Part shown: positions 1-64,000 of the stretch, piece by piece
Position numbering within the stretch: the first letter of the stretch is position 1
Layout of the letters: the number at the start of each line of letters is the position of its first letter
Position numbers and translations under genes: made by a program
The notes under the pieces: model-generated
The model's database searches: none
Told to the model about the DNA's origin: nothing
Seen by the model: only the letters and a program-made list of their open reading frames with translations
Assembly (NCBI RefSeq): GCF_000379685.1
Contig: NZ_KB903272.1
Span: forward strand, 310,624 to 374,623
Origin: Catelliglobosispora koreensis DSM 44566
Lineage (GTDB): Bacteria; Actinomycetota; Actinomycetes; Mycobacteriales; Micromonosporaceae
Reading direction: 5' to 3'
DNA: 64,000 nucleotides

Positions 1-1464
1 CTGTTGCGGCAGCATGAGCAGGAACTCAACGACCTTAACGTTTATCCCGTGCCCGATGGCGACACCGGGACGAATCTTCTGCTGACCCTGCAGGCCGCTG
101 GCCATGCGCTAGATCACGCTCCCGACGCGACGACCGCCGCTGAGGCGCTGCGGACCATGGCCCGGGGAGCGCTGTTGGGCGCCAGGGGCAACTCCGGTGT
201 CATCACCGCGCAGTGGCTCAATGGGCTCGCCCAGGGCGTGAGTGGCACGAGGGCGCTGCAAGAGGCGGCCAGTGCGGCTTATGAGGCGGTCGCGAATCCG
301 GTCGAGGGAACGATCCTCAGCGTGGCCAAAGCGGCCGATGGAGTCACGATCAAGGAGGCGGCGGACGCGGCGGCCGAGGCGCTGGACTTGACGCCCACGC
401 AACTTCCCGTGCTCGCGGCGGCGGGGGTCGTCGACGCCGGTGGCCGGGGACTGGTCCTGCTGCTAGACGCCATGGTCGAGGCCCTTACCGGCGAGCGTTC
501 CCTGCACGAGGTCGACCCACCCACGCCGCTGGTTCTGCCCGCGGTTTCTAGTTATCGCGGTCCCGCGTTCGAGGTGCAGTTCCTGATCGAAAGCACCCAG
601 GAGAAGATCGCCGAACTGCGCAAGGCGCTCGATCCGCTCGGGGATTCGCTCGTGATCGTTGGCGGTCAGCCCGCCTGGCGTGTGCACGTGCACGTTGATG
701 ACGCGGGTGCCGCGATTGAGGCCGCCCTCCTGGCAGGCCGCCCCTATCAGCTGCAGATCACGCATCTGACCAGTTCCAAAGCCGATCACGGGCCGCGGCG
801 GCCCGACCCGGCGGCTCGTGCAGTGGTGGTGACCGCGGCCGGCAATGGCATCGCTTCGCTGCTGCAAGACGAAGGTGCCGTTACGGTCAAGGCCAATCCG
901 TCCACATCGGAGATTCTCGACGCGATCCTGACGACCGGTGCTGGCAGGGTCGCCGTGCTGCCCACCGATACCAATCTGCGGGCTGTCGCGCAGGCCGCCG
1001 CCGATGAGGCGTTCGGTGAGGGCGTGAAGGTGCGCGTCATCCCCACCCGGTCACCCGTGCAAGCCCTTGCGGCCCTTGCGGTTCGCGACCCTTCTCGCCG
1101 GTTCGAAGATGACGTCATCGCGATGGCCGAGGCCGCCGCGGCGTGCCGCTCCGCCGAGGTCACCATCGCCAGCCGGGAAGCGTTAACTGTCGCAGGCAGG
1201 TGCTATCCAGGTGATGTGATCGCTTTGGTGGAAGGCGAAGTCAACGTCATTGGCAGCGACCTGACTAACGTCTGCACGGAACTCATCGACCGCATGCTCG
1301 CGACCGGCCGCAACGAGCTCGTCACCCTCATCACGGGAGCGGCAGCCGATCCTGGGCTGGTGCCCGCGATCGAGGCTCATATCGCGCAAAAGTGGCCGCT
1401 CGTGGAGGTGCACGCATACGACGGGGGCCAGGCGCACTATCCGTTGCTGGTGGGAGTGGAATAG
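1..1464 (+). CDS. DAK2/DegV-type kinase-like protein, 5' truncated
   Basis: The frame is open to the left edge, so the start lies outside the window; 487 residues are visible. Near the beginning is the DAK2 (DhaL-type) nucleotide-binding motif DGDTGTN at about residues 19-25, followed by GARGNSGVI. The C-terminal half looks like the DegV-like region of the FakA/YloV family. In Firmicutes FakA phosphorylates fatty acids bound to FakB. In actinobacteria the homologue sits before recG as here and its substrate is not established, so a fatty-acid-kinase role is inference. It ends three bases before the recG start, which implies one transcript. Probably 30-60 residues are missing at the N-terminus. 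Confidence 0.85.
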   Translation: MLRQHEQELNDLNVYPVPDGDTGTNLLLTLQAAGHALDHAPDATTAAEALRTMARGALLGARGNSGVITAQWLNGLAQGVSGTRALQEAASAAYEAVANPVEGTILSVAKAADGVTIKEAADAAAEALDLTPTQLPVLAAAGVVDAGGRGLVLLLDAMVEALTGERSLHEVDPPTPLVLPAVSSYRGPAFEVQFLIESTQEKIAELRKALDPLGDSLVIVGGQPAWRVHVHVDDAGAAIEAALLAGRPYQLQITHLTSSKADHGPRRPDPAARAVVVTAAGNGIASLLQDEGAVTVKANPSTSEILDAILTTGAGRVAVLPTDTNLRAVAQAAADEAFGEGVKVRVIPTRSPVQALAALAVRDPSRRFEDDVIAMAEAAAACRSAEVTIASREALTVAGRCYPGDVIALVEGEVNVIGSDLTNVCTELIDRMLATGRNELVTLITGAAADPGLVPAIEAHIAQKWPLVEVHAYDGGQAHYPLLVGVE

Positions 1465-1467
1465 CCG

Positions 1468-3585
1468 GTGGATACGCCACTGTCCAAACTGGTGGGTGCC
1501 AAGACGGCGAAGGCGCTGGCGACCAGCCTGGATCTGTATACGGCCGGAGACCTGCTCTATCACGTGCCCCGGCGTTACGAGAAGCGCGGTGAGCACACCA
1601 ACATCCGCTTCCTGGAGACCGGCGATGACGTGACGGTCATGGCACAGGTCATGAACACCAACGTTCGCCGCAACCGGGGCAAGGTGACACACCTGCTTGA
1701 GGTGATCGTCGGCGATGGACTGGGCGGGCAGTTGACGCTAACCTACTTCAACCAGCCGTGGCGTGAGCGCGATCTCAAGCCTGGGCAGTGGGGTTTGTTC
1801 GCGGGCAAGGTGACCGAGTTTCGCGGCAAGCGCCAGCTCAACGGGCCGGAATACATCTTGCTCGATGGGGCTGACTGGGACGCGGAGATGGAGTCGTTCG
1901 CCGGTGCTCTGATCCCGGTCTATCCGAGTGCGGCCAAGCTGCCAACCTGGGTTATCGCGCGCTGTGTGCGGGTCGTTTTGGACACGGTGCAGATGCCGCC
2001 CGATCCGATGCCCGCGTTCATCCGGGCCGAGCGCAAGCTAACCGACCTCGGCACGGCGCTAACGGAAATTCACCGGCCGACTTCGGCGGCCATGCTGGAG
2101 ATGGCCCGTCGCCGCCTGAAGTGGGATGAAGCCTTCGCCATCCAGCTGACCCTGGTGCGCCGCAAGCAAGAAGCCGCCTCCTGGCCGGCCAAGCCGCGCC
2201 CCCGCATGGACAACGGGTTGCTGGCTGAGTTCGACGCCTCGTTGCCCTTCACCCTGACCGGGGGTCAGGTGGCGGTGGGGGAGGAAATCAGCGCGGATCT
2301 GTCGTCGCCGCACCCGATGCACCGTTTGCTGCAAGGCGAGGTCGGCGCCGGAAAAACGCTGGTGGCGTTGAGAGCCATGCTCCAAGTGGTCGACGCCGGC
2401 GGTCAGGCGGCGCTCCTTGCGCCGACAGAAGTGCTTGCGGCCCAACACTTCCGGGGCATCATGAAGCTGCTGGGCGTGCAGAACCAGCATCGCATCACGC
2501 TCGTGACCGGATCGCTTGGCGCGGCAGCGAAACGCCGGGCGCTGGGCGAAATCGCCAATGGCTCGGCCGAACTCGTCATCGGCACCCACGCCTTGCTTTA
2601 CGAAGGCGTTGACTTCGCCGACCTCGGCCTGATCGTCGTCGACGAACAGCACCGCTTTGGCGTTGAGCAGCGAGATGCCCTGCGTGCCAAGGCCGATCAG
2701 CCGCCGCACGTGCTCGTCATGACGGCGACCCCGATCCCGCGGACCGTCGCGATGACGGTCTATGGCGACCTGGAAGTCTCGACGTTGTCTCAGCTTCCGG
2801 GCGGCCGCTCGCCCATCGCGACACACGTGGTGCCTGCCGCGGAGAAGCCCGCGTTCCTCGACCGGGCGTGGCAGCGCGTGCGCGAAGAAGTCGCCAAGGG
2901 ACACCAGGCTTACATCGTCTGCCCCCGCATCGGTTCCGAAGACGACGACGGCCCCGACGCCGATGAGAAACGCCCGCCGCTCGCCGTCACCGAAGTCGCG
3001 CCACTGCTCGCCAGCGGTCCGCTCAAAGGACTTCGGCTGGGCATCCTGCACGGAAAGCTGCCAGCCGAGGAAAAAGACGCTGTCATGCAAGCGTTCTCGG
3101 CCGCCAAACTCGATGTCATCGTGGCGACGACCGTCATCGAAGTTGGCGTCGACGTGCCCAACGCGACCGTCATGGTCATCCTCGACGCCGAGCGCTTTGG
3201 GATTTCCCAACTTCACCAGCTTCGCGGGCGGGTCGGCCGTGGGTCAGCGCCAGGTCTGTGTCTGCTAGTGACAGAAGCCCTTGAGGGTACGCCGTCGCGA
3301 GTGCGCCTAGACAACGTCGCCTCCACGTTGGACGGTTTCGCCCTGGCCGAACTCGACTTGGAGCAGCGTCGTGAAGGCGACGTCCTCGGGGCCGCCCAGT
3401 CGGGACGGCGTTCACACCTGCGGTTGCTGTCGCTGCTGCGCGACCGTGACGTGATCGGCGAGGCACGAGCGTCCGCTGAGGCGCTTCTCGTGGCTGATCC
3501 GGGGCTCACTGAGTACCCATTGCTGGAAGAATCCGTGGGCCGTTTCGTGAGCGAAGAACGCGCCGAGTACCTGCAAAAGGGCTGA
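1468..3585 (+). CDS. recG: ATP-dependent DNA helicase RecG
   Basis: RecG remodels stalled replication forks and branch-migrates Holliday junctions. The 705-residue length matches the family (about 690). Visible motifs are Walker A GEVGAGKT (290-297), the DEQH box at 392-395 followed by RFG, and MTATPIPRT from 418. The C-terminal helicase half carries QLHQLRGRVGRG. The N-terminal part is the wedge/OB domain that grips the junction. The start is GTG three bases after the upstream stop. A hairpin terminator follows directly. Identification is firm. Confidence 0.97.
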   Translation: MDTPLSKLVGAKTAKALATSLDLYTAGDLLYHVPRRYEKRGEHTNIRFLETGDDVTVMAQVMNTNVRRNRGKVTHLLEVIVGDGLGGQLTLTYFNQPWRERDLKPGQWGLFAGKVTEFRGKRQLNGPEYILLDGADWDAEMESFAGALIPVYPSAAKLPTWVIARCVRVVLDTVQMPPDPMPAFIRAERKLTDLGTALTEIHRPTSAAMLEMARRRLKWDEAFAIQLTLVRRKQEAASWPAKPRPRMDNGLLAEFDASLPFTLTGGQVAVGEEISADLSSPHPMHRLLQGEVGAGKTLVALRAMLQVVDAGGQAALLAPTEVLAAQHFRGIMKLLGVQNQHRITLVTGSLGAAAKRRALGEIANGSAELVIGTHALLYEGVDFADLGLIVVDEQHRFGVEQRDALRAKADQPPHVLVMTATPIPRTVAMTVYGDLEVSTLSQLPGGRSPIATHVVPAAEKPAFLDRAWQRVREEVAKGHQAYIVCPRIGSEDDDGPDADEKRPPLAVTEVAPLLASGPLKGLRLGILHGKLPAEEKDAVMQAFSAAKLDVIVATTVIEVGVDVPNATVMVILDAERFGISQLHQLRGRVGRGSAPGLCLLVTEALEGTPSRVRLDNVASTLDGFALAELDLEQRREGDVLGAAQSGRRSHLRLLSLLRDRDVIGEARASAEALLVADPGLTEYPLLEESVGRFVSEERAEYLQKG

Positions 3586-3621
3586 AGAAGGCGGGCCCGT
3601 TTAAACGGACCCGCCTCTTCT
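3586..3621. terminator. bidirectional terminator between recG and the surface-protein gene
   Basis: An inverted repeat with arms GGCGGG and CCCGCC, continued by CCG/CGG after one mismatch, closes a TTTAAA loop and is flanked by AAGAA and TCTTC. It lies between convergent stops and would serve both strands. Confidence 0.75.
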
Positions 3622-3644
3622 CTATGGGGTGGTGCTATTACGGA

Positions 3645-4718
3645 CTACGCAGCGAGCCGGCGTAGGCGGGCCAGGCGGCGACGGCCGAAGTAGACGGCGA
3701 AGAAGCCGAGGATGGCGACGCCGATGCCGGTGCCGATGTAGGTCACCGTGTTGGGACCCGTCACTGGCAGGCCAGCGCAGTCGGCGGGTTTTTCGTATTT
3801 CACTGTTTGCGTGCTGCCCCAGCCCGAGAAGGTCACCGTGGCTTCGCCGGTGTTGCCCGCGGCCAAATCGACCACTTTGGACTCACCGGGAGCGAGGTCA
3901 ACCGTCTTGGTCTGCGTGCCATAGGTGATGGTGGCGGTGGTCTTGAGACCGTCCTGCGGGTTGGTCACGGTCACCTTGAACGTGGTGCAGTCGGAGTCAC
4001 CTTCAGCCTTGGGCGTCGGGCAGTTCTCCGGCCGGGTCCAGCCGAGGCTGTAGTTGATTTTTCCGCCGTTGAGCTTGACCACGATGGTGGTCTTCGCCTT
4101 GTCGGCTGGAACGACGACGTCACCTTCGGCACCGGCGGCCAGCTTCTTGGTTTGGAACCACTCGCCGGCCTCGACAGAGAAGGTCTGCTCAAGACGACTG
4201 CCGTTGACAATGTGGACCTTTACGGTCCCATCACAGAGCGACACGAACGAGGCGGTGGGCAGAGAATCCTTGACGCACTTGCCATCGAGGCCGTTGTCCT
4301 TGTCGAGCGTGACGGTCTCAACGTCGGTGATGTCAGTGCTGGATCCGTTGGTGTTGAACCACCGTGCCTTGACCACCAGCGTGGCCGAGGTCGTGCCACC
4401 CGGCACTGTTTGCGTGCCCTTGAGGGTGGTCAGCGGGGCGATCGTGGTGCCCACCGCGAAAGTAGCGGCGGGAGCGACGGGCGTGATCGTGCCGTTGGGC
4501 GACACGGTCAGCGTCTCAATCTTGGCGGTGCGGCCTTGCCAGTTTCCTGGGTGCTCCACCGACCACGTGATTTTGAACGTCCCGTCTGCTTGGCAGACAG
4601 CCGAGCCGCTGGCGTTGGTGTGGTGGGCGTGAGCGGGGGTGGCGATCGCGACCGCGGCGAAAACGCCGACGGTCGCGCTGCCCGCAAGCGCGAGCAGGCG
4701 TTTGACAGAACGGTTCAC
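3645..4718 (-). CDS. LPVTG-anchored cell-surface protein
   Basis: A 357-residue secreted protein. The N-terminus is a signal peptide (basic residues, a hydrophobic stretch, then an ATPAHA cleavage region). The C-terminus is a full sortase signal: LPVTG, a hydrophobic segment of about 20 residues, and an Arg-rich tail. The body is Thr/Val-rich with recurrent DLAPGES/DLAAG-like turns typical of beta-sandwich wall proteins; no catalytic motif is visible. I chose the GTG at 4718 because GGGAG lies just upstream and the signal peptide then starts cleanly; an in-frame ATG at 4772 is possible. No sortase gene is in the window. Function unknown; structural or adhesive roles are inference. Confidence 0.85.
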   Translation of the reverse strand: MNRSVKRLLALAGSATVGVFAAVAIATPAHAHHTNASGSAVCQADGTFKITWSVEHPGNWQGRTAKIETLTVSPNGTITPVAPAATFAVGTTIAPLTTLKGTQTVPGGTTSATLVVKARWFNTNGSSTDITDVETVTLDKDNGLDGKCVKDSLPTASFVSLCDGTVKVHIVNGSRLEQTFSVEAGEWFQTKKLAAGAEGDVVVPADKAKTTIVVKLNGGKINYSLGWTRPENCPTPKAEGDSDCTTFKVTVTNPQDGLKTTATITYGTQTKTVDLAPGESKVVDLAAGNTGEATVTFSGWGSTQTVKYEKPADCAGLPVTGPNTVTYIGTGIGVAILGFFAVYFGRRRLARLRRLAA

Positions 4719-4759
4719 ACGCTCTCCCGGGGGGATGTGAAAGCTGAGAATTGTTATGC

Positions 4760-4807
4760 GACGCCTGACCATATTTAGGGGTAAGCGTTTGTGTGAACTC
4801 AGGCGTC
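4760..4807. promoter_or_regulatory. inverted repeat in the divergent promoter region before rsmD
   Basis: GACGCCTGA at 4760-4768 is matched by its exact reverse complement TCAGGCGTC at 4799-4807, 30 bases apart, in the 126-bp gap between the leftward surface-protein gene and rightward rsmD. It could be a pair of operator sites; no regulator is encoded next to it. Confidence 0.35.
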
Positions 4808-4844
4808 ACTGCGATGCGCAATCGTTATGAAGTAACGTCGCAGC

Positions 4845-5435
4845 GTGACCAGGATCGTGTCAGGACGCTACGGAGGGCGACGGCTAAGCACTCCCGAGGG
4901 CCGGCATACGCGGCCGACTTCAGATCGCGTCCGGGAGGCTCTTTTCTCCACTTTGGACACGCTGATGGATATCGAAGGATCTCGCGTCCTCGATCTGTTC
5001 GCGGGGTCGGGCGCGGTTGGGCTGGAGGCGCTGTCGCGTGGAGCGGCTTATGCCCTGCTCGTGGAGTCAGAACCTCGTGCCGTCAAAGCGATCCGGGCCA
5101 ACATCTCGCTGCTGAAGGCCTCCAGTGCGCACGTGTCGAGCGGCAAGGTCAGCGTGATCCTTGGCGCGGGCAACCCACAAACGCCATATGACCTGGTATT
5201 TGCCGATCCGCCGTATCCGCTGAGTGAGGAAGAACTCACCGCCGTGCTGACCGCCCTCGTGACGGGCAAATGGCTCGCCGAGGATGCCGTTGTGGTGCTG
5301 GAACGCTCCAGCCGCTCTCCTGAGCCGTCCTGGGTGGAGGGGGTCACGCTGGAGCGCGGCCGCCGTTACGGTGAGTCCGCGCTTTGGTACGGTCGGGCCA
5401 CTGAAACATCTGGGCTGAAGGGCGAAACGCAGTGA
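4845..5435 (+). CDS. rsmD: 16S rRNA (guanine966-N2)-methyltransferase RsmD
   Basis: SAM-dependent methyltransferase that modifies G966 of 16S rRNA. The 196-residue protein has the family N-terminus (MTRIVSGRYGGRRL), RPTSDRVREALF, the SAM-binding loop LDLFAGSGAVGLEALSRGA at about 46-64, and the catalytic DPPY. It starts with GTG and overlaps coaD by four bases (GTGA), the usual actinobacterial rsmD-coaD pair. Confidence 0.95.
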   Translation: MTRIVSGRYGGRRLSTPEGRHTRPTSDRVREALFSTLDTLMDIEGSRVLDLFAGSGAVGLEALSRGAAYALLVESEPRAVKAIRANISLLKASSAHVSSGKVSVILGAGNPQTPYDLVFADPPYPLSEEELTAVLTALVTGKWLAEDAVVVLERSSRSPEPSWVEGVTLERGRRYGESALWYGRATETSGLKGETQ

Positions 5436-5920
5436 GGCGTGCGGTCTGTCCCGGGTCCTTCGACCCGGTTACGCGTGGACACCTGGACATTTTTGGCCGG
5501 GCGGCCCAGCTGTTCGATGAGGTGATCGTTGGCGTCCTGGTCAACGAATCCAAAAAAGGGCTGTTCACGGTCGATGAGCGCATCGATATGATCCGAGAGG
5601 TGACCAAGGACTTCGATAACGTCCGGGTCGTCGCCTTCCAGGGCCTGCTTGTGGATTTCTGCCGGGAGCAAGGTGCCGAAATCGTCATCAAGGGCATCCG
5701 GGCCGTCAGCGACTTTGATTACGAGCTACAGATGGCGCAGATGAACATTGGGCTCTCGGGCGTGGAAACATTGTTCATGCCAACCAACCCGCTCTATTCG
5801 TTCGTCGCGTCGAGCCTGGTCAAAGAGGTGGCCAAGTGGGGCGGAGATGTTTCGACATATGTGCCAGAGCTGGTCGAACGCCGGCTTGCTGAGCGCTTGC
5901 GCGCCGTGCGAGCCAACTGA
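5432..5920 (+). CDS. coaD: phosphopantetheine adenylyltransferase CoaD
   Basis: Catalyses the penultimate step of coenzyme A synthesis, joining ATP and 4'-phosphopantetheine. The 162-residue length is typical. The nucleotidyltransferase signature GSFDPVTRGHLDI is at the N-terminus. IKGIRAVSDFDYELQMA and the C-terminal SFVASSLVKEVAKWGGDV are family hallmarks. The GTG start lies inside the rsmD stop (4-bp overlap). Confidence 0.97.
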   Translation: MRRAVCPGSFDPVTRGHLDIFGRAAQLFDEVIVGVLVNESKKGLFTVDERIDMIREVTKDFDNVRVVAFQGLLVDFCREQGAEIVIKGIRAVSDFDYELQMAQMNIGLSGVETLFMPTNPLYSFVASSLVKEVAKWGGDVSTYVPELVERRLAERLRAVRAN

Positions 5921-6043
5921 CCGCCGACGGGGCATCATGTATGAGACAGCTACTCAGTTTCCTGTCGGCTCCGGCCGCACAGCGAGCCGAAGCCGACGCA
6001 GCGGCGGCACAGACCTGTGCGCCGCGCTTAATAGGAGTGACCG

Positions 6044-6541
6044 GTGGACCCGCTCGATCGCATAGATGAGCTTATTGCCATTGTCGAGTCTGCACGTAAC
6101 GTGCCAATGTCACGTAACTGCATGATCGACCGTGGTGAGATGATTGCCGCCCTTGATCAGCTTCGGGCCGAGCTCCCCGGCGAACTCCGCCGGGCCGGTG
6201 CCCTGCTGGAAGAGCGCGACAAGATCCTTGACGCCGGCCGCCGGGAGGCGGAGCGCATCATCCGCGAAGGTGAGCAGGAGCACGCGCGCCTGGTGTCCGT
6301 GAACGAGATCACGGTTTCCTCGGAACACGAGGGAGCCCGGATCATCGGTGAGGCACGGGCCGAGGCGCAGCGCCTGCGCGACGAAGTTGACGAATACGTC
6401 GATACCGCGCTCGCGAACTTCGAGCAGTTCCTGACCCGTGCCCTCGCGTCGATCGAGCGCGGGCGGGACAAGATGCACGCCCTTCGGGAGATCGGTTCCT
6501 ACGTTCCGGAGCAAGACGACCGGCCGCTGCCCTCGTTCTGA
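6044..6541 (+). CDS. sepIVA: SepIVA-like DivIVA-family septation factor
   Basis: A 165-residue, mostly charged alpha-helical protein with long coiled-coil stretches (for example around EAERIIREGEQEHA and GEARAEAQRLRDEVDEY). Its place between coaD and yceD-rpmF-rnc matches mycobacterial Rv2927c/MSMEG_2416, named SepIVA, an essential septation factor. Start GTG at 6044 has GGAG six bases upstream. Assignment rests on synteny plus coiled-coil character. The 123-bp gap before it holds no gene I can support. Confidence 0.75.
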   Translation: MDPLDRIDELIAIVESARNVPMSRNCMIDRGEMIAALDQLRAELPGELRRAGALLEERDKILDAGRREAERIIREGEQEHARLVSVNEITVSSEHEGARIIGEARAEAQRLRDEVDEYVDTALANFEQFLTRALASIERGRDKMHALREIGSYVPEQDDRPLPSF

Positions 6542-6617
6542 GCCACCTCGGTTCGACGAAGAGGCCGCCAGTCAGGTAATCTTCTTCGTCGGCCATTTCT
6601 CGCGCCGGAGTTTCGCC

Positions 6618-7187
6618 ATGCCAGAACACTCGATGAAGCACCTCGACCCCAGGGCCCCGCTGGTTCTCGATACCCGAGACCTTCCGCGCCGCCCCGGTGC
6701 GATGCGTACGCTCGATCGGGTCGTCCCGGCACCGGCGAACCTCGGGGTAGAGATGATCGGAGTGCCAGCAGGCGCTGACGTCAGCCTCGATCTGCGGTTG
6801 GAGTCGGTGTCGGAAGGCGTGCTCGTCTCTGGCATTATCACGGTGCCACTGGAAGGCGAGTGCGGCCGCTGTCTGGTGCCGATCAGCGAAGACTTGACCG
6901 TACCGGTCCAGGAGCTGTTCGCTTACGCGAAAAGCACCACGGATGAGACCACCGATGAAGACGAAGTCGGGCGGATGCAGGGCGATTTGATCGACCTGGA
7001 GCCGGCCCTGCGGGACGCGGTGGTGCTGGCATTGCCGGTCAATCCGGTGTGCCGCGAGGATTGCCCAGGGTTGTGCCCCGAGTGTGGGGTGCGATGGGAC
7101 GAACTGCCTGAGGGTCACACCCACGAGCAGAAAGATCCCCGTTGGGCGGCCCTGGGTAAATTGAACTTGAAGATCACTGAGGAGTAG
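6618..7187 (+). CDS. YceD/DUF177 family protein
   Basis: 189 residues from the ATG at 6618, chosen because GGAG lies eight bases upstream. The DUF177 (YceD) family is linked in E. coli and plants to 23S rRNA accumulation and is almost always encoded directly before rpmF, as here. The Cys pairs ECGRC and CREDCPGLCPEC suggest a metal-binding or structural cluster. An acidic linker (TTDETTDEDE) lies mid-protein. Only four bases separate it from rpmF. Confidence 0.9.
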   Translation: MPEHSMKHLDPRAPLVLDTRDLPRRPGAMRTLDRVVPAPANLGVEMIGVPAGADVSLDLRLESVSEGVLVSGIITVPLEGECGRCLVPISEDLTVPVQELFAYAKSTTDETTDEDEVGRMQGDLIDLEPALRDAVVLALPVNPVCREDCPGLCPECGVRWDELPEGHTHEQKDPRWAALGKLNLKITEE

Positions 7188-7191
7188 GACC

Positions 7192-7365
7192 GTGCCAGTC
7201 CCGAAGCGCAAAATGTCGCGCAGCAACACCCGCCACCGCCGGGCGCAGTGGAAGGTCTCCGCTGTGCACACCGTGCCCTGCCCGCAGTGCAAGTCGGCCA
7301 AGCTGCCCCATGCTGCCTGTGGTGTGTGCGGCACCTACAAAGGCCGCCAGATTCTCGCCGTCTAA
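7192..7365 (+). CDS. rpmF: 50S ribosomal protein L32
   Basis: A 57-residue basic protein starting with GTG at 7192 (MAVPKRK-like opening, here MPVPKRKMSRSNTRHRRAQW). Two CxxC pairs, C30/C33 and C43/C46, form the zinc ribbon, so this is the zinc-containing L32 type. Position between yceD and rnc confirms it. Confidence 0.97.
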   Translation: MPVPKRKMSRSNTRHRRAQWKVSAVHTVPCPQCKSAKLPHAACGVCGTYKGRQILAV

Positions 7366-7392
7366 TAGTTCGGTGGCGTATACGCCGTCTTC

Positions 7393-7419
7393 CCACCCCT
7401 CGCCGATAGTGAGGGGTGG
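7393..7419 (+). promoter_or_regulatory. hairpin that covers the rnc ribosome-binding site
   Basis: CCACCCCTC (7393-7401) and GAGGGGTGG (7411-7419) form a perfect 9-bp stem with a 9-base loop. The 3' arm contains GAGGGG, the only Shine-Dalgarno-like sequence before the rnc ATG at 7426. No T-run follows, so translational control or RNase III self-cleavage is more likely than termination. RNase III autoregulation through a 5' stem is known in E. coli and Streptomyces. Confidence 0.55.
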
Positions 7420-7425
7420 TGCGGC

Positions 7426-8151
7426 ATGTCTACATCCAGTGAGCTGACCAGTGCTCTGGGCGTCACGCTTGAGCCGGAGCTGTTGGAGCGGTCGCTGACG
7501 CACCGCTCCTACGCTTATGAACACGGCGGTCTGCCAACCAACGAGCGTCTTGAGTTCCTCGGCGATGCCGTGCTCGGCCTCGTGATTACGGCCACGCTCT
7601 ATGACAACCACCCGGATCTGCCCGAGGGCAAGCTTGCCCGGCTGCGGGCCAGTGTGGTTAACGCCCGTGCCCTGGCCGGGGTCGCCCGGTCGCTGGGCAC
7701 CGAGGGCCTGGGCCCGCATCTGCTGCTGGGCCGGGGCGAAGAGCTGACGGGCGGCCGTGACAAAGATTCGATTCTCGCCGATACGTTCGAGGCGCTGCTC
7801 GGGGCGATTTATCTCGAGCACGGGATCGAGCGCGCGACCGAGGTCATTCGCAAACTTTTCGATCCCCTGATGGCCGAGTCCGCCCGGCGTGGCGCTGGCC
7901 TGGACTGGAAGACCAGTCTTCAGGAGCTCACCGCGGCCCGTGGCTGGGGCGTTCCCGAATATCTGATCGAAGAGCGTGGTCCCGACCACGCCAAGAGTTT
8001 CACCGCCTGGGCCGTGGCCGGGGGCGAACGATTCGGTGGTTCGGCGGGACGGTCCAAAAAGGAAGCTGAGCAGCGGGCGGCCGAGGAAGCCTGGCGCGCG
8101 CTATCGGCTCGTGCCATGGACGAGGAGCACCCCGAGGCAACCGAGGCATGA
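7426..8151 (+). CDS. rnc: ribonuclease III
   Basis: Cleaves double-stranded RNA in rRNA maturation and mRNA control. 241 residues: catalytic domain with NERLEFLGD at 39-47 and [18 protein letters not shown] carrying the second set of metal-binding acidic residues, then a double-stranded-RNA-binding domain from about 160 (KTSLQELTA ... [16 protein letters not shown]). Its stop overlaps the next start by four bases. Confidence 0.97.
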
Positions 8152-9374
8152 GCGAGGGCTCGCCCGAGCGAATCGAAGGCGCAGTGCGAATAGTGAGTGC
8201 GCGTTTGCCCGAGCGCACAGGACTGGCCGGGCCCACGACATCGGCGTCCCTGTGGTCGCGGGCGGGTGGACTCGCGGGCATAGCTCTCGCCGTCTGCATC
8301 GCGGCTACCCTCCGCGTCGTCCAGTTGTTGTTCATCTACTGGCTCTCACCCGATGACCGGTCCGTGGACGAGCGATTGCTCATCTGGGATGGCGGGTGGT
8401 TCATCAATGTCGCCGAAGAGGGCTATCCCGATGGGTATACCTACAACGGCCAGGGCATCAGGGTTGGCAACGGGTTCGCGTTTTTCCCGCTTTTCCCGTT
8501 CCTGATCAGGACGGTCGCTCTCATTACCGGCGACTTCCGGGCCGCGTCGCTCATTGTCGCCGGGGCTTGCGGGATGGCCGCGGCCGTGCTCATCTACCTG
8601 CTCGGGGTCACTTTATGGTCCAGATTCAGCGGGTACGCCTTGATGGTGCTCGTCTGCGCTCAGCCGATGGCCGTCGTGTTGATCATGGGCTATACCGAGC
8701 CGCTCTTCCTGGCCCTCGTCGCGGCCACGTTGCTGGCCGCTCATCAGCGCGTCTGGTGGCTGGCCGGTCTGGTGGGCCTGGGCGCCGCGCTAACCCGCCC
8801 GACAGGGATGGCGGTAGGCCTGGCACTAGCCGTGTCCGTTTTGCTCAAGTGGCGGGATATGGCGGTCCGCGAACGGGTCTGGGCATCGTCGGCGGCAGCG
8901 ATCACGCTCTTGGCCGGCCCGCTCTACCTGGCTTGGGTCGGCTGGCAGGTCGGTGAGTGGGACGCCTGGTTCAAGGTGCAGACCGCTGGCTGGGGCAGCA
9001 CGTTCGACTTTGGCGACAGTGTCGTCACGTTCCTTAGCAACACCCTGTCCGGCGAGGCTGGCCTGATCGACAGCGTCACGACCTGGCTGATTATCGGCAC
9101 GGTGGTGCTCTGCCTCGTGGCGGTCTTCGACCGGATCTGGGGAGCGCTGCTGGCCTTCGGCCTGTTAGCGCTCGTGCTCGTGATCGGGCAAGCTGGATAT
9201 TGGCACTCCAAGCCACGTCTGCTGGTGCCGGTCCTGCTGCTGGCGGCCGCGCCGGTCGCCCGTGCCCTGGCCGAGGTGCCCAAGCGCGTTTCCGTTGCGC
9301 TGCTTGGTCTTTGGGCCGCGTTTGGGCTCTGGTTCGGTGCGCACATGATTACGATTTGGCCGTTCACGATTTAG
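8148..9374 (+). CDS. PIG-V-like polyprenol-dependent mannosyltransferase, membrane protein
   Basis: 408 residues with about eight to ten hydrophobic segments. Motifs of the PIG-V/GT-C glycosyltransferase family are visible: [14 protein letters not shown] in the first large loop, [19 protein letters not shown] and TRPTGMA. Such enzymes transfer mannose from polyprenol-phosphate-mannose on the outer membrane face; the actinobacterial acceptor is not known from sequence. The ATGA overlap with rnc shows translational coupling, and mutM follows nine bases later. The GT-C call is good; the specific acceptor is not assignable. Confidence 0.8.
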
Positions 9375-9383
9375 AGGTGCTGG

Positions 9384-10226
9384 ATGCCCGAGCTGCCAGA
9401 GGTCGAGACGGTCCGTCAAGGGCTCGACAAATGGATCGTGGGACGGACCATCTCCACGGTGGAAGTGAACCATCCGCGTTCCGTGCGGCGGCACGTCGCG
9501 GGCGCCAAGGACTTCGCCGCTTTGCTGCGCGGGCGCACTATCACGGCCACTCGCCGGCGCGGCAAGTATCTGTGGCTCCCGCTCGACTCGGGCGACGCGA
9601 TCGTTGGTCACCTCGGCATGTCAGGTCAACTGCTCGTGCAGCCAACGTCGGCGCCGCGGGAAAAGCACCTGCACATTCGCTTTGACTTCACCGATAAGGG
9701 TCCGCAGCTTCGTTTCGTGGATCAGCGCACGTTTGGTGGACTCGCCGTCTCGCTAGGCGGTGCCGAGCTTCCGTCCGAGATCGCGCACATCGCCCTCGAC
9801 CCGCTCGAGGAGTCCTTTGTGGACAAGGATTTCGTGACGGCACTGCGCCGCAAACGCACCGGGGTCAAGCGGGCGCTCCTCGACCAGACGCTGATCTCGG
9901 GCGTGGGCAACATCTATGCCGACGAAGCGCTGTGGCGGGCTCGTTTGCACGGAGCTGTCGCGGCCGACTCACTGTCGGCACGGGCGGGCTCGCGATTGCT
10001 GGCCGAGGTCAAAGCCGTGATGACAGAGGCGATCAAAGCGGGTGGCACTTCGTTTGACGCCTTGTATGTCAACGTCAACGGGGAGTCGGGGTACTTCGAC
10101 CGTACCCTCAATGCCTATGGCCGGGAAGGCGAACCGTGCCCTCGCTGCGGCGCGGCGATCAAGCGGGCCTCGTTCATGAACCGTTCGTCGTTCTTTTGCC
10201 CTCGCTGCCAACGACCACCAGCCTGA
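9384..10226 (+). CDS. mutM: formamidopyrimidine-DNA glycosylase MutM (Fpg)
   Basis: Excises 8-oxoguanine and formamidopyrimidines and nicks the abasic site. The 280-residue protein starts [10 protein letters not shown] with catalytic Pro2 and Glu3, has Lys61 in RRGKYLW, and ends in a four-cysteine zinc finger (C252, C255, C272, C275). The last 53 bases overlap the 3' end of the leftward gene that follows. Confidence 0.97.
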
Positions 10227-10518
10227 GCCTTTTCGCCTGTTCCAGTAACTGCGGCGTCTCGGTCGCGAACGTCACGCCGTCGAAACCCTTGTCCCGGCAC
10301 AGCTGCACGAGCTCCAAAGTGGACGCTAGGCACAGAGCTTTCTTCCCGGCCGTGTGCAGATCGTCGACCTCAGCCGCGTCAACGCTTTGCGGATCGAGCA
10401 GCAGGGTCTCAGGCTCGGCCGGAGTGTCGACGGGAACGCTGTCGGTGGGGCATTTGGCCGCGTTGGCTCCGGCGATGGCCGCGCAAACGGCCACCGCCAC
10501 CAAGGCAAACAGCTTCAC
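10174..10518 (-). CDS. small secreted GH114/TM1410-like fragment protein
   Basis: 114 residues with a clear signal peptide ([20 protein letters not shown], then AKC). The mature part contains [10 protein letters not shown] and KGFDGVTF, reminiscent of the LHAxGKKVICY and KGFDGVEPDN motifs of GH114 (endo-alpha-1,4-polygalactosaminidase-like) proteins. The stretch between them is far shorter than in that family and the usual Asp-Asn is missing. Start ATG overlaps the upstream stop by four bases, so it is co-translated with the spherulin-4-like protein. The 3' end overlaps mutM by 53 bases. It may be a degenerate domain or a binding partner; the GH114 link is inference. Confidence 0.6.
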
Positions 10519-11192
10519 ACCGGCACTGTCGCCGGGCGTTGCGTGGGCAAGCCAAACGGTGCCGCCTCAACGGATCCGCTGGCGTAGCTCGACGCGGCCG
10601 AAGGCGGGCCGCCCGGCGTCGCGAAGCCATAGCGGGCACCTCTGCCACGCATGAGCGCGTGCGCGGCGCCGATCTGTTCCACCGGAACGGAATGCACGAG
10701 GTGCGCGTCACCATGCCGGACGCCCTCTTCAGTGCCGGCTTGGTATTCCTGCCAGGTGCCTTCGAAAGTGCACAGCACCGCGCCCAGCCCGCGATAGATG
10801 GAATCGGCTGGGCGGCCGGGATTCACGAGCAACGTGTCGAAGCCGATCCGGCGAGCCGCGCGCACCGCTGTCGCGACCGGCCCGATCGAGTAAGGACTCG
10901 TCGGCGCTTGATCAAAGAAAATGCCTCTGATGGGGTACCCAGCCCAGCGCCCCAATTCCGCCCGAACCTGTTCCATGGCCCGGGCACCGAAGGCCAGGTC
11001 GATGTAGCCGATGACAGTGGCGCCAGCGCGCACGAGCCGCTGAGTCGCCGTCGTCCACGTCGGATCGAGCCCACTGCCTGGCCCTGCGGCGATGTTGAGC
11101 AGCACAAGAGTGCCGTTGGCAGCGGCTTCGGTCGTCGCCCATGCCTCGGGATGCGTGAGCGGATGCTGGTACAGCGAGAGCAACGGGGTCAC
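10515..11192 (-). CDS. spherulin-4-like protein
   Basis: 225 residues from GTG 11192. The pattern LLSLYQHP, LVLLNIAAGPGSG, AGATVIGYIDLAFG and YPIRGIFFDQAP matches the spherulation-specific family 4 TIM-barrel relatives of GH114/GH135, where the Asp of FFDE is a likely catalytic residue; here it reads FFDQ, so the neighbouring acid is replaced. No signal peptide is visible in this frame. It forms an operon with the next, secreted small protein. A polysaccharide target is inference. Confidence 0.75.
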   Translation of the reverse strand: MTPLLSLYQHPLTHPEAWATTEAAANGTLVLLNIAAGPGSGLDPTWTTATQRLVRAGATVIGYIDLAFGARAMEQVRAELGRWAGYPIRGIFFDQAPTSPYSIGPVATAVRAARRIGFDTLLVNPGRPADSIYRGLGAVLCTFEGTWQEYQAGTEEGVRHGDAHLVHSVPVEQIGAAHALMRGRGARYGFATPGGPPSAASSYASGSVEAAPFGLPTQRPATVPV

Positions 11193-11257
11193 GCTGGTAT
11201 AACGATCGATGCGTTAAAGCAGCAAGTGTCGGATATCGTCTCTTTGCTTCGCCGTGA

Positions 11258-11274
11258 ACTTTGCGATACAAAGT
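11258..11274. promoter_or_regulatory. candidate operator ACTTTG-N5-CAAAGT
   Basis: A perfect 6+6 inverted repeat with a 5-base centre, four bases before the ATG at 11279 and within the 86-bp divergent gap. The downstream operon encodes a winged-helix regulator, so this is the obvious autoregulatory site. Sequence shows the palindrome; binding is inference. Confidence 0.55.
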
Positions 11275-11278
11275 AAAT

Positions 11279-12058
11279 ATGAGTGACGCCCTTCAAACTC
11301 TCTCCGAAGTGGATCAGCTTCGGCAGCGCGTGCGTTCCCGCGTCCACAGTGGAGCTTGGTTCCCCGCCCTCGTCCTCGGGCTGTTCGTGCTCGTGACGAT
11401 CACGCTCTATCGCACACCGTTTCGCGATGTGAACATCTACAACCCTGAGGCACCCGCCTGGGCTGGTCTGCCCGACATGCAGCACTCGCCCCTCGCGTCT
11501 TACCTCTACTGGTTTCTGGGCACGCCGCTGGTCTTGGGCTTGATCGCGCTCTGGTATCGCCGGCGCGAACGGCTGACCGGCTATCGCGTGCGCTGGCGGC
11601 TGTTCCTTGGTGTAGCGAGCGGCGCTCTTTTCCTCCTCGCGTTCCTTGCGGCCCTTCCCACCCGGCAGTTGTCCACTGAGGAGCTCACAACGATCACGGT
11701 TTCGGAGCCGGGCATCGGGGACATGGTCTATGGCTTTCTCACCCCGCTCATGGTGATCGCCGTCGGTGTAGTCCTGCTGGGCTGGGTGGAAAGATCTCGC
11801 TGGCTCATATTCTGCGGCTTCTGGATCGGCGTCATCACGTGGTGGCAGTTCGCTTTCGGCGGGATGGGCAACATCCCTGGCTGGCTGAGCTGGCTGCTCG
11901 GCGGGGGATCCGGCCCGGCCCTGGGCGGCCAGGTCACCTTGCTGCACGTGCACCGTCCGGGGCCGTTGCTAATCGTGATCGCCTTGCCGCTCTTGCTCTT
12001 CGCCCTCGGCCGGTGGCGCCGCTCGCGCACGGGCATGTCACGCACGGGTGCGTCATGA
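11279..12058 (+). CDS. membrane protein of unknown function, co-encoded with its regulator
   Basis: 259 residues from ATG 11279. About six hydrophobic helices are separated by short loops (FPALVLGLFVLVTITLY, LASYLYWFLGTPLVLGLIAL, WRLFLGVASGALFLLAFLAAL and others). I see no catalytic motif and do not recognise the family. Its stop overlaps the winged-helix regulator by four bases (ATGA), an arrangement common for a stress- or ligand-responsive membrane protein and its own repressor. A palindrome sits just before the start. Confidence 0.75.
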   Translation: MSDALQTLSEVDQLRQRVRSRVHSGAWFPALVLGLFVLVTITLYRTPFRDVNIYNPEAPAWAGLPDMQHSPLASYLYWFLGTPLVLGLIALWYRRRERLTGYRVRWRLFLGVASGALFLLAFLAALPTRQLSTEELTTITVSEPGIGDMVYGFLTPLMVIAVGVVLLGWVERSRWLIFCGFWIGVITWWQFAFGGMGNIPGWLSWLLGGGSGPALGGQVTLLHVHRPGPLLIVIALPLLLFALGRWRRSRTGMSRTGAS

Positions 12059-12366
12059 GCGACGTGCACCCCGCGCTGGATCTGGATGAGACGGTGCATC
12101 AACGGGTGCGCCTGGGAATCCTGGTGATCCTGAGCGAAACCAGCGAGTGTGCGTTCGGTGCGTTGCGCGACGAACTCCAGCTGACCGACGGCAACCTCAG
12201 CCGTCACCTGCAGGTGCTCGAGTCGGCTGGGCTGCTGGAAGTGCGCAAGGGTTATGAAGGCAAGCGGCCGATCACGTGGCTGCGCCTGACGGCAGAGGGC
12301 AAGACGGCCCTGCACAAGGAGCTAGATGCCTTGCAGCGGCTGGTGAGCCGGGTGCGCAAGGACTAG
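12055..12366 (+). CDS. winged-helix transcriptional regulator (HTH_27/MarR-like)
   Basis: 103 residues. VRLGILVILSETSE, FGALRDELQLTDGNLSRHLQVLESAGLLEV and the wing KGYEGKRPITWLRLT are the pattern of the short winged-helix family PF13601. The recognition helix is around LTDGNLSRHLQVLE. It is translationally coupled to the membrane protein and probably controls it through the ACTTTG/CAAAGT site. The 3' end overlaps the convergent CAP gene by four bases (CTAG). Confidence 0.85.
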   Translation: MSDVHPALDLDETVHQRVRLGILVILSETSECAFGALRDELQLTDGNLSRHLQVLESAGLLEVRKGYEGKRPITWLRLTAEGKTALHKELDALQRLVSRVRKD

Positions 12367-13058
12367 GCGCGGCCGAAGACCTGTGTCCAATAGGGAGTGC
12401 TGCCGCGGTAGGCCAGGCCCACTCCGGTCGCTTTGGCTGAACAATTCAGGATGTTCCGCCGGTGCCCGTCGCTGTTCATCCATCCTTTGACGACAGCGGC
12501 GGCGGTGCCGTAGCCGTAGGCGATGTTCTCGCCCGCGGCGGCACCCTTGGGGTAGCCAGCCCGTTCGGCCCGCACGACGAAGTTGGATCCGTCTTTGCCG
12601 GTGTGGCTGAAGTAGTTGTTCTGCGCCATATCAGTGCTGTGCGCACGAGCCGAAGTGCGCAGCCGCTCATCGGTGCGGACGGTGCCGCAATTGTTGTTGG
12701 TGCGCTCGATGTTGATGAGGCGCGTGACCTCATCCTCCATTGAGGTGATTTTGTCAGGTTTCGCAGATGACGGCGGGGCAGAAGGAATAGCCTGCGATGG
12801 CGGGGTCTCAGGACTCTGAGTAACGACCACTTGACTGGGTGAAGCGCTCAGTGCTGGCTGTGTGCTTCCCGACGGGGTGATATCCGTCACGCTGAGCGAA
12901 GGCCCGGATTCCCGGCCTGTTTCGATCGCCATCACTGCGGTCCCGAGAAGGCAGAACAGGGCCCCAGCAAGGCTGAAAAGGCTCGTTGACAGTTGCCACG
13001 GGCGCCGGTGACGACCACGCACGGAAGGGACGCTAACGACGTTCGTGCAGCCTGGCAA
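12363..13058 (-). CDS. secreted or membrane-anchored CAP/SCP-domain protein
   Basis: 231 residues: a basic start, one hydrophobic segment at about 24-45 (signal anchor or uncleaved signal peptide), a Ser/Pro/Thr-rich linker, then a C-terminal CAP domain of about 125 residues. CAP hallmarks are ARAHSTDMA, YFSHTGKDGS, GENIAYGY and GWMNSDGHRRNIL, including the paired His residues. Bacterial CAP proteins are extracellular with unclear activity. The TTG start at 13058 is uncertain; in-frame GTG codons follow closely. Confidence 0.85.
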   Translation of the reverse strand: MPGCTNVVSVPSVRGRHRRPWQLSTSLFSLAGALFCLLGTAVMAIETGRESGPSLSVTDITPSGSTQPALSASPSQVVVTQSPETPPSQAIPSAPPSSAKPDKITSMEDEVTRLINIERTNNNCGTVRTDERLRTSARAHSTDMAQNNYFSHTGKDGSNFVVRAERAGYPKGAAAGENIAYGYGTAAAVVKGWMNSDGHRRNILNCSAKATGVGLAYRGSTPYWTQVFGRA

Positions 13059-13219
13059 CTTGACGTTATGCCCGGATGAGGGGGAGGATGAGTTAGTCGC
13101 CAGTCGCGCCCGACCACAGCTGTAGTGCCCACTAGACAGTTATGGGCCGTCAGAATCGGACGAGACTTAGATGGGCGCGCGTTTGCTGGAATCTCAGCTG
13201 CGCTTCAAAAGGAGAAGAT

Positions 13220-13414
13220 ATGGCGAAGGCCCTCTATGGCCACGTCGCGGCTGCGCCTGATCGGCGCATGCTGGACGAGGTCACTCGGTTGCGTGCCACG
13301 GTGCGGGCACTTGAGTTCGAGGTCACCCGCCTCAGGGCGGATAACGACCGGCTAGCGGCGGCAGCCGCCGAGGTGGACGAATTGCTCCACCTGCGTGAGC
13401 CGGCGTTGACCTAA
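13220..13414 (+). CDS. small coiled-coil protein of unknown function
   Basis: 64 residues from ATG 13220 with a strong GGAG five bases upstream. A short conserved-looking head (MAKALYGHVAAAPDRRMLDE) is followed by a heptad pattern (VTRLRATVRALEFEVTRLR, then ADNDRL), predicting a dimeric coiled coil. I do not recognise a named family. A strong terminator follows, so it is a monocistronic gene. The 161 bases before it show no clear promoter boxes. Confidence 0.75.
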   Translation: MAKALYGHVAAAPDRRMLDEVTRLRATVRALEFEVTRLRADNDRLAAAAAEVDELLHLREPALT

Positions 13415-13449
13415 GAGTCAGATACCTGACTCGTCGCACCCGACAAACT

Positions 13450-13487
13450 GCGCGCCCTCACTGCCGTGGCGGCGCGCTTCTCTTTGC
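13450..13487 (+). terminator. intrinsic terminator after the small coiled-coil gene
   Basis: GCGCGCC (13450-13456) pairs with GGCGCGC (13471-13477), followed by the T-rich TTCTCTTTG. Confidence 0.8.
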
Positions 13488-13566
13488 CCTTCGTTTGGGC
13501 CAGGTACATTCCGGGGAGTGTTTGTTGGCTGACGATCACCCCTAGACCCCGGAGAACCGCGAACCC

Positions 13567-16500
13567 GTGTACTTAAAGAGCCTGACGGTAAAGGGATTCA
13601 AGTCCTTTGCCAGTGCGACGACCTTGAAGCTGGAGCCCGGTATCACCTGCGTGGTGGGACCGAACGGCTCCGGCAAATCCAACGTCGTCGACGCGATTTC
13701 CTGGGTCCTGGGTGAGCAGGGCGCCAAAGCCCTGCGTGGCGGCAAGATGGAAGACGTCATCTTCGCTGGAGGCGGCGGCCGCTCACCGCTAGGACGTGCC
13801 GAAGTCACTCTGACGATTGACAACACTGACGGTGCGTTGCCGATCGACTACACAGAAGTCTCGATCACGCGCCGCATGTTCCGTTCGGGCGAAAGCGAAT
13901 ACGAGATCAACGGCGACCACTGCCGTTTGCTCGACATCCAGGAACTGCTCAGCGACTCCGGCATCGGCCGGGAAATGCACGTCATCGTCGGGCAGGGTCA
14001 GCTCGACACCGTGCTGCACGCCAAGCCAGAAGACCGCCGCGCGTTCATCGAAGAGGCCGCCGGCGTGCTCAAACACCGTAAGCGCAAGGAAAAGGCGCTG
14101 CGGAAACTGGACGCGATGCAAGCGAATCTCAACCGCGTCACGGACCTCACCGCCGAACTGCGCCGTCAGCTCAAACCGCTCGGCAAGCAGGCAGAAGTCG
14201 CCCGCCGGGCCGCCACGATTCAGTCCACTTTGCGCGATGCGCGACTGCGGCTGCTGGCCGACGACCTCTACACGCTGCGCACCACTTTGGACAAAGAGGT
14301 CGCTGACGAGACCGCCGTGCGGGAGCGCCGCAAAGAGGTCGAGACCCACTTCGCTGTGGTCACGGAACGTCTCCAAGACCTAGAAGCCCAGCACGCCGAG
14401 GACGCGCCAGCCCTGCAGCAGGCACAGGACCTGTGGTACCAGCTGTCCGCGCTGCAAGAACGTTTCCGCTCCACGGCACAGCTCGCGGCGGAACGTCATC
14501 GGCACCTGTCGGCTCCCTCGGCGGACGAACGGCCCGGCCGCGATCCTGAGCAGCTCGAAGCCGAGTCCAAGCGGGTGCGAGCCGAAGAAGTCGCCTTGCG
14601 CGACGCGCTCGCGGCCGATGAGGGGCGCCTAGGCGAAGCCGTGGCGCACCGCCAAGAACTCGAGCGCCAGCTCGCCGCCGCCGAGAAGGCCCTCGTGCTG
14701 GCCGTCAAGGCGATCGCTGACCGCCGCGAGGGCCTGGCCAAACTGACCGGCCAGGTCGACGCCGCCCGCGCACGTGTCGCCAGCACGGCCGAGGAGATCG
14801 AGCGTCTGTCGATCGCTTTCGACGACGCGGCCGAACGTGCCACCTTCGCCCAGTCTCAAGTGGACGAGGTGTCCTCGCAGACCTCCGAGGCCGACCGGGA
14901 CAACGCCGCGCTCGATGACGCCCACCAGGAGGCCGCTGAGGCCCTGGACGAAGCCAACAGCGAGCTACGCCGGCTGACCGCCGCGGAACGCGCCGCGGAA
15001 AAGGAAGCCGCGTCGTGGAAGGCGCGTGAAGACGCCCTCGCCATGGGACTGGAGCGCAAGGACGGTGCTGGGGCGCTGCTCGCCCGCGCCGGAGAGATCC
15101 CTGGCGTGCTGGGCAGCCTCGCCTCGCTGCTGACCGTGTCGAATGGCTACGAAGCCGCTCTGGCCGCCGCTCTTGGCGCGCTCGCCGACGCCGTCGCGGT
15201 GTCGGGAGTGGACGAAGCCGCAGAAGCCATGCGGATGCTCAAGATCCAGGACGCTGGCCGCGCCGCGCTCGTCGTGGGCGCCGGTGAGGCGCCGTCCAGA
15301 CTGGACTTCGCGCTTCCCGACGGTGCTCGCTGGGCACTAGACGTGGTCCGCTGCCCCGAGCACATGCGCCCCGCGCTGACGCACATCCTGCGCGACGTGG
15401 TCGTCGTGCAGGACCTGCCCATGGCCGCCAGCCTGATCAACCGCCACCCCGCGGTGCGGGCGGTCACGCCCGAGGGCGATGTCCTCGGTGTGTTCACCGC
15501 CGCCGGCGGATCGGCCAAGGCGGCTAGCTTCATCGAGGTCAAAGCGGCTGTCGATGAGGCCGCACGTCAGCGGGAAGCGGCCGAAGAGATGGTCGCCTCG
15601 CTAGCCGAGGACCTTGAAGAGACTAGAACCCTTATCGCGCAACGCAAAGCGGTCGTCGACACCGCCGCCGCGGCCAAGCGTGCCGCCGAAGGCGAGCGCA
15701 ACGCGGCCGCCCGCAAGCTCGCTGAGCTGGGCGCCGCGGCACGGTCGGCGCAAGCCGAAGCCCAGCGGTTGCTCGCCGCCCGGGACAAGGCCGTCGCTTC
15801 CCGCGAAGAGGACCTGGAGCGCTTGGCGGGGCTGGAAGAGCGCCTCGCCGCGGCCGAGGACACGCCTGTGGACGAAGAACCGTCCACAGTGGAGCGTGAC
15901 CGCCTGGCCGCCCTGGTGCCGCAAGCCCGGCAGAACGAGGTCGAGGTCCGCCTGTCGGTGCGGACCGCCGAGGAACGGGTTTCCTCGATCTCGGGACGGG
16001 CCGACTCACTGCTGCGCCAGGCTCAAGCCGAGCGTGCCGCCGCCGAGAGGGCCGCTGCCCGCCGGCTCGCGCGCGAGCGCGGGGCCCAGGTGGCTAAAGC
16101 CGTCGAGGTCGGTACTCGGCTGATCCTGCAAAAGCTGACCGCCGCCCTGGAAAAGGCCGCGATCACCCGTGACGAGATCGCTGCCACCCGCACGGGCCGG
16201 GAAGCCGAGCTGACCGAAGTGCGTTCGGCGGCCAAGCGTCTCGGTGACGATCTGTCCCGCCTGACTTCCGAAGTGCACCGCGACGAAGTCGCGCGAGCGG
16301 AACAGCGCATGCGCTTGGAGCAGCTGGAAACCCGTGCTGGGGAAGAGTTCTCAATCGACGTTGAGACCCTGATCGGCGAATACGGCCCGATGGTCCCCGT
16401 GCCGGTCGAAGACGCTGACCCTGAGCCGTTTGACCGTGCCATCCAGGAAAAGCGTGCTGGCAAAGCAGAACGCGACCTGGCCCTGCTGGGCAAGGTCAAC

Positions 16501-17100
16501 CCGCTGGCGCTGGAAGAGTTCGCCGCTCTGGAGGAGCGCTTCAAGTTCCTCTCCGATCAGCTTGAGGACCTCAAGGCGACCCGCCGGGATCTGCTCACGG
16601 TGGTCAAGGACGTCGATGACCGGATCCTTGAGGTGTTCACGAGCGCGTTTGAGGACACGGCTCGCGAGTTCGACGTGGTGTTCCCGATCCTGTTCCCGGG
16701 CGGTGAAGGCCGGCTCGTGCTGACCGACCCGGAGAACATGCTCACCACGGGCATCGAGGTCGAGGCCCGCCCACCGGGCAAGAAGATCAAGCGACTGTCG
16801 CTGTTGTCCGGTGGCGAGCGTTCGCTGACCGCGGTGGCGTTGCTGTGCGCCATCTTCCGCGCCCGCCCCAGTCCGTTCTACATCATGGACGAGGTGGAAG
16901 CCGCGCTCGACGACGTCAACCTGGGCCGGCTTATCACCCTGTTCGCCGAACTGCGTTCGCGCAGCCAGCTCATCATCATCACGCACCAAAAGCGCACGAT
17001 GGAAGTCGCTGACGCGCTTTACGGCGTGACGATGCGCAATGGCGTCACCGAGGTCATCAGCCAGAAGCTCGGCCGCGGCGACGACGGCGATGAGGCGTAG
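13567..17100 (+). CDS. smc: chromosome segregation protein SMC
   Basis: ATPase of the condensin complex, working with ScpA and ScpB (not in this window). 1177 residues, normal length. Walker A GPNGSGKSN at 31-39; long Ala/Glu/Arg-rich coiled-coil arms; hinge around 500-640 (GVLGSLASLLTVSNGYEAAL ...); C-terminal signature LLSGGERS at about 1079-1086; Walker B FYIMDEVEAALDD with the Asp at about 1108. Start is GTG. The downstream HAD gene begins inside the smc 3' end. Confidence 0.97.
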   Translation: MYLKSLTVKGFKSFASATTLKLEPGITCVVGPNGSGKSNVVDAISWVLGEQGAKALRGGKMEDVIFAGGGGRSPLGRAEVTLTIDNTDGALPIDYTEVSITRRMFRSGESEYEINGDHCRLLDIQELLSDSGIGREMHVIVGQGQLDTVLHAKPEDRRAFIEEAAGVLKHRKRKEKALRKLDAMQANLNRVTDLTAELRRQLKPLGKQAEVARRAATIQSTLRDARLRLLADDLYTLRTTLDKEVADETAVRERRKEVETHFAVVTERLQDLEAQHAEDAPALQQAQDLWYQLSALQERFRSTAQLAAERHRHLSAPSADERPGRDPEQLEAESKRVRAEEVALRDALAADEGRLGEAVAHRQELERQLAAAEKALVLAVKAIADRREGLAKLTGQVDAARARVASTAEEIERLSIAFDDAAERATFAQSQVDEVSSQTSEADRDNAALDDAHQEAAEALDEANSELRRLTAAERAAEKEAASWKAREDALAMGLERKDGAGALLARAGEIPGVLGSLASLLTVSNGYEAALAAALGALADAVAVSGVDEAAEAMRMLKIQDAGRAALVVGAGEAPSRLDFALPDGARWALDVVRCPEHMRPALTHILRDVVVVQDLPMAASLINRHPAVRAVTPEGDVLGVFTAAGGSAKAASFIEVKAAVDEAARQREAAEEMVASLAEDLEETRTLIAQRKAVVDTAAAAKRAAEGERNAAARKLAELGAAARSAQAEAQRLLAARDKAVASREEDLERLAGLEERLAAAEDTPVDEEPSTVERDRLAALVPQARQNEVEVRLSVRTAEERVSSISGRADSLLRQAQAERAAAERAAARRLARERGAQVAKAVEVGTRLILQKLTAALEKAAITRDEIAATRTGREAELTEVRSAAKRLGDDLSRLTSEVHRDEVARAEQRMRLEQLETRAGEEFSIDVETLIGEYGPMVPVPVEDADPEPFDRAIQEKRAGKAERDLALLGKVNPLALEEFAALEERFKFLSDQLEDLKATRRDLLTVVKDVDDRILEVFTSAFEDTAREFDVVFPILFPGGEGRLVLTDPENMLTTGIEVEARPPGKKIKRLSLLSGGERSLTAVALLCAIFRARPSPFYIMDEVEAALDDVNLGRLITLFAELRSRSQLIIITHQKRTMEVADALYGVTMRNGVTEVISQKLGRGDDGDEA

Positions 17101-17668
17101 GCACAAGGCGAACGCCCTGCTCATCGATTTTGACGGGGTGCTGCGCCAATGGGACCGTCCGGCTAACCCGCGTCACGATGAGTTTCTCGCCGCGGGACTG
17201 TCGTGGAAGCTTTACGTGCCAGCGGTTACCGGCGTGTGGACCCGGGCGCAGTGGATCGACGCCATCGCGGCGGAGACCGGCGCGACAGCCGGGGAACTGT
17301 CCGATTGGGAGAGTTACCGCGGCTTTATCGATGACAAGGTCCTAGCTCTGGTGCGCGAGGTCCGTGCCGCTGGCCGGCCCGTTGCCTTGTGCACCAACGC
17401 GACTGACGATCTGCGCGACGATCTGGCTCTGCTAGGCGTGTCCGACGCATTCGACGCGGTGGTTTCGTCGTCTGAGATCGGGGTGCACAAGCCGAGCCGG
17501 GAGTTCTTTGACGCGGCTTGCGGTGCTCTCGGAGTACCAGCGAAATGGTGTTTGTTTGTTGATGACACGCATCGCAACGTTGAAGGTGCCCGGGCTGCCG
17601 GGTTATCGGCGATGCGCTGGACTTCGGACGCCGACATCCCTTATGTGCGTGCGGCTTTGGACCTTTAG
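17090..17668 (+). CDS. HAD-family hydrolase
   Basis: 192 residues from ATG 17090, overlapping smc by 11 bases. HAD motif I is LLIDFDGVL, motif II CTNA, the conserved Lys is in HKPSREFF, and motif III is VDDTHRNVEGARAAG, so the phosphatase core is complete. The cap is the short helical type after motif I. The substrate cannot be told from sequence. The stop overlaps the convergent phosphodiesterase by three bases. Confidence 0.88.
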   Translation: MRRRHKANALLIDFDGVLRQWDRPANPRHDEFLAAGLSWKLYVPAVTGVWTRAQWIDAIAAETGATAGELSDWESYRGFIDDKVLALVREVRAAGRPVALCTNATDDLRDDLALLGVSDAFDAVVSSSEIGVHKPSREFFDAACGALGVPAKWCLFVDDTHRNVEGARAAGLSAMRWTSDADIPYVRAALDL

Positions 17669-19050
17669 GTCAGCCGGTGCGCGGAGACCGGGGCAAGGCG
17701 CCCTTCGGCGGTCACGCCCTCGATCATGACCTCGGCGTGCCGCCCGCGATGGGTCAGCGTCGCGATGGCGTTGCCAAAGTAGGGCTTGGTTAGCCGCTTG
17801 CGCTTCACCTGCCCGTTGGGGAAGGGCAGGGCCCAGGCCGTCTTGAGCATCGTGCGCATGACCCAGCTGACGCTGTTGTTCAGCGGCGAACACGTCACCT
17901 GATGCACGTTGGGCCGGGCAGGCAAAAGTGCTTGCACCACATAGGAATGGTGGACGTCACCGCCCAGCACGCTCACGCTCGCTGGAGTCTTGGCGGCCGT
18001 GATGATGTCGCCAAGTTCGGTGAACGAATCGCCCACGGCACTCCAGTGTTCGAGATCGTATTTGCGGCGCAGCTTCTCCATGGCGCCACCGTGCTTGACG
18101 GACAACTGCTCCATCACGTGTTCGCCAAAGTCGATGACCGGAGCCAGCAGCCACGGCAAGGAGCACGCGATCAGCAGATGGTCACTTTCGTATTGCGTGT
18201 CGCGCGCCAGCCGGTCCCACTCGTCCTGCGGGAACATGCGGCGTTTTCCCTGCAGGACACGGCTTCCGCGGCAGTCGAGCATCACCAGCCGAGTGGCACC
18301 GATGTCGAGCGTGAAGCCCCAGCGCTGGGGAAGCTCGTCCCAGCTTTGGTTTTTGAGCTCGGCTGGCGTGAGGTTGCCGAGGTGCTGGAAGAGCAGATAT
18401 GACTGCAGGCCGGCTTGGAGATGCTGTTCCCAAGCCGGGTCACTTTGCTGATCGGCCAGCCAGCTCGCCGAAGAATTCCAGTCATCCATGATCTCGTGAT
18501 CATCGAAGACCATCACAGTGGGAACCGTCGATAGGAGCCAGCGCACCTCGGGCGGGGACCACGCTTGGTGGTAGCGCTGCACATATTCGGCGAAGGTGCT
18601 GATGCGATGGGGTTCGTCAGCGTAGATCTGGTCGCCAATAAGAGCCAAAAGATCCGGAAGATCTTCGGGGGTACTCAATGCGCGCTCGGCAAAGGCATGA
18701 AGGGCATCGTGCGCCTGATGTGACGCCTCACGGCAGGAGCCGAAGGTGATCGTGGCGTCGCGTTCAGCGGGCTTAATCGTCGACGGCGGAAATCCGGGCA
18801 GTGGCCAAACCAGCTCGCCATCGAGACGGATCTCGTAAGGCGTGCGGCCCTCGGGCAGATTTCCGATAACGGGCAGCGCGAGATGGATGCCGTTGATTCG
18901 CCTGGTCTCGACGGTTGTCTGGCTATCGCCGGCCGACACGGTCACTTCGGCTTTTGCGTCAGTTTGCAGCCAGATAACCGCTTCGTTGCCGGTCACCCGG
19001 CGCAGGAGCGGACCGAGGATGAGCTTCGCCACACGCTCATCCTCATGCAT
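17665..19050 (-). CDS. PhoD-like alkaline phosphatase/phosphodiesterase
   Basis: 461 residues. An N-terminal beta domain is followed by a metallophosphoesterase core: FGSCREA, ALIGDQIYADE, VMVFDDHEIMDDWN and LGGDVHHSYV supply the Asp/Asn/His metal ligands of the PhoD group. No twin-arginine or other signal peptide is seen, so unlike classical PhoD it is probably cytoplasmic. The exact substrate is not known. ATG 19050 is the only good start. Confidence 0.85.
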   Translation of the reverse strand: MHEDERVAKLILGPLLRRVTGNEAVIWLQTDAKAEVTVSAGDSQTTVETRRINGIHLALPVIGNLPEGRTPYEIRLDGELVWPLPGFPPSTIKPAERDATITFGSCREASHQAHDALHAFAERALSTPEDLPDLLALIGDQIYADEPHRISTFAEYVQRYHQAWSPPEVRWLLSTVPTVMVFDDHEIMDDWNSSASWLADQQSDPAWEQHLQAGLQSYLLFQHLGNLTPAELKNQSWDELPQRWGFTLDIGATRLVMLDCRGSRVLQGKRRMFPQDEWDRLARDTQYESDHLLIACSLPWLLAPVIDFGEHVMEQLSVKHGGAMEKLRRKYDLEHWSAVGDSFTELGDIITAAKTPASVSVLGGDVHHSYVVQALLPARPNVHQVTCSPLNNSVSWVMRTMLKTAWALPFPNGQVKRKRLTKPYFGNAIATLTHRGRHAEVMIEGVTAEGRLAPVSAHRLT

Positions 19051-19097
19051 GGGTGCGACTCACGCCCCGCCGACTCCCGTCTGAGAGGATGCGGAGC

Positions 19098-20336
19098 ATG
19101 GATCCGCTCAGCCTTATCGTGCTCGTGATCATCGGCGTTCTGGTGATCGGGGGCGCCGCTTTCGTTGGTATCAAGCGCAGCCGGCAGGCGTCGCTGCCCC
19201 CAGCTGAGGATTCAGCGGATTCGTCGGCTGTCACTGCCGCGCCGCAACGGCCGGGCGGCAAGACATCGACAGATGAAGTCACGGCGGCAACCGGCGGGAC
19301 GCCTGCGGTGGCCGAGGAGGATGCCACGGCGGTTAAGCCGGCCGGGGCAGGGAAGGCTCCAAAGGCGCCTGAGCCGTCCGCGGGGACCGGACCCGGCCGG
19401 GAGGTGCCCGCGCCCACGGCAGGGCGTCTCGTGCGCCTGCGCGCCCGTCTGTCGCGTTCACAGAACGTCTTCGGCAAGGGCCTGCTCGGCCTGCTGTCTC
19501 GCGATCACCTCGACGATGACGCCTGGGACGAGGTCGAAGAGAGCCTGATCGGTGCCGACGTCGGTGTGAAGGCGACCCAGGAAATCGTGGGCAAGCTGCG
19601 CGAGCGCACCCGCGTGCTGGGCACCCGCTCATCTTCTGACCTGCGCAAATTGCTGACCGAGGAGCTAACCGCAGCCCTCGACCCGGCGATGGACCGGTCC
19701 CTGAACGCCTCGCCCAAAGACGGGAAACCGGCCGTCATCCTGGTCGTCGGGGTCAACGGGGCGGGCAAGACCACGACCTGCGGCAAGATCTCGCGTGTGC
19801 TCATCGCTGACGGTCACACCGTCGTGCTGGGCGCGGCCGACACGTTCCGTGCCGCGGCCGCCGAACAGCTCGCGACCTGGGCCGGCCGAGTGGGTGCCGA
19901 GGTGGTTCGTGGTCCCGAGGGCGGTGACCCGGCCGCCGTCGCATTCGACGCGGTGAAACAGGGTATAGAGCGCGGCGTGGATACCGTTCTCATCGACACC
20001 GCGGGCCGTCTGCAAAACAAGGTCGGCCTCATGGATGAGCTGGGCAAAATCAAGCGGGTCGTGGAAAAACACGGTCCTGTTTCGGAGACCCTCCTGGTGC
20101 TTGACGCCACCGCCGGGCAAAATGGGCTTACCCAGGCCAAGGTGTTTACCGAGGTCGCGAACGTTACCGGGGTCGTTCTGACCAAATTGGACGGGACGGC
20201 CAAAGGGGGTATTGTCATCGCGGTGCAGCGCACACTCGGCATTCCGGTGAAACTGGTCGGTTTGGGCGAAGGCCCTGACGACCTGGCACCATTCGACGTT
20301 GATGCTTTCGTGAGCGCATTGCTGGGCGACGAGTGA
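19098..20336 (+). CDS. ftsY: signal recognition particle receptor FtsY
   Basis: GTPase that docks the SRP-ribosome complex at the membrane. 412 residues from ATG 19098 (an ATG at 19089 is in frame). It opens with an N-terminal transmembrane helix (LSLIVLVIIGVLVIGGAAF), as in other actinobacterial FtsY, then a Pro/Ala-rich acidic linker, the N domain, and the G domain with GVNGAGKTT at 218-226, DTAGR and TKLDGTAKGG. Its partner ffh is 7.5 kb downstream. Confidence 0.96.
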   Translation: MDPLSLIVLVIIGVLVIGGAAFVGIKRSRQASLPPAEDSADSSAVTAAPQRPGGKTSTDEVTAATGGTPAVAEEDATAVKPAGAGKAPKAPEPSAGTGPGREVPAPTAGRLVRLRARLSRSQNVFGKGLLGLLSRDHLDDDAWDEVEESLIGADVGVKATQEIVGKLRERTRVLGTRSSSDLRKLLTEELTAALDPAMDRSLNASPKDGKPAVILVVGVNGAGKTTTCGKISRVLIADGHTVVLGAADTFRAAAAEQLATWAGRVGAEVVRGPEGGDPAAVAFDAVKQGIERGVDTVLIDTAGRLQNKVGLMDELGKIKRVVEKHGPVSETLLVLDATAGQNGLTQAKVFTEVANVTGVVLTKLDGTAKGGIVIAVQRTLGIPVKLVGLGEGPDDLAPFDVDAFVSALLGDE

Positions 20337-21124
20337 CGCTGAATCAGGAGATCCCGCTTCGGGGTGGAAACGTCAGCACCGTCGTCCGGGTCGGCGACAC
20401 GGTGCGGCGCAACGCTGGGCCCTGGACGCCCACGGTGCACGCGCTGCTAAACCACCTGGAATACAACGGTTTCACGGGATCACCACGCGCGCTGGGCATG
20501 GACGAACGCGGCCGTGAGGTGTTGTCCTACGTGCCGGGTGAGTGTGGCGAATACCCGCTCGCCCCGCATTGGGTCACCGACGAAGCCCTCGTGACTGTCG
20601 CGACCATGCTGCGGATGTATCACGACGCGCAGGCCGGATTCCGCCCGCCAACGGGTGCGGTCTGGCGATCGTTTGGCCCGCCACCGCCCGACGCTGAGAT
20701 CATCTGCCATCACGACGCCGCGCCGCACAACGTGATCTGGAAACCAGACGGCACGCTGGCGATGATCGACTTTGACTTGGCTTCACCCGGATCGCGCATC
20801 TACGACGTGGCCTACGCGGCCTGGACCTGGGTGCCGATCTTCAGCGACCGTGACTCCATCACGCTTGGCTGGCACCGGCCCGACCGCCCACGGCGGCTGC
20901 GGCTATTCGCTGACGCCTACGGGCTCATCCCGCGTGACCGGCACCGTCTCGTCCGGACGATCCGCAAACGGATCGTCGACCACGTCGAGGGCATTCGGCG
21001 GCTGGCCAACGCGGGGGAGCCGGCTTTCGTGCGGATCGTCCAGAAAGGACATCTGCGCCGGCCCCTCCGCGATTTACGGCTCATTGACTATGAGCGGTAC
21101 ACGTTCGAGCACGCCTTGCGTTAG
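20333..21124 (+). CDS. APH-family phosphotransferase
   Basis: 263 residues from GTG 20333 inside the ftsY stop (GTGA). The catalytic loop CHHDAAPHN with Asp128 and Asn133, and the metal-binding IDFDLA, define the aminoglycoside phosphotransferase/choline-kinase-like fold. The N-lobe is short. Substrate unknown; a role in antibiotic resistance should not be assumed. The translational coupling to ftsY is unusual enough to note. A bidirectional terminator follows. Confidence 0.85.
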   Translation: MTLNQEIPLRGGNVSTVVRVGDTVRRNAGPWTPTVHALLNHLEYNGFTGSPRALGMDERGREVLSYVPGECGEYPLAPHWVTDEALVTVATMLRMYHDAQAGFRPPTGAVWRSFGPPPPDAEIICHHDAAPHNVIWKPDGTLAMIDFDLASPGSRIYDVAYAAWTWVPIFSDRDSITLGWHRPDRPRRLRLFADAYGLIPRDRHRLVRTIRKRIVDHVEGIRRLANAGEPAFVRIVQKGHLRRPLRDLRLIDYERYTFEHALR

Positions 21125-21159
21125 CGAGCGGCTCCGCGTTTTAGCGCGAAACCGCTCGC
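21124..21159. terminator. bidirectional terminator
   Basis: GCGAGCGG (21124-21131) pairs with CCGCTCGC (21152-21159), with an inner CGCG-TTTTAG-CGCG stem. It lies between the convergent kinase and S8 protease genes. Confidence 0.8.
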
Positions 21160-21166
21160 CGCAGTG

Positions 21167-22702
21167 CTAGACCGTCAAGGTCCAGCTGTCGAGTGTGCCG
21201 CCGATACCGTTGCCGCGCCGGTCGCGCACCCGCAGCGTCCACGTCCCGTTGGCCGTCTCGGAGCTCAGGTTGACGGTGTAGGTCGCGTGGATGTCGTCGC
21301 CCGTGTCGTTGGACCGCCGCTTGAGGCTGTAGACCGAACCATCCGGTGCGATCAGGTCGATCACGACGTCGCCACGGTTGGCGTGGAGGATGTGCACCTC
21401 AACCGTTGACGTCGGCTTGGCGCTTCCGGAGCAGCCGGTCACCGTGACCGTGCTGGTCACCGCGACGGAACCGTCTGGAATGGACACGTCGGTGCCGTTG
21501 GTGACCGGGCTGCACGTCGGCGGCGTTGCGCTGCCCACGAACAGAAGCAGGTTCGGCGAGCCGGTGCCGGGACTGGTTACCTTGCCCGGAGTGGCCGCCG
21601 CGACCATCGCGTCACGCACTTGCTGGGCGGTGAAGCCCGGGTTCGCTTGCAGGATCAGGGCTGCCGCGCCGGCCACGTGTGGTGAAGCCATCGAAGTGCC
21701 GCTGATTGTGTTGGTCGCCGTGTCGCTTCCGATCCACGCACTGGTGATCGAGCTGCCTGGAGCGAACAGGTCGAGGCAGGTGCCGAAGTTCGAGAAGCTC
21801 GACCGGGCGTCCGTGTTCGTGGTCGAGCCGACCGTGATCGCCGCCGGCGTACGGGCCGGGGTGAAGTTACAGGCGTCCGCGTTGCTGTTGCCCGCGGCCA
21901 GGGCATAGGTGACACCCGAGGAAATCGAGTTCGTCACCGCTGCTTCCAGTGTCGCGTTGGTGCCTGTCCCGCCGAGGCTCATGTTGGCCACAGCTGGCTT
22001 GATGGCATTCGCCGTCACCCAGTTGACGCCGCTGATGACCTGGTCGAACGTGCCACTGCCAGCGCAGTTGAGCACGCGGACCGCGACGAGAAGGGACTGC
22101 TTGGCCACGCCGTGAGCCGTGCCGCCGGTGGTGCCGGCGACGTGGGTGCCGTGCCCGTTGCAGTCGTCCGCGACCGCATCGTTGTCGATGAAGTCGAAGC
22201 CGTGGCTTGCCCGCCCACCGAAGTCGGTGTGCGTGATCCGGATGCCTGTGTCGATGATGTACGCGTGCACGGACGATGCCGTGTTCGGGTACGTGTACGA
22301 GTTGTTCAGCGGCAGATCACGCTGGTCGATGCGGTCGAGGCCCCAGCTGGGTACCGGGGTCTGCGTGTCCTGCACGGTGACCGTGTGGTTCTGCTCGACG
22401 TAGGCGACCGCCGGATCCGCGGCGATCTTGAGGGCCTGGGCCTCGGTGACGTTCATCGAGAAGCCGCGTACGGCGTGCTCCCAGACGGACTTGACCTTGC
22501 CGTTCGCCAGTCGTTCTGCGGTCTCCCGGACAGGTGCGCGGTTGTCCTTGAGCACGACGAGATAACTGTCCTTGACGGCGGTTACGCCGCCTTTGCCCAG
22601 GATCTCTGGCTCTGCCGCATTGGCGGGGCCGCTTGTGGCGACTGCGGCTGACGTCATAGCGAGCGCGATGATGACGCGCCCGAGCAAACGGGGGTATCTC
22701 AT
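21167..22702 (-). CDS. secreted S8 subtilisin-like protease with P-domain
   Basis: 511 residues. Signal peptide (to about residue 30, AANA-type region), an I9 propeptide at about 45-110 (DSYLVVLKDN ... VAYVEQNHTV), and the S8 catalytic domain with Asp151 (DTG), His184 (HGTHVAG) and Ser337 (GTSMASPHVAG). A C-terminal P-domain from about 395 (SIPDGSVAVTSTVTV ... GTWTLRVRDRRGNGIGGTLDSW) is like those of proprotein convertases. All catalytic residues are intact, so it should be an active secreted protease. Confidence 0.95.
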   Translation of the reverse strand: MRYPRLLGRVIIALAMTSAAVATSGPANAAEPEILGKGGVTAVKDSYLVVLKDNRAPVRETAERLANGKVKSVWEHAVRGFSMNVTEAQALKIAADPAVAYVEQNHTVTVQDTQTPVPSWGLDRIDQRDLPLNNSYTYPNTASSVHAYIIDTGIRITHTDFGGRASHGFDFIDNDAVADDCNGHGTHVAGTTGGTAHGVAKQSLLVAVRVLNCAGSGTFDQVISGVNWVTANAIKPAVANMSLGGTGTNATLEAAVTNSISSGVTYALAAGNSNADACNFTPARTPAAITVGSTTNTDARSSFSNFGTCLDLFAPGSSITSAWIGSDTATNTISGTSMASPHVAGAAALILQANPGFTAQQVRDAMVAAATPGKVTSPGTGSPNLLLFVGSATPPTCSPVTNGTDVSIPDGSVAVTSTVTVTGCSGSAKPTSTVEVHILHANRGDVVIDLIAPDGSVYSLKRRSNDTGDDIHATYTVNLSSETANGTWTLRVRDRRGNGIGGTLDSWTLTV

Positions 22703-22775
22703 TCACGCATCGTAATTTGTCGATCACTGAATGGGTCATATTGATCTGTAAAGATTTTTAGCCTGTGAAGTTTTC

Positions 22776-22812
22776 TTCACACGTACGAAACAGATCGTGA
22801 CGAGTCGGAAAC
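22776..22812 (+). promoter_or_regulatory. GlnR-binding box upstream of amtB
   Basis: TTCAC-N6-GAAAC-N5-GTGAC-N6-GAAAC at 22776-22812 matches the actinobacterial GlnR consensus gTnAC-N6-GaAAC-N6-gTnAC-N6-GAAAC, differing in one base of the first half-site and one base of central spacing. It lies about 100 bases before the amtB start, as expected for GlnR activation under nitrogen limitation. Confidence 0.8.
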
Positions 22813-22912
22813 CGCGCAGAGCCCTTGCGCGAAACAGGGGGGCGCAATTATTCCGGCTCAACCAGCAGCGGTGCTGGTCACCCTTAGCCAGTTTAAGAAT
22901 GAGGGAGGCAGC

Positions 22913-26841
<3,929 letters not shown>

Positions 26842-26915
26842 ACCCGGGTTTACTCACCCCTTCCCTCGCCCCGTCTCTCCCGCCCCTGCGTCCCGCTCCT
26901 GCTTCCCGCTCCTTT

Positions 26916-27049
26916 CGGCCCTGCTTTCCGTCCGGCCCTGCTTTCCGTCCGGCCCCGGGTCCCGTCCGGCCCCGGGTCCCGCCCGGCCTCTCATCCGTCC
27001 GCCCCGCGTCCCGCCCGGCCCCGGGTCCCGTCCGGCCCGCTTTCCGCCT
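26916..27049 (+). repeat. 17-bp imperfect tandem repeat, about eight units
   Basis: Units CGGCCCTGCTTTCCGTC (26916, 26933) and CGGCCCCGGGTCCCGTC (26950, 26967 with one change, 27016) recur at 17-base spacing, with diverged or 15-base units between. Confidence 0.75.
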
Positions 27050-27149
27050 GTCCTGGCCCGCCTCTATCGGCCCTGCTTCCCGCCCCGGCGCGCTGCCCTT
27101 CCGCGCCGTTTCCCGCCACTGCAACTCCTTGCCCTCCCTCCTCATGCGT

Positions 27150-27211
27150 GATCCACATCCCTTGAGACGTGATCAAAAGGCGGTTTGATCACGTCTCAAG
27201 GGATGTGGATC
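27150..27211. repeat. 62-bp perfect palindromic element, copy 1
   Basis: Two exactly complementary 28-base arms (27150-27177 and 27184-27211) enclose the loop AGGCGG. Arms begin GATCCACATCCC and end at the loop with GATCAAA/TTTGATC. A second copy with the same loop is at 53916-53977. Confidence 0.95.
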
Positions 27212-27334
27212 TCACCTTTGGCTGTGGATCAAGATGAAGTCCCTACCGCAACCCCTCGGACGGCGCGGGTCCAGGTCCCAGCGACCGGCGGGCGTGGCAA
27301 GCCGGGCGGAAAGCGCGGACCCGCCACCAGTCGA

Positions 27335-27406
27335 GGCCGGGACGCGCGGACATGGAGGGCCTCGCGGGAGGGACGGTCGCAACCACGGCGGACATCGGAA
27401 AAGGAA
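27335..27406 (-). repeat. dispersed 72-bp repeat, copy A
   Basis: The reverse complement matches 39946-40017 with about ten differences. Shared blocks are TTCCGATGTCCGCCGTGGT, ACCGTCCCTCCCGCGAGGCC and ATGTCCGCGCG. Here it is non-coding; the other copy lies in the 5' coding region of the M23 peptidase gene. Confidence 0.85.
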
Positions 27407-27813
27407 GCCGCAGCGAGCCACGGACCTGATGCACAGGGGGCCGGCAGCTGCTGGGCAGCCCGGACCCGGAAGAGCGGGGGCGTGAAGGTCTCACGGGATC
27501 GGGATGCGAGCGGCAAGGAAGCGCAGGTCGGCGGGACGCGTGGGCGGGGAAAGCGGGATCGGAGGCGGCAGGGCAAACAGGCGATGCAAGCGGGCAGGGC
27601 AAACAGGCGGGCAAGGCAAGTGGGCGAGGCAAGTGGGCGAGGCAACGGGCAAGGCAAGCGGACAGGGCAGGCGGATCGGGGAGCGGATGGCCGGAGGTGG
27701 GGACTGGGCGCGCGGGGAGGGAAAAACGGCAGGAAGTGGGCATGAAGGCAGGGCAGGCGTGGAGCGGCTAACCTAGCGGGGGCGATTGGCTACCGACGAG
27801 CGGATGTTTTGCT

Positions 27814-29337
27814 GTGTTTGACACCTTGAGTGACCGGCTGTCCGGGATCTTCACGAAACTGCGGGGCAAGGGGCGGCTGAGTGATGCCGACATTGACGCG
27901 ACCGCGCGGGAGATCCGGCTGGCGCTGCTGGAGGCAGACGTCGCGCTGCCGGTGGTCAAGAGTTTCATTCACCGGCTTAAGGAGCGGGCGCGCGGCTCTG
28001 AGGTGTCGCAGGCGCTGAACCCAGCTCAGCAGGTCATCAAGATTGTGCACGAGGAACTGATCGGGGTCCTCGGTGGCGAGGCGCGGCGGCTGAATTACGC
28101 GAAGAATCCGCCGACGGTCATTATGCTGGCCGGTCTGCAAGGGTCCGGTAAGACGACGCTGGCCGGAAAGCTAGCGAAATGGCTTAAGGCGCAAGGCAAT
28201 CAGCCGCTTCTGGTCGCGGCTGACTTGCAGCGGCCCAATGCTGTCAACCAGTTGCAGGTGCTCGGGCAGCGCGCCGGGGTTGAGGTTTACGCACCCGAGC
28301 CGGGCAATGGCGTGGGCAATCCGGTTGCGGTCGCTAAGGAATCGATTGAGTACGCGCGGCGGCACATGCGCGACATCGTCATCGTCGACACCGCCGGCCG
28401 GCTGGGTATCGACTCGGAGATGATGCAGCAGGCTGCCGACATCCGCGACGCCGTGGAGCCCGACGAGATCATCTTCGTCATTGACGCGATGGTCGGTCAG
28501 GACGCGGTTACTACCGCTGAGGCGTTCCGGGATGGGGTCGGGATCACCGGTGTCGTGCTGTCCAAACTGGACGGTGACGCTCGCGGTGGTGCGGCGCTTT
28601 CCGTGCGGGAGGTGACCGGGCAGCCGATCCTGTTCGCGAGCACCGGCGAAAAGCTTGAGGACTTTGACGTTTTCCACCCCGACCGGATGGCTAGCCGCAT
28701 CCTGGGCATGGGTGACGTGCTGACCCTGATCGAGCAGGCTGAGGCCGCCTTCGATGAGGATCAGAAGGAGAAGATGGCGTCGAAGCTGCTCGGTGGTGAG
28801 CAGTTCACGCTGGAGGACTTCCTGGACCAGCTGATCGCGGTCCGTAAAATGGGCCCGATCGCCAACGTGCTGGGCATGATGCCCGGCATGGGCCAGATGA
28901 AGAATCAGCTGGCGGATCTGGACGACAGCCACTTCGACCGGGTGACGGCGATTATCCGCTCGATGACGCCGGCGGAGCGTACGACGCCGAAGATTATCAA
29001 TGGTTCCCGTCGTGCCCGCATCGCACGCGGTTCCGGTGTCACGGTGATGGATGTCAATCAACTGCTCAACCGCTTTGAGCAAGCGCAGAAGATGATGAAG
29101 CAAATGGGCGGCATGATGGGCCTGCCCGGCTCGCGCCGCAAAGCCACGAAGTCGCCGAAGAACAAGCGCAAAGGCACCAAGGGCGGCGGCGGTGGCCCGC
29201 GCAATCCCGGCGGTTTCCCCGGTGGCGGTTTCCCCGGCGGCATGCCGCAGCTTCCGCCAGGCATGGGCGGCGACGGCTTCAACGCCCCCAAGCTGGACTT
29301 CGGCAAGTTCCTCAAGCGTGACAAAGACGAGGAATAA
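27814..29337 (+). CDS. ffh: signal recognition particle protein Ffh
   Basis: GTPase of the signal recognition particle; binds signal sequences and 4.5S RNA and docks on FtsY. 507 residues from GTG 27814. N domain, G domain with GLQGSGKTT, DTAGR and SKLDGDARGG, then the Met-rich M domain (GMMPGMGQM, MMKQMGGMM) and a Gly/Pro-rich tail. No conventional ribosome-binding site is obvious in the purine-rich sequence before it. Confidence 0.96.
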   Translation: MFDTLSDRLSGIFTKLRGKGRLSDADIDATAREIRLALLEADVALPVVKSFIHRLKERARGSEVSQALNPAQQVIKIVHEELIGVLGGEARRLNYAKNPPTVIMLAGLQGSGKTTLAGKLAKWLKAQGNQPLLVAADLQRPNAVNQLQVLGQRAGVEVYAPEPGNGVGNPVAVAKESIEYARRHMRDIVIVDTAGRLGIDSEMMQQAADIRDAVEPDEIIFVIDAMVGQDAVTTAEAFRDGVGITGVVLSKLDGDARGGAALSVREVTGQPILFASTGEKLEDFDVFHPDRMASRILGMGDVLTLIEQAEAAFDEDQKEKMASKLLGGEQFTLEDFLDQLIAVRKMGPIANVLGMMPGMGQMKNQLADLDDSHFDRVTAIIRSMTPAERTTPKIINGSRRARIARGSGVTVMDVNQLLNRFEQAQKMMKQMGGMMGLPGSRRKATKSPKNKRKGTKGGGGGPRNPGGFPGGGFPGGMPQLPPGMGGDGFNAPKLDFGKFLKRDKDEE

Positions 29338-29389
29338 CGCGTTCGGCGTGGTGGAGTAGCGGGCGGGCGCGGGCGATAGATTGGGGCGC

Positions 29390-30448
29390 ATGGTGTTGCA
29401 TGTGCGCGGGATAAACGTGGCGTCAGATTCGGCTGAAGAGTTTTGGATCGATGGCGACCGGGTGTTTCGGGACAAGCAGCCAGGTGCGGAAACTGTCGTG
29501 GATGGAGGGTTCATCCTTCCCGGGTTGGTGGACGCGCACTGTCACATTGGGATCGCGCCAGGAGGCGCACCCGTGTCGTCTGTGGAGCAGGCGCGCACGC
29601 TCGCGATGATCGACCGTGATGCGGGAGTTTTGGCGATCCGGGATGCCGGGTCGCCTTTTCCGTACCCGGAACTAGACGTCGACGAGGAGTTGCCCAGACT
29701 CGTGCGCGCGGGACGGCATGTCGCTCCGCAGCGCCGGTATCTGCCTGAGATTGGCGTGGAGGTTCCCGCCGAGGAGGTCGCTGCCGAGGTCACGAGGCAG
29801 GCCGAACGGGGCAACGGCTGGGTGAAGCTCGTCGGGGACTGGATCGACCGGTCTACAGGCGACTTGGCTCCCGCGTGGGACGAGGAAACGCTCACCCAGG
29901 CGGTGAAGGCGGCACATCAGGCGGGAGCGCGGATCACGGCGCACTGCTTCGAGGAGTCCAGTGTCGCGACCCTTGTAAGTGCCGGGATCGACTGTGTCGA
30001 GCACGGGACAGGGCTTAGCCACGATGTCATCAACGAGATGGCCAAACGGGGCACTGTCCTAGTACCCACAATGATAAATATTGAGACTTTTGATCGCATC
30101 GCTGACCGGGCGGAAGAGAAGTTCCCGCTTTATGCCGCGCACATGCGCGCGCTGAAGCAGGGCTTTCCGCAACTGGTGTCGGCCGCTTATGAAGCTGGCG
30201 TAAGGATTTTCGTCGGCTCCGACGCCGGTGGCGGGATCGACCACGGGCTCGCGGCGCAGGAGATGCTTAGGCTGCATGCGGCTGGTATGTCCACTTTGGA
30301 CGTCCTGCGCGCTGGATCGTGGCGGGCACGGGAATGGCTGGGCGTGGAGGGTGCCGACTTCACGGTCTACCACGAAGATCCGCGCCTGGATCTGCGTGTG
30401 CTGCAGTCCCCGGCGCGGATCATCTTGCGTGGCAAGGTTATTCGCTAA
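29390..30448 (+). CDS. amidohydrolase-superfamily protein (imidazolonepropionase-like)
   Basis: 352 residues from ATG 29390 (a TTG at 29381 is in frame). Metal ligands are visible: DAHCH, ITAHCFEES, CVEHGTG and SDAGGG. This is the composite-domain amidohydrolase group close to imidazolonepropionase and prolidase-like enzymes. No his-utilisation genes are near, so the substrate is unknown. Its stop overlaps the convergent sigma-fusion gene. Confidence 0.85.
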   Translation: MVLHVRGINVASDSAEEFWIDGDRVFRDKQPGAETVVDGGFILPGLVDAHCHIGIAPGGAPVSSVEQARTLAMIDRDAGVLAIRDAGSPFPYPELDVDEELPRLVRAGRHVAPQRRYLPEIGVEVPAEEVAAEVTRQAERGNGWVKLVGDWIDRSTGDLAPAWDEETLTQAVKAAHQAGARITAHCFEESSVATLVSAGIDCVEHGTGLSHDVINEMAKRGTVLVPTMINIETFDRIADRAEEKFPLYAAHMRALKQGFPQLVSAAYEAGVRIFVGSDAGGGIDHGLAAQEMLRLHAAGMSTLDVLRAGSWRAREWLGVEGADFTVYHEDPRLDLRVLQSPARIILRGKVIR

Positions 30449-32256
30449 AACTCCTGCGCGACGATCCCGTTCGCGGCGGGGCAGACCATGACGTTGCGCG
30501 CCCACGAGCAGTACGGAATCTGCGTCTGAATGGGCAGGGTCGTGACCTTTCCGCTGGGCAGCGCGATCGCCACCATGCGGCCGGCGGGCCCGGCATCTGG
30601 CGGCTGGTTAGGGTCGCCCTCGCGCGGCATCATTGTGACCGTTGGCGCTTCGTAGGCGATGAGCGTGCGGGCGTCGAGCCACATCGCTGCCCGGCTGGCG
30701 AGCACATCGGTCAGCAAAGGCTTGCCATCAAAGGAGAATAGCTGCGCTCCCTCAAATCCGGTGACGAGAATCCCCGCTTCGGTGGCGCTCACCGCCCTCG
30801 CGTTGGGCGTCGCCACTTCGAAGGCGACCTGGCCCGTCTTGACGTTCAGCACGGTCAGCATGTCCTTTGTGGACACACACAGCAGCGTCGTCGTGCACAT
30901 GACCGGGTCAATCGTGAGCTCGCCCAGCGCGACGGGAATCGTGCGTGTCGGCGCCGAATCGTCAAGCGGATGCACCGTGACGCCGGTTTTGCTGACGCCA
31001 TAAAGCATCCCATCGGCGATAAGCGTGGTGCCCGAGAACTTCCCCGCTGCCAGTTGGTGCACGATCGCCCCCGTGCCAGCGTCGCGGACCTGAACCCGGC
31101 CGTCGGTGAGGAACATCGCGACTTGGCGCGAAGCCGGCGGCGGTGGCCCGGACCAGCCATTGATCGACTGGTACTCCGCGGTTGTCCGCACCGGCATGAG
31201 GCTGGTCACCGGATCGGCGACCGTCCACCTCGGCGCACCTGTCTTGAGATCGAGCGCCTCGGCCCGCAAAGGCTGTTGCAGACCAAGCACAAGGGTGTCG
31301 TCAAAGAGCAACCGGTGCGTTTCGTTGAAGCTGTAAGGCCGGTGCCACATGACTTTGCCGGTCTCGGGACTGACCGCGATCAGTGTGTCGCCCTGGTAGT
31401 CCCGTCCTTGCTCGGTCAACATGACGATCGCGTCGCGGGCGACCTCCATCCCGTTGGTGTCGCCGAAGACTCCGAGATCCAGTGGCTTCCAGGCCGGGGT
31501 ACGGGTCGTCAGATCGATGGCGGCGATCCACTCGTGGGAGTCACGGTCCAACCACATCACGTAGGCCCGGTCACCTCGCGCCGTTGCCATGCCAAAGGCA
31601 GCGGGCGCGTCAAACCGGACGATCAGATCAGGGTCGGCTGGTGGCACGGCCGGCGCGGGAACGAAGAAGGCATAAGCGGCTGTCGCGGTGGCCGCTGTCG
31701 CGAAGAAGGCCAGTGCCTGACGGATCGTTCGGCGTTGTTTTCCTTTGCTGGCAATGGTTTTGGCGGGCGGCAACGGAGGCGTCTCGGTCAGCTGCACGGC
31801 GAGGTTGGCCCGGCCGCGGGCTAGCCACGACTTCACGGTGTTGATGTTCGCGCCGGTCTCGGCCGCGATGTCGGCCACGGACCGATCCAGGAAATAGTGC
31901 AAAACCAAAGCCTTGCGCTGGTCCATCGGCAGCCGTTTCAGTTCCGCTACGAGGTGCACCAGGTCTTCATTAGGCGGGGGTACGACGTGAGCCCGCTCCT
32001 GGGTAGCCGGGTTGCGCCGCACACCCAGCCAGCGCCACCTGTCCGTGGCGAGCCGGGTGACCACGAGACGCAGCCAGGACTCCGGGTTGTCGTAGCTTTG
32101 CAGACGTTTCCAGCGCTGCCAGGCCCGCACGTAGGCCTCTTGGGTGAAATCCTGTGCTTCGCCGAGATCGCCGGTCAGGCCGTAGGCGAAGCGCAGGAGC
32201 CGCGTCGACGTGCCTTCATAGAAAGACTCAAAACTTGGGGTCACACCAGTGGACAC
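30445..32256 (-). CDS. ECF sigma factor fused to a membrane helix and beta-propeller
   Basis: About 603 residues. Residues about 10-75 are sigma region 2 (SFYEGTSTRLLRFAYGLTGD, DFTQEAYVRAWQRW). Residues about 105-155 are region 4 (LPMDQRKALVLHYF, VADIAAETGANINTVKSWLA). This resembles the SigE-type actinobacterial ECF group. After a basic stretch a single membrane helix follows (about 180-198), then about 400 residues of repeated strands resembling a PQQ-like/WD40-like propeller (YVMWLDRDSHEWIAAIDL, TLIAVSPETGKVMWHRPY, ALDLKTGAPRWTV). The propeller would lie outside the cell. No anti-sigma gene is adjacent. Start is uncertain: GTG 32256, GTG 32244 or ATG 32304. Confidence 0.85.
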   Translation of the reverse strand: MSTGVTPSFESFYEGTSTRLLRFAYGLTGDLGEAQDFTQEAYVRAWQRWKRLQSYDNPESWLRLVVTRLATDRWRWLGVRRNPATQERAHVVPPPNEDLVHLVAELKRLPMDQRKALVLHYFLDRSVADIAAETGANINTVKSWLARGRANLAVQLTETPPLPPAKTIASKGKQRRTIRQALAFFATAATATAAYAFFVPAPAVPPADPDLIVRFDAPAAFGMATARGDRAYVMWLDRDSHEWIAAIDLTTRTPAWKPLDLGVFGDTNGMEVARDAIVMLTEQGRDYQGDTLIAVSPETGKVMWHRPYSFNETHRLLFDDTLVLGLQQPLRAEALDLKTGAPRWTVADPVTSLMPVRTTAEYQSINGWSGPPPPASRQVAMFLTDGRVQVRDAGTGAIVHQLAAGKFSGTTLIADGMLYGVSKTGVTVHPLDDSAPTRTIPVALGELTIDPVMCTTTLLCVSTKDMLTVLNVKTGQVAFEVATPNARAVSATEAGILVTGFEGAQLFSFDGKPLLTDVLASRAAMWLDARTLIAYEAPTVTMMPREGDPNQPPDAGPAGRMVAIALPSGKVTTLPIQTQIPYCSWARNVMVCPAANGIVAQEF

Positions 32257-32288
32257 GGGGTGCTCTGCGGCTTGGTTGCCGGCCGACG

Positions 32289-32294
32289 TAACAT
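32289..32294 (+). promoter_or_regulatory. -10 element for leaderless proS
   Basis: TAACAT ends eight bases before the proS ATG at 32303, and no Shine-Dalgarno sequence is present. This spacing places the transcription start at or next to the A of ATG. Confidence 0.5.
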
Positions 32295-32302
32295 TTGTGC
32301 CC

Positions 32303-33703
32303 ATGGCTCGTGTGCTCACTCCCCGTGCGGAAGACTTTCCCCGCTGGTACCAGGATCTGATCGCCAAAGCGGAACTGGCCGACAACGGCCCGGTGCGCGG
32401 CACCATGGTGATCCGGCCGACAGCGTATGCCATCTGGGAGCGGATGCAGGCCGACATGGACTCCCGGATCAAGGCGACTGGCGCGCAGAACGCCTACTTC
32501 CCGCTGTTCATCCCGGAGAGCTACCTCAAGCGTGAGGCCGAGCACGTCGAAGGCTTCTCACCCGAGCTCGCGGTCGTCACCCACGGCGGTGGCAAGCAGC
32601 TCGCCGAGCCGATCGTGGTGCGCCCGACGTCAGAGACCGTCATCGGTGAGTTCATGGCCAAGTGGGTCGACTCCTACCGGGACCTGCCGTTGCTGCTCAA
32701 CCAGTGGGCCAACGTGGTGCGCTGGGAGATGCGCCCGCGGATCTTCCTGCGGACCTCGGAGTTCCTGTGGCAGGAGGGGCACACCGCGCACGCGACCTTT
32801 GAGGACGCCAAGGCCTATACGCTCAAGATTCACCACGAGGTGTACGAGCGCCACATGCGCGACCTGCTCGCGATCCCCGTCGTGGCGGGCCGCAAGACGG
32901 ACCGGGAACGGTTCGCTGGCGCCACCTCGACGTACACCCTGGAGGCCATGACCGGCGACGGCAAGGCCCTCCAGATGGGAACGTCGCACGAGCTCGGGCA
33001 GAACTTCGCCCGTGCCTTCGAGATCTACTACTCGGCCCAAGAAGGCGGGCGCAAGCTGGCCTGGACCACGTCTTGGGGCACGTCGACCCGCATGCTCGGC
33101 GGTCTGATCATGTGCCACGGTGACGACAACGGCCTGCGGCTGCCCCCACTTCTCGCTCCGATCCAGGCTCTCGTGACGGTGGTCAAGGACGGTGCCCAGG
33201 CGGCAGCGGCTGAGCTGGCCGCATCTTTGGAGGCCGCTGGAGTGCGCGTCAAGCTCGACGACCGGGTGGATGTCGCGTTTGGACGGCGCGCTGTGGACGC
33301 TGAACTCAAGGGCATCCCGGTGCGCATCGAGGTTGGGCCGCGTGACCTGGCCGCTGGCACCGTGACGCTGGTGCGGCGTACTGACGGGTCGAAGACCCCG
33401 GTCGCTCTTGGCGAGGCTGTCGGCGCGGTCACCGCCGCCCTGGAAGCGGACCAGAAAGCCCTCTACGAAGAGGCACTGGCCACCCGCGAGGCACGGACCG
33501 CCGACGTGTCCACTCTGGACGAAGCGATCGCGGCCGCGGCCAACGGCTGGGCACGCGTCCCGTGGGATGCCATCGGTGTCGACGGCGAAGCCAAGGCCAA
33601 CGAGAGCGCGGTCTCCGTGCGCTGCCTTTACCGGCCGGACGGGTCCGTTCCCGCCTCGCAGGACGAGCCGGGGCTGATCGCCATCCTCGCCCGTTCCTAC
33701 TGA
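32303..33703 (+). CDS. proS: proline--tRNA ligase, archaeal/eukaryotic type
   Basis: Class II synthetase charging tRNA-Pro. 466 residues, starting MARVLTPRAEDFPRWY. Motif 2 and 3 regions are visible (RPTSETVIGEFM, LRTSEFLWQEGHTAHA, TTSWGTSTRMLGGLIMCHGD). It lacks the editing insertion of the long bacterial ProS (about 570 residues), so it belongs to the short archaeal-type enzyme found in some actinobacteria. Ends at a strong terminator. Confidence 0.95.
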   Translation: MARVLTPRAEDFPRWYQDLIAKAELADNGPVRGTMVIRPTAYAIWERMQADMDSRIKATGAQNAYFPLFIPESYLKREAEHVEGFSPELAVVTHGGGKQLAEPIVVRPTSETVIGEFMAKWVDSYRDLPLLLNQWANVVRWEMRPRIFLRTSEFLWQEGHTAHATFEDAKAYTLKIHHEVYERHMRDLLAIPVVAGRKTDRERFAGATSTYTLEAMTGDGKALQMGTSHELGQNFARAFEIYYSAQEGGRKLAWTTSWGTSTRMLGGLIMCHGDDNGLRLPPLLAPIQALVTVVKDGAQAAAAELAASLEAAGVRVKLDDRVDVAFGRRAVDAELKGIPVRIEVGPRDLAAGTVTLVRRTDGSKTPVALGEAVGAVTAALEADQKALYEEALATREARTADVSTLDEAIAAAANGWARVPWDAIGVDGEAKANESAVSVRCLYRPDGSVPASQDEPGLIAILARSY

Positions 33704-33711
33704 CCGTTAGC

Positions 33712-33744
33712 GAAACGGCCCGGGTCACGTGCCCGGGCCGTTTC
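33712..33744. terminator. bidirectional terminator after proS
   Basis: Perfect 13-bp stem, GAAACGGCCCGGG (33712-33724) with CCCGGGCCGTTTC (33732-33744), loop TCACGTG. The A/T-rich arm ends serve both convergent genes. Confidence 0.85.
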
Positions 33745-33755
33745 ATTTGCGCGGA

Positions 33756-34091
33756 TTAGGCGGCGGCAGCCGGGGCAGCGGCCTGAACCTCTTCGGGCTT
33801 GCGGCGCAGTTTGGCGATCACGATCCAAGTCGCGCCACCGGCGGTCAGCACCCCGCCGACGATCGTCAGGACCTTGGCGGTCTGCGACTGGCTCGCCTTT
33901 TCCTGCTCATACGTGTTGGTGCCGACGACCTTGTTGGTCTTCTTGTCGATCGCCTCGCACGTGTCGCCAGGTGACATAACGTCGGTGCCACAACGAACCT
34001 CGGTGCTGTTCATCATGACGAGACCGAACGCCAGAGCGGCGATGCCGAGCAGGAGCATGCCCCATTTGTTCCACAGAATGCGTCCCAGCAC
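33756..34091 (-). CDS. small two-helix membrane protein of unknown function
   Basis: 111 residues from GTG 34091, with GGGGAG seven bases upstream. Two membrane helices (GMLLLGIAALAFGLVMM and VLTIVGGVLTAGGATWIVIA) flank an external loop with two cysteines (VRCGTDVMSPGDTCEA), likely a disulfide. The tail is Ala-rich. Similar small proteins with a PGDxC motif occur in actinobacteria without known function. The 255-bp divergent gap to rpsP carries the promoters but no boxes I would defend. Confidence 0.75.
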   Translation of the reverse strand: MLGRILWNKWGMLLLGIAALAFGLVMMNSTEVRCGTDVMSPGDTCEAIDKKTNKVVGTNTYEQEKASQSQTAKVLTIVGGVLTAGGATWIVIAKLRRKPEEVQAAAPAAAA

Positions 34092-34346
34092 GGATATCTC
34101 CCCGTGAGTCGTGAGTGAATAATGCTCACGCAAGCTAGCGGCGGTGTGATCGGCGCCTCTACTAGCCGAATGGCCCCTTCTGCGAGGACCGGCCAACCAT
34201 CTGGCACAATTGCTCCTTGGTATTCGCACCTGACTCTGGCGCCCTCTAACCCTGGGGTCGGGGTGTGTGTCCACGAGCTGGCTCAAAGGCTGCACCCCAC
34301 GCAGCGGGAGAGTTGCTCACCTCAATCGCAACAGGAGCGAAAAACC

Positions 34347-34817
34347 GTGGCCGTTCGTATCCGGCTTCTGCGGATGGGTAAAATCCGCAACCCGCAGTAC
34401 CGCATCGTCGTCGCCGACTCGCGCACCAAGCGCGACGGCAAGGCGATCGAATTCATTGGCATTTACCACCCGAAGGAAGAGCCCTCGCTCATCGAGGTCA
34501 AGTCCGACCGGGTGCAGTACTGGCTTTCCGTCGGCGCTCAGCCGAGTGAGCAGGTCGTAGCCATCCTTTCCAAGACCGGTGACTGGCAGAAGTTCAAGGG
34601 TCTCCCGGCCCCGACTGAGCCGCTCAAGGTCAAGGCAGCTCCCGTCAACCGGACCGCGATCTACGAAGCTGCCGCTCAGGCCGCCGCGGGATTGACGCCG
34701 AAGGCGGAAGCACCGGCCAAGCCGGCTAAGAAGGCTGCCGCCGCTAAGACCGAGGCTCCGGCCGCCGCTGCTGCAGAGGAGACGGCCGTTGCGGCCGGCG
34801 ACGAACAGCAGGGCTGA
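34347..34817 (+). CDS. rpsP: 30S ribosomal protein S16
   Basis: 156 residues from GTG 34347, with AGGAG about ten bases upstream. The S16 core is the first 85 residues ([40 protein letters not shown]). An Ala/Lys/Pro-rich C-terminal extension of about 60 residues is common in actinobacteria. First gene of the rpsP-khpA-rimM-trmD operon. Confidence 0.97.
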
Positions 34818-35052
34818 CGGCGCGCTCCGGCCAGCGCTGGAGCACCTGGTCAAGGGGATCGTTGAGCACCCGGATGACGTCCGGGTGCGCCTTGTCGACA
34901 ACCGTCGCGGGGCCCGGCTCGAGGTGCGCGTGCACCCCGAAGACCTCGGCACCGTGATCGGCCGCGGCGGCCGCACCGCCCGGGCATTGCGCCAGGTGAT
35001 CGGTTCGGTCGGCGGCAAAGGCATCCGCGTCGACATCGTCGACTCCTTCTGA
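34789..35052 (+). CDS. khpA: KH-domain RNA-binding protein KhpA
   Basis: 87 residues. No ATG or GTG is available; TTG 34789 has GAGGAG seven bases upstream and overlaps rpsP by 29 bases, so this start is favoured. The KH loop is GRGG in [17 protein letters not shown]. The protein binds RNA with KhpB/Jag in other bacteria. It overlaps rimM by one base (TGATG). Confidence 0.9.
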
Positions 35053-35555
35053 TGCTGCTGACAATTGGGCAGATAGTCCGCCCTCACGGTGTGCGCGGTG
35101 AAGTCATCGTGGACCCGCGGACGGACTCCCCTGAGCTGCGCTTTCGTGAGGGGTCGGTGTTTATCGCCGGCCCCTCACGGCTAACCATCCAGAGCGCGCG
35201 GCCGCATCTGGGGCGCTGGCTGATCTTTTTCGAGGAGATCCCTGACCGCAACGCCGCCGAGGCGGCCCGGGGACAGATCCTCGAACTCGACTCCGAAGAC
35301 ATGGAAGATCTGTCCGACCCGGACGAATTCCACGATCACGATCTCGTCGGGCTGACGGTCAAAACCGTTGCGGGCGTTGAGGTTGGCCAGATCACCCGGA
35401 TCGATCACTCACCCGCGTCGGATCTGCTTGTCATCAAGCGCACCGACGGGCGGATCACCCTGGTGCCGTTCCTGAAGATCTTCGTGCCGACGGTTGACGT
35501 CGCGTCAGGGCTCGTGGTCATCGACCCGCCGGACGGGCTGCTGGAGCTCGAATGA
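35052..35555 (+). CDS. rimM: ribosome maturation factor RimM
   Basis: Assists 30S subunit assembly, binding S19. 167 residues: N-terminal RimM domain ([20 protein letters not shown]) and C-terminal PRC barrel ([20 protein letters not shown]). Overlaps khpA by one base and trmD by four. Confidence 0.95.
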
Positions 35556-36298
35556 GGATCGATATCGTGTCGATCTTCCCGGAGTACTTCGCTCCGCTGG
35601 ACCTGTCCCTGATCGGCAAAGCGCGTTCGTCTCAGGTCGACCTTGCCGTGCACGACTTGCGCCAGTGGACGTTTGACGTGCACAGGACAGTCGACGACAC
35701 CCCGTATGGCGGTGGGCCCGGGATGGTCATGAAACCGGAGCCGTGGGGGCTCGCCCTCGACGCACTGAACTCTCCCAGCGCACAGATCATCGTCCCTAGC
35801 CCCGCAGGCAAGCCCTTCACACAGGAGATGGCGGCTTCGCTCGTACCAGCTGATCATTTGATCTTTGCTTGTGGGCGTTATGAAGGCATCGATCAGCGCG
35901 TCATCGAGCACTATGGCGCGACGGAAGTCTCGCTCGGCGACTATGTGCTCTTCGGTGGCGAGGTCGCGGTCCTGGTGATGCTCGAAGCCATCATCCGCCT
36001 CATTCCGGGCGTGCTGGGCAACGCTTCGTCGCTTGACGAGGAGTCGCACGCCAACGGACTGCTCGAAAGCCCCGTCTACACCAAGCCGCCCTCGTGGCGA
36101 GAGCTGGATGTGCCCGAGATCCTGCGCTCCGGTGATCACGGCAAGATCGCTCGCTGGCGCCGCGATCAGGCGCTCCTGCGGACCGCCTCGCTGCGTCCGG
36201 ACCTGCTCGAAAAGGTCTGGCCCACGCTCGACAAACGTGACCTCGCTCTATTGGCCGAGGCCGGATTCGCGAGCCCAGGTGCGGATGTGGCAGAGTAG
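35552..36298 (+). CDS. trmD: tRNA (guanine37-N1)-methyltransferase TrmD
   Basis: Methylates G37 of tRNAs reading CNN codons. 248 residues; SPOUT trefoil-knot motifs are visible ([43 protein letters not shown]). Starts in the ATGA overlap with rimM. Confidence 0.97.
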
Positions 36299-36390
36299 TG
36301 AGGTTGCCGTCGCGTCTTCGACCGACGAGGACCCAGCATAAGTAAGACGCTGAGTCAGCCCTGCCAGTATTTAGTCCTAAGGACGTAGCG

Positions 36391-36750
36391 ATGCAAACGC
36401 TAGACATGGTCGATGCCGCGTTCCGGCGCTCCGACATCCCAGGCTTCCGCCCCGGTGACACCGTCAAGGTTCACGTCCGGGTCGTCGAAGGTAACCGTTC
36501 CCGTATCCAGGTCTTCCAGGGCGTCGTCATCCGCCGCCAGGGCTCGGGCCTGCGGGAGACGTTCACCGTCCGCAAGCTGAGCTTCGGCGTGGGTGTCGAG
36601 CGGACCTACCCGCTGCACAGCCCGACGCTGGACCGGCTGGAAGTTGTCACCCGTGGTGACGTGCGCCGCGCCAAGCTTTACTACCTGCGTGACCTGCGCG
36701 GTAAGAAGGCCAAGATCAAGGAACTGCGGGACAACAAGACCTCCGCGTAG
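36391..36750 (+). CDS. rplS: 50S ribosomal protein L19
   Basis: 119 residues; the L19 core ([51 protein letters not shown]) is complete. A 92-base leader separates it from trmD, with a small GTCCTAAGGAC palindrome that includes the ribosome-binding site. A strong terminator follows. Confidence 0.97.
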
Positions 36751-36760
36751 CACTTCAGCT

Positions 36761-36795
36761 AAAAAATGGGCACCTGTAGCGGGTGCCCATTTTTT
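36761..36795 (+). terminator. intrinsic terminator after rplS
   Basis: Perfect 14-bp stem, AAAAAATGGGCACC (36761-36774) with GGTGCCCATTTTTT (36782-36795), ending in a T-run. Confidence 0.93.
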
Positions 36796-36857
36796 GTACC
36801 GCGCTCTAAGCTGTCGCCCGAATATCAAGTGGACTTTCGGGATCGGGGCGTCGCGCA

Positions 36858-37676
36858 GTGGTGATCATTCCGGATGACGAGGACACCTTCTCCGGTGAAC
36901 AGTGGCCCAAGCGCCCACGCAAAGCCAAGCGCAAGGGAATGCCGCTATGGCAAGAACTTCCGCTGCTGCTGGTCGTGGCGTTCTGCCTCGCGGTGCTCAT
37001 ACGCACCTTCCTGATGCAGGCCTTCTACATCCCCTCGGGCTCCATGGAGGACACCCTCCTGATTGGAGACCGGGTGCTGGTAAACAAGGTGGTGTACCAA
37101 TTCCGGGAACCTCAGCGCGGTGAAGTCATCGTGTTCGAGGGCCCGGCCAACTGGACCTACATCGAGCACCCCGTCGATCACGAAGCCGGGTTCTTCTCCA
37201 AGCTCGGCCGGACCGTAGGTGACCTTGTCGGCATCTCCCAGCCGGGTGAAAAAGACTTCATCAAACGGGTGATTGGCGTTCCCGGGGACGTGATTTCCTG
37301 CTGTGACCCCAAAGACGGACGGATATACGTCAATGGGGTTCCCATCGACGAGCCCTACGTCACGCGCAATTCGCCCCGGACCGACAACCCACAGCCGAAA
37401 AACTGTGCGGCTAGAGACTTCCCACCCGTCAAGGTGGAGCCCGGGATGCTGTTCGTGATGGGCGATCACCGCCGTGTGTCGCAGGACTCCCGCTGCCAAG
37501 GCCTCGTGCCGATCGACAACGTGATCGGTAAAGCCATGGTGATCGTCACGCCGTTCGACCGGTGGGGATCCCTGGCGCGCCAGGAGGTTTTCGACGCGGT
37601 ACCGGCCGAAGCGTTCCTGTTGCCGCTCCTGGCCCTGGACCGCCGCCGGCGTTTCCGCACGACACACGACAGGTGA
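36858..37676 (+). CDS. lepB: signal peptidase I, long paralogue
   Basis: 272 residues from GTG 36858. Basic cytoplasmic N-terminus, one membrane helix (LPLLLVVAFCLAVLIRTFL), catalytic Ser62 in PSGSM and general base Lys136 in KRVIGVPGD; GDHR is also present. An insertion (PVDHEAGFFSKLGRTVGDLV) and a C-terminal hydrophobic segment distinguish it from the second copy directly downstream. Confidence 0.95.
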   Translation: MVIIPDDEDTFSGEQWPKRPRKAKRKGMPLWQELPLLLVVAFCLAVLIRTFLMQAFYIPSGSMEDTLLIGDRVLVNKVVYQFREPQRGEVIVFEGPANWTYIEHPVDHEAGFFSKLGRTVGDLVGISQPGEKDFIKRVIGVPGDVISCCDPKDGRIYVNGVPIDEPYVTRNSPRTDNPQPKNCAARDFPPVKVEPGMLFVMGDHRRVSQDSRCQGLVPIDNVIGKAMVIVTPFDRWGSLARQEVFDAVPAEAFLLPLLALDRRRRFRTTHDR

Positions 37677-37712
37677 TCGTCGTTTTCAGGTTCGCCACGT
37701 AGGCTGCCGAGC

Positions 37713-38348
37713 GTGATTGACGAGCAGACCAAGAGCAGCAAGGGTTCGTTCTGGAAAGAACTGCCTGTCTTGCTGGTAGTGGCAGTCCTAGTGGCGTTCC
37801 TGGTGCGGCAGTTTGTGGTCCAGACTTTCTTCATCCCTTCGGGATCGATGGAACACACACTGGATCTTGATGACCGGGTGCTTGTCAATAAACTGGTTTA
37901 CGACTTCAGATCACCAGAGCGCGGCGAGATCATCGTCTTCGAGGCGCCAGAGTCATGGCGCAACAAGCCGGAGCACGAGGACTACATCAAGCGGGTGATC
38001 GGCGTCGGTGGCGACCGGATCGTCTGCTGCGACCCGCAAGACCGGATTCAGATCAACGGGCATCCGCTCGACGAACTCGATTACATCTATCCCGGCAACA
38101 AGCCCTCGGTAGAGAAGTTCGACGTCGTCGTGCCCAAGGGGCGGCTCTGGGTGATGGGCGATCACCGGCAGCAGTCCGGCGACTCGCTGCAGAACTACAA
38201 GGGCTCCAACGACATTGAGCAAGCCACGATCCCCGAAGACGCTGTGGTCGGGCGGGCGTTCGTGCTCTTCTGGCCGTTCAGCCGCACGACGTGGCTCACG
38301 GTTCCGCCGACCTTCGAAGGCGTCCCGGGGCCACAGTCCGGCGGCTAG
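37713..38348 (+). CDS. lepB: signal peptidase I, short paralogue
   Basis: 211 residues from GTG 37713, 36 bases after the first copy. Helix LPVLLVVAVLVAFLVRQF, catalytic Ser45 in PSGSM, Lys93 in KRVIGVGGD, and VMGDHR. The shorter insert between the catalytic boxes suggests a different substrate range or a duplication product. Both copies appear active. Confidence 0.95.
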   Translation: MIDEQTKSSKGSFWKELPVLLVVAVLVAFLVRQFVVQTFFIPSGSMEHTLDLDDRVLVNKLVYDFRSPERGEIIVFEAPESWRNKPEHEDYIKRVIGVGGDRIVCCDPQDRIQINGHPLDELDYIYPGNKPSVEKFDVVVPKGRLWVMGDHRQQSGDSLQNYKGSNDIEQATIPEDAVVGRAFVLFWPFSRTTWLTVPPTFEGVPGPQSGG

Positions 38349-38366
38349 CCGGAATAGGCTCGGCAT

Positions 38367-38819
38367 ATGGAGCCCAAGCACCGGGTGGCAGCACGCATCT
38401 TGCTTGTCGACGCTGATGACCGCGTGCTCCTGTTCCGGGGATTCGATCCCGCCGCACAGGGTGTGTACTACTGGTTCACGCCCGGCGGCGGTCTCGACGA
38501 CGGTGAGGATTTCACCGCCGGTGCGTTGCGTGAGTTGCGGGAAGAAACTGGTCTGGTGGTTTCTGAGGTGGGCGAGCCTGTCCACTCCGACGTGACGCGG
38601 TTCTCGTTCAATGGCGTGACATATCGTCAGGAACAGATGTTCTATTTGGTGCGCGTTGCACAATGGACAGTCGACTCCGCGGGCTTTGACGACTACGAGC
38701 GGGACACCATCGATGAAGCACGTTGGTTCTCGCTGTCTGATCTTGGGGGATTGGACGAGGCGTATTACCCGCAGGACCTGATCGAAGTGCTAAAGAAGGC
38801 AGGGGTGGCCGAATGTTAG
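38367..38819 (+). CDS. NUDIX hydrolase
   Basis: 150 residues. The Nudix box GGGLDDGEDFTAGALRELRE, then ETGLV, is intact at about 40-64. It hydrolyses a nucleoside diphosphate-linked compound, substrate unknown. Lies between lepB and rnhB and overlaps rnhB by seven bases. Confidence 0.9.
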   Translation: MEPKHRVAARILLVDADDRVLLFRGFDPAAQGVYYWFTPGGGLDDGEDFTAGALRELREETGLVVSEVGEPVHSDVTRFSFNGVTYRQEQMFYLVRVAQWTVDSAGFDDYERDTIDEARWFSLSDLGGLDEAYYPQDLIEVLKKAGVAEC

Positions 38820-39523
38820 CTCCAGCACGGCCGTTGCTCCGGCGAGACGCCGGTTTATACGGGCTGGAGCGGGCGCTGCAGCGCCGGGGGTTCGCCGTGG
38901 TGGCGGGAGCCGACGAAGCGGGCCGTGGCGCCTGCGCGGGGCCTCTCGTGGCCGCGGCCGCGATCCTGCCCAACCGACAGTCGAAGGAGATTCTCGGGCT
39001 GACGGATTCCAAGCTGCTGACGGCTCTGGCACGAAACCGTCTATACGACCAGGTCGTCTCAGTTGCTGTAGCCTGGTCCGTCGTGGTAATCGAGCCAGAC
39101 GTGCTGGACACCCGGGGCCTGCATGTGGGCAACGTCGCAGCGATCCGGCGAGCCATCGCCCAGCTGACGCCGCATCCTTCTTATGTGCTCACGGATGGGT
39201 TCCCGGTCGATGGGCTCGGGGTGCCCGGGCTCGCTGTGTGGAAAGGCGACCAGGTCGCTGCCTGTGTCTCGGCCGCCAGCATCCTCGCCAAGGTCACCCG
39301 AGACCGGATCATGACAGAGCTCGATTCTCAGTACCCGCAGTACGGGTTCGGGGTACACAAGGGGTATAGCACCGCGGAGCACACCGCCGCGTTGCGTGAG
39401 CACGGGCCAAGTCCAGTACATCGACATTCATACAAGAACGTGGCAGCAACGTGGCTAACCGCGCGGGGAGCTGACGCGCGCGGTACGGTTTCTGGGGCCG
39501 ACCCGCAGGAGGACGAGATATGA
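38813..39523 (+). CDS. rnhB: ribonuclease HII
   Basis: Removes ribonucleotides and RNA primers from DNA. 236 residues; ADEAGRGACAGPLVAAA gives the catalytic Asp-Glu (34-35), with LTDSKLL, VLTDGF, and SAASILAKVTRDRIM. Four-base overlap with the next gene. Confidence 0.96.
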   Translation: MLAPARPLLRRDAGLYGLERALQRRGFAVVAGADEAGRGACAGPLVAAAAILPNRQSKEILGLTDSKLLTALARNRLYDQVVSVAVAWSVVVIEPDVLDTRGLHVGNVAAIRRAIAQLTPHPSYVLTDGFPVDGLGVPGLAVWKGDQVAACVSAASILAKVTRDRIMTELDSQYPQYGFGVHKGYSTAEHTAALREHGPSPVHRHSYKNVAATWLTARGADARGTVSGADPQEDEI

Positions 39524-39837
39524 GCGCTGAAGATCTCGAGAAGTACGAAACCGACATGGAGCTGCAGCTCTACCGGGAGTACCGGGATATCGTGCGCCAG
39601 TTCTCGTACGTCGTGGAAACCGAACGCCGGTTCTACTTAGCAAACCAGGTCGATCTGCACGTGCGCAACTCGGACGGCGAGGTCTACTTCGAGGTCGAGA
39701 TGCACGACGCCTGGGTCTGGGACATGTACCGGCCTGCACGGTTTGTGAAGAATGTCCGGGTCATGACGTTCAAAGATGTGAACGTGGAAGAGCTCGAGAA
39801 GCCGGACATCTCACTGCCGACCGAGGGCGGGTTCTGA
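39520..39837 (+). CDS. DUF2469 protein
   Basis: 105 residues (MSAEDLEKYETDMELQLYRE ...), ATGA overlap with rnhB. DUF2469 is conserved throughout actinobacteria just after rnhB (Rv2901c in M. tuberculosis). Acidic, no membrane segment, function unknown. Confidence 0.9.
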   Translation: MSAEDLEKYETDMELQLYREYRDIVRQFSYVVETERRFYLANQVDLHVRNSDGEVYFEVEMHDAWVWDMYRPARFVKNVRVMTFKDVNVEELEKPDISLPTEGGF

Positions 39838-39921
39838 CGGTTCTCCACAGGCTTCCCGTTATGCACAGGCGGCCTTGATCGTTTCGGGTTCGGCTCTGAT
39901 TTTTCCGCGAGGCTGCGCGTT

Positions 39922-40812
39922 ATGCGTGGCCTCGTTTGTTTGATATTCCTCTTTCCGATGTCCGCCGTGGTCCCTACCGTCCCTCCCGCGAGGCCGTCAT
40001 GTCCGCGCGCCCCAGCCTTTTCCGCGAGCGCTCCCGGACCGGCGAGGTTGCCGGGCCAGCGTTTGCCGGCCTTTCCCGCATACGCTCCCGGACCGGCGCC
40101 GGCGAGGTTACAAGGTCCGCGTTTGCCGGCCTTGCCCGCGGGCGCTCCCGGAATGGCGAGCGCTCTGGGCGAGCCTGTCCCGGTCCTTTCCGTGTGCGCT
40201 GCCGGATTGATGCGGCTTCCCGGGGATGCGCTCGGTTCCGGGGAAACGGCGCGAGGGCCGGTGACGGGGCTCGGTGTGGAGCGTGTTCTGGTGCCTTTCC
40301 TGGGGCGCGCCATCGGGACGGGAGTGGTTGAACGGTGGGGGTGGCCGGTGGAAGGGGTGGTGGTCCGGCGGTTTACGGTCGGGCCGCATCCGTGGTCGCC
40401 GGGGCATCGTGGCGTCGACATCGCCGCGGAAGCCGGTGTGCCGGTGCGGGCAGCGGGCGATGGGATCGTCCACTTTGCTGGGTGGGTCGTGTCACGGCCC
40501 GTCGTGAGTGTCGCCCACAGCAACGGCACCCGCACGACTTATGAACCAGTTGAGCCTTCCGTGACCGCGGGACAGACCGTCGTGACCGGACAGATCATTG
40601 GCGTTCTGCTCACGGGACACGATGGCGCGCTGCACTTTGGGCTCAGACAGGGCGAGACCTACCTCGATCCGCTGGTGCTGCTCGGCCGAGGGAGGGTCAG
40701 GCTGCTTCCTTTAGCAAGGCCGGCAAGCCGGAGGCGAGCCGGGCGAAGTCCTCAGCCGTGTTGTAGATCTGCGCACTCAACCGCAGATAGCCGCGATCAC
40801 GAAACGGCATGA
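39922..40812 (+). CDS. M23 family metallopeptidase with repeat-built N-terminus
   Basis: 296 residues from ATG 39922 (GAGG nine bases upstream). A hydrophobic start (MRGLVCLIFLFPMSAVV) may be a signal peptide. Residues about 9-32 are encoded by the dispersed 72-bp repeat, and about 36-78 by Pro/Ala/Gly repeats. The catalytic domain (about 125-258) has GHRGVD (His162, Asp166) and His238 in HFG, the LytM zinc ligands, and resembles Rv2891. The last 38 residues are antisense to the convergent aminotransferase gene, so the normal stop seems lost. Peptidoglycan endopeptidase role is inference from the family. Confidence 0.8.
   Translation: MRGLVCLIFLFPMSAVVPTVPPARPSCPRAPAFSASAPGPARLPGQRLPAFPAYAPGPAPARLQGPRLPALPAGAPGMASALGEPVPVLSVCAAGLMRLPGDALGSGETARGPVTGLGVERVLVPFLGRAIGTGVVERWGWPVEGVVVRRFTVGPHPWSPGHRGVDIAAEAGVPVRAAGDGIVHFAGWVVSRPVVSVAHSNGTRTTYEPVEPSVTAGQTVVTGQIIGVLLTGHDGALHFGLRQGETYLDPLVLLGRGRVRLLPLARPASRRRAGRSPQPCCRSAHSTADSRDHETA
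39946..40017 (+). repeat. dispersed 72-bp repeat, copy B
   Basis: Matches the reverse complement of 27335-27406. In this location it is read as coding sequence of the M23 peptidase. Confidence 0.85.
40029..40160 (+). repeat. in-frame tandem repeat, units of 54 and 60 bp plus a partial
   Basis: Units start at 40029, 40083 and 40143 with CGCTCCCGGA. Shared blocks are GGCGAGGTT and GCGTTTGCCGGCCTT. Unit lengths are multiples of three, encoding APGPARLPGQRLPAFPAY-like repeats. Confidence 0.8.
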
Positions 40813-41860
40813 CGTTGACCTCCGTCGCGAGCTCGTCGGAGATCCGGGTGCGCAGAGCCGAGGCCTGCGGGTAGGTGTCGGCGGTGCCCGGGGGCAGGGG
40901 GACCAGGCGCATGCTCACCTCTGATCCGGGGTGGGGGAGGAGCTCATCTGGTACACCCAAGGCTTTTGCGACGGTCTTTTGACCGTAAGCGGCCAGGGCG
41001 ACGTTGTGCTGCCAGATGGCCTCCGCCCCGAACGTGCGGAAGATCGTGAGCCCTTCGACCCCGGCCAGCCAGACGGTGAAGTCCGTCGTGGCCTGCCGCT
41101 CGATGTTGAGGGGGAACCCGTCGTGATGGTGGTGCGAAACCACCAAGGGCCGCAAGCGATCCCGCCACGCTGGGCTGACCACGAGCAGTGCGGTGCCGCC
41201 CGCCGCGAACGCCCACTTGTGCAGGTTGCCGACCCAGAAATCGGCGTCCACACCCGACAGGGGCGCCGGGATCATGCCCGGTGAGTGTGCGGCGTCAACC
41301 AGCAGCGGGATGCCCCGCGCGCGCAACGCCGTGGCGATGGCCCCGACCGGATGCCGCTGCGCGGTCGCCGACGAGACCTGATCCACGATGACGAGCCGCG
41401 TTCTTTCGGTCGTCGCCGAAACGATGGCCTCGACGGTCGCGTCGTCGGCTGATCCGAGGTCAACCGGGGCCGTGATGACGTTGACGCCCAGGCGGGTGGC
41501 GACGTCATTCACGGCCAGCATGACCGCGTTGTAGCTGTGATCGGTAATGACGATCTCGTCGCCGGGCGCGAACGCTATCGAGTTCAGCACGATCGCCGTA
41601 CCAGCCGTCGCGTTCGTCACGAGGGCGCAGCCCTGTGGATCGGCTCCGACGAAGGCCGCGTAGCGATCCCGTGCCGCGGCGGTCAGTTCGATGAGCCGCT
41701 CGCTCACAAACTTCGTCGGGTTCGCGTCGTAGGCCGCCATCATGCGTGCCCGTGCTTGGCGGACAACCAGTGGCACGGCGCCAAACGAGCCGTGGTTGAG
41801 ATGCGCGATCGCCAGGTCGAGGGTAAACAGCTGTGCCGCACCGGGCAGAGGGGTCATCAC
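40697..41860 (-). CDS. class V aminotransferase/isopenicillin-N-epimerase-like protein
   Basis: 387 residues, PLP-dependent fold type I. Motifs: LNHGSFGAVP, NATAGTAIVLNSI, DAAHSPGMIP and GNLHKWAF with the PLP lysine. Closest in pattern to CefD-like epimerases and cysteine desulfurase relatives; no beta-lactam genes are near, so the substrate is open. GTG 41860 overlaps the dprA stop by four bases (an ATG follows at once). The gene is the last of the yraN-comM-dprA run. Confidence 0.87.
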   Translation of the reverse strand: MMTPLPGAAQLFTLDLAIAHLNHGSFGAVPLVVRQARARMMAAYDANPTKFVSERLIELTAAARDRYAAFVGADPQGCALVTNATAGTAIVLNSIAFAPGDEIVITDHSYNAVMLAVNDVATRLGVNVITAPVDLGSADDATVEAIVSATTERTRLVIVDQVSSATAQRHPVGAIATALRARGIPLLVDAAHSPGMIPAPLSGVDADFWVGNLHKWAFAAGGTALLVVSPAWRDRLRPLVVSHHHHDGFPLNIERQATTDFTVWLAGVEGLTIFRTFGAEAIWQHNVALAAYGQKTVAKALGVPDELLPHPGSEVSMRLVPLPPGTADTYPQASALRTRISDELATEVNVMPFRDRGYLRLSAQIYNTAEDFARLASGLPALLKEAA

Positions 41861-43029
41861 GTCAAGAGACAGTAACGCCCATCGGCCGTGCGGTGCAGGT
41901 ATCCGCGGACAGCAAGTGAGGGCAGTATCGCGAGGGCTTCCCGCAGCCCGATGCCCGCCTCCGCCGCGATTTGGGAGGCCAGGGCACCATCACGCCGGGG
42001 AGCCGCGTCGACAAGCTGCTGTTCAACGCTGCTCAGATGATCGAAGGGGCGGATGGGGCCACGGGCTAGCTCGGCGAACTCCCCAATCGGCCCGGCGTCC
42101 TCAATGACTTGGGCGGCATTGGTCACCAGACGTGCGGTGACTTCGGTGCGGAGTATCTCGTGGTTACCAATGAAGTTCGCCGATGTGGCGGGCCCGGGTA
42201 CGACCATCGTGGGGCGGCCCAGTTCCCGTGCCCGCCGCAGCGTGAAGCGGGCACCGCTGCGCGCGCTCGCTTCGACGAGCACGGTGCCGCGCGATAGCGC
42301 CGCGATCACCCGGTTACGGATGAGGAATCGATTGCGATAGGGGTGCGCGCTAGGCGGCCACTCGCTGATGAGCAGTCCGCTTTGGACGATCTGCTCAAAC
42401 AAGCCCTGGTGCGCGACGGGGTAGGGCCGGTCCACTCCGCAGGCCAGGACGGCCACCGTGCTGCCGCCAAACTCCGTGCCGGCCAAGGCTCCCCGGTGCG
42501 CGGCCGCGTCGATGCCATAGGCGCCGCCAGAAATAACCGTCCAGCCGCGGCTGGACAGACCGTAGGCGATGTCGGCAGCCATGTGCAGCCCGTAGCCCGA
42601 CGCCGCACGTGCTCCGACGATGGACACCGCTCGCGACGGCAAGTCCATCAAGGGCAGGGTGCCGCGAACCCACAGCGCGTGCGGTGGGAAGGTGTCGCGC
42701 TCAATTCGGTCCTTCTTGGTGTCAACACTGATGCGGCTCAGATCGTCCAAAGTGGAAGGCCAGTCTTGGCTCTCCGGCACCACGATGCGCACCCCGAGCC
42801 GGTTCGCGTCGGCGAACAGGCGCTCGGCGACGGCAGCCGGATCCTCGCCCTGCAGACGTGATGCCGCGGGACCGTGCAGATCCTCCGGCACGAGACCACG
42901 AAGGACGCGGTTCAGAGCTTCCTGTGGCCCGTGCTTGGCGACGAGGAAATGCACGGCCTTACTGCCCGGCTCGAACAGCCAGCTGAGCATGAGGCGGGCC
43001 GTCAGGGTCGCTTCGTCCACATCGGTCAT
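41857..43029 (-). CDS. dprA: DNA-processing protein DprA
   Basis: Loads RecA on single-stranded DNA in transformation. 390 residues from ATG 43029 (ATGA overlap with comM). The Rossmann-like DprA core is clear: AVSIVGARAASGYG, ISGGAYGIDAAAHRGAL, AVLACGVDRPYP, RNRFLIRNRVIAALS and VVPGP. The C-terminal winged-helix region follows (ASQIAAEAGIGLREAL). Confidence 0.95.
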   Translation of the reverse strand: MTDVDEATLTARLMLSWLFEPGSKAVHFLVAKHGPQEALNRVLRGLVPEDLHGPAASRLQGEDPAAVAERLFADANRLGVRIVVPESQDWPSTLDDLSRISVDTKKDRIERDTFPPHALWVRGTLPLMDLPSRAVSIVGARAASGYGLHMAADIAYGLSSRGWTVISGGAYGIDAAAHRGALAGTEFGGSTVAVLACGVDRPYPVAHQGLFEQIVQSGLLISEWPPSAHPYRNRFLIRNRVIAALSRGTVLVEASARSGARFTLRRARELGRPTMVVPGPATSANFIGNHEILRTEVTARLVTNAAQVIEDAGPIGEFAELARGPIRPFDHLSSVEQQLVDAAPRRDGALASQIAAEAGIGLREALAILPSLAVRGYLHRTADGRYCLLT

Positions 43030-44537
43030 CTGGCTTCTCCATGTCTTAACTCGATCGCGATGTTCAGCTCTTCGGTACCCGGCCGGGACAGTCCCGCCAG
43101 ATCGGCCAAAGTCCAGGCCACGCGCAGAATCCGGTCGTAGCCGCGGGCGGAGATGCTGCCCTGGTCGAGCAGGCGCATCAGCGGTGCGGTGACGCTGGGC
43201 TCCAACCGCCACGGAGGTTTGCGCAACACTCCCGGCGGCACCGTGGCGTTCAGGTCGACTTCGATGTCGCGCCAGCGCTCGATCGCGGCCTGCCGTGCTT
43301 CGGCGACCCGTTGCGCCACCACGCTTGACGGTTCGCGATAGTCCTCGCCGAGCAGGTGTGCGGCGGACAGCGGCATTGTCTCGATCTGGATGTCGATGCG
43401 ATCGAGCAACGGACCGGAAAGCCTTCTCAGGTAACGCCTGCGAGCCTGCGGCTGACACTGACACTCAGACGCGGAGTTGGCGCAGGGGCACGGGTTGGCG
43501 GTCAGCACCAGCTGAACCTGGGCCGGGTACACCACCACGCCTTGCGTACGCGAGATGGTGATGATGCCTTCCTCCAGTGGCTGGCGCAGCGCGTCGAGCG
43601 CCCGGGCGGCGAACTCGGGCGCTTCATCGAGCAGTAAGACCCCCTTGTGCGCCAAGGAAAGCGCGCCAGGGCGGGGCAGGCCGCTGCCGCCGCCAACGAG
43701 AGCCGAGACGCTCGCGGTGTGGTGCGGAGCCTGCAAGGGCGGACGGCGGATCAGCGGTGCTCCCGGCGGCAACGCCCCGGCGACGGAATGCAGCGACGTC
43801 ACCTCCAGCGCGTCGTCGTCATCTAGCGGCGGCAGGAGCGAGGGCAATCGCTTGGCCAGCATGGACTTTCCGGCACCGGGCGGGCCTTTGAACGCGACAT
43901 GATGGCCACCGGCGGCGGCCACTTCGATCGCCAGCCGGCCGAGCTCCTGACCGGCGACGTCGGCTAGGTCGAGCAATTGCGGGACGGGTGATTCGGCCGC
44001 TGGCTCGGGCGGTATCAAACTCCCGGCGCCCTGAACGAAACGGATCACGGAGGCGAGGTCGGGGGCGCCTAGGACGTGCAGTCCTGGTACGAGCGCGGCT
44101 TCGGCACTGTTGGCGTGCGGCACGATCGCCCGGCGGACCCCATGGTGCACAGCTGCCGCGGCCATGGGCAGCACCCCGCGCACAGGCCGGATCGACCCGT
44201 CCAGACCCAGCTCTCCAACGAGCAGCACTTGGCGCAAAGCGTTGAGGGGCAGCTCACCCGTGCCCCCAAGCACGGCAAGTGCGATGGCTAGATCGAAACA
44301 GGAGCCTCGTTTGCGAAGGTATGCCGGGAAAAGGTTGACGGTGATCCGCTGCGACGGCCACTCCCGGCCGGCGTTGGTGATAGCGGCACGAACCCGGTCG
44401 CGCGCTTCGTTGAGCGCCGAGTCGGGCAGGCCGGTCAGGTGCACCCCGGGCAGACCCGGCGCCAGATATGCCTCGACTTCGACCAGTTGCCCCGTGACAC
44501 CCGTTAGCCCTGCGCTGATCACCCGTGCGTAGCTCAT
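43026..44537 (-). CDS. comM: YifB/ComM family AAA+ ATPase (Mg-chelatase-like)
   Basis: 503 residues. An N-terminal Lon-like subdomain (LVEVEAYLAPGLPGVHLTGL) is followed by the AAA+ core with Walker A GPPGAGKS at 218-225 and Walker B GVLLLDEAPEF, and a C-terminal Mg-chelatase-like domain (LSGPLLDRIDIQIE). ComM is a branch-migration helicase in natural transformation. Overlaps both neighbours by four bases. Confidence 0.93.
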   Translation of the reverse strand: MSYARVISAGLTGVTGQLVEVEAYLAPGLPGVHLTGLPDSALNEARDRVRAAITNAGREWPSQRITVNLFPAYLRKRGSCFDLAIALAVLGGTGELPLNALRQVLLVGELGLDGSIRPVRGVLPMAAAAVHHGVRRAIVPHANSAEAALVPGLHVLGAPDLASVIRFVQGAGSLIPPEPAAESPVPQLLDLADVAGQELGRLAIEVAAAGGHHVAFKGPPGAGKSMLAKRLPSLLPPLDDDDALEVTSLHSVAGALPPGAPLIRRPPLQAPHHTASVSALVGGGSGLPRPGALSLAHKGVLLLDEAPEFAARALDALRQPLEEGIITISRTQGVVVYPAQVQLVLTANPCPCANSASECQCQPQARRRYLRRLSGPLLDRIDIQIETMPLSAAHLLGEDYREPSSVVAQRVAEARQAAIERWRDIEVDLNATVPPGVLRKPPWRLEPSVTAPLMRLLDQGSISARGYDRILRVAWTLADLAGLSRPGTEELNIAIELRHGEAR

Positions 44538-44896
44538 TGCCAGATGGCGCCGCGAATGTGGTTGATCGCAGGCCCACTGGGCCGGACCCGAACCGTGATC
44601 ACGTCAAAGCGGATGTGTTTGGCCCGGATCCCGCTGGCCGCCAGCCATTGCGCGGCGAGCATGCGCAGCTGAAGCGACTTCCTCCCGGCCACCGCTTCGG
44701 CCCCGTCGCCGAAGGCATCACTGCGGCGCGTTTTCACTTCGGCGAAGACGATCGCGTCACCATCGCGCGCGACGAGATCGATCTCACCCGCGCTGGTTCG
44801 CCAGTTGCGGTCGAGCAACACCATGCCGGCCTCGGTCAGATGGGTGGCGGCCAGTTGCTCACCCCACTTGCCCAGCGCTTTGCGGGTTTTCGTCAT
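44534..44896 (-). CDS. YraN/UPF0102 endonuclease-like protein
   Basis: 120 residues from ATG 44896. The nuclease-like core GEIDLVARDGDAIVFAEVKT (D, E-x-K) is typical of the UPF0102 family. It heads the leftward operon with comM and dprA. Confidence 0.93.
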   Translation of the reverse strand: MTKTRKALGKWGEQLAATHLTEAGMVLLDRNWRTSAGEIDLVARDGDAIVFAEVKTRRSDAFGDGAEAVAGRKSLQLRMLAAQWLAASGIRAKHIRFDVITVRVRPSGPAINHIRGAIWQ

Positions 44897-45023
44897 GCGG
44901 ATAACAGTCGCGGCGTAACCCCATCTTGAGCACGGGCAACATAGCTGTCCATTGTGGATAACCACCGGCCTGGGGATAACCTGCGGTTGCGTCTTGGCAG
45001 CAGGTGCCATACGGTTTGGGCCC

Positions 45024-45644
45024 GTGGACCGACGTGACGACTTTGGAGCCTGGCAGGAATCCGGAAGCCAAGGCGGATATACGTACGACCCGAATGAGGA
45101 CCGCTTCATTCCACGGCAGGATGGGCGTCATCCCTCCATGGCCGAGCTGAACGAGCGCCGGCGGCCGATCAGCGGCATTCCTGGATCACCCGCTCCAGCC
45201 CCCGCTGGCCGTGGCCCACGCTCAGGAGAGCCGCTGCCGCCTCCCGCGCAAGAGTGGCGTCCCGAACCGGTTGGCGCGCTGCGCGAACCGACCTCCCAGG
45301 TGGACGCGGCGACCGTGCGCCGGGCCGTGGCCGAAAACGATGGCCTTTACCGCAGCGCCCGCCCCGCTTTCGCGGTGCTGTTCAGCGTGGTCGGCACGCT
45401 GGGCGTGGTGCTCATGATCCCGCCCTTCCTGTCCGGCGCGTTCAAGTCGGGTGCTGGTGCGGCGCTCGCACCGCTGCTGGCGATGGTGGGCTTCCCGCTG
45501 TTCGCGCTCGGCATGTATGCCCTGTTCACCGGGGCTGCCGCGGCCGTGCACTTCCAGGGCCCGCGGGTGTGGCTCAAAACACCCCTCGTCTATCTGCCGA
45601 TCGCTCTGCTGCTGCTTCTAGCTGCGGGGGCTGCCGCTGCTTAG
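45024..45644 (+). CDS. membrane protein of unknown function
   Basis: 206 residues from GTG 45024. A Pro-rich, charged cytoplasmic N-terminal half (about 100 residues) precedes three membrane helices (FAVLFSVVGTLGVVLMI, LAPLLAMVGFPLFALGMYAL, VYLPIALLLLLAAGAAA). TTGCGT-N17-TACGGT precedes the GTG by eight bases, so it may be leaderless. Family not recognised. Confidence 0.7.
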   Translation: MDRRDDFGAWQESGSQGGYTYDPNEDRFIPRQDGRHPSMAELNERRRPISGIPGSPAPAPAGRGPRSGEPLPPPAQEWRPEPVGALREPTSQVDAATVRRAVAENDGLYRSARPAFAVLFSVVGTLGVVLMIPPFLSGAFKSGAGAALAPLLAMVGFPLFALGMYALFTGAAAAVHFQGPRVWLKTPLVYLPIALLLLLAAGAAAA

Positions 45645-45863
45645 CGGCCGGCGGTCACGTATACACTTGTCCCCGGCGACCGCACTTGCGGTTGACTTCG
45701 CGCGCTCTCCTCTCGCCGTCACGGCGAAGGCGGCGGCCTCCCTGGTCTCGCATTAGCGAGGTTCATCAAGGCCGGCGACCGGGCGCCAGGCGGCGGCCGA
45801 CCGGCCGCCGGAAACCAGGGACTGCGTGAGCATGCGCTCACGCCGGAAGGAATTGGCCTAACC
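45645..45863 (+). promoter_or_regulatory. structured rpsB leader
   Basis: 219 non-coding bases. TCCCTGGT (45739-45746) pairs with ACCAGGGA (45814-45821) around an inner GGCGGCC/GGCCGCC stem. A perfect 8-bp hairpin GCGTGAGC/GCTCACGC with an ATGC loop (45824-45843) ends just before the GGAAGGAA ribosome-binding site. TACACT near 45662 is a possible -10. This looks like an S2 autoregulatory leader, by inference. Confidence 0.55.
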
Positions 45864-46685
45864 ATGGCTGTTGTAACTATTCGCCAGCTCCTCGAGAGCG
45901 GCGTGCACTTCGGGCACCAGACCCGTCGCTGGAACCCGAAGATGAAGCGCTTCATCATGACTGAGCGCAATGGCATCTACATCATCGACTTGCGCCAGAC
46001 CCTTGACTACATCGAGAAGGCCTACAGCTTCGTGCGCAACACGGTGGCTGAGGGCGGCACGATCCTGTTCGTCGGCACCAAGAAGCAGGCTCAGGAAGCC
46101 GTTGCGGAGCAGGCGGCGCGCGTGGGCATGCCCTACGTCAACCACCGCTGGCTCGGCGGCATGCTGACCAACTTCCAGACCGTCTACAAGCGGCTTCAGC
46201 GCATGAAGGAGCTTGAGGCGATGGACCTGTCGGGTGCCACCGCGAACCACACTAAGAAGGAAGCCCTCGTGCTCTCGCGCGAGAAGGAGAAGCTCTCCAA
46301 GACCCTTGGTGGTCTGCGGGACATGTCGCGCGTTCCGGCCGCGGTCTGGATCGTTGACACCAAGAAGGAGCACATCGCCGTTGACGAGGCTCGCAAGCTG
46401 GGCATCCCGGTGATCGCGATCCTTGACACCAACTGCGACCCGGACGAGGTCGACTTCCCGATCCCCGGTAACGACGACGCGATCCGTTCGGCGGAGCTGC
46501 TGACCAAGGTCATCGCTTCGGCGGTGGCCGACGGCCTGATCGCCCGCAGTGGCAAGGCTGCCCGTGGTGGCGACGTCAAGCCGGAGCCCGGCACCGTCGC
46601 GGCCAACGAGCCGCTGGCCGAGTGGGAGCAGGAACTGCTCGCCCCCGCCGCGTCGACTGAGACACCGGCCGCTTCGGCCGAGTGA
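45864..46685 (+). CDS. rpsB: 30S ribosomal protein S2
   Basis: 273 residues; S2 hallmarks [20 protein letters not shown] and [12 protein letters not shown] are intact. An Ala/Pro/Glu-rich C-terminal extension is normal in actinobacteria. Only 14 bases before tsf. Confidence 0.98.
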
Positions 46686-46699
46686 ACTGAGAGGAAGTC

Positions 46700-47527
46700 A
46701 TGGCTAACTTCACCGCCGCTGACGTTAAGCGGCTTCGTGATCTGACCGCCGCCGGGATGATGGACTGCAAGAAGGCGCTGGAAGAGGCTGACGGCGACTT
46801 CGACAAGGCCGTTGAATTCCTGCGCATCAAGGGCGCCAAGGATGTTGGCAAGCGTGCTGGCCGCACGACCGCCAATGGTCTTGTGGCGCACCACGGTTCG
46901 GCGCTGCTGGAGCTCAACTGCGAGACCGACTTCGTCGCCAAGAACGACGCCTTCATCGCGCTGGCTGACCAGCTGGTGAAGCACGTCGAGGCGACCAAGC
47001 CGGCCGACGTCGAAGCTCTGCTCGCGTCCACTTTGGACGGCCAGACGGTAGCCGACCTGGTGCAGGACCAGTCCGCGAAGATCGGCGAGAAGCTCGTCAT
47101 CAACCGCTTCGCGGTGCTCGACGGCCAGCTCGCGGTTTACATGCACCGCAAGAGCCCGGACCTGCCCGCTCAGGTTGGCGTCATGGTCGCCTACAGCGGC
47201 AAGTCCGACGAGGCCGCCGAGGGTGACGCCCGTGGCGTCGCGATGCAGATCGCCGCGATGCGCCCGAAGTACCTCACCCGTGAGGAAGTTTCGGCCGAGG
47301 TTGTCGAGTCTGAGCGGCGTATCGCCGAGCAGACCGCGATCGAGGAAGGCAAGCCCGCCGCGGCTCTGCCGAAGATCATTGAGGGCCGGGTGAACTCGTT
47401 CTTCAAGGACTTCGTGCTGCTGGAGCAGGCTTCGGTCGCCGACCAGAAGAAGACGGTGGCTCAGGTGCTCAAGGACGCTGGCATCGAAGTCACGCGGTTC
47501 GCCCGCTTCGAGGTCGGCCAAGCCTAA
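46700..47527 (+). CDS. tsf: elongation factor Ts
   Basis: Guanine-nucleotide exchange factor for EF-Tu. 275 residues; opens with a UBA-like domain ([20 protein letters not shown]) and contains [22 protein letters not shown] precedes the ATG. Confidence 0.98.
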
Positions 47528-47548
47528 TCACTTGGCGAAAAACGCGTT

Positions 47549-47578
47549 CGGGGAGGTCGTGCGAACACGGCCTCCCCG
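47549..47578 (+). terminator. hairpin after tsf
   Basis: CGGGGAGG-T-CGTG, loop CGAA, CACG-G-CCTCCCCG form a 13-bp stem with one T-G pair. No T-run, so it may act as a processing or weak terminator site. Confidence 0.7.
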
Positions 47579-47619
47579 TGGCATATGGTCTGCGGTGACG
47601 TGTGAGGAAGGTGGCACTC

Positions 47620-48333
47620 TTGACCGGTCAGTTCAAGCGAGTGGTTCTGAAGCTTTCAGGCGAGGTTTTCGGCGGTGGCGCCGTTGGCGTTGATCCCGAC
47701 GTGGTGGCCGGCATCGCCCGGCAGATCGCCACTGTGGTGCGCGCGGGAGTGCAAGTCGCGGTCGTGGTGGGCGGCGGCAACTTCTTCCGTGGTGCGGAGC
47801 TTCAGAAACGCGGGATGGACCGGGCGCGTGCTGACTACATGGGAATGCTCGGCACGGTCATGAACTGCTTGGCATTGCAGGACTTCCTGGAGAAGGAAGG
47901 GATCGAGACGCGCGTGCAGACCGCCATCACGATGGCTCAAGTCGCCGAGCAATACATTCCGCTGCGCGCCATCCGGCACCTGGAAAAGGGCCGGGTCGTC
48001 ATCTTCGGCGGCGGCGCTGGCATGCCCTACTTCACGACTGACACGGTCGCGGCCCAGCGTGCGCTGGAGATCCGGGCCGATGTCGTGCTCATGAGCAAGA
48101 ACGGAGTGGACGGCGTTTACAGCGCTGACCCGCGCACCAACCCTGACGCGGTAAAACTCGACCAGATCACCTCGCGGGAAGCCATCCGGCAAGGGCTTCG
48201 GGTGGCCGATGCCGCGGCGCTCAGCCTGTCCGGGGAAAATGGGCTACCGATGCTGGTTTTCGGGGCTGAGGGGGACGACATCGCGCGCGCGTTGCGTGGT
48301 GAGAAGATCGGGACGCTCATCACCCCGTCCTGA
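47620..48333 (+). CDS. pyrH: UMP kinase
   Basis: Phosphorylates UMP in pyrimidine synthesis. About 237 residues from TTG 47620, which has GAGGAAGG eight bases upstream; GTG 47611 and 47602 are in frame alternatives. Family motifs: [41 protein letters not shown] and the GTGNPYFTTDT-like block ([10 protein letters not shown]). Confidence 0.95.
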
Positions 48334-48338
48334 ACGCT

Positions 48339-48387
48339 AGTGAGGTATCGCGTGTCGGGCCGCAGGCCCGACACGCGATACCTCACT
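48339..48387. terminator. 23-bp perfect hairpin between pyrH and frr
   Basis: Two 23-base complementary arms (48339-48361, 48365-48387; outer bases AGTGAGGTATC, inner GTCGGGCC) enclose a GCA loop. No T-run follows on either strand. Likely a terminator or RNase-processing site. Confidence 0.75.
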
Positions 48388-48431
48388 TGCGGTCCTAGTG
48401 TGAACTTGACTTGAGAGATTCGGAGAAGCCC

Positions 48432-48989
48432 GTGATTGACGAGACCCTCCTTGAGGCCGAGGAGCGAATGGACCGGGCCGTTGAGCACGCGAAAGAAGAC
48501 TTCGCTGCCATTCGCACCGGCCGGGCGAGCGCGGCAATGTTCTCCAAGATTGTGATCGACTACTACGGCACGCCGACACCGCTGCCGCAGATGGCTTCGA
48601 TCAGCGTCCCGGAGCCGCGCATGGTGATCATCAAGCCGTACGACGCCTCCCAGCTGGGTTCGATGGAGCGCGCGATTCGTGACTCGGACCTCGGCGTGAA
48701 CCCGGGCAACGAAGGCACCGTGCTGCGCATCGTCGTTCCGCCGATGACCGAGGACCGCCGTCGCGACATGATCAAGGTCGTCCGCAGCAAGGGCGAGGAC
48801 GGCAAGGTCGCGATCCGCAACATCCGCCGCAAGGCCAAGGATGAGCTCGACAAGCTCGTCAAAGATGGTGCCGTTGGCGAAGATGAGGGCAAGCGGGCCG
48901 AGAAAGAACTCGACGAACTGACCCACAAGTACACGGGTCACATCGACGAGCTGGTCAAGCACAAAGAAGCTGAGCTGCTCGAAATCTGA
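48432..48989 (+). CDS. frr: ribosome recycling factor
   Basis: 185 residues from GTG 48432 (GGAG seven bases upstream). Standard RRF length; [31 protein letters not shown] and [20 protein letters not shown] are family blocks. TGATG overlap with cdsA. Confidence 0.97.
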
Positions 48990-49864
48990 TGTCAGAGGTT
49001 GATGAGGGGGCGCGGCGCTTCAGGCATGCCGCGCCCGCCAATGCGCCTGACTATGGCCGGGCAGGGCGTAATGTCCCGGTGTCGCTGCTGGTTGGTGTCC
49101 TGCTCCTGACCGCGGTGCTCGTTCCGCTGTTCTTCTTCAAGCCAGCCTTCATCGCGATAATCGCGATCGCGGCGTGCATCGGCGTGTGGGAGATGGCGCG
49201 CGCGATCCGGTCAGGTGAGGCGCATCCGGCCCTGCTGCCGCTCCTTGGCGGTTCCATCGCGATGGTCGTGCTCGCCTGGTTCGCCGGGATCGAAGGACTG
49301 ACAACCGGATTGCTGGTCGCGGTTCTGGCCGTGCTCGTGTGGCGGATGGGTGACGGGCCCGACGGTTACTTGCGCGACATGGGCGCGTCAGTGCTGATTT
49401 TGGTCTATGTGCCATTCCTGTTGGGCTTCGCGGTATTGCTCGTCACGCCGGACGACGGGCATTGGCGGATTCTTGTCGCACTTCTGGCCGTCGTCCTGTC
49501 GGACACGGGAGGCTACGTCGCGGGTGTCCTTTTTGGAAAGCACCCGATGGCTCCCTCGATCAGCCCCAAGAAGTCCTGGGAGGGTTTCGCGGGCTCCATC
49601 GTGGCGACTTCGGCCGGCAGTGCCGCGTTGTTGTGGCTGCTGCTTGATGTGGCTCCGTGGAAGGGCGCGTTGTTCGGCGTGATCGTCTCATGCGCCGCGG
49701 TGCTCGGTGATCTGACCGAATCACTCATCAAGCGTGATCTTGGAATCAAGGACATGAGTAACCTGCTGCCCGCGCACGGCGGCCTGATGGACCGGCTGGA
49801 CTCGATTCTTTTCGCTGTGCCAACCGCCTATCTGTTGCTCTCCGTGCTGGCGCCGCTCCCGTGA
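48989..49864 (+). CDS. cdsA: phosphatidate cytidylyltransferase
   Basis: Makes CDP-diacylglycerol for phospholipid synthesis. 291 residues, seven to eight membrane helices. The CdsA signature ([17 protein letters not shown], then [11 protein letters not shown]) is complete near the C-terminus. Confidence 0.95.
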
Positions 49865-49928
49865 TATCGCTCCCGGTGTCAACCGGGGGGCTGTTGTACG
49901 TTGCGGAACGTGGGACACTGGTCCAGTC

Positions 49929-51056
49929 ATGACAACACTGCCCGTAGTTCCATTAACGCTCGGTGACGGTATGCCTTCGCGCCGTGCCTCCATGCCGCCT
50001 GTCCATCTGGCGGACCTGGATTTGGCTGGCCGTCGCGCCATCGTCGCCGAAACCGGCGAGCAGGCCTTCCGTGCCGCTCAGCTGTCCACCCACTACTTTG
50101 GCCGCCTCGAGCGCGACCCAGCCGCGATGACGGACATCCCGGCCGCGTCCCGTGAGCGTCTCGCAGGCCATCTGATGCCAAAGCTGCTGACGCCGGTTCG
50201 CGAGCTTGAATGCGACGACGGGGCGACCCGCAAATCGCTTTGGCGGCTTCACGACGGTGCGCTCGTGGAGAGCGTGCTGATGGGTTACCCAGATCGGGTA
50301 ACCGTCTGCATTTCAAGTCAGGCAGGCTGCGGAATGGCCTGCCCGTTCTGTGCTACGGGACAGGCGGGGCTAACGCGCAATCTCTCGACCGCGGAAATCG
50401 TCGATCAGGTGGTCTATCTGGCTGGCGTCGCCGCGTCGGGGGTCATGGAGGGAGTGCCGCGAAGGCTAAGCCATGTCGTGTTCATGGGCATGGGCGAGCC
50501 TTTGGCGAACTACTCCCGCGTCATCGCGGCGTTGCGCCGGCTGACCAGTCCCGCTCCGGAGGGGCTGGGCTTGTCGCAGCGGCACATCACCGTATCGACG
50601 GTCGGCCTAGTCCCGGCCATGAAAAAGCTGGCAGACGAAGATTTGTCGGTTACTCTTGCGCTTTCCTTACACGCGCCTGACGACGAGCTCCGCGACGAAC
50701 TCGTGCCGGTCAACCAGCGCTGGAAGGTCGCTGAGGTGCTCGACGCGGCGTGGGCCTACTCCGCGAAGACTGGTCGGCGAATCAGTATTGAATACGCGAT
50801 GATCAGGGATGTGAATGATCAGCCGTGGCGGGCCGACCTTTTAGGACGACTGCTAGCGGGGCGGCTGGCGCACGTCAATCTCATCCCGCTCAATCCCACC
50901 CCCGGGAGCCGATGGGACGCCAGTCCCAAGCCGGTTGAGCGGGAATTCGTCAGAAGGCTGCGGGAAGCCGGTGTTCCTACTACTGTGCGGGACACTAGAG
51001 GGCGAGAGATCGACGGCGCATGTGGTCAACTGGCGGCAAGCGAGGGTGAGGCATGA
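49929..51056 (+). CDS. rlmN: dual-specificity rRNA/tRNA adenine-C2 methyltransferase RlmN
   Basis: Radical-SAM enzyme methylating A2503 of 23S rRNA and A37 of tRNA. 375 residues; the iron-sulfur motif CGMACPFC at 134-141, [25 protein letters not shown] and a conserved Cys near the C-terminus (DGACGQL). Four-base overlap with the DivIVA-like gene. Confidence 0.96.
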
Positions 51057-52039
51057 GTTCTTCGAGTCACGGGCAGCGTTTCCGCCGGCGGGCGATCCGC
51101 CGCGGATACAAAGTCGATGAGGTTGACGCCTTCCTGGACCGGGTAGAAGCGACCATCAACGGCTCAGGGGCGGGCCGGGTGACCGCGCAGGATGTGCACG
51201 ACGTCGTCTTTAGAGTGCGGTTCGGCGGTTATGACGAGTGGCAAGTTGACCTGCACCTTGACCGGGTGGAGCGTCAGATCGCCGAGCTTGAGGAGCGGTC
51301 GATGGGCCCCGGTGTCGGTGCCCAGTTGCGTGCCGCGATGAGTTCCCCGGTCGATCGTGGAGGGCCGCCGCCACCACCGTTGCCCACCCGCACTCCTTCA
51401 GCGCACGTTCCCACCAGCACTTTGCCCCGCTTTGACCAGCCTTTTGACGGACCGCCGCGGCGTGATGACTCGGCCTATGTGCCGACTGGCAGCTTTAGCG
51501 CCCTCCCGCCGGACCCCATCCGCGAACCGTCAGGCAGCTACCCAGGCTTCAACTCGGACTTGCCGCGCCGAGGCGGAAATGACCTCACGGGTGAGATCCG
51601 GCGTACCGATCTGACGGGCGAGATCCGTCGCAGCGATCCTTATGGCACAGGCGGTTTCGGGCCCGTTTCCCCCGCGGCCCCGCCCTTCCGCCAGATGGAC
51701 ACGATGTCGGGACGTGGTTTCGACGCCGCCGCCACCGGATCGTTCAACCCGCTGCCGCCGTCGCAAAGCGGTGGCTTCGGCCCGCCTCCGGGTGGGATCG
51801 AGAGCCAGCGGATCGATCAGCTGCGCCGCACGTTCCAGTTGCGTCGCTTCGGCAGTGGCTATGACCCGAGCCAAGTGGACCGGTTGTTCGACACGGTCGC
51901 TGGTGCCCTGGCTGGCCGCGGTGGAGTGAACGAATCTGAGCTGGATCCGACCAGGCTGGCGCTAGTTCCCGGCGGCTATTACGAAGCCGAGGTGGATCAG
52001 GCGATCCGGGAAGCTCGCGAGATTCTCCGGTCGCGCTAA
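51053..52039 (+). CDS. DivIVA-like protein with two DivI1A repeats
   Basis: 328 residues. The N-terminal block [20 protein letters not shown], then RVEATI, and the related [20 protein letters not shown], then RVERQI, are two adjacent DivI1A-type repeats. A third, [20 protein letters not shown], then TVAGAL, lies near 270. The centre (about 100-255) is Pro/Gly/Arg-rich with internal LTGEIRR repeats (two copies) and is probably disordered. The translational coupling to rlmN is conserved-looking. A polar scaffold role is inference. Confidence 0.8.
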
Positions 52040-52060
52040 GACGTGGCGCGCTAAGACGTT

Positions 52061-52087
52061 AAGGGCCCCGCCCAGGCGGGGCCCTTT
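52061..52087. terminator. bidirectional terminator
   Basis: AAGGGCCCCGCC (52061-52072) pairs with GGCGGGGCCCTT (52075-52086), followed by T; symmetrical for both convergent genes. Confidence 0.85.
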
Positions 52088-52093
52088 GCTATG

Positions 52094-52315
52094 TCAGTCC
52101 CGCAATCCGTTGCGGCGCAGCACGGCGTCGGCGATCAGCAGGAAGGCGATCCCGGCGGCGAACCCGATGATCCACGGAGCGCCCGTGCTGACGTCGTTGT
52201 TGGCGAAAAGCATCAGCACGAGAGTGATGATCACGGCCACGCCGCCGATGCGCCACAGCCTGCGCGGAGTGGGCTTGTGCTGGTCGGGTGAGGTTACCGG
52301 CTCTTCTGCGGCCAC
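52094..52315 (-). CDS. small two-helix membrane protein (DUF2631-like)
   Basis: 73 residues from GTG 52315 with AAAGGA upstream. Charged N-terminus, then two helices (IGGVAVIITLVLMLFA and WIIGFAAGIAFLLIADAVL), ending RRNGLRD. The pattern is like DUF2631, an actinobacterial family; the assignment is tentative. Confidence 0.7.
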   Translation of the reverse strand: MAAEEPVTSPDQHKPTPRRLWRIGGVAVIITLVLMLFANNDVSTGAPWIIGFAAGIAFLLIADAVLRRNGLRD

Positions 52316-52350
52316 TGGAGGTCCTTTCGGCGGTCACGTTTCTCCACCGG

Positions 52351-52356
52351 TAGCCT
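52351..52356 (+). promoter_or_regulatory. -10 element for leaderless hydrolase/Rieske gene
   Basis: TAGCCT (TANNNT) ends six bases before the GTG at 52363, and no ribosome-binding site is present. Confidence 0.45.
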
Positions 52357-52362
52357 AGAGCA

Positions 52363-53898
52363 GTGCAAATTACGGGTACGGGACACGCCAGCATGCGCAT
52401 CGACACCCCAGCCGGGTCGATCCTCTGTGATCCCTGGGTGAACCCAGCGTATTTCGCCTCCTGGTTCCCCTTTCCGGACAATTCCCAGCTCGACTGGGAG
52501 TCCTTGGGCCAGTGCGACTACCTCTACGTCTCGCACTTGCACCGCGACCATTTCGACGCGGCACATCTCAAGCGGTTCGTGAGCAAGAAGGCGACCGTTC
52601 TGCTCCCCGAGTACCCGACGTCGCAGCTTGAGGACGAACTGCGCGACTTGGGCTTCACGAAGTTCTTCAAGACCGTGAGCGACGAGGTGCACGAGCTCGA
52701 TGGCGGGCTCAAGGTGCTCATCCAGGCGCTGATCAGCCCGACCGACGGCCCGATTGGCGACTCGTCACTGTGGGTGGAATATGACGGCGTGCGCGTCCTG
52801 AACCAAAATGACGCCCGGCCAACGGATCTAGCCTCGTTCAAGGAACTCGGTCACGTGCACGCGCACATGCTGCAGTTCAGTGGTGCGATCTGGTATCCGA
52901 TGGTTTACGAGCTGCCGCAGACCGCGAAGACCGCCTTCGGCAAGCAGAAGCGTGAGCGCCAGTTTGACCGGACGTTCCGTTACATCGACGATCTTCAGGC
53001 TAGCTGGGTGTTCCCGATCGCTGGGCCGCCTTGCTTCCTCGATGACGAACTGTGGCACCTCAACGATATTCACGGCGACGAGGGCAACATCTTCCCGGAT
53101 CAGTCGGAGTTCATGAAGGAGTATCCGGGCTCCAATGGTGTCGTGCTGCTGCCGGGCAGTGTCTCGACGCTGACGCAAACCGATTGCAGCACAACGCATC
53201 CGACGGATCCAGACGAATACTTCGCCAACAAGGAAGCGCACCTGAAGGCATACCGCGATCGTCAGCGCGTGACCATTGAGAAGGAGAAGGCTTCCTGGTC
53301 GCACCCTGAGGTCGATGTGCTCGCGGGCATGAAGGCGCAGATCGAGCCGCTGCTCGACGAATCCGTCTACCTCGCCAAGGGAGTCGGCGGTCCGGTCAGG
53401 TTCGATCTCACGTCCCCCGACGGCGAGGTGCTCGAGTCGATCGTCATTGACTTCCCAGGCAAAGAAGTTCGGGTGTACGACGAGGAGAAGGTCCGTTACC
53501 GGTTCCGAACCGAGCGCCGCCTTGTCGAGCACCTGCTCCACATCGGTGAAGGTGACTGGGTCAATTCGCTGTTCCTGTCCTGCCGGTTCTCCGCCGCCCG
53601 CATCGGTCAGTACAACGAGTTCGTCTACGCGTTCTTCAAGTGCCTGTCCGAGGAGCGCCTGCAGTATGCCGAGGGCTGGTATGAAAGCCAGCGTCCCGAT
53701 GCCGAGGACATCACGATGGGCGGCTGGACGTTCCAGCGCCGCTGCCCACACCTCAAGGCCGACCTGACGCGCTTTGGCATCGTCGAGGGCAAGACGCTCA
53801 CGTGCCAGTTGCACGGCTGGAAGTTTGACCTATCGAGTGGGCGCTGCCTGACGAGCGTCGGGCACGAGATCCGTTCCGTGCCCGCCGCTTCATCGTGA
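52363..53898 (+). CDS. metallo-beta-lactamase-fold hydrolase fused to a C-terminal Rieske domain
   Basis: 511 residues from GTG 52363. The N-terminal half has HLHRDH at 58-63, the HxHxDH metal motif of the metallo-beta-lactamase fold (UlaG-like). The C-terminus is a Rieske [2Fe-2S] domain with ligands C461, H463, C481 and H484 (CPHL ... CQLHGW). This pair of domains is also found in CMP-N-acetylneuraminate hydroxylase, but there the Rieske part comes first. Substrate unknown. An oxygenase-like role is inference. Confidence 0.85.
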   Translation: MQITGTGHASMRIDTPAGSILCDPWVNPAYFASWFPFPDNSQLDWESLGQCDYLYVSHLHRDHFDAAHLKRFVSKKATVLLPEYPTSQLEDELRDLGFTKFFKTVSDEVHELDGGLKVLIQALISPTDGPIGDSSLWVEYDGVRVLNQNDARPTDLASFKELGHVHAHMLQFSGAIWYPMVYELPQTAKTAFGKQKRERQFDRTFRYIDDLQASWVFPIAGPPCFLDDELWHLNDIHGDEGNIFPDQSEFMKEYPGSNGVVLLPGSVSTLTQTDCSTTHPTDPDEYFANKEAHLKAYRDRQRVTIEKEKASWSHPEVDVLAGMKAQIEPLLDESVYLAKGVGGPVRFDLTSPDGEVLESIVIDFPGKEVRVYDEEKVRYRFRTERRLVEHLLHIGEGDWVNSLFLSCRFSAARIGQYNEFVYAFFKCLSEERLQYAEGWYESQRPDAEDITMGGWTFQRRCPHLKADLTRFGIVEGKTLTCQLHGWKFDLSSGRCLTSVGHEIRSVPAASS

Positions 53899-53915
53899 TC
53901 CACATCCCGAGGTGA

Positions 53916-53977
53916 GATCCACATCCCTCCAGACGTGATCAAAAGGCGGTTTGATCACGTCCCAAGGGATGTGGATC
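53916..53977. repeat. 62-bp palindromic element, copy 2
   Basis: Same AGGCGG loop and 28-base arms as 27150-27211, with three adjacent mismatches in mid-arm. A truncated extra arm (TGATCCACATCCC, 53895-53907) lies just before it. It sits between two convergent genes. Confidence 0.93.
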
Positions 53978-53985
53978 ACCAACGG

Positions 53986-54105
53986 GCGCGCCCGCACGAT
54001 GCGCGCCCGCACGATGCGCGCCCGCACGATGCGCGCCCGCACGATGCGCGCCCGCACGATGCGCGCCCGCACGATGCGCGCCCGCACGATGCGCGCCCGC
54101 ACGAT
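53986..54105 (+). repeat. eight perfect tandem copies of a 15-bp unit
   Basis: GCGCGCCCGCACGAT repeated eight times without a mismatch, then a partial GCGCG. It starts eight bases after palindrome copy 2. All frames stay open because 15 is a multiple of three, but no start signal or coding context supports a protein. Confidence 0.97.
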
Positions 54106-54141
54106 GCGCGGCCAAATAGCGCGGCCGCAAGGGCAAGCGGG

Positions 54142-55662
54142 CTACTTGCCGAGGTCGGCCAGGATGCGGTTGGCGGCGTTGTGGCCTGCCGCGCCGATGA
54201 CTGACCCGGCCGGGTGGCAGCCGGCGGAGCCGGCGTAGAGGCCGGGGAAGCCGGTGGCATAAGGCATCCGGGACGCCAGCGCGACGGTGTTGTCCACGTG
54301 ATGAATATGCCCACCGGTGATGCCGAAGTGCGACTCGATCCCCGACGGCGACAGCGTGAAGGTGTCGGCGACGAGCGCTGACGTTCCGGGCGCGTAACTG
54401 TCGCAAATGGACAACAGGTGGTCCACGTAGGCGTCATCCACGGCGGCGCCGTAGGGCACGGACTGGACGAACAGCGCACTGGAGTGGTGTCCTTCGTCGT
54501 CCATCAAAGAGGGATCGACGGTGGTGTGCAGGTACCACTCGATCGTCGGCTCGTCGGGCAACTGTCCTGATTGGACTTGCTCCCACATCCGGCGCAAGCG
54601 GGCCAGCGGCTGATCACCATCGGAGCCGGGCAGCAGGTGGATCGTGGAACCAAACGGCGATGGGGCGCCCGCGGGCAGACACGAGAACTTAGGCAGCCCA
54701 GACAGAGCCAGGTTGACCTTCATCGTGGTGCCGGTGCGCTGGTGCGCCTTCATCCGCTCCTGCAACGAGTCAGGAACGGGGGCGATCTTCATCAGCTCAT
54801 AGGGATCGCACGCGCCGAGCACCACCGGAGACGAGACAACGTGACCGGATTCCAGGGCAACACCGGTAACGGCACCGGCTGACGAGAGCACCGAAGCCAC
54901 TCGTGACGAGGTGAAGATCTGCCCGCCAGCGGCGACGAACGCCTCGGAGAACATCCGCGAGACGGTACCCATCCCGCCGCGCGCGATCATCCACGTGCCG
55001 TCGGCACCGGGCAGCCGGCACATGTTGTGCACGAGGAAGTTATGGCCGGTTCCAGCATCGTCGGGGCCGGCGTTGATGCCCGACAGTCCATCGGTCACCG
55101 CGTACATCGACAGCAGTAGTTCGGATTCGAAATCGAACTTCTTCAGATAGTCGAGCACGCTTCCGCGTACCAGAGAAATGAAAGTGTCTTGAAGGGACGG
55201 CCGGATGTATTGCGCGGCGGTCTCTTCGACGGTGCCTGGTTCTGCCAGCCACGCGGGCGCGAGATCCTCGCGCAGGGCGGCGAGTTCGGCCTGCATCAAC
55301 GCGTCTGCCCGTAGGTCGGCCTCGGAGTAGATGCCGTTGTCCGTGCGCGTCGAGCCGCTGAGCAGATAGGCAGACCCTGGCGTGGGCAGGAAGTAGTGCG
55401 GGTCGCGGCGCAGCACCGGGATGTCGATGTCCAGGGTGCGCATGAGTTCCGGTGGCATCAGACCGAGCAAGTAGGAGCCGGTCGACTGCTGTAAGCCGGG
55501 CACCTTGGCGAAGGGGTGCTCGGTGCGGGTCGCGCCACCGATGACGGAGCTTGCCTCAAGCATGACGACGCGCAGGCCGGCCCGGGCCAGCAGGATGCCA
55601 CTAACGAGTCCGTTGTGCCCGGATCCGATGATCACAACGTCGGCTGATGTGGGGTGGGTCAT
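54142..55662 (-). CDS. FAD-dependent oxidoreductase, phytoene-desaturase/PYROXD2-like
   Basis: 506 residues. The N-terminal dinucleotide-binding motif VVIIGSGHNGLVSGILLARAG is followed by VMLEASSVIGGATRTE. The C-terminal FAD-contacting block GLYAGSAGCHPAGSVIGAAG is typical of the PYROXD2/CrtI-like group. Substrate unknown. Twelve bases upstream of it, on the same strand, is a TetR regulator. Confidence 0.87.
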   Translation of the reverse strand: MTHPTSADVVIIGSGHNGLVSGILLARAGLRVVMLEASSVIGGATRTEHPFAKVPGLQQSTGSYLLGLMPPELMRTLDIDIPVLRRDPHYFLPTPGSAYLLSGSTRTDNGIYSEADLRADALMQAELAALREDLAPAWLAEPGTVEETAAQYIRPSLQDTFISLVRGSVLDYLKKFDFESELLLSMYAVTDGLSGINAGPDDAGTGHNFLVHNMCRLPGADGTWMIARGGMGTVSRMFSEAFVAAGGQIFTSSRVASVLSSAGAVTGVALESGHVVSSPVVLGACDPYELMKIAPVPDSLQERMKAHQRTGTTMKVNLALSGLPKFSCLPAGAPSPFGSTIHLLPGSDGDQPLARLRRMWEQVQSGQLPDEPTIEWYLHTTVDPSLMDDEGHHSSALFVQSVPYGAAVDDAYVDHLLSICDSYAPGTSALVADTFTLSPSGIESHFGITGGHIHHVDNTVALASRMPYATGFPGLYAGSAGCHPAGSVIGAAGHNAANRILADLGK

Positions 55663-55673
55663 ACCGAGAGAGA

Positions 55674-56324
55674 TTACCTGAGCAATGACTCAGTAACGGC
55701 TTTCAGTTCGGCTTCAAAAAGTTCCGTAGCGTCATCAACGGCCCAGCTCAAGTGCCCGAAGGCTTCGGCCATAATTAATCCATAGAACTGTGCCCACCTC
55801 GCCAGGAAGTAGGTGTAGACCTCGGCGGGGATGTCGAACTGGGAGGCGAGAGCGTCCCGGACCGGCAGGCGTCCCTGAGCGTGCAGGGCCAGCATCGGCT
55901 CGATGAAGATCATGCCGAACTGGTTGCCGGCGTGCGTGAGGTCCTCGCACTGCTGATGGAATTCATCGACGCCGGGCAGGGGCGGGCCGAACATCAGGGC
56001 GGCCTCGCTGAGGTGGGTGAGGACCCAGCGCCGGAATTCGCGCACCATCGCGATCAGCCGCCCGACGTGATCATCAGCGGGGAGTTCGTCGCGCACGGCC
56101 TCACAGGCCAGGCGTAGCTCGACGTGTAAGTCGGTCGCGAGGTCGAGGATCAGTGAGTCAAGCGCCGGGTAGTAGCGGTAGAGCGCGGGAGCGGTGATGC
56201 CCATGTCCCGTGCGACCGCTCGCAAGCTGATCCCCGCCGGACCCGACGCGACCAGCAAAGACCGTGCTGCCGCCTTGATTTCAGCGACCGTGAGGTCCCG
56301 TCGCTTCTGTGACCTATCCGACAC
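55674..56324 (-). CDS. TetR-family regulator
   Basis: 216 residues. N-terminal helix-turn-helix: AEIKAAARSLLVASGPAGIS, LRAVARDMGITAPALYRYYP. The ligand-binding C-terminal domain is of the WHG type. Divergent from the MMPL transporter by 68 bases; most likely represses it and perhaps its own operon with the oxidoreductase. Confidence 0.9.
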   Translation of the reverse strand: MSDRSQKRRDLTVAEIKAAARSLLVASGPAGISLRAVARDMGITAPALYRYYPALDSLILDLATDLHVELRLACEAVRDELPADDHVGRLIAMVREFRRWVLTHLSEAALMFGPPLPGVDEFHQQCEDLTHAGNQFGMIFIEPMLALHAQGRLPVRDALASQFDIPAEVYTYFLARWAQFYGLIMAEAFGHLSWAVDDATELFEAELKAVTESLLR

Positions 56325-56338
56325 GAGCTATCCTGACG

Positions 56339-56370
56339 TTAACGGTGTTCACTAATCTAACCGGTGTTAA
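56339..56370. promoter_or_regulatory. candidate TetR operator
   Basis: Direct repeats CGGTGTT at 56343-56349 and 56362-56368 (19 bp apart) inside a TTAAC ... GTTAA frame, in the divergent gap between the regulator and the transporter. Confidence 0.5.
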
Positions 56371-56392
56371 TCAACTTTAGCCGGAGGATGAC

Positions 56393-58411
56393 ATGTTCGC
56401 ATGGTGGGGCCGGGCCGTAGTCCGGTTGCGCTGGCTTATTTTGCTGGCCGCCGCAGCCGTTCTCGTGCTTGGGGCGACCTGGGGCGGCGGCGTTTTCAAC
56501 GATCTGATCAGTGGCGGCTTCGACGATCCGTCGAGTCCGTCGAGCAAGGCACACGCGCAAATCAACGCGGAGCTCGGCCGCCAGGACACCGACATCATCG
56601 CGCTCTACACCGGGGACAGTCTCGAAGCTCCCGTGCACGATGTCATGGCCCGGGTCAAAGACCGCCCCGAGGTCACGAGTGTCGTCAATGGACGGGTCTC
56701 CACCGACGGAAAATCGACCTACCTGGCCATTCAGCTGCGCGATGGCGACGAGAACAAGAAGCTCGACGACTTCGCGGCCATCGAGCCCCTTTTAGGGGCA
56801 GCGGGAGTCAAAAGCGAGATCGGTGGGCTCATCCCCTTCCTGGAGGACGCGAACACCCAAATCAGCGAGGACATCACGAAGGCCGAGATCATCAGCCTGC
56901 CGATTCTTCTTGTCCTGCTTATCTTTATCTTCCGTGGACTCGTCGCCGCGGCGACACCTTTGCTCGTCGGCATCCTCGCGGTGCTAGGCGCCTTCATCAC
57001 GGTCAGGGCACTGGCACAGGTCACTGATGTGTCGGTCTTCGCCATCAACATCATTACGATGCTCGGCCTCGGTATGGCGATCGACTATTCGCTATTCATC
57101 GTCTCTCGCTTCCGGGAAGAACTCGCCCTGGGCAAGACACCGGCGGAGGCGATCGCGGTGACCATCGCCACCGCGGGACGGACCGTCATGGTGTCCGGCC
57201 TGACAGTCGCTGTCGCCCTGGCGAGCTTGCTGGTCTTCCCGATGGCGTTCCTCAAGTCCATGGCTTGGGGCGGCATGAGTGCGGTGCTCGTCGCGATGAT
57301 CGCTGCGCTCACCGTGCTGCCTGCCCTGCTTGTGGTGCTGGGCAAGCGCATCAACGCGTTGAGCATCAAGGCACGGCCCAAGCGTGGTGAGGGTGGCTGG
57401 GCGAAACTGGCCCACAGCGTGATGAGGCGGCCGGTGCTTTACGCCGTCGGTGTGACGGTGTTGTTGCTGGCGCTGGCAGTTCCCTTCCTGCGCATCGAGT
57501 TTGGTGGTTTCGACGAGCGCGTTCTGCCCAAGGACACCGAGTCGCGCGTCGTCAGTGAACGGATCAACACCGGGTTCCCGGGCGGTGGCACCTCGCCGAT
57601 CATGGTTCTGTCCAGCAACGCATCCGCTCTGGAGGCGGGAATCAAGGGCCTGCCTAACGTCACGGCCACCCAGGTTGTGCAGGACAAGCTGATCGTCGTG
57701 AACTATCCCGGCGAGCCAACGTCGGAGCTGGCACGCGATCTGGTCCGCGACATTCGGCAACTGCCAGGGGAGCATCTCGTTGGCGGGCGATCCGCCGCGG
57801 ATGTGGATCAGCTCGACGCGTTCACGGAACGGTTGCCGTGGATGCTATTGCTGATCGCGGTGAGCACGTTTGTGTTGCTGTTCCTCGCCTTTGGCTCAGT
57901 GGTGCTGCCACTCAAGGCCATCGTCATGAACATCATCTCGATCGGCGCCAGCTTCGGTGTGGTCGTATGGGTTTTCCAAGACGGGCACTTCGCCGATTTC
58001 CTGGGCTTCACCGTGACGGGGTTCCTAGAACCAGCCAATCTGGTGCTGATGCTCGCGATTTTGTTCGGCCTGGCGACCGACTACGAGGTCTTCCTTCTTT
58101 CGCGGGTACGCGAGGAGTGGGACCAGACCGGAGACAACAACACGGCGGTGGCACACGGACTGCAGCGGACCGGCGGCATCATCACCGCCGCGGCACTCTT
58201 GCTGATCATCGTGATTGGAGGGTTCGCGACCGGCGGCACGGCCACGATCAAGCTCCTCGGCGTCGGCACCGTGGTCGCGGTCGCCGTTGACGCGGCGCTC
58301 GTGCGCACGCTACTCGTGCCCGCGACCATGCGGTTGCTCGGCCGCTGGAACTGGTGGGCTCCCGGGCCATTAGCCAAGCTCTATCGTCGATACGGCATCC
58401 GGGAGTCGTAG
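56393..58411 (+). CDS. MMPL/RND-family transporter
   Basis: 672 residues from ATG 56393 (GGAGG five bases upstream). Twelve membrane helices in the 1+5, 1+5 pattern with two large external domains. MMPL blocks: GLGMAIDYSLFIVSRFREEL and LFGLATDYEVFLLSRVREEW, which carry the proton-relay Asp residues. Substrate (lipid, drug or siderophore) cannot be told. Regulated by the divergent TetR by inference. Confidence 0.92.
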   Translation: MFAWWGRAVVRLRWLILLAAAAVLVLGATWGGGVFNDLISGGFDDPSSPSSKAHAQINAELGRQDTDIIALYTGDSLEAPVHDVMARVKDRPEVTSVVNGRVSTDGKSTYLAIQLRDGDENKKLDDFAAIEPLLGAAGVKSEIGGLIPFLEDANTQISEDITKAEIISLPILLVLLIFIFRGLVAAATPLLVGILAVLGAFITVRALAQVTDVSVFAINIITMLGLGMAIDYSLFIVSRFREELALGKTPAEAIAVTIATAGRTVMVSGLTVAVALASLLVFPMAFLKSMAWGGMSAVLVAMIAALTVLPALLVVLGKRINALSIKARPKRGEGGWAKLAHSVMRRPVLYAVGVTVLLLALAVPFLRIEFGGFDERVLPKDTESRVVSERINTGFPGGGTSPIMVLSSNASALEAGIKGLPNVTATQVVQDKLIVVNYPGEPTSELARDLVRDIRQLPGEHLVGGRSAADVDQLDAFTERLPWMLLLIAVSTFVLLFLAFGSVVLPLKAIVMNIISIGASFGVVVWVFQDGHFADFLGFTVTGFLEPANLVLMLAILFGLATDYEVFLLSRVREEWDQTGDNNTAVAHGLQRTGGIITAAALLLIIVIGGFATGGTATIKLLGVGTVVAVAVDAALVRTLLVPATMRLLGRWNWWAPGPLAKLYRRYGIRES

Positions 58412-58469
58412 AACGTTGAGCCCCGGATGGTCTTCCGGCGGAATCAGCGTGTAAACCTCGCGACGGTCA

Positions 58470-58556
58470 GGGTACGAATGCAACATATAGGACGAACAGT
58501 TTTTCGCGGTACGGCAGCGAGCTGGGACCGTCTGTAAAGTGTTGTCATTCGTACCC
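58470..58556. promoter_or_regulatory. pair of inverted 11-bp sites before the LCP-dxr operon
   Basis: GGGTACGAATG (58470-58480) and its exact complement CATTCGTACCC (58546-58556) are 65 bases apart in the 159-bp gap; with one bulge the match extends to 15 bases. The right copy lies 14 bases before the GTG start. Candidate binding sites for one regulator. Confidence 0.5.
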
Positions 58557-58570
58557 CCCTCGCGAACGGA

Positions 58571-59812
58571 GTGAGTGTGCCCGCGTCGTCCACTCGCACG
58601 AAACGGCGGCAGCCTCCACCTCCCCCGATGGATCTGCCCGACTTCGATGACGAAGTGCGCCCGGCGAAGCGCAAGCGCCGGAAGGATCCCACCTGGGCGC
58701 GCCTGCTCGTTATCTTCGGTGCCTTGTTGATGGTCGCCGGTGGCGGAGGCATCGTCGCGGTCCGGCTGGGGCTGGCGACCGTTACGGCCAACATTCAGAC
58801 CACGAGCCTGATCCCCAAAGACTCGGTGGCGATGGCGGGCGCCAACATCGACGGCGCGATCAACCTGTTGCTGGTGGGCATCGACACCGAGTCACGTGCA
58901 GGCGAGGGCCGCGCGGGCGTTCTGGCCGACAGCATCGTGATCATGCACATCCCCAAAACGCACGATCAGGCTTACCTGATCTCGATCCCGCGTGACACCA
59001 AGGTTTCGGTGCCCAAGAATCAGCGGCTCGGCTTCCCCGGCCAGAGCGTGGAGAAGGTCAACGCTGTCTTCGGCATCGGCTACCGCGCTAAGAACGACGC
59101 TGACGAGCAGACCAAGCGGGCCAACGGCGTTGAGATGCTCGCCCTGACGCTGAACAAGATCACCAATGGCATGAAGTTCAACGGCGCCATGCTGGTCGAC
59201 TTCGACGGGTTCAAGTCCATCATCGATGAGCTCGGTGGCGTCGACATCTGCGTCGACCAGAAAGCCGAATCCATCCACCTGGCGAAGATGCCTGACGGCA
59301 AGATCGTTGACGTTTGGTACGACGAGGCGTCCGGCAAGGTACGGGGTCTCCCGGCCGGGGCGAAGGTTGTCGTGCACGAGCCCGGTTGCCGGACGTTTAG
59401 TTCGCAGCTCGCCCTCGACTTCGCCCGCATCCGCAAGAGCCTGGAAAACGGTGACTATGACCGTCAGCGCAACCAGCAAAAGGTCATCAAGGCGATGGCG
59501 AAGAAGGCCGCCAGCAAGGACATCATCAAGGACCTGCCGCGGATCAACCGCATCGTCGAGGCGGCGGGCAAAGCCGTGCTGCTCGACCACGGCAACGTCC
59601 CGCTGGAGAACTTCCTGTTCACCATGAAGGACGTCGCGGCCAACGACCTCGTAATGATCAAGACCAACGCGGGGCAGTTCGCCTCTGAGGACATCAATGG
59701 CGTGTCGTTCCAGGTGCTGACGGCGGCTTCATTGGACATGCTCGCCGCGGCCAGGGATGGACACCTCCCAGAATTCTTGCAAAAGCACCCCGAGTTCATG
59801 ACATCCGAATGA
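58571..59812 (+). CDS. LytR-CpsA-Psr (LCP) family wall-polymer ligase
   Basis: 413 residues from GTG 58571. Short cytoplasmic Pro/Arg-rich N-terminus, one membrane helix ([20 protein letters not shown]), then an extracellular LCP domain: [46 protein letters not shown] and [15 protein letters not shown] enzymes attach arabinogalactan or teichoic polymers to peptidoglycan. Overlaps dxr by four bases. Confidence 0.92.
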
Positions 59813-61056
59813 GCGAGTTGGTGGGTCCGGGCACAATAGGCGGCGTGCACTCCAGTTCCGTCCAGCGCGACATCGTTTTGCTCGGCTCCACCGGGTCGAT
59901 CGGCACTCAGGCGATCGACATCGTGGAACGCAACCCTGACCGCTTCCGGGTCGTCGCTATCGGCGCTGGTGGTGGCAACGTTGAAGTCCTTGCGCAGCAA
60001 GCACTTTCGCTCGCAGTAGAGGTTGTCGGCGTCGCGCGCTCAAGCGTCGCGCAAGACTTGCAGCTGGCTTTCTACGCTGAGGCCTCGCGACAGGGCTATG
60101 CCACCGGCTCGTTTCGCATACCGAAGATCGTGACCGGGCCCAACGCGATGACCGAGCTGGCTCAGTGGCCTTGCGACATCGTCCTCAATGGAGTGGTCGG
60201 GTCGCTCGGGCTCGGCCCCACCCTGGCCGCGCTGGAATCGGGGCGCCTGCTCGCCCTGGCCAACAAGGAGTCACTGGTCGCCGGTGGGCCACTGGTGCGC
60301 CGGGTGGCCAAGCCGGGGCAGATCGTTCCGGTCGACAGTGAGCACTCGGCGCTCGCGCAATGCCTTCGCGGCGGCAGTGCCAGCGAGGTGCGGCGACTGA
60401 TTCTGACGGCGAGCGGCGGGGCGTTTCGCGGCCGGCGGCGCGAAGAGCTGGCCAACGTCACGGTCGAAGAGGCGCTCAAGCACCCGACGTGGGACATGGG
60501 ACCGGTCGTCACGATCAACACGGCGACGCTCGTGAACAAGGCCCTCGAAGTCATCGAAGCGCACGAGCTGTTCGGCATCAGCTATGACGACATCGAGGTC
60601 ATGGTGCACCCGCAGTCGGTGCTGCACTCGCTAGTGGAGTTCACCGACGGATCCACGCTGGCTCAGGCCTCACCGCCAGACATGCGGCTGCCGATCGCGC
60701 TGGCTTTGGGATGGCCCGAACGGGTACGAGACGCGGCCCCCGCCGTCGACTGGACCATGGCGCACAACTGGGAACTACGCCCACTGGATCATGAAGCGTT
60801 TCCCGCTGTTGAGCTGGCGAAGCAGGCCGGCCGCGACGGCAAGTGCCGTCCAGCGATCTTTAATGCGGCTAATGAAGAATGTGTGGCAGCTTTCACCGAA
60901 GGACGTTTGCCCTTCCTGGCCATCGTGGACACGGTGGCACAGGTCCTCGCGGACGCTCCGGCCTTGGGTGAACCGGGTACGGTCGAAGATGTGCTCGCCG
61001 CCGAGTCTTGGGCCCGGCAGCGTGCTAACGAGCTTATTGACAGGATGGGTGCTTAA
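59809..61056 (+). CDS. dxr: 1-deoxy-D-xylulose-5-phosphate reductoisomerase
   Basis: Second enzyme of the MEP isoprenoid pathway. 415 residues; NADPH motif GSTGSIG at 26-32, [20 protein letters not shown] and the GGAFR loop. ATG 59809 overlaps the LCP stop; an in-frame GTG at 59845 is an alternative start. Confidence 0.97.
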
Positions 61057-62294
61057 TGCTGGGTCTGCTGGGGATCGTCTTCGTGGCGGTCGGCATCCTG
61101 ATTTCGGTGTCGCTGCATGAGGCCGGTCACATGGGCACCGCCAAGGGCTTCGGCATGCGCGTCACCCGCTATTTCGTCGGCTTCGGCCCGACGATCTTTT
61201 CGCGGAGGAAGGGCGACACCGAATACGGCGTGAAGGCACTGCCGCTCGGTGGGTTCGTCAAGATCGTCGGGATGACGCCGCAGGACGAGGACGCTGACGA
61301 CAAGCGCGCTATGTGGCGTTTCCCGGTGTGGAAGCGGACCATCGTCATGGCCGCTGGCTCCATCGTCCACTTCATCCTGGCGTTCCTTATCTTCTGGGGC
61401 GTGGCCGCCACCGCCGCGATGCCCAACCCGCAAAACCTTGGTATACACGCCGAGGACCCTTTGACGCAGCCGGCCTACATCTATGTCGCTGATTGCCTTG
61501 AGCCCGACAAGGAAGGCAACTGTGCTGTCGCTGATGGGCCTGCCAAGACGGCCGGTCTAGCGACCGGCGACAAGATCACCCAGCTGGGCACGGTTCCCAT
61601 CAACAACTACGGCGATCTCGTCAAGGGCATCCGCTCACTGAAGTCGGCGCAGCCGGTCGACGTCACGGTGATGCGCAACGGTGCCACGCAGACGATCACG
61701 GTCACTCCCAAGGAGGCCGAGCGGGCACCGATCGGAGACCCGAAGGGCGCCAAGGAAAAGGTCGCGGTCATGGGCATCGGGCTGGACTTCGACCCGGCTT
61801 TGCCGACCCGTGTTGAGTACAACGCCATCGAATCTTTCCCGGTCGGTGCGAGCCTCATGGGCGACACCTTCATGCGGGTCATCGAGGCGATCAAGAAGTT
61901 CCCGGAGAAGATCCCTGGATTGTGGACCGCCATCACCGGCGGTGAGCGTGACCCGGAGAGCCCGGTCAGCGTGGTGGGCGCGGCCCGCATCGGTGGCGAC
62001 CTGGCCAAGCTGCACCAATGGCCGGCCATCTTCGCGATGATCGCTTCGCTGAACCTGTTTATCGGGTTGTTCAACCTGCTGCCGCTGCTGCCACTTGACG
62101 GTGGTCACATTGCGATCGCCTGGTTCGAGCGGGTGCGGTCGTGGCTGTACAGCAAAATGAAGAAACCCGACCCCGGCCGGGTGGATTACTACAAGCTGAT
62201 GCCGCTGACCTACACGGTAATCTTGATTTTCGGTGCGTTTACCGTGCTCACTATTACTGCCGACATCGTCAACCCAATCTCCCTCTTCAAGTGA
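61056..62294 (+). CDS. rip: site-2 intramembrane metalloprotease (Rip1/RseP)
   Basis: 412 residues. HEAGH at 21-25 in the first helix, a PDZ domain in the middle ([20 protein letters not shown]), and LDGGH at 347-351. Rip1-type proteases cut anti-sigma factors in mycobacteria. TAATG overlap with dxr; eight bases before ispG. Confidence 0.96.
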
Positions 62295-62301
62295 GAGTGC
62301 C

Positions 62302-63465
62302 GTGACTGCGATCAACCTTGGAATGCCGGCCACCCCGCCACCGCCGCTAGCTCCCCGCCGGGAGTCTCGCCGGCTGATGGTGGGCAGCGTGCCCGTCGGT
62401 GGCGGTGCCCCGGTGAGTGTGCAGTCGATGACGACGACGCTGACCTCCGACGTGAATGCCACGCTTCAGCAGATTGCGGAATTAGCGACGTCGGGCTGCC
62501 AGATCGTCCGGGTGGCCGTGCCGTCGCAAGACGATGTCCTGGCGCTGCCGGCGATCGCGAAGAAGTCGCCGATCCCGGTGATCGCCGACATTCACTTCCA
62601 GCCCAAGTACGTGTTCGCCGCGATCGACGCGGGCTGTGCCGCGGTCCGGGTGAACCCGGGCAACATCAAGCAGTTCGACGACAAGGTCAAGGAAATCGCC
62701 GCAGCCGCTGCCAGCGCTGGCGTTCCGATCCGCATCGGTGTGAACGCGGGTTCGCTGGACAAGCGGCTGCTGCAGAAGTATGGCCGCCCCACGGCTGAGG
62801 CTCTGGTGGAGTCGGCGCTTTGGGAATGCTCATTGTTCGAAGAGCATGGCTTCCGCGACATCAAGATTTCGGTCAAGCACAACGACCCGGTCGTGATGAT
62901 CAGGGCTTATCGCTTGCTGGCCCAGCAGTGTGACTATCCGCTGCACCTGGGCGTGACCGAGGCGGGCCCATCGTTCCAGGGCACTGTGAAGTCGTCTGTC
63001 GCGTTTGGAGCGTTGCTCGCCGAAGGGATTGGCGACACGATCCGGGTTTCGCTTAGCGCGCCACCGGTCGAAGAGATCAAGGTGGGCAACGCGATCCTGG
63101 AATCGCTGGGGCTCAAGGAACGTGGCCTGGAGATCATCTCGTGCCCGTCCTGTGGCCGGGCTCAGGTCGACGTCTACACCTTGGCTGAGCAGGTCACCGC
63201 GGCTCTTGAAGGCTTCCCCGCGCCGCTGCGCGTCGCCGTCATGGGCTGTGTCGTCAACGGCCCGGGCGAGGCTCGCGAGGCTGACCTCGGCGTCGCTTCC
63301 GGCAACGGCAAGGGCCAGATCTTCGTGAAGGGCGAGGTCATCAAGACCGTGCCGGAATCACTGATCGTGGAAACCCTGGTTGAGGAAGCCCTCAAGATCG
63401 CGGCTGAGATGGGCATCTCGCTGGACGATGAGCCAGCCGGTGGTGCCCTGGTGAGCGTTCACTGA
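62302..63465 (+). CDS. ispG: 4-hydroxy-3-methylbut-2-enyl-diphosphate synthase
   Basis: Iron-sulfur enzyme, penultimate step of the MEP pathway. 387 residues from GTG 62302. [34 protein letters not shown] and the cluster-binding cysteines in [10 protein letters not shown] and [10 protein letters not shown]. The dxr-rip-ispG order is typical of actinobacteria. Confidence 0.97.
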
Positions 63466-63468
63466 CCT

Positions 63469-64000
63469 TTACTCGGCAGCGAGAATGGCGTAGAGCTTGC
63501 GTTTAGTCTCGTTCAGCACTTCTAGTGCCTGACGGCGCTGGTCAGTGCTGCCCGCTGTGCCGACCTGGCGCATCGCGTTCATGATGCCCATGGCGGCCTC
63601 GCGGAACTGCTGCAACTCGTCGATCTGGCCCTGGTCGAACCGCTGCCAGGGCTGGCCCGCGGACTCGGCCTGGGTGCGGCCCGGCTCGGTGAGGGTGAAG
63701 CGCTTGCGGCCACCCGTTTCTTCACTGACGATCAGGCCCTCGTCTTCGAGGAGCTGAAGCGTCGGATAGATCGAGCCCGGGCTGGGGCGCCAGAAGCCGC
63801 CCGTGCGCTGTTCAAGCTCGGAAATCATTTCGTAGCCGTGCATCGGCCGCTCGGCCAGCAGAGCTAGCACCGCGGCGCGGGTGTCGCCCCGGCGTCCGCG
63901 TCCTCTGCCGTGCCCGTGGCCCCGGCCGTGTCCCATGCCGCCTTCAAACGGCGGGAATCCGGGGAATCCGCGCCGGAATCGGCGGCCCTGTTCATGTCTG
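63469..64000 (-). CDS. PadR-family regulator, truncated by the window edge
   Basis: Winged-helix: TRAAVLALLAERPMHGYEMI, FWRPSPGSIYPTLQLLEDEG and LIVSEETGGRKRFTLTE are the PadR core. The Gly/Arg/His-rich N-terminus has an ATG at 63936, but the frame stays open upstream to the edge (...RRGFPGFPPFEGG), as expected for actinobacterial PadR proteins with long Gly-rich leaders, so the true start is probably outside. Convergent with ispG, three bases between stops. Confidence 0.88.
   Translation of the reverse strand, partial: RHEQGRRFRRGFPGFPPFEGGMGHGRGHGHGRGRGRRGDTRAAVLALLAERPMHGYEMISELEQRTGGFWRPSPGSIYPTLQLLEDEGLIVSEETGGRKRFTLTEPGRTQAESAGQPWQRFDQGQIDELQQFREAAMGIMNAMRQVGTAGSTDQRRQALEVLNETKRKLYAILAAE

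Follow-up and report, generated by a model that had tools for sequence, protein, structure and literature searches.

The 62-bp palindrome at 27150–27211 of the 64,000-nucleotide stretch of DNA analysed here (the window) is the mere middle of a larger unit, an array of 85–124 bp that comprises five or six half-sites CGTGATC(C/A)A at fixed spacings. The pattern of conservation suggests, with a probability of about 0.75, that the arrays of this family are binding sites for a putative oligomeric, sequence-specific protein. The usual reading of short intergenic palindromes in bacteria is as hairpins or as miniature transposons. In this case, the dozens of copies together with a second genus permit a direct test, which favours independent protein half-sites at fixed positions and points to these, rather than to a hairpin, as the object of selection.

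From either edge inwards, an array runs through an outer box, an inner box and a core half. Successive half-sites of one side are placed head-to-tail in steps of 19 and 21 bp, and the two sides face each other head-to-head at the centre. In the first copy, the single-box side consists of the inner box B (27148–27160, + strand, GTGATCCACATCC). It is followed by the dyad core (27167–27194, ACGTGATCAAAAGGCGGTTTGATCACGT), the inner box C (27201–27213, − strand, GGATGTGGATCTC) and, 19 bp outside box C on the two-box side, the outer box D (27220–27232, − strand, GGCTGTGGATCAA), with a CTTMRTC-type edge at 27233–27239 (− strand, GATGAAG on the + strand). The second copy has an identical core (53933–53960), a two-box side made of the outer box A (53895–53907, + strand, GTGATCCACATCC) and the inner box B (53914–53926, + strand, GAGATCCACATCC), and the inner box C (53967–53979, − strand, GGATGTGGATCAC). 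As described in the earlier note on this DNA, the 28-nt arms of the first palindrome are 100% complementary around the 6-nt loop AGGCGG, the copy at 53916–53977 shares this loop and pairs 25 of its 28 arm positions, and both palindromes sit between likely genes. The best alignment of the two copies is inverted (27148–27239 against 53888–53979, 92 nt, 88%), because each carries an extra box on one side only, the right side at 27150 and the left side at 53916.

The genome holding the window (G000, 7.69 Mb in 44 contigs) contains 61 matches to the 28-bp core with at most 3 mismatches, located at 60 places, one of them counted on both strands, while the reversed control pattern has no match in this genome; the repetition greatly exceeds chance expectation. 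An outer-box search for the frame, defined as TGATCCACATCC, a fixed 40 bases and GGATGTGGATCA with up to 3 mismatches, returned 78 frames, type-2 elements counted in. The proposal of a dispersed family is thereby confirmed, and the two copies of the window are far from being the only ones in the genome. When the gap was left free, 79 inner pairs in the G000 sequence analysed were separated by exactly 40 bp; a further 8 pairs, at 38 bp, combine an outer box with a core half, and the 5 at 22, 39, 41 and 43 bp are type-2 elements. Over the whole of contig C23 the box-to-box steps are 19, 53 and 19. At the array ends, the outer box stands at 19 bp in 84 of 158 cases and at 31 bp in a single one of the 158. 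Among the 61 matches, 22 carry it on one side and 27 on the opposite side, 10 have it on both sides and 2 lack it altogether. Relative to a one-sided outer box, the centre AGGCGG reads one way in 24 copies and the other way in 22, with 10 unclear, so its orientation is random.

Mean identity among the sites in the G000 sequence analysed is 0.90 in the boxes, 0.94 in the core halves and 0.46 in the spacers (80 of 82 sites, the two without two core halves being left out). Conservation of the sequence used in a search is partly built in, and such figures need cross-checks. Copies found through the core keep the boxes (50–60 of 60 at 10 of the 11 box positions) and the core is retained in copies found through the boxes (0.94, compared with 0.46 in the spacers), so neither is solely a product of the search.

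The same alignments bear on the alternative that the palindrome is an RNA hairpin selected for its folding, whether as a terminator, a stable small RNA or a protector of mRNA ends, which appears very improbable. The window copy folds to −52.5 kcal/mol, compared with −16.7 kcal/mol for shuffles, and the sites lie mostly at gene ends; strong folding of single copies is, however, explained by the boxes forming a dyad. In the 60-copy alignment, a change on both sides of the hairpin as written is seen in 25 cells; shuffles give 39.7, and all 500 of them reach 25. The T/G variant of the left inner box (box B) does not track the A/C variant of the right one (box C). Over 80 sites, pairs in the inner spacers (223 against 223.0 permuted) and in the boxes (865 against 863.6) are at the permuted level, the innermost positions show a deficit (227 against 294.5), and inside the core pairs are slightly more numerous than in permutations (733 against 721.6, a level attained by 0.8% of them). 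The Hamadaea spacers likewise have no excess of compensatory changes (87 pairs where permutations give 81.0, with 12% of them reaching the observed number). An apparent anti-pairing of the spacers (101 against 121.1, with 20 of 5000 permutations as low) was discarded, as it was not repeated on the 80 unoriented sites. In addition, the extra one-sided box is without a partner, a T-tract is absent at the first copy, and no Rfam family matches the window at gathering score, the three microRNA-precursor matches in five loci being sub-threshold. At the first copy, no intrinsic terminator was found in the array itself, while the region 26800–27900 has 1 elsewhere, compared with 0.7 in shuffles. The selection on structure that had been proposed is thus at odds with covariation below that of shuffles and with spacer and box pairing close to permuted values, the only excess being the slight one inside the core.

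The perfect arms reported earlier are true of the copy at 27150 and atypical of the family. All five variable spacer positions are paired in only 6 of 60 copies, including this one, against 1.3 expected, a number reached by 1 of 5000 permutations. The perfect-palindrome group may reflect occasional palindrome-templated correction, and together with the core pair excess it counts against the protein-site reading.

The G000-type core was not found in 60 relatives (36 from the same family and 24 from the same order). Hamadaea, a member of the Micromonosporaceae, has 10, 9 and 5 frames in three genomes and 0 in a fourth (G084). Its frame is also 64 bp long, with GTGTC..GACAC as the core halves instead. 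An exact match to both boxes, with the gap left free between 20 and 50, is present in 4 of 250 family genomes, namely G000 and the three Hamadaea, and among the places listed (for G000, the first places only) every such match is 64 bp long. The same exact-box scan of the named collection, which may omit records very near the window's own genome, returned six stretches, all of them in two Hamadaea assemblies. Over 24 Hamadaea copies, mean identity is 0.95 in the boxes, 0.95 in GTGTC, 0.40 in the spacers and 0.44 in the centre.

Five Hamadaea positions are common to two or three species, as judged by matching neighbour genes. In nine orthologous pairs the GTGTC halves, which were not used in finding them, agree at 85 of 90 positions, compared with 70 of 108 in the spacers, 79 of 162 in the centre and 16 to 35 of 60 in the ungapped flanks. 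The boxes agree at 209 of 216, a figure favoured by the search, as these copies were found by boxes with a fixed gap and box identity and the absence of indels are therefore partly built in. Copies that drifted freely after insertion would not show such selective retention of the core halves at orthologous places. The arrays seem to turn over in place. At the position of array L126, present in one species, what occupies the convergent border in G084 is, by eye, another palindrome rich in GATC, and in G103 it is a longer unrelated insert, while the position of L122 in G117 holds an apparent decayed half (by eye).

No DNA-binding regulator was found among the 10 proteins that neighbour the five conserved Hamadaea positions; these are enzymes, a translation-factor GTPase and families of unknown role. 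The best neighbour shared across genera, a DUF1015 gene (L124 and L137 against L031, 64–65% identity), was rejected as a conserved cross-genus position, the sharing being about at chance level by our own estimate. Four further genera gave one weak profile match each (L086, L089, L090 and L091), and these were rejected as well, since no array was seen in them by eye. L086 (G036:C1:4088844–4088900), from another genus of the family, contains direct repeats GGGCTGCGGATCACGCCCC that resemble the outer box. In G103, locus L120 has a palindrome GGATCAGGGTTCTGGGTCGAATCTTG.. with its complement just left of the array at 5001.

The distribution between genera could also be read as that of a mobile REPIN-like or MITE-like family, whose boxes would be transposase-recognised ends, conserved since only good-ended copies spread. 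The 78 frames in G000 against 5–10 or none in Hamadaea, the few neighbour genes common to both genera and the one-sided and two-sided forms agree with it, as do the variable centres, a property of REPINs according to the accessible part of one source (PMC8049555). Such an origin is nonetheless improbable, and the REP or MITE interpretation offered at first loses ground on several counts. The search of G000 for RAYT gave one partial Y1_Tnp match only, an 85-aa frame at C1:1131538 covering positions 76–121 of 121, and the closest listed array is about 80 kb off. Target-site duplication was sought at 48 polar sites with words of 3, 4, 5, 6 and 8 over a range of offsets, with no clear excess over permuted flanks, and the 60-copy alignment has no conserved GTAG or CGTC tetranucleotide at the stem foot. 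The second copy has no plasmid match and the sole match in viral contigs (L171) is a pair that arose by chance within a protease-like gene (named by eye); a plasmid or a phage origin was accordingly rejected. The orthologous Hamadaea copies retain GTGTC at a fixed place while centre and flanks change, for which selection for jumping cannot account, and the G117 counterpart of L122 reads as a loss and not as an empty target. Recent spread, which the earlier note had inferred from the perfect arms, finds no support in spacers that are 46% identical among copies, compared with 90–94% for boxes and core, or in Hamadaea copies that occupy orthologous places.

The arrays are centred on a switch in strand composition such as is otherwise seen at replication origins. 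The flank read toward the first array (26842–27147) is C/T-rich (C 0.53, G 0.22, skew −0.41) and contains degenerate 17-bp repeats, and the flank on the other side (27240–27813) is G/A-rich (G 0.45, C 0.26, skew +0.28). GC skew, right minus left, has a mean of +0.361 and is positive at 76 of 78 arrays, compared with a mean of −0.006 and 52 of 111 positive at the middle of array-free spacers; the flank and spacer controls all come from one contig, C23, and the flank sets of 78–82 sites mix type-2 with type-1 elements, with some flanks overlapping. The cumulative-skew minimum lies within 50 bp of the centre in 43 of 78 arrays and 6 of 117 controls, and 50 of 82 arrays, compared with 8 of 117 control spacers, have tandem repeats no more than 300 bp away. 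Of 160 flanks, 52 carry the motif AAGCGGG, one of several of this kind, in the outward direction and 1 carries it inward, and the skewed flanks point outward regardless of gene direction. In Hamadaea, the skew is positive in 19 of 23, 21 of 23 and 17 of 22 cases at 60, 120 and 225 bp, with means of 0.120, 0.121 and 0.103 that are weaker than in G000; in this set orthologous copies are counted separately, flanks include coding sequence and there is no control of its own.

Other repeats accompany the arrays. The dispersed repeat GAGGGCCTCGCGGGAGGGACGGTCG... near the first array (27355–27401, + strand) points away from it; this repeat has 26 matches in G000, 20 of them within 800 bp of a listed array (coordinates by eye), 18 of those 20 being oriented away from the array. 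The second window copy of this repeat (39952–39998, − strand, GAGGGCCTCGCGGG) has no listed array nearby. The type-2 elements, GATCTTGAGG..GTGATCCACAGCCCGAAAAGGGTGATC and its mirror, are found 93–242 bp from 12 arrays, and the type-2 half has 12 matches in G000. Those at L003:1338–1401, L047:1775–1838, L140:13128–13191 and others have the core GGGTGATC..GATCACCC and outer GATCTTGAGG boxes. Contig ends of G000 lie within about 250 bp of an array at C7:84, C11:83, C44:133 and C4:314735 of 314952, which is what would be seen if the assembly breaks at arrays or their repeats. Four imperfect direct repeats of about 60 bp occupy 39985–40212 of the window at steps of 54, 60 and 54. The window also contains a palindrome at 48332–48394 (C23:358958) with 30-nt arms at 93% and a 3-nt loop, which includes GCGTGTC..GACACGC and is not surrounded by a skew switch (−0.03). 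A second palindrome family, CTTTGCTCTGCACC..GGTGCAGAGCAAAG, has three copies with variable inner stems on the one contig C23, at 240399 (L066), 278590 (L067) and 496974 (L076), and could be a true RNA hairpin family.

Two alternatives address the flanks directly. One is that a bound palindrome, whatever its primary function, stalls or breaks replication and that repair running outward produces the G-rich leading strands, the tandem repeats and the flips of the centre. This would fit a skew that flips at the array independently of gene direction and is G-rich outward as at an origin, the frequency of tandem repeats, the random orientation of the centre, the surplus of perfect palindromes and the contig ends that adjoin arrays. 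It is considered quite unlikely: sixteen other strong palindromes of C23 show no such switch (mean 0.05, 10 of 16 positive), spacer pairing does not correlate with the skew switch (rho 0.17, p 0.14), and the avoidance of divergent spacers described below is left unexplained. The other holds that a chromosome-organising protein binds the array, as at MatP, SlmA or Noc sites, and that the outward G/A-rich repeats guide a DNA translocase in the manner of FtsK-orienting sequences, transcription being irrelevant. Dozens of sites per chromosome, flanks that both point outward whatever the gene directions, the bias of AAGCGGG and the avoidance of divergent spacers are all in line with such a role. 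It is judged unlikely, however, as most of nine motifs are without strand bias outside the arrays in C23 (AAGCGGG 77 against 61), the lone biased motif there being GGGGAGGG (7 against 0), and three Hamadaea genomes have only 5–10 frames and the fourth none.

Gene contexts were assigned by a crude codon-usage gene caller, and 46 of 82 sites have confident genes on both sides, 19 convergent, 24 co-directional and 3 divergent. Control spacers of at least 200 bp in C23 are 36 convergent, 75 co-directional and 43 divergent. The arrays thus avoid divergent spacers (3 of 46, compared with 43 of 154; p 0.002) and favour convergent ones (19 of 46, compared with 36 of 154; p 0.02), and a looser threshold applied to the first 61 matches agrees (26 convergent against 5 divergent). 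RNA as it would be transcribed toward the array, measured on 100-nt stretches, contains at least 1.5 times as much C as G in 76 of 161 flanks but in only 2 of 138 gene-end controls, and has 22.6 YC steps per 100 compared with 14.1. Its folding is weaker than that of the controls (−0.323 against −0.375 kcal/mol per nt) despite a higher GC content (0.681 against 0.639). The standard of comparison was a C-rich, G-poor and unstructured tract of 70–80 nt or more, and rut sites are described as C-rich, G-poor, weakly structured RNA in the part of the source available (PMC6407284). The array-directed RNA thus corresponds to the description of a Rho-loading tract. The gene for Rho is present, as G000 and three Hamadaea genomes gave two matches each; in G000 the paralogues are at L174:2388–3656 and L176:1235–3028 (422 and 597 aa, longest frame).

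If the array is bound by a putative oligomeric protein, as preferred here, each subunit would take up about two helical turns, and a filled array would form one large nucleoprotein complex. Tentatively, such a complex might act as a barrier to transcription from both directions at the ends of transcription units. A polymerase approaching from either side would make C-rich, G-poor, weakly folded RNA on which Rho could load; it would then be halted by the occupied array and released by Rho. The tandem repeats and occasional centre flips may be by-products of a tightly bound palindrome. This combined reading of a bound array and a barrier draws on the register, the conservation of boxes and core, the skew switch, the C-rich tracts, the gene context and the encoded Rho. 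Against it, flanks facing gene starts have as strong a C-rich tract (mean 0.235, 28 flanks) as those facing gene ends (0.198, 45 flanks), a result not foreseen by termination at gene ends alone. Moreover, the co-directional sites number 24 of 46, and the second window copy, whose single-box side abuts a 15-bp tandem repeat (53986–54105), is without a G-rich right flank (skew −0.09). The earlier suggestion of a terminator fails in its intrinsic form, no T-tract being present at the first copy, and survives as a protein barrier fed by Rho-type C-rich tracts.

A broader and more doubtful extension is that the arrays are bidirectional gene-border insulators across the genome, each a phased array for a dedicated, fast-evolving putative DNA-binding protein, with flanking tracts that load Rho or guide another motor, and that the core changed from GATC to GTGTC between the genera while the 64-bp frame was kept. 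The concrete question is whether a bound array ends transcription, steers a motor or starts DNA synthesis. No description of the array was found in the accessible parts of the literature on Hamadaea and Micromonospora repeats, REPIN/BIME elements, palindromes with GC skew, Streptomyces inverted repeats, palindrome instability, chromosome-organising proteins, rut sites and Rho roadblocks, although one may still be published.

Several known systems resemble the array in part. It has direct and inverted boxes like the DnaA-box clusters of oriC and datA-like sites, and TGATCCACA is one base off the DnaA box TTATCCACA. DnaA boxes were rejected as an explanation, as the dnaA–dnaN region has boxes of the TTATCCACA/TTGTCCACA type and no TGATCCACA between both genes; one lone TGATCCACA occurs outside the origin, at L083:15271. 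A secreted glucanase-like gene (L083:8048–9424, translation by eye) occupies an unusual place between dnaA and the DnaA-box-rich stretch before dnaN. Plasmid iteron arrays are direct half-site repeats at steps of about 20 bp, a layout shared by the array, which differs in its dozens of chromosomal copies and its head-to-head symmetry.

The REP, REPIN and BIME elements of proteobacteria are described, in the accessible parts of two sources, as palindromic, intergenic, present in many copies and located mostly at convergent or co-directional gene borders (PMC3733652, PMC8049555), and the former defines REPs, in the part available, by a GTAG or CGTC tag at the stem foot (PMC3733652). As far as these texts go, the array is similar to them in being multicopy, palindromic and intergenic, in lying chiefly at convergent or co-directional borders, and in its variable centre and vertical persistence. 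However, those elements comprise one or two stems of 20–40 bp, whereas the array has five or six phased half-sites over 85–124 bp, lacks the tag, is not accompanied by a detected RAYT, does not conserve pairing, is centred on a skew switch and is actinobacterial. Rho-dependent terminators with rut sites, as described in the available part of the source, share the C-rich, G-poor, less folded RNA ahead, while the array differs in its symmetric tracts on both sides of a palindrome, even where there is no gene end. Since the features that define REP/REPIN elements, MITEs, intrinsic terminators, DnaA clusters and Rfam families were not found in it, the array is filed under none of them.

The operator sets of SlmA, Noc, MatP and ParB, to the extent that their descriptions were available, are alike in having many conserved sites across the chromosome. 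The known sites of these proteins are single dyads of 12–16 bp, unlike the multi-box array with its constant steps of 19 and 21 bp. The array has conserved dyad sites that are independent of RNA pairing, as in an operator set, and by analogy the array would work like a multi-site operator set.
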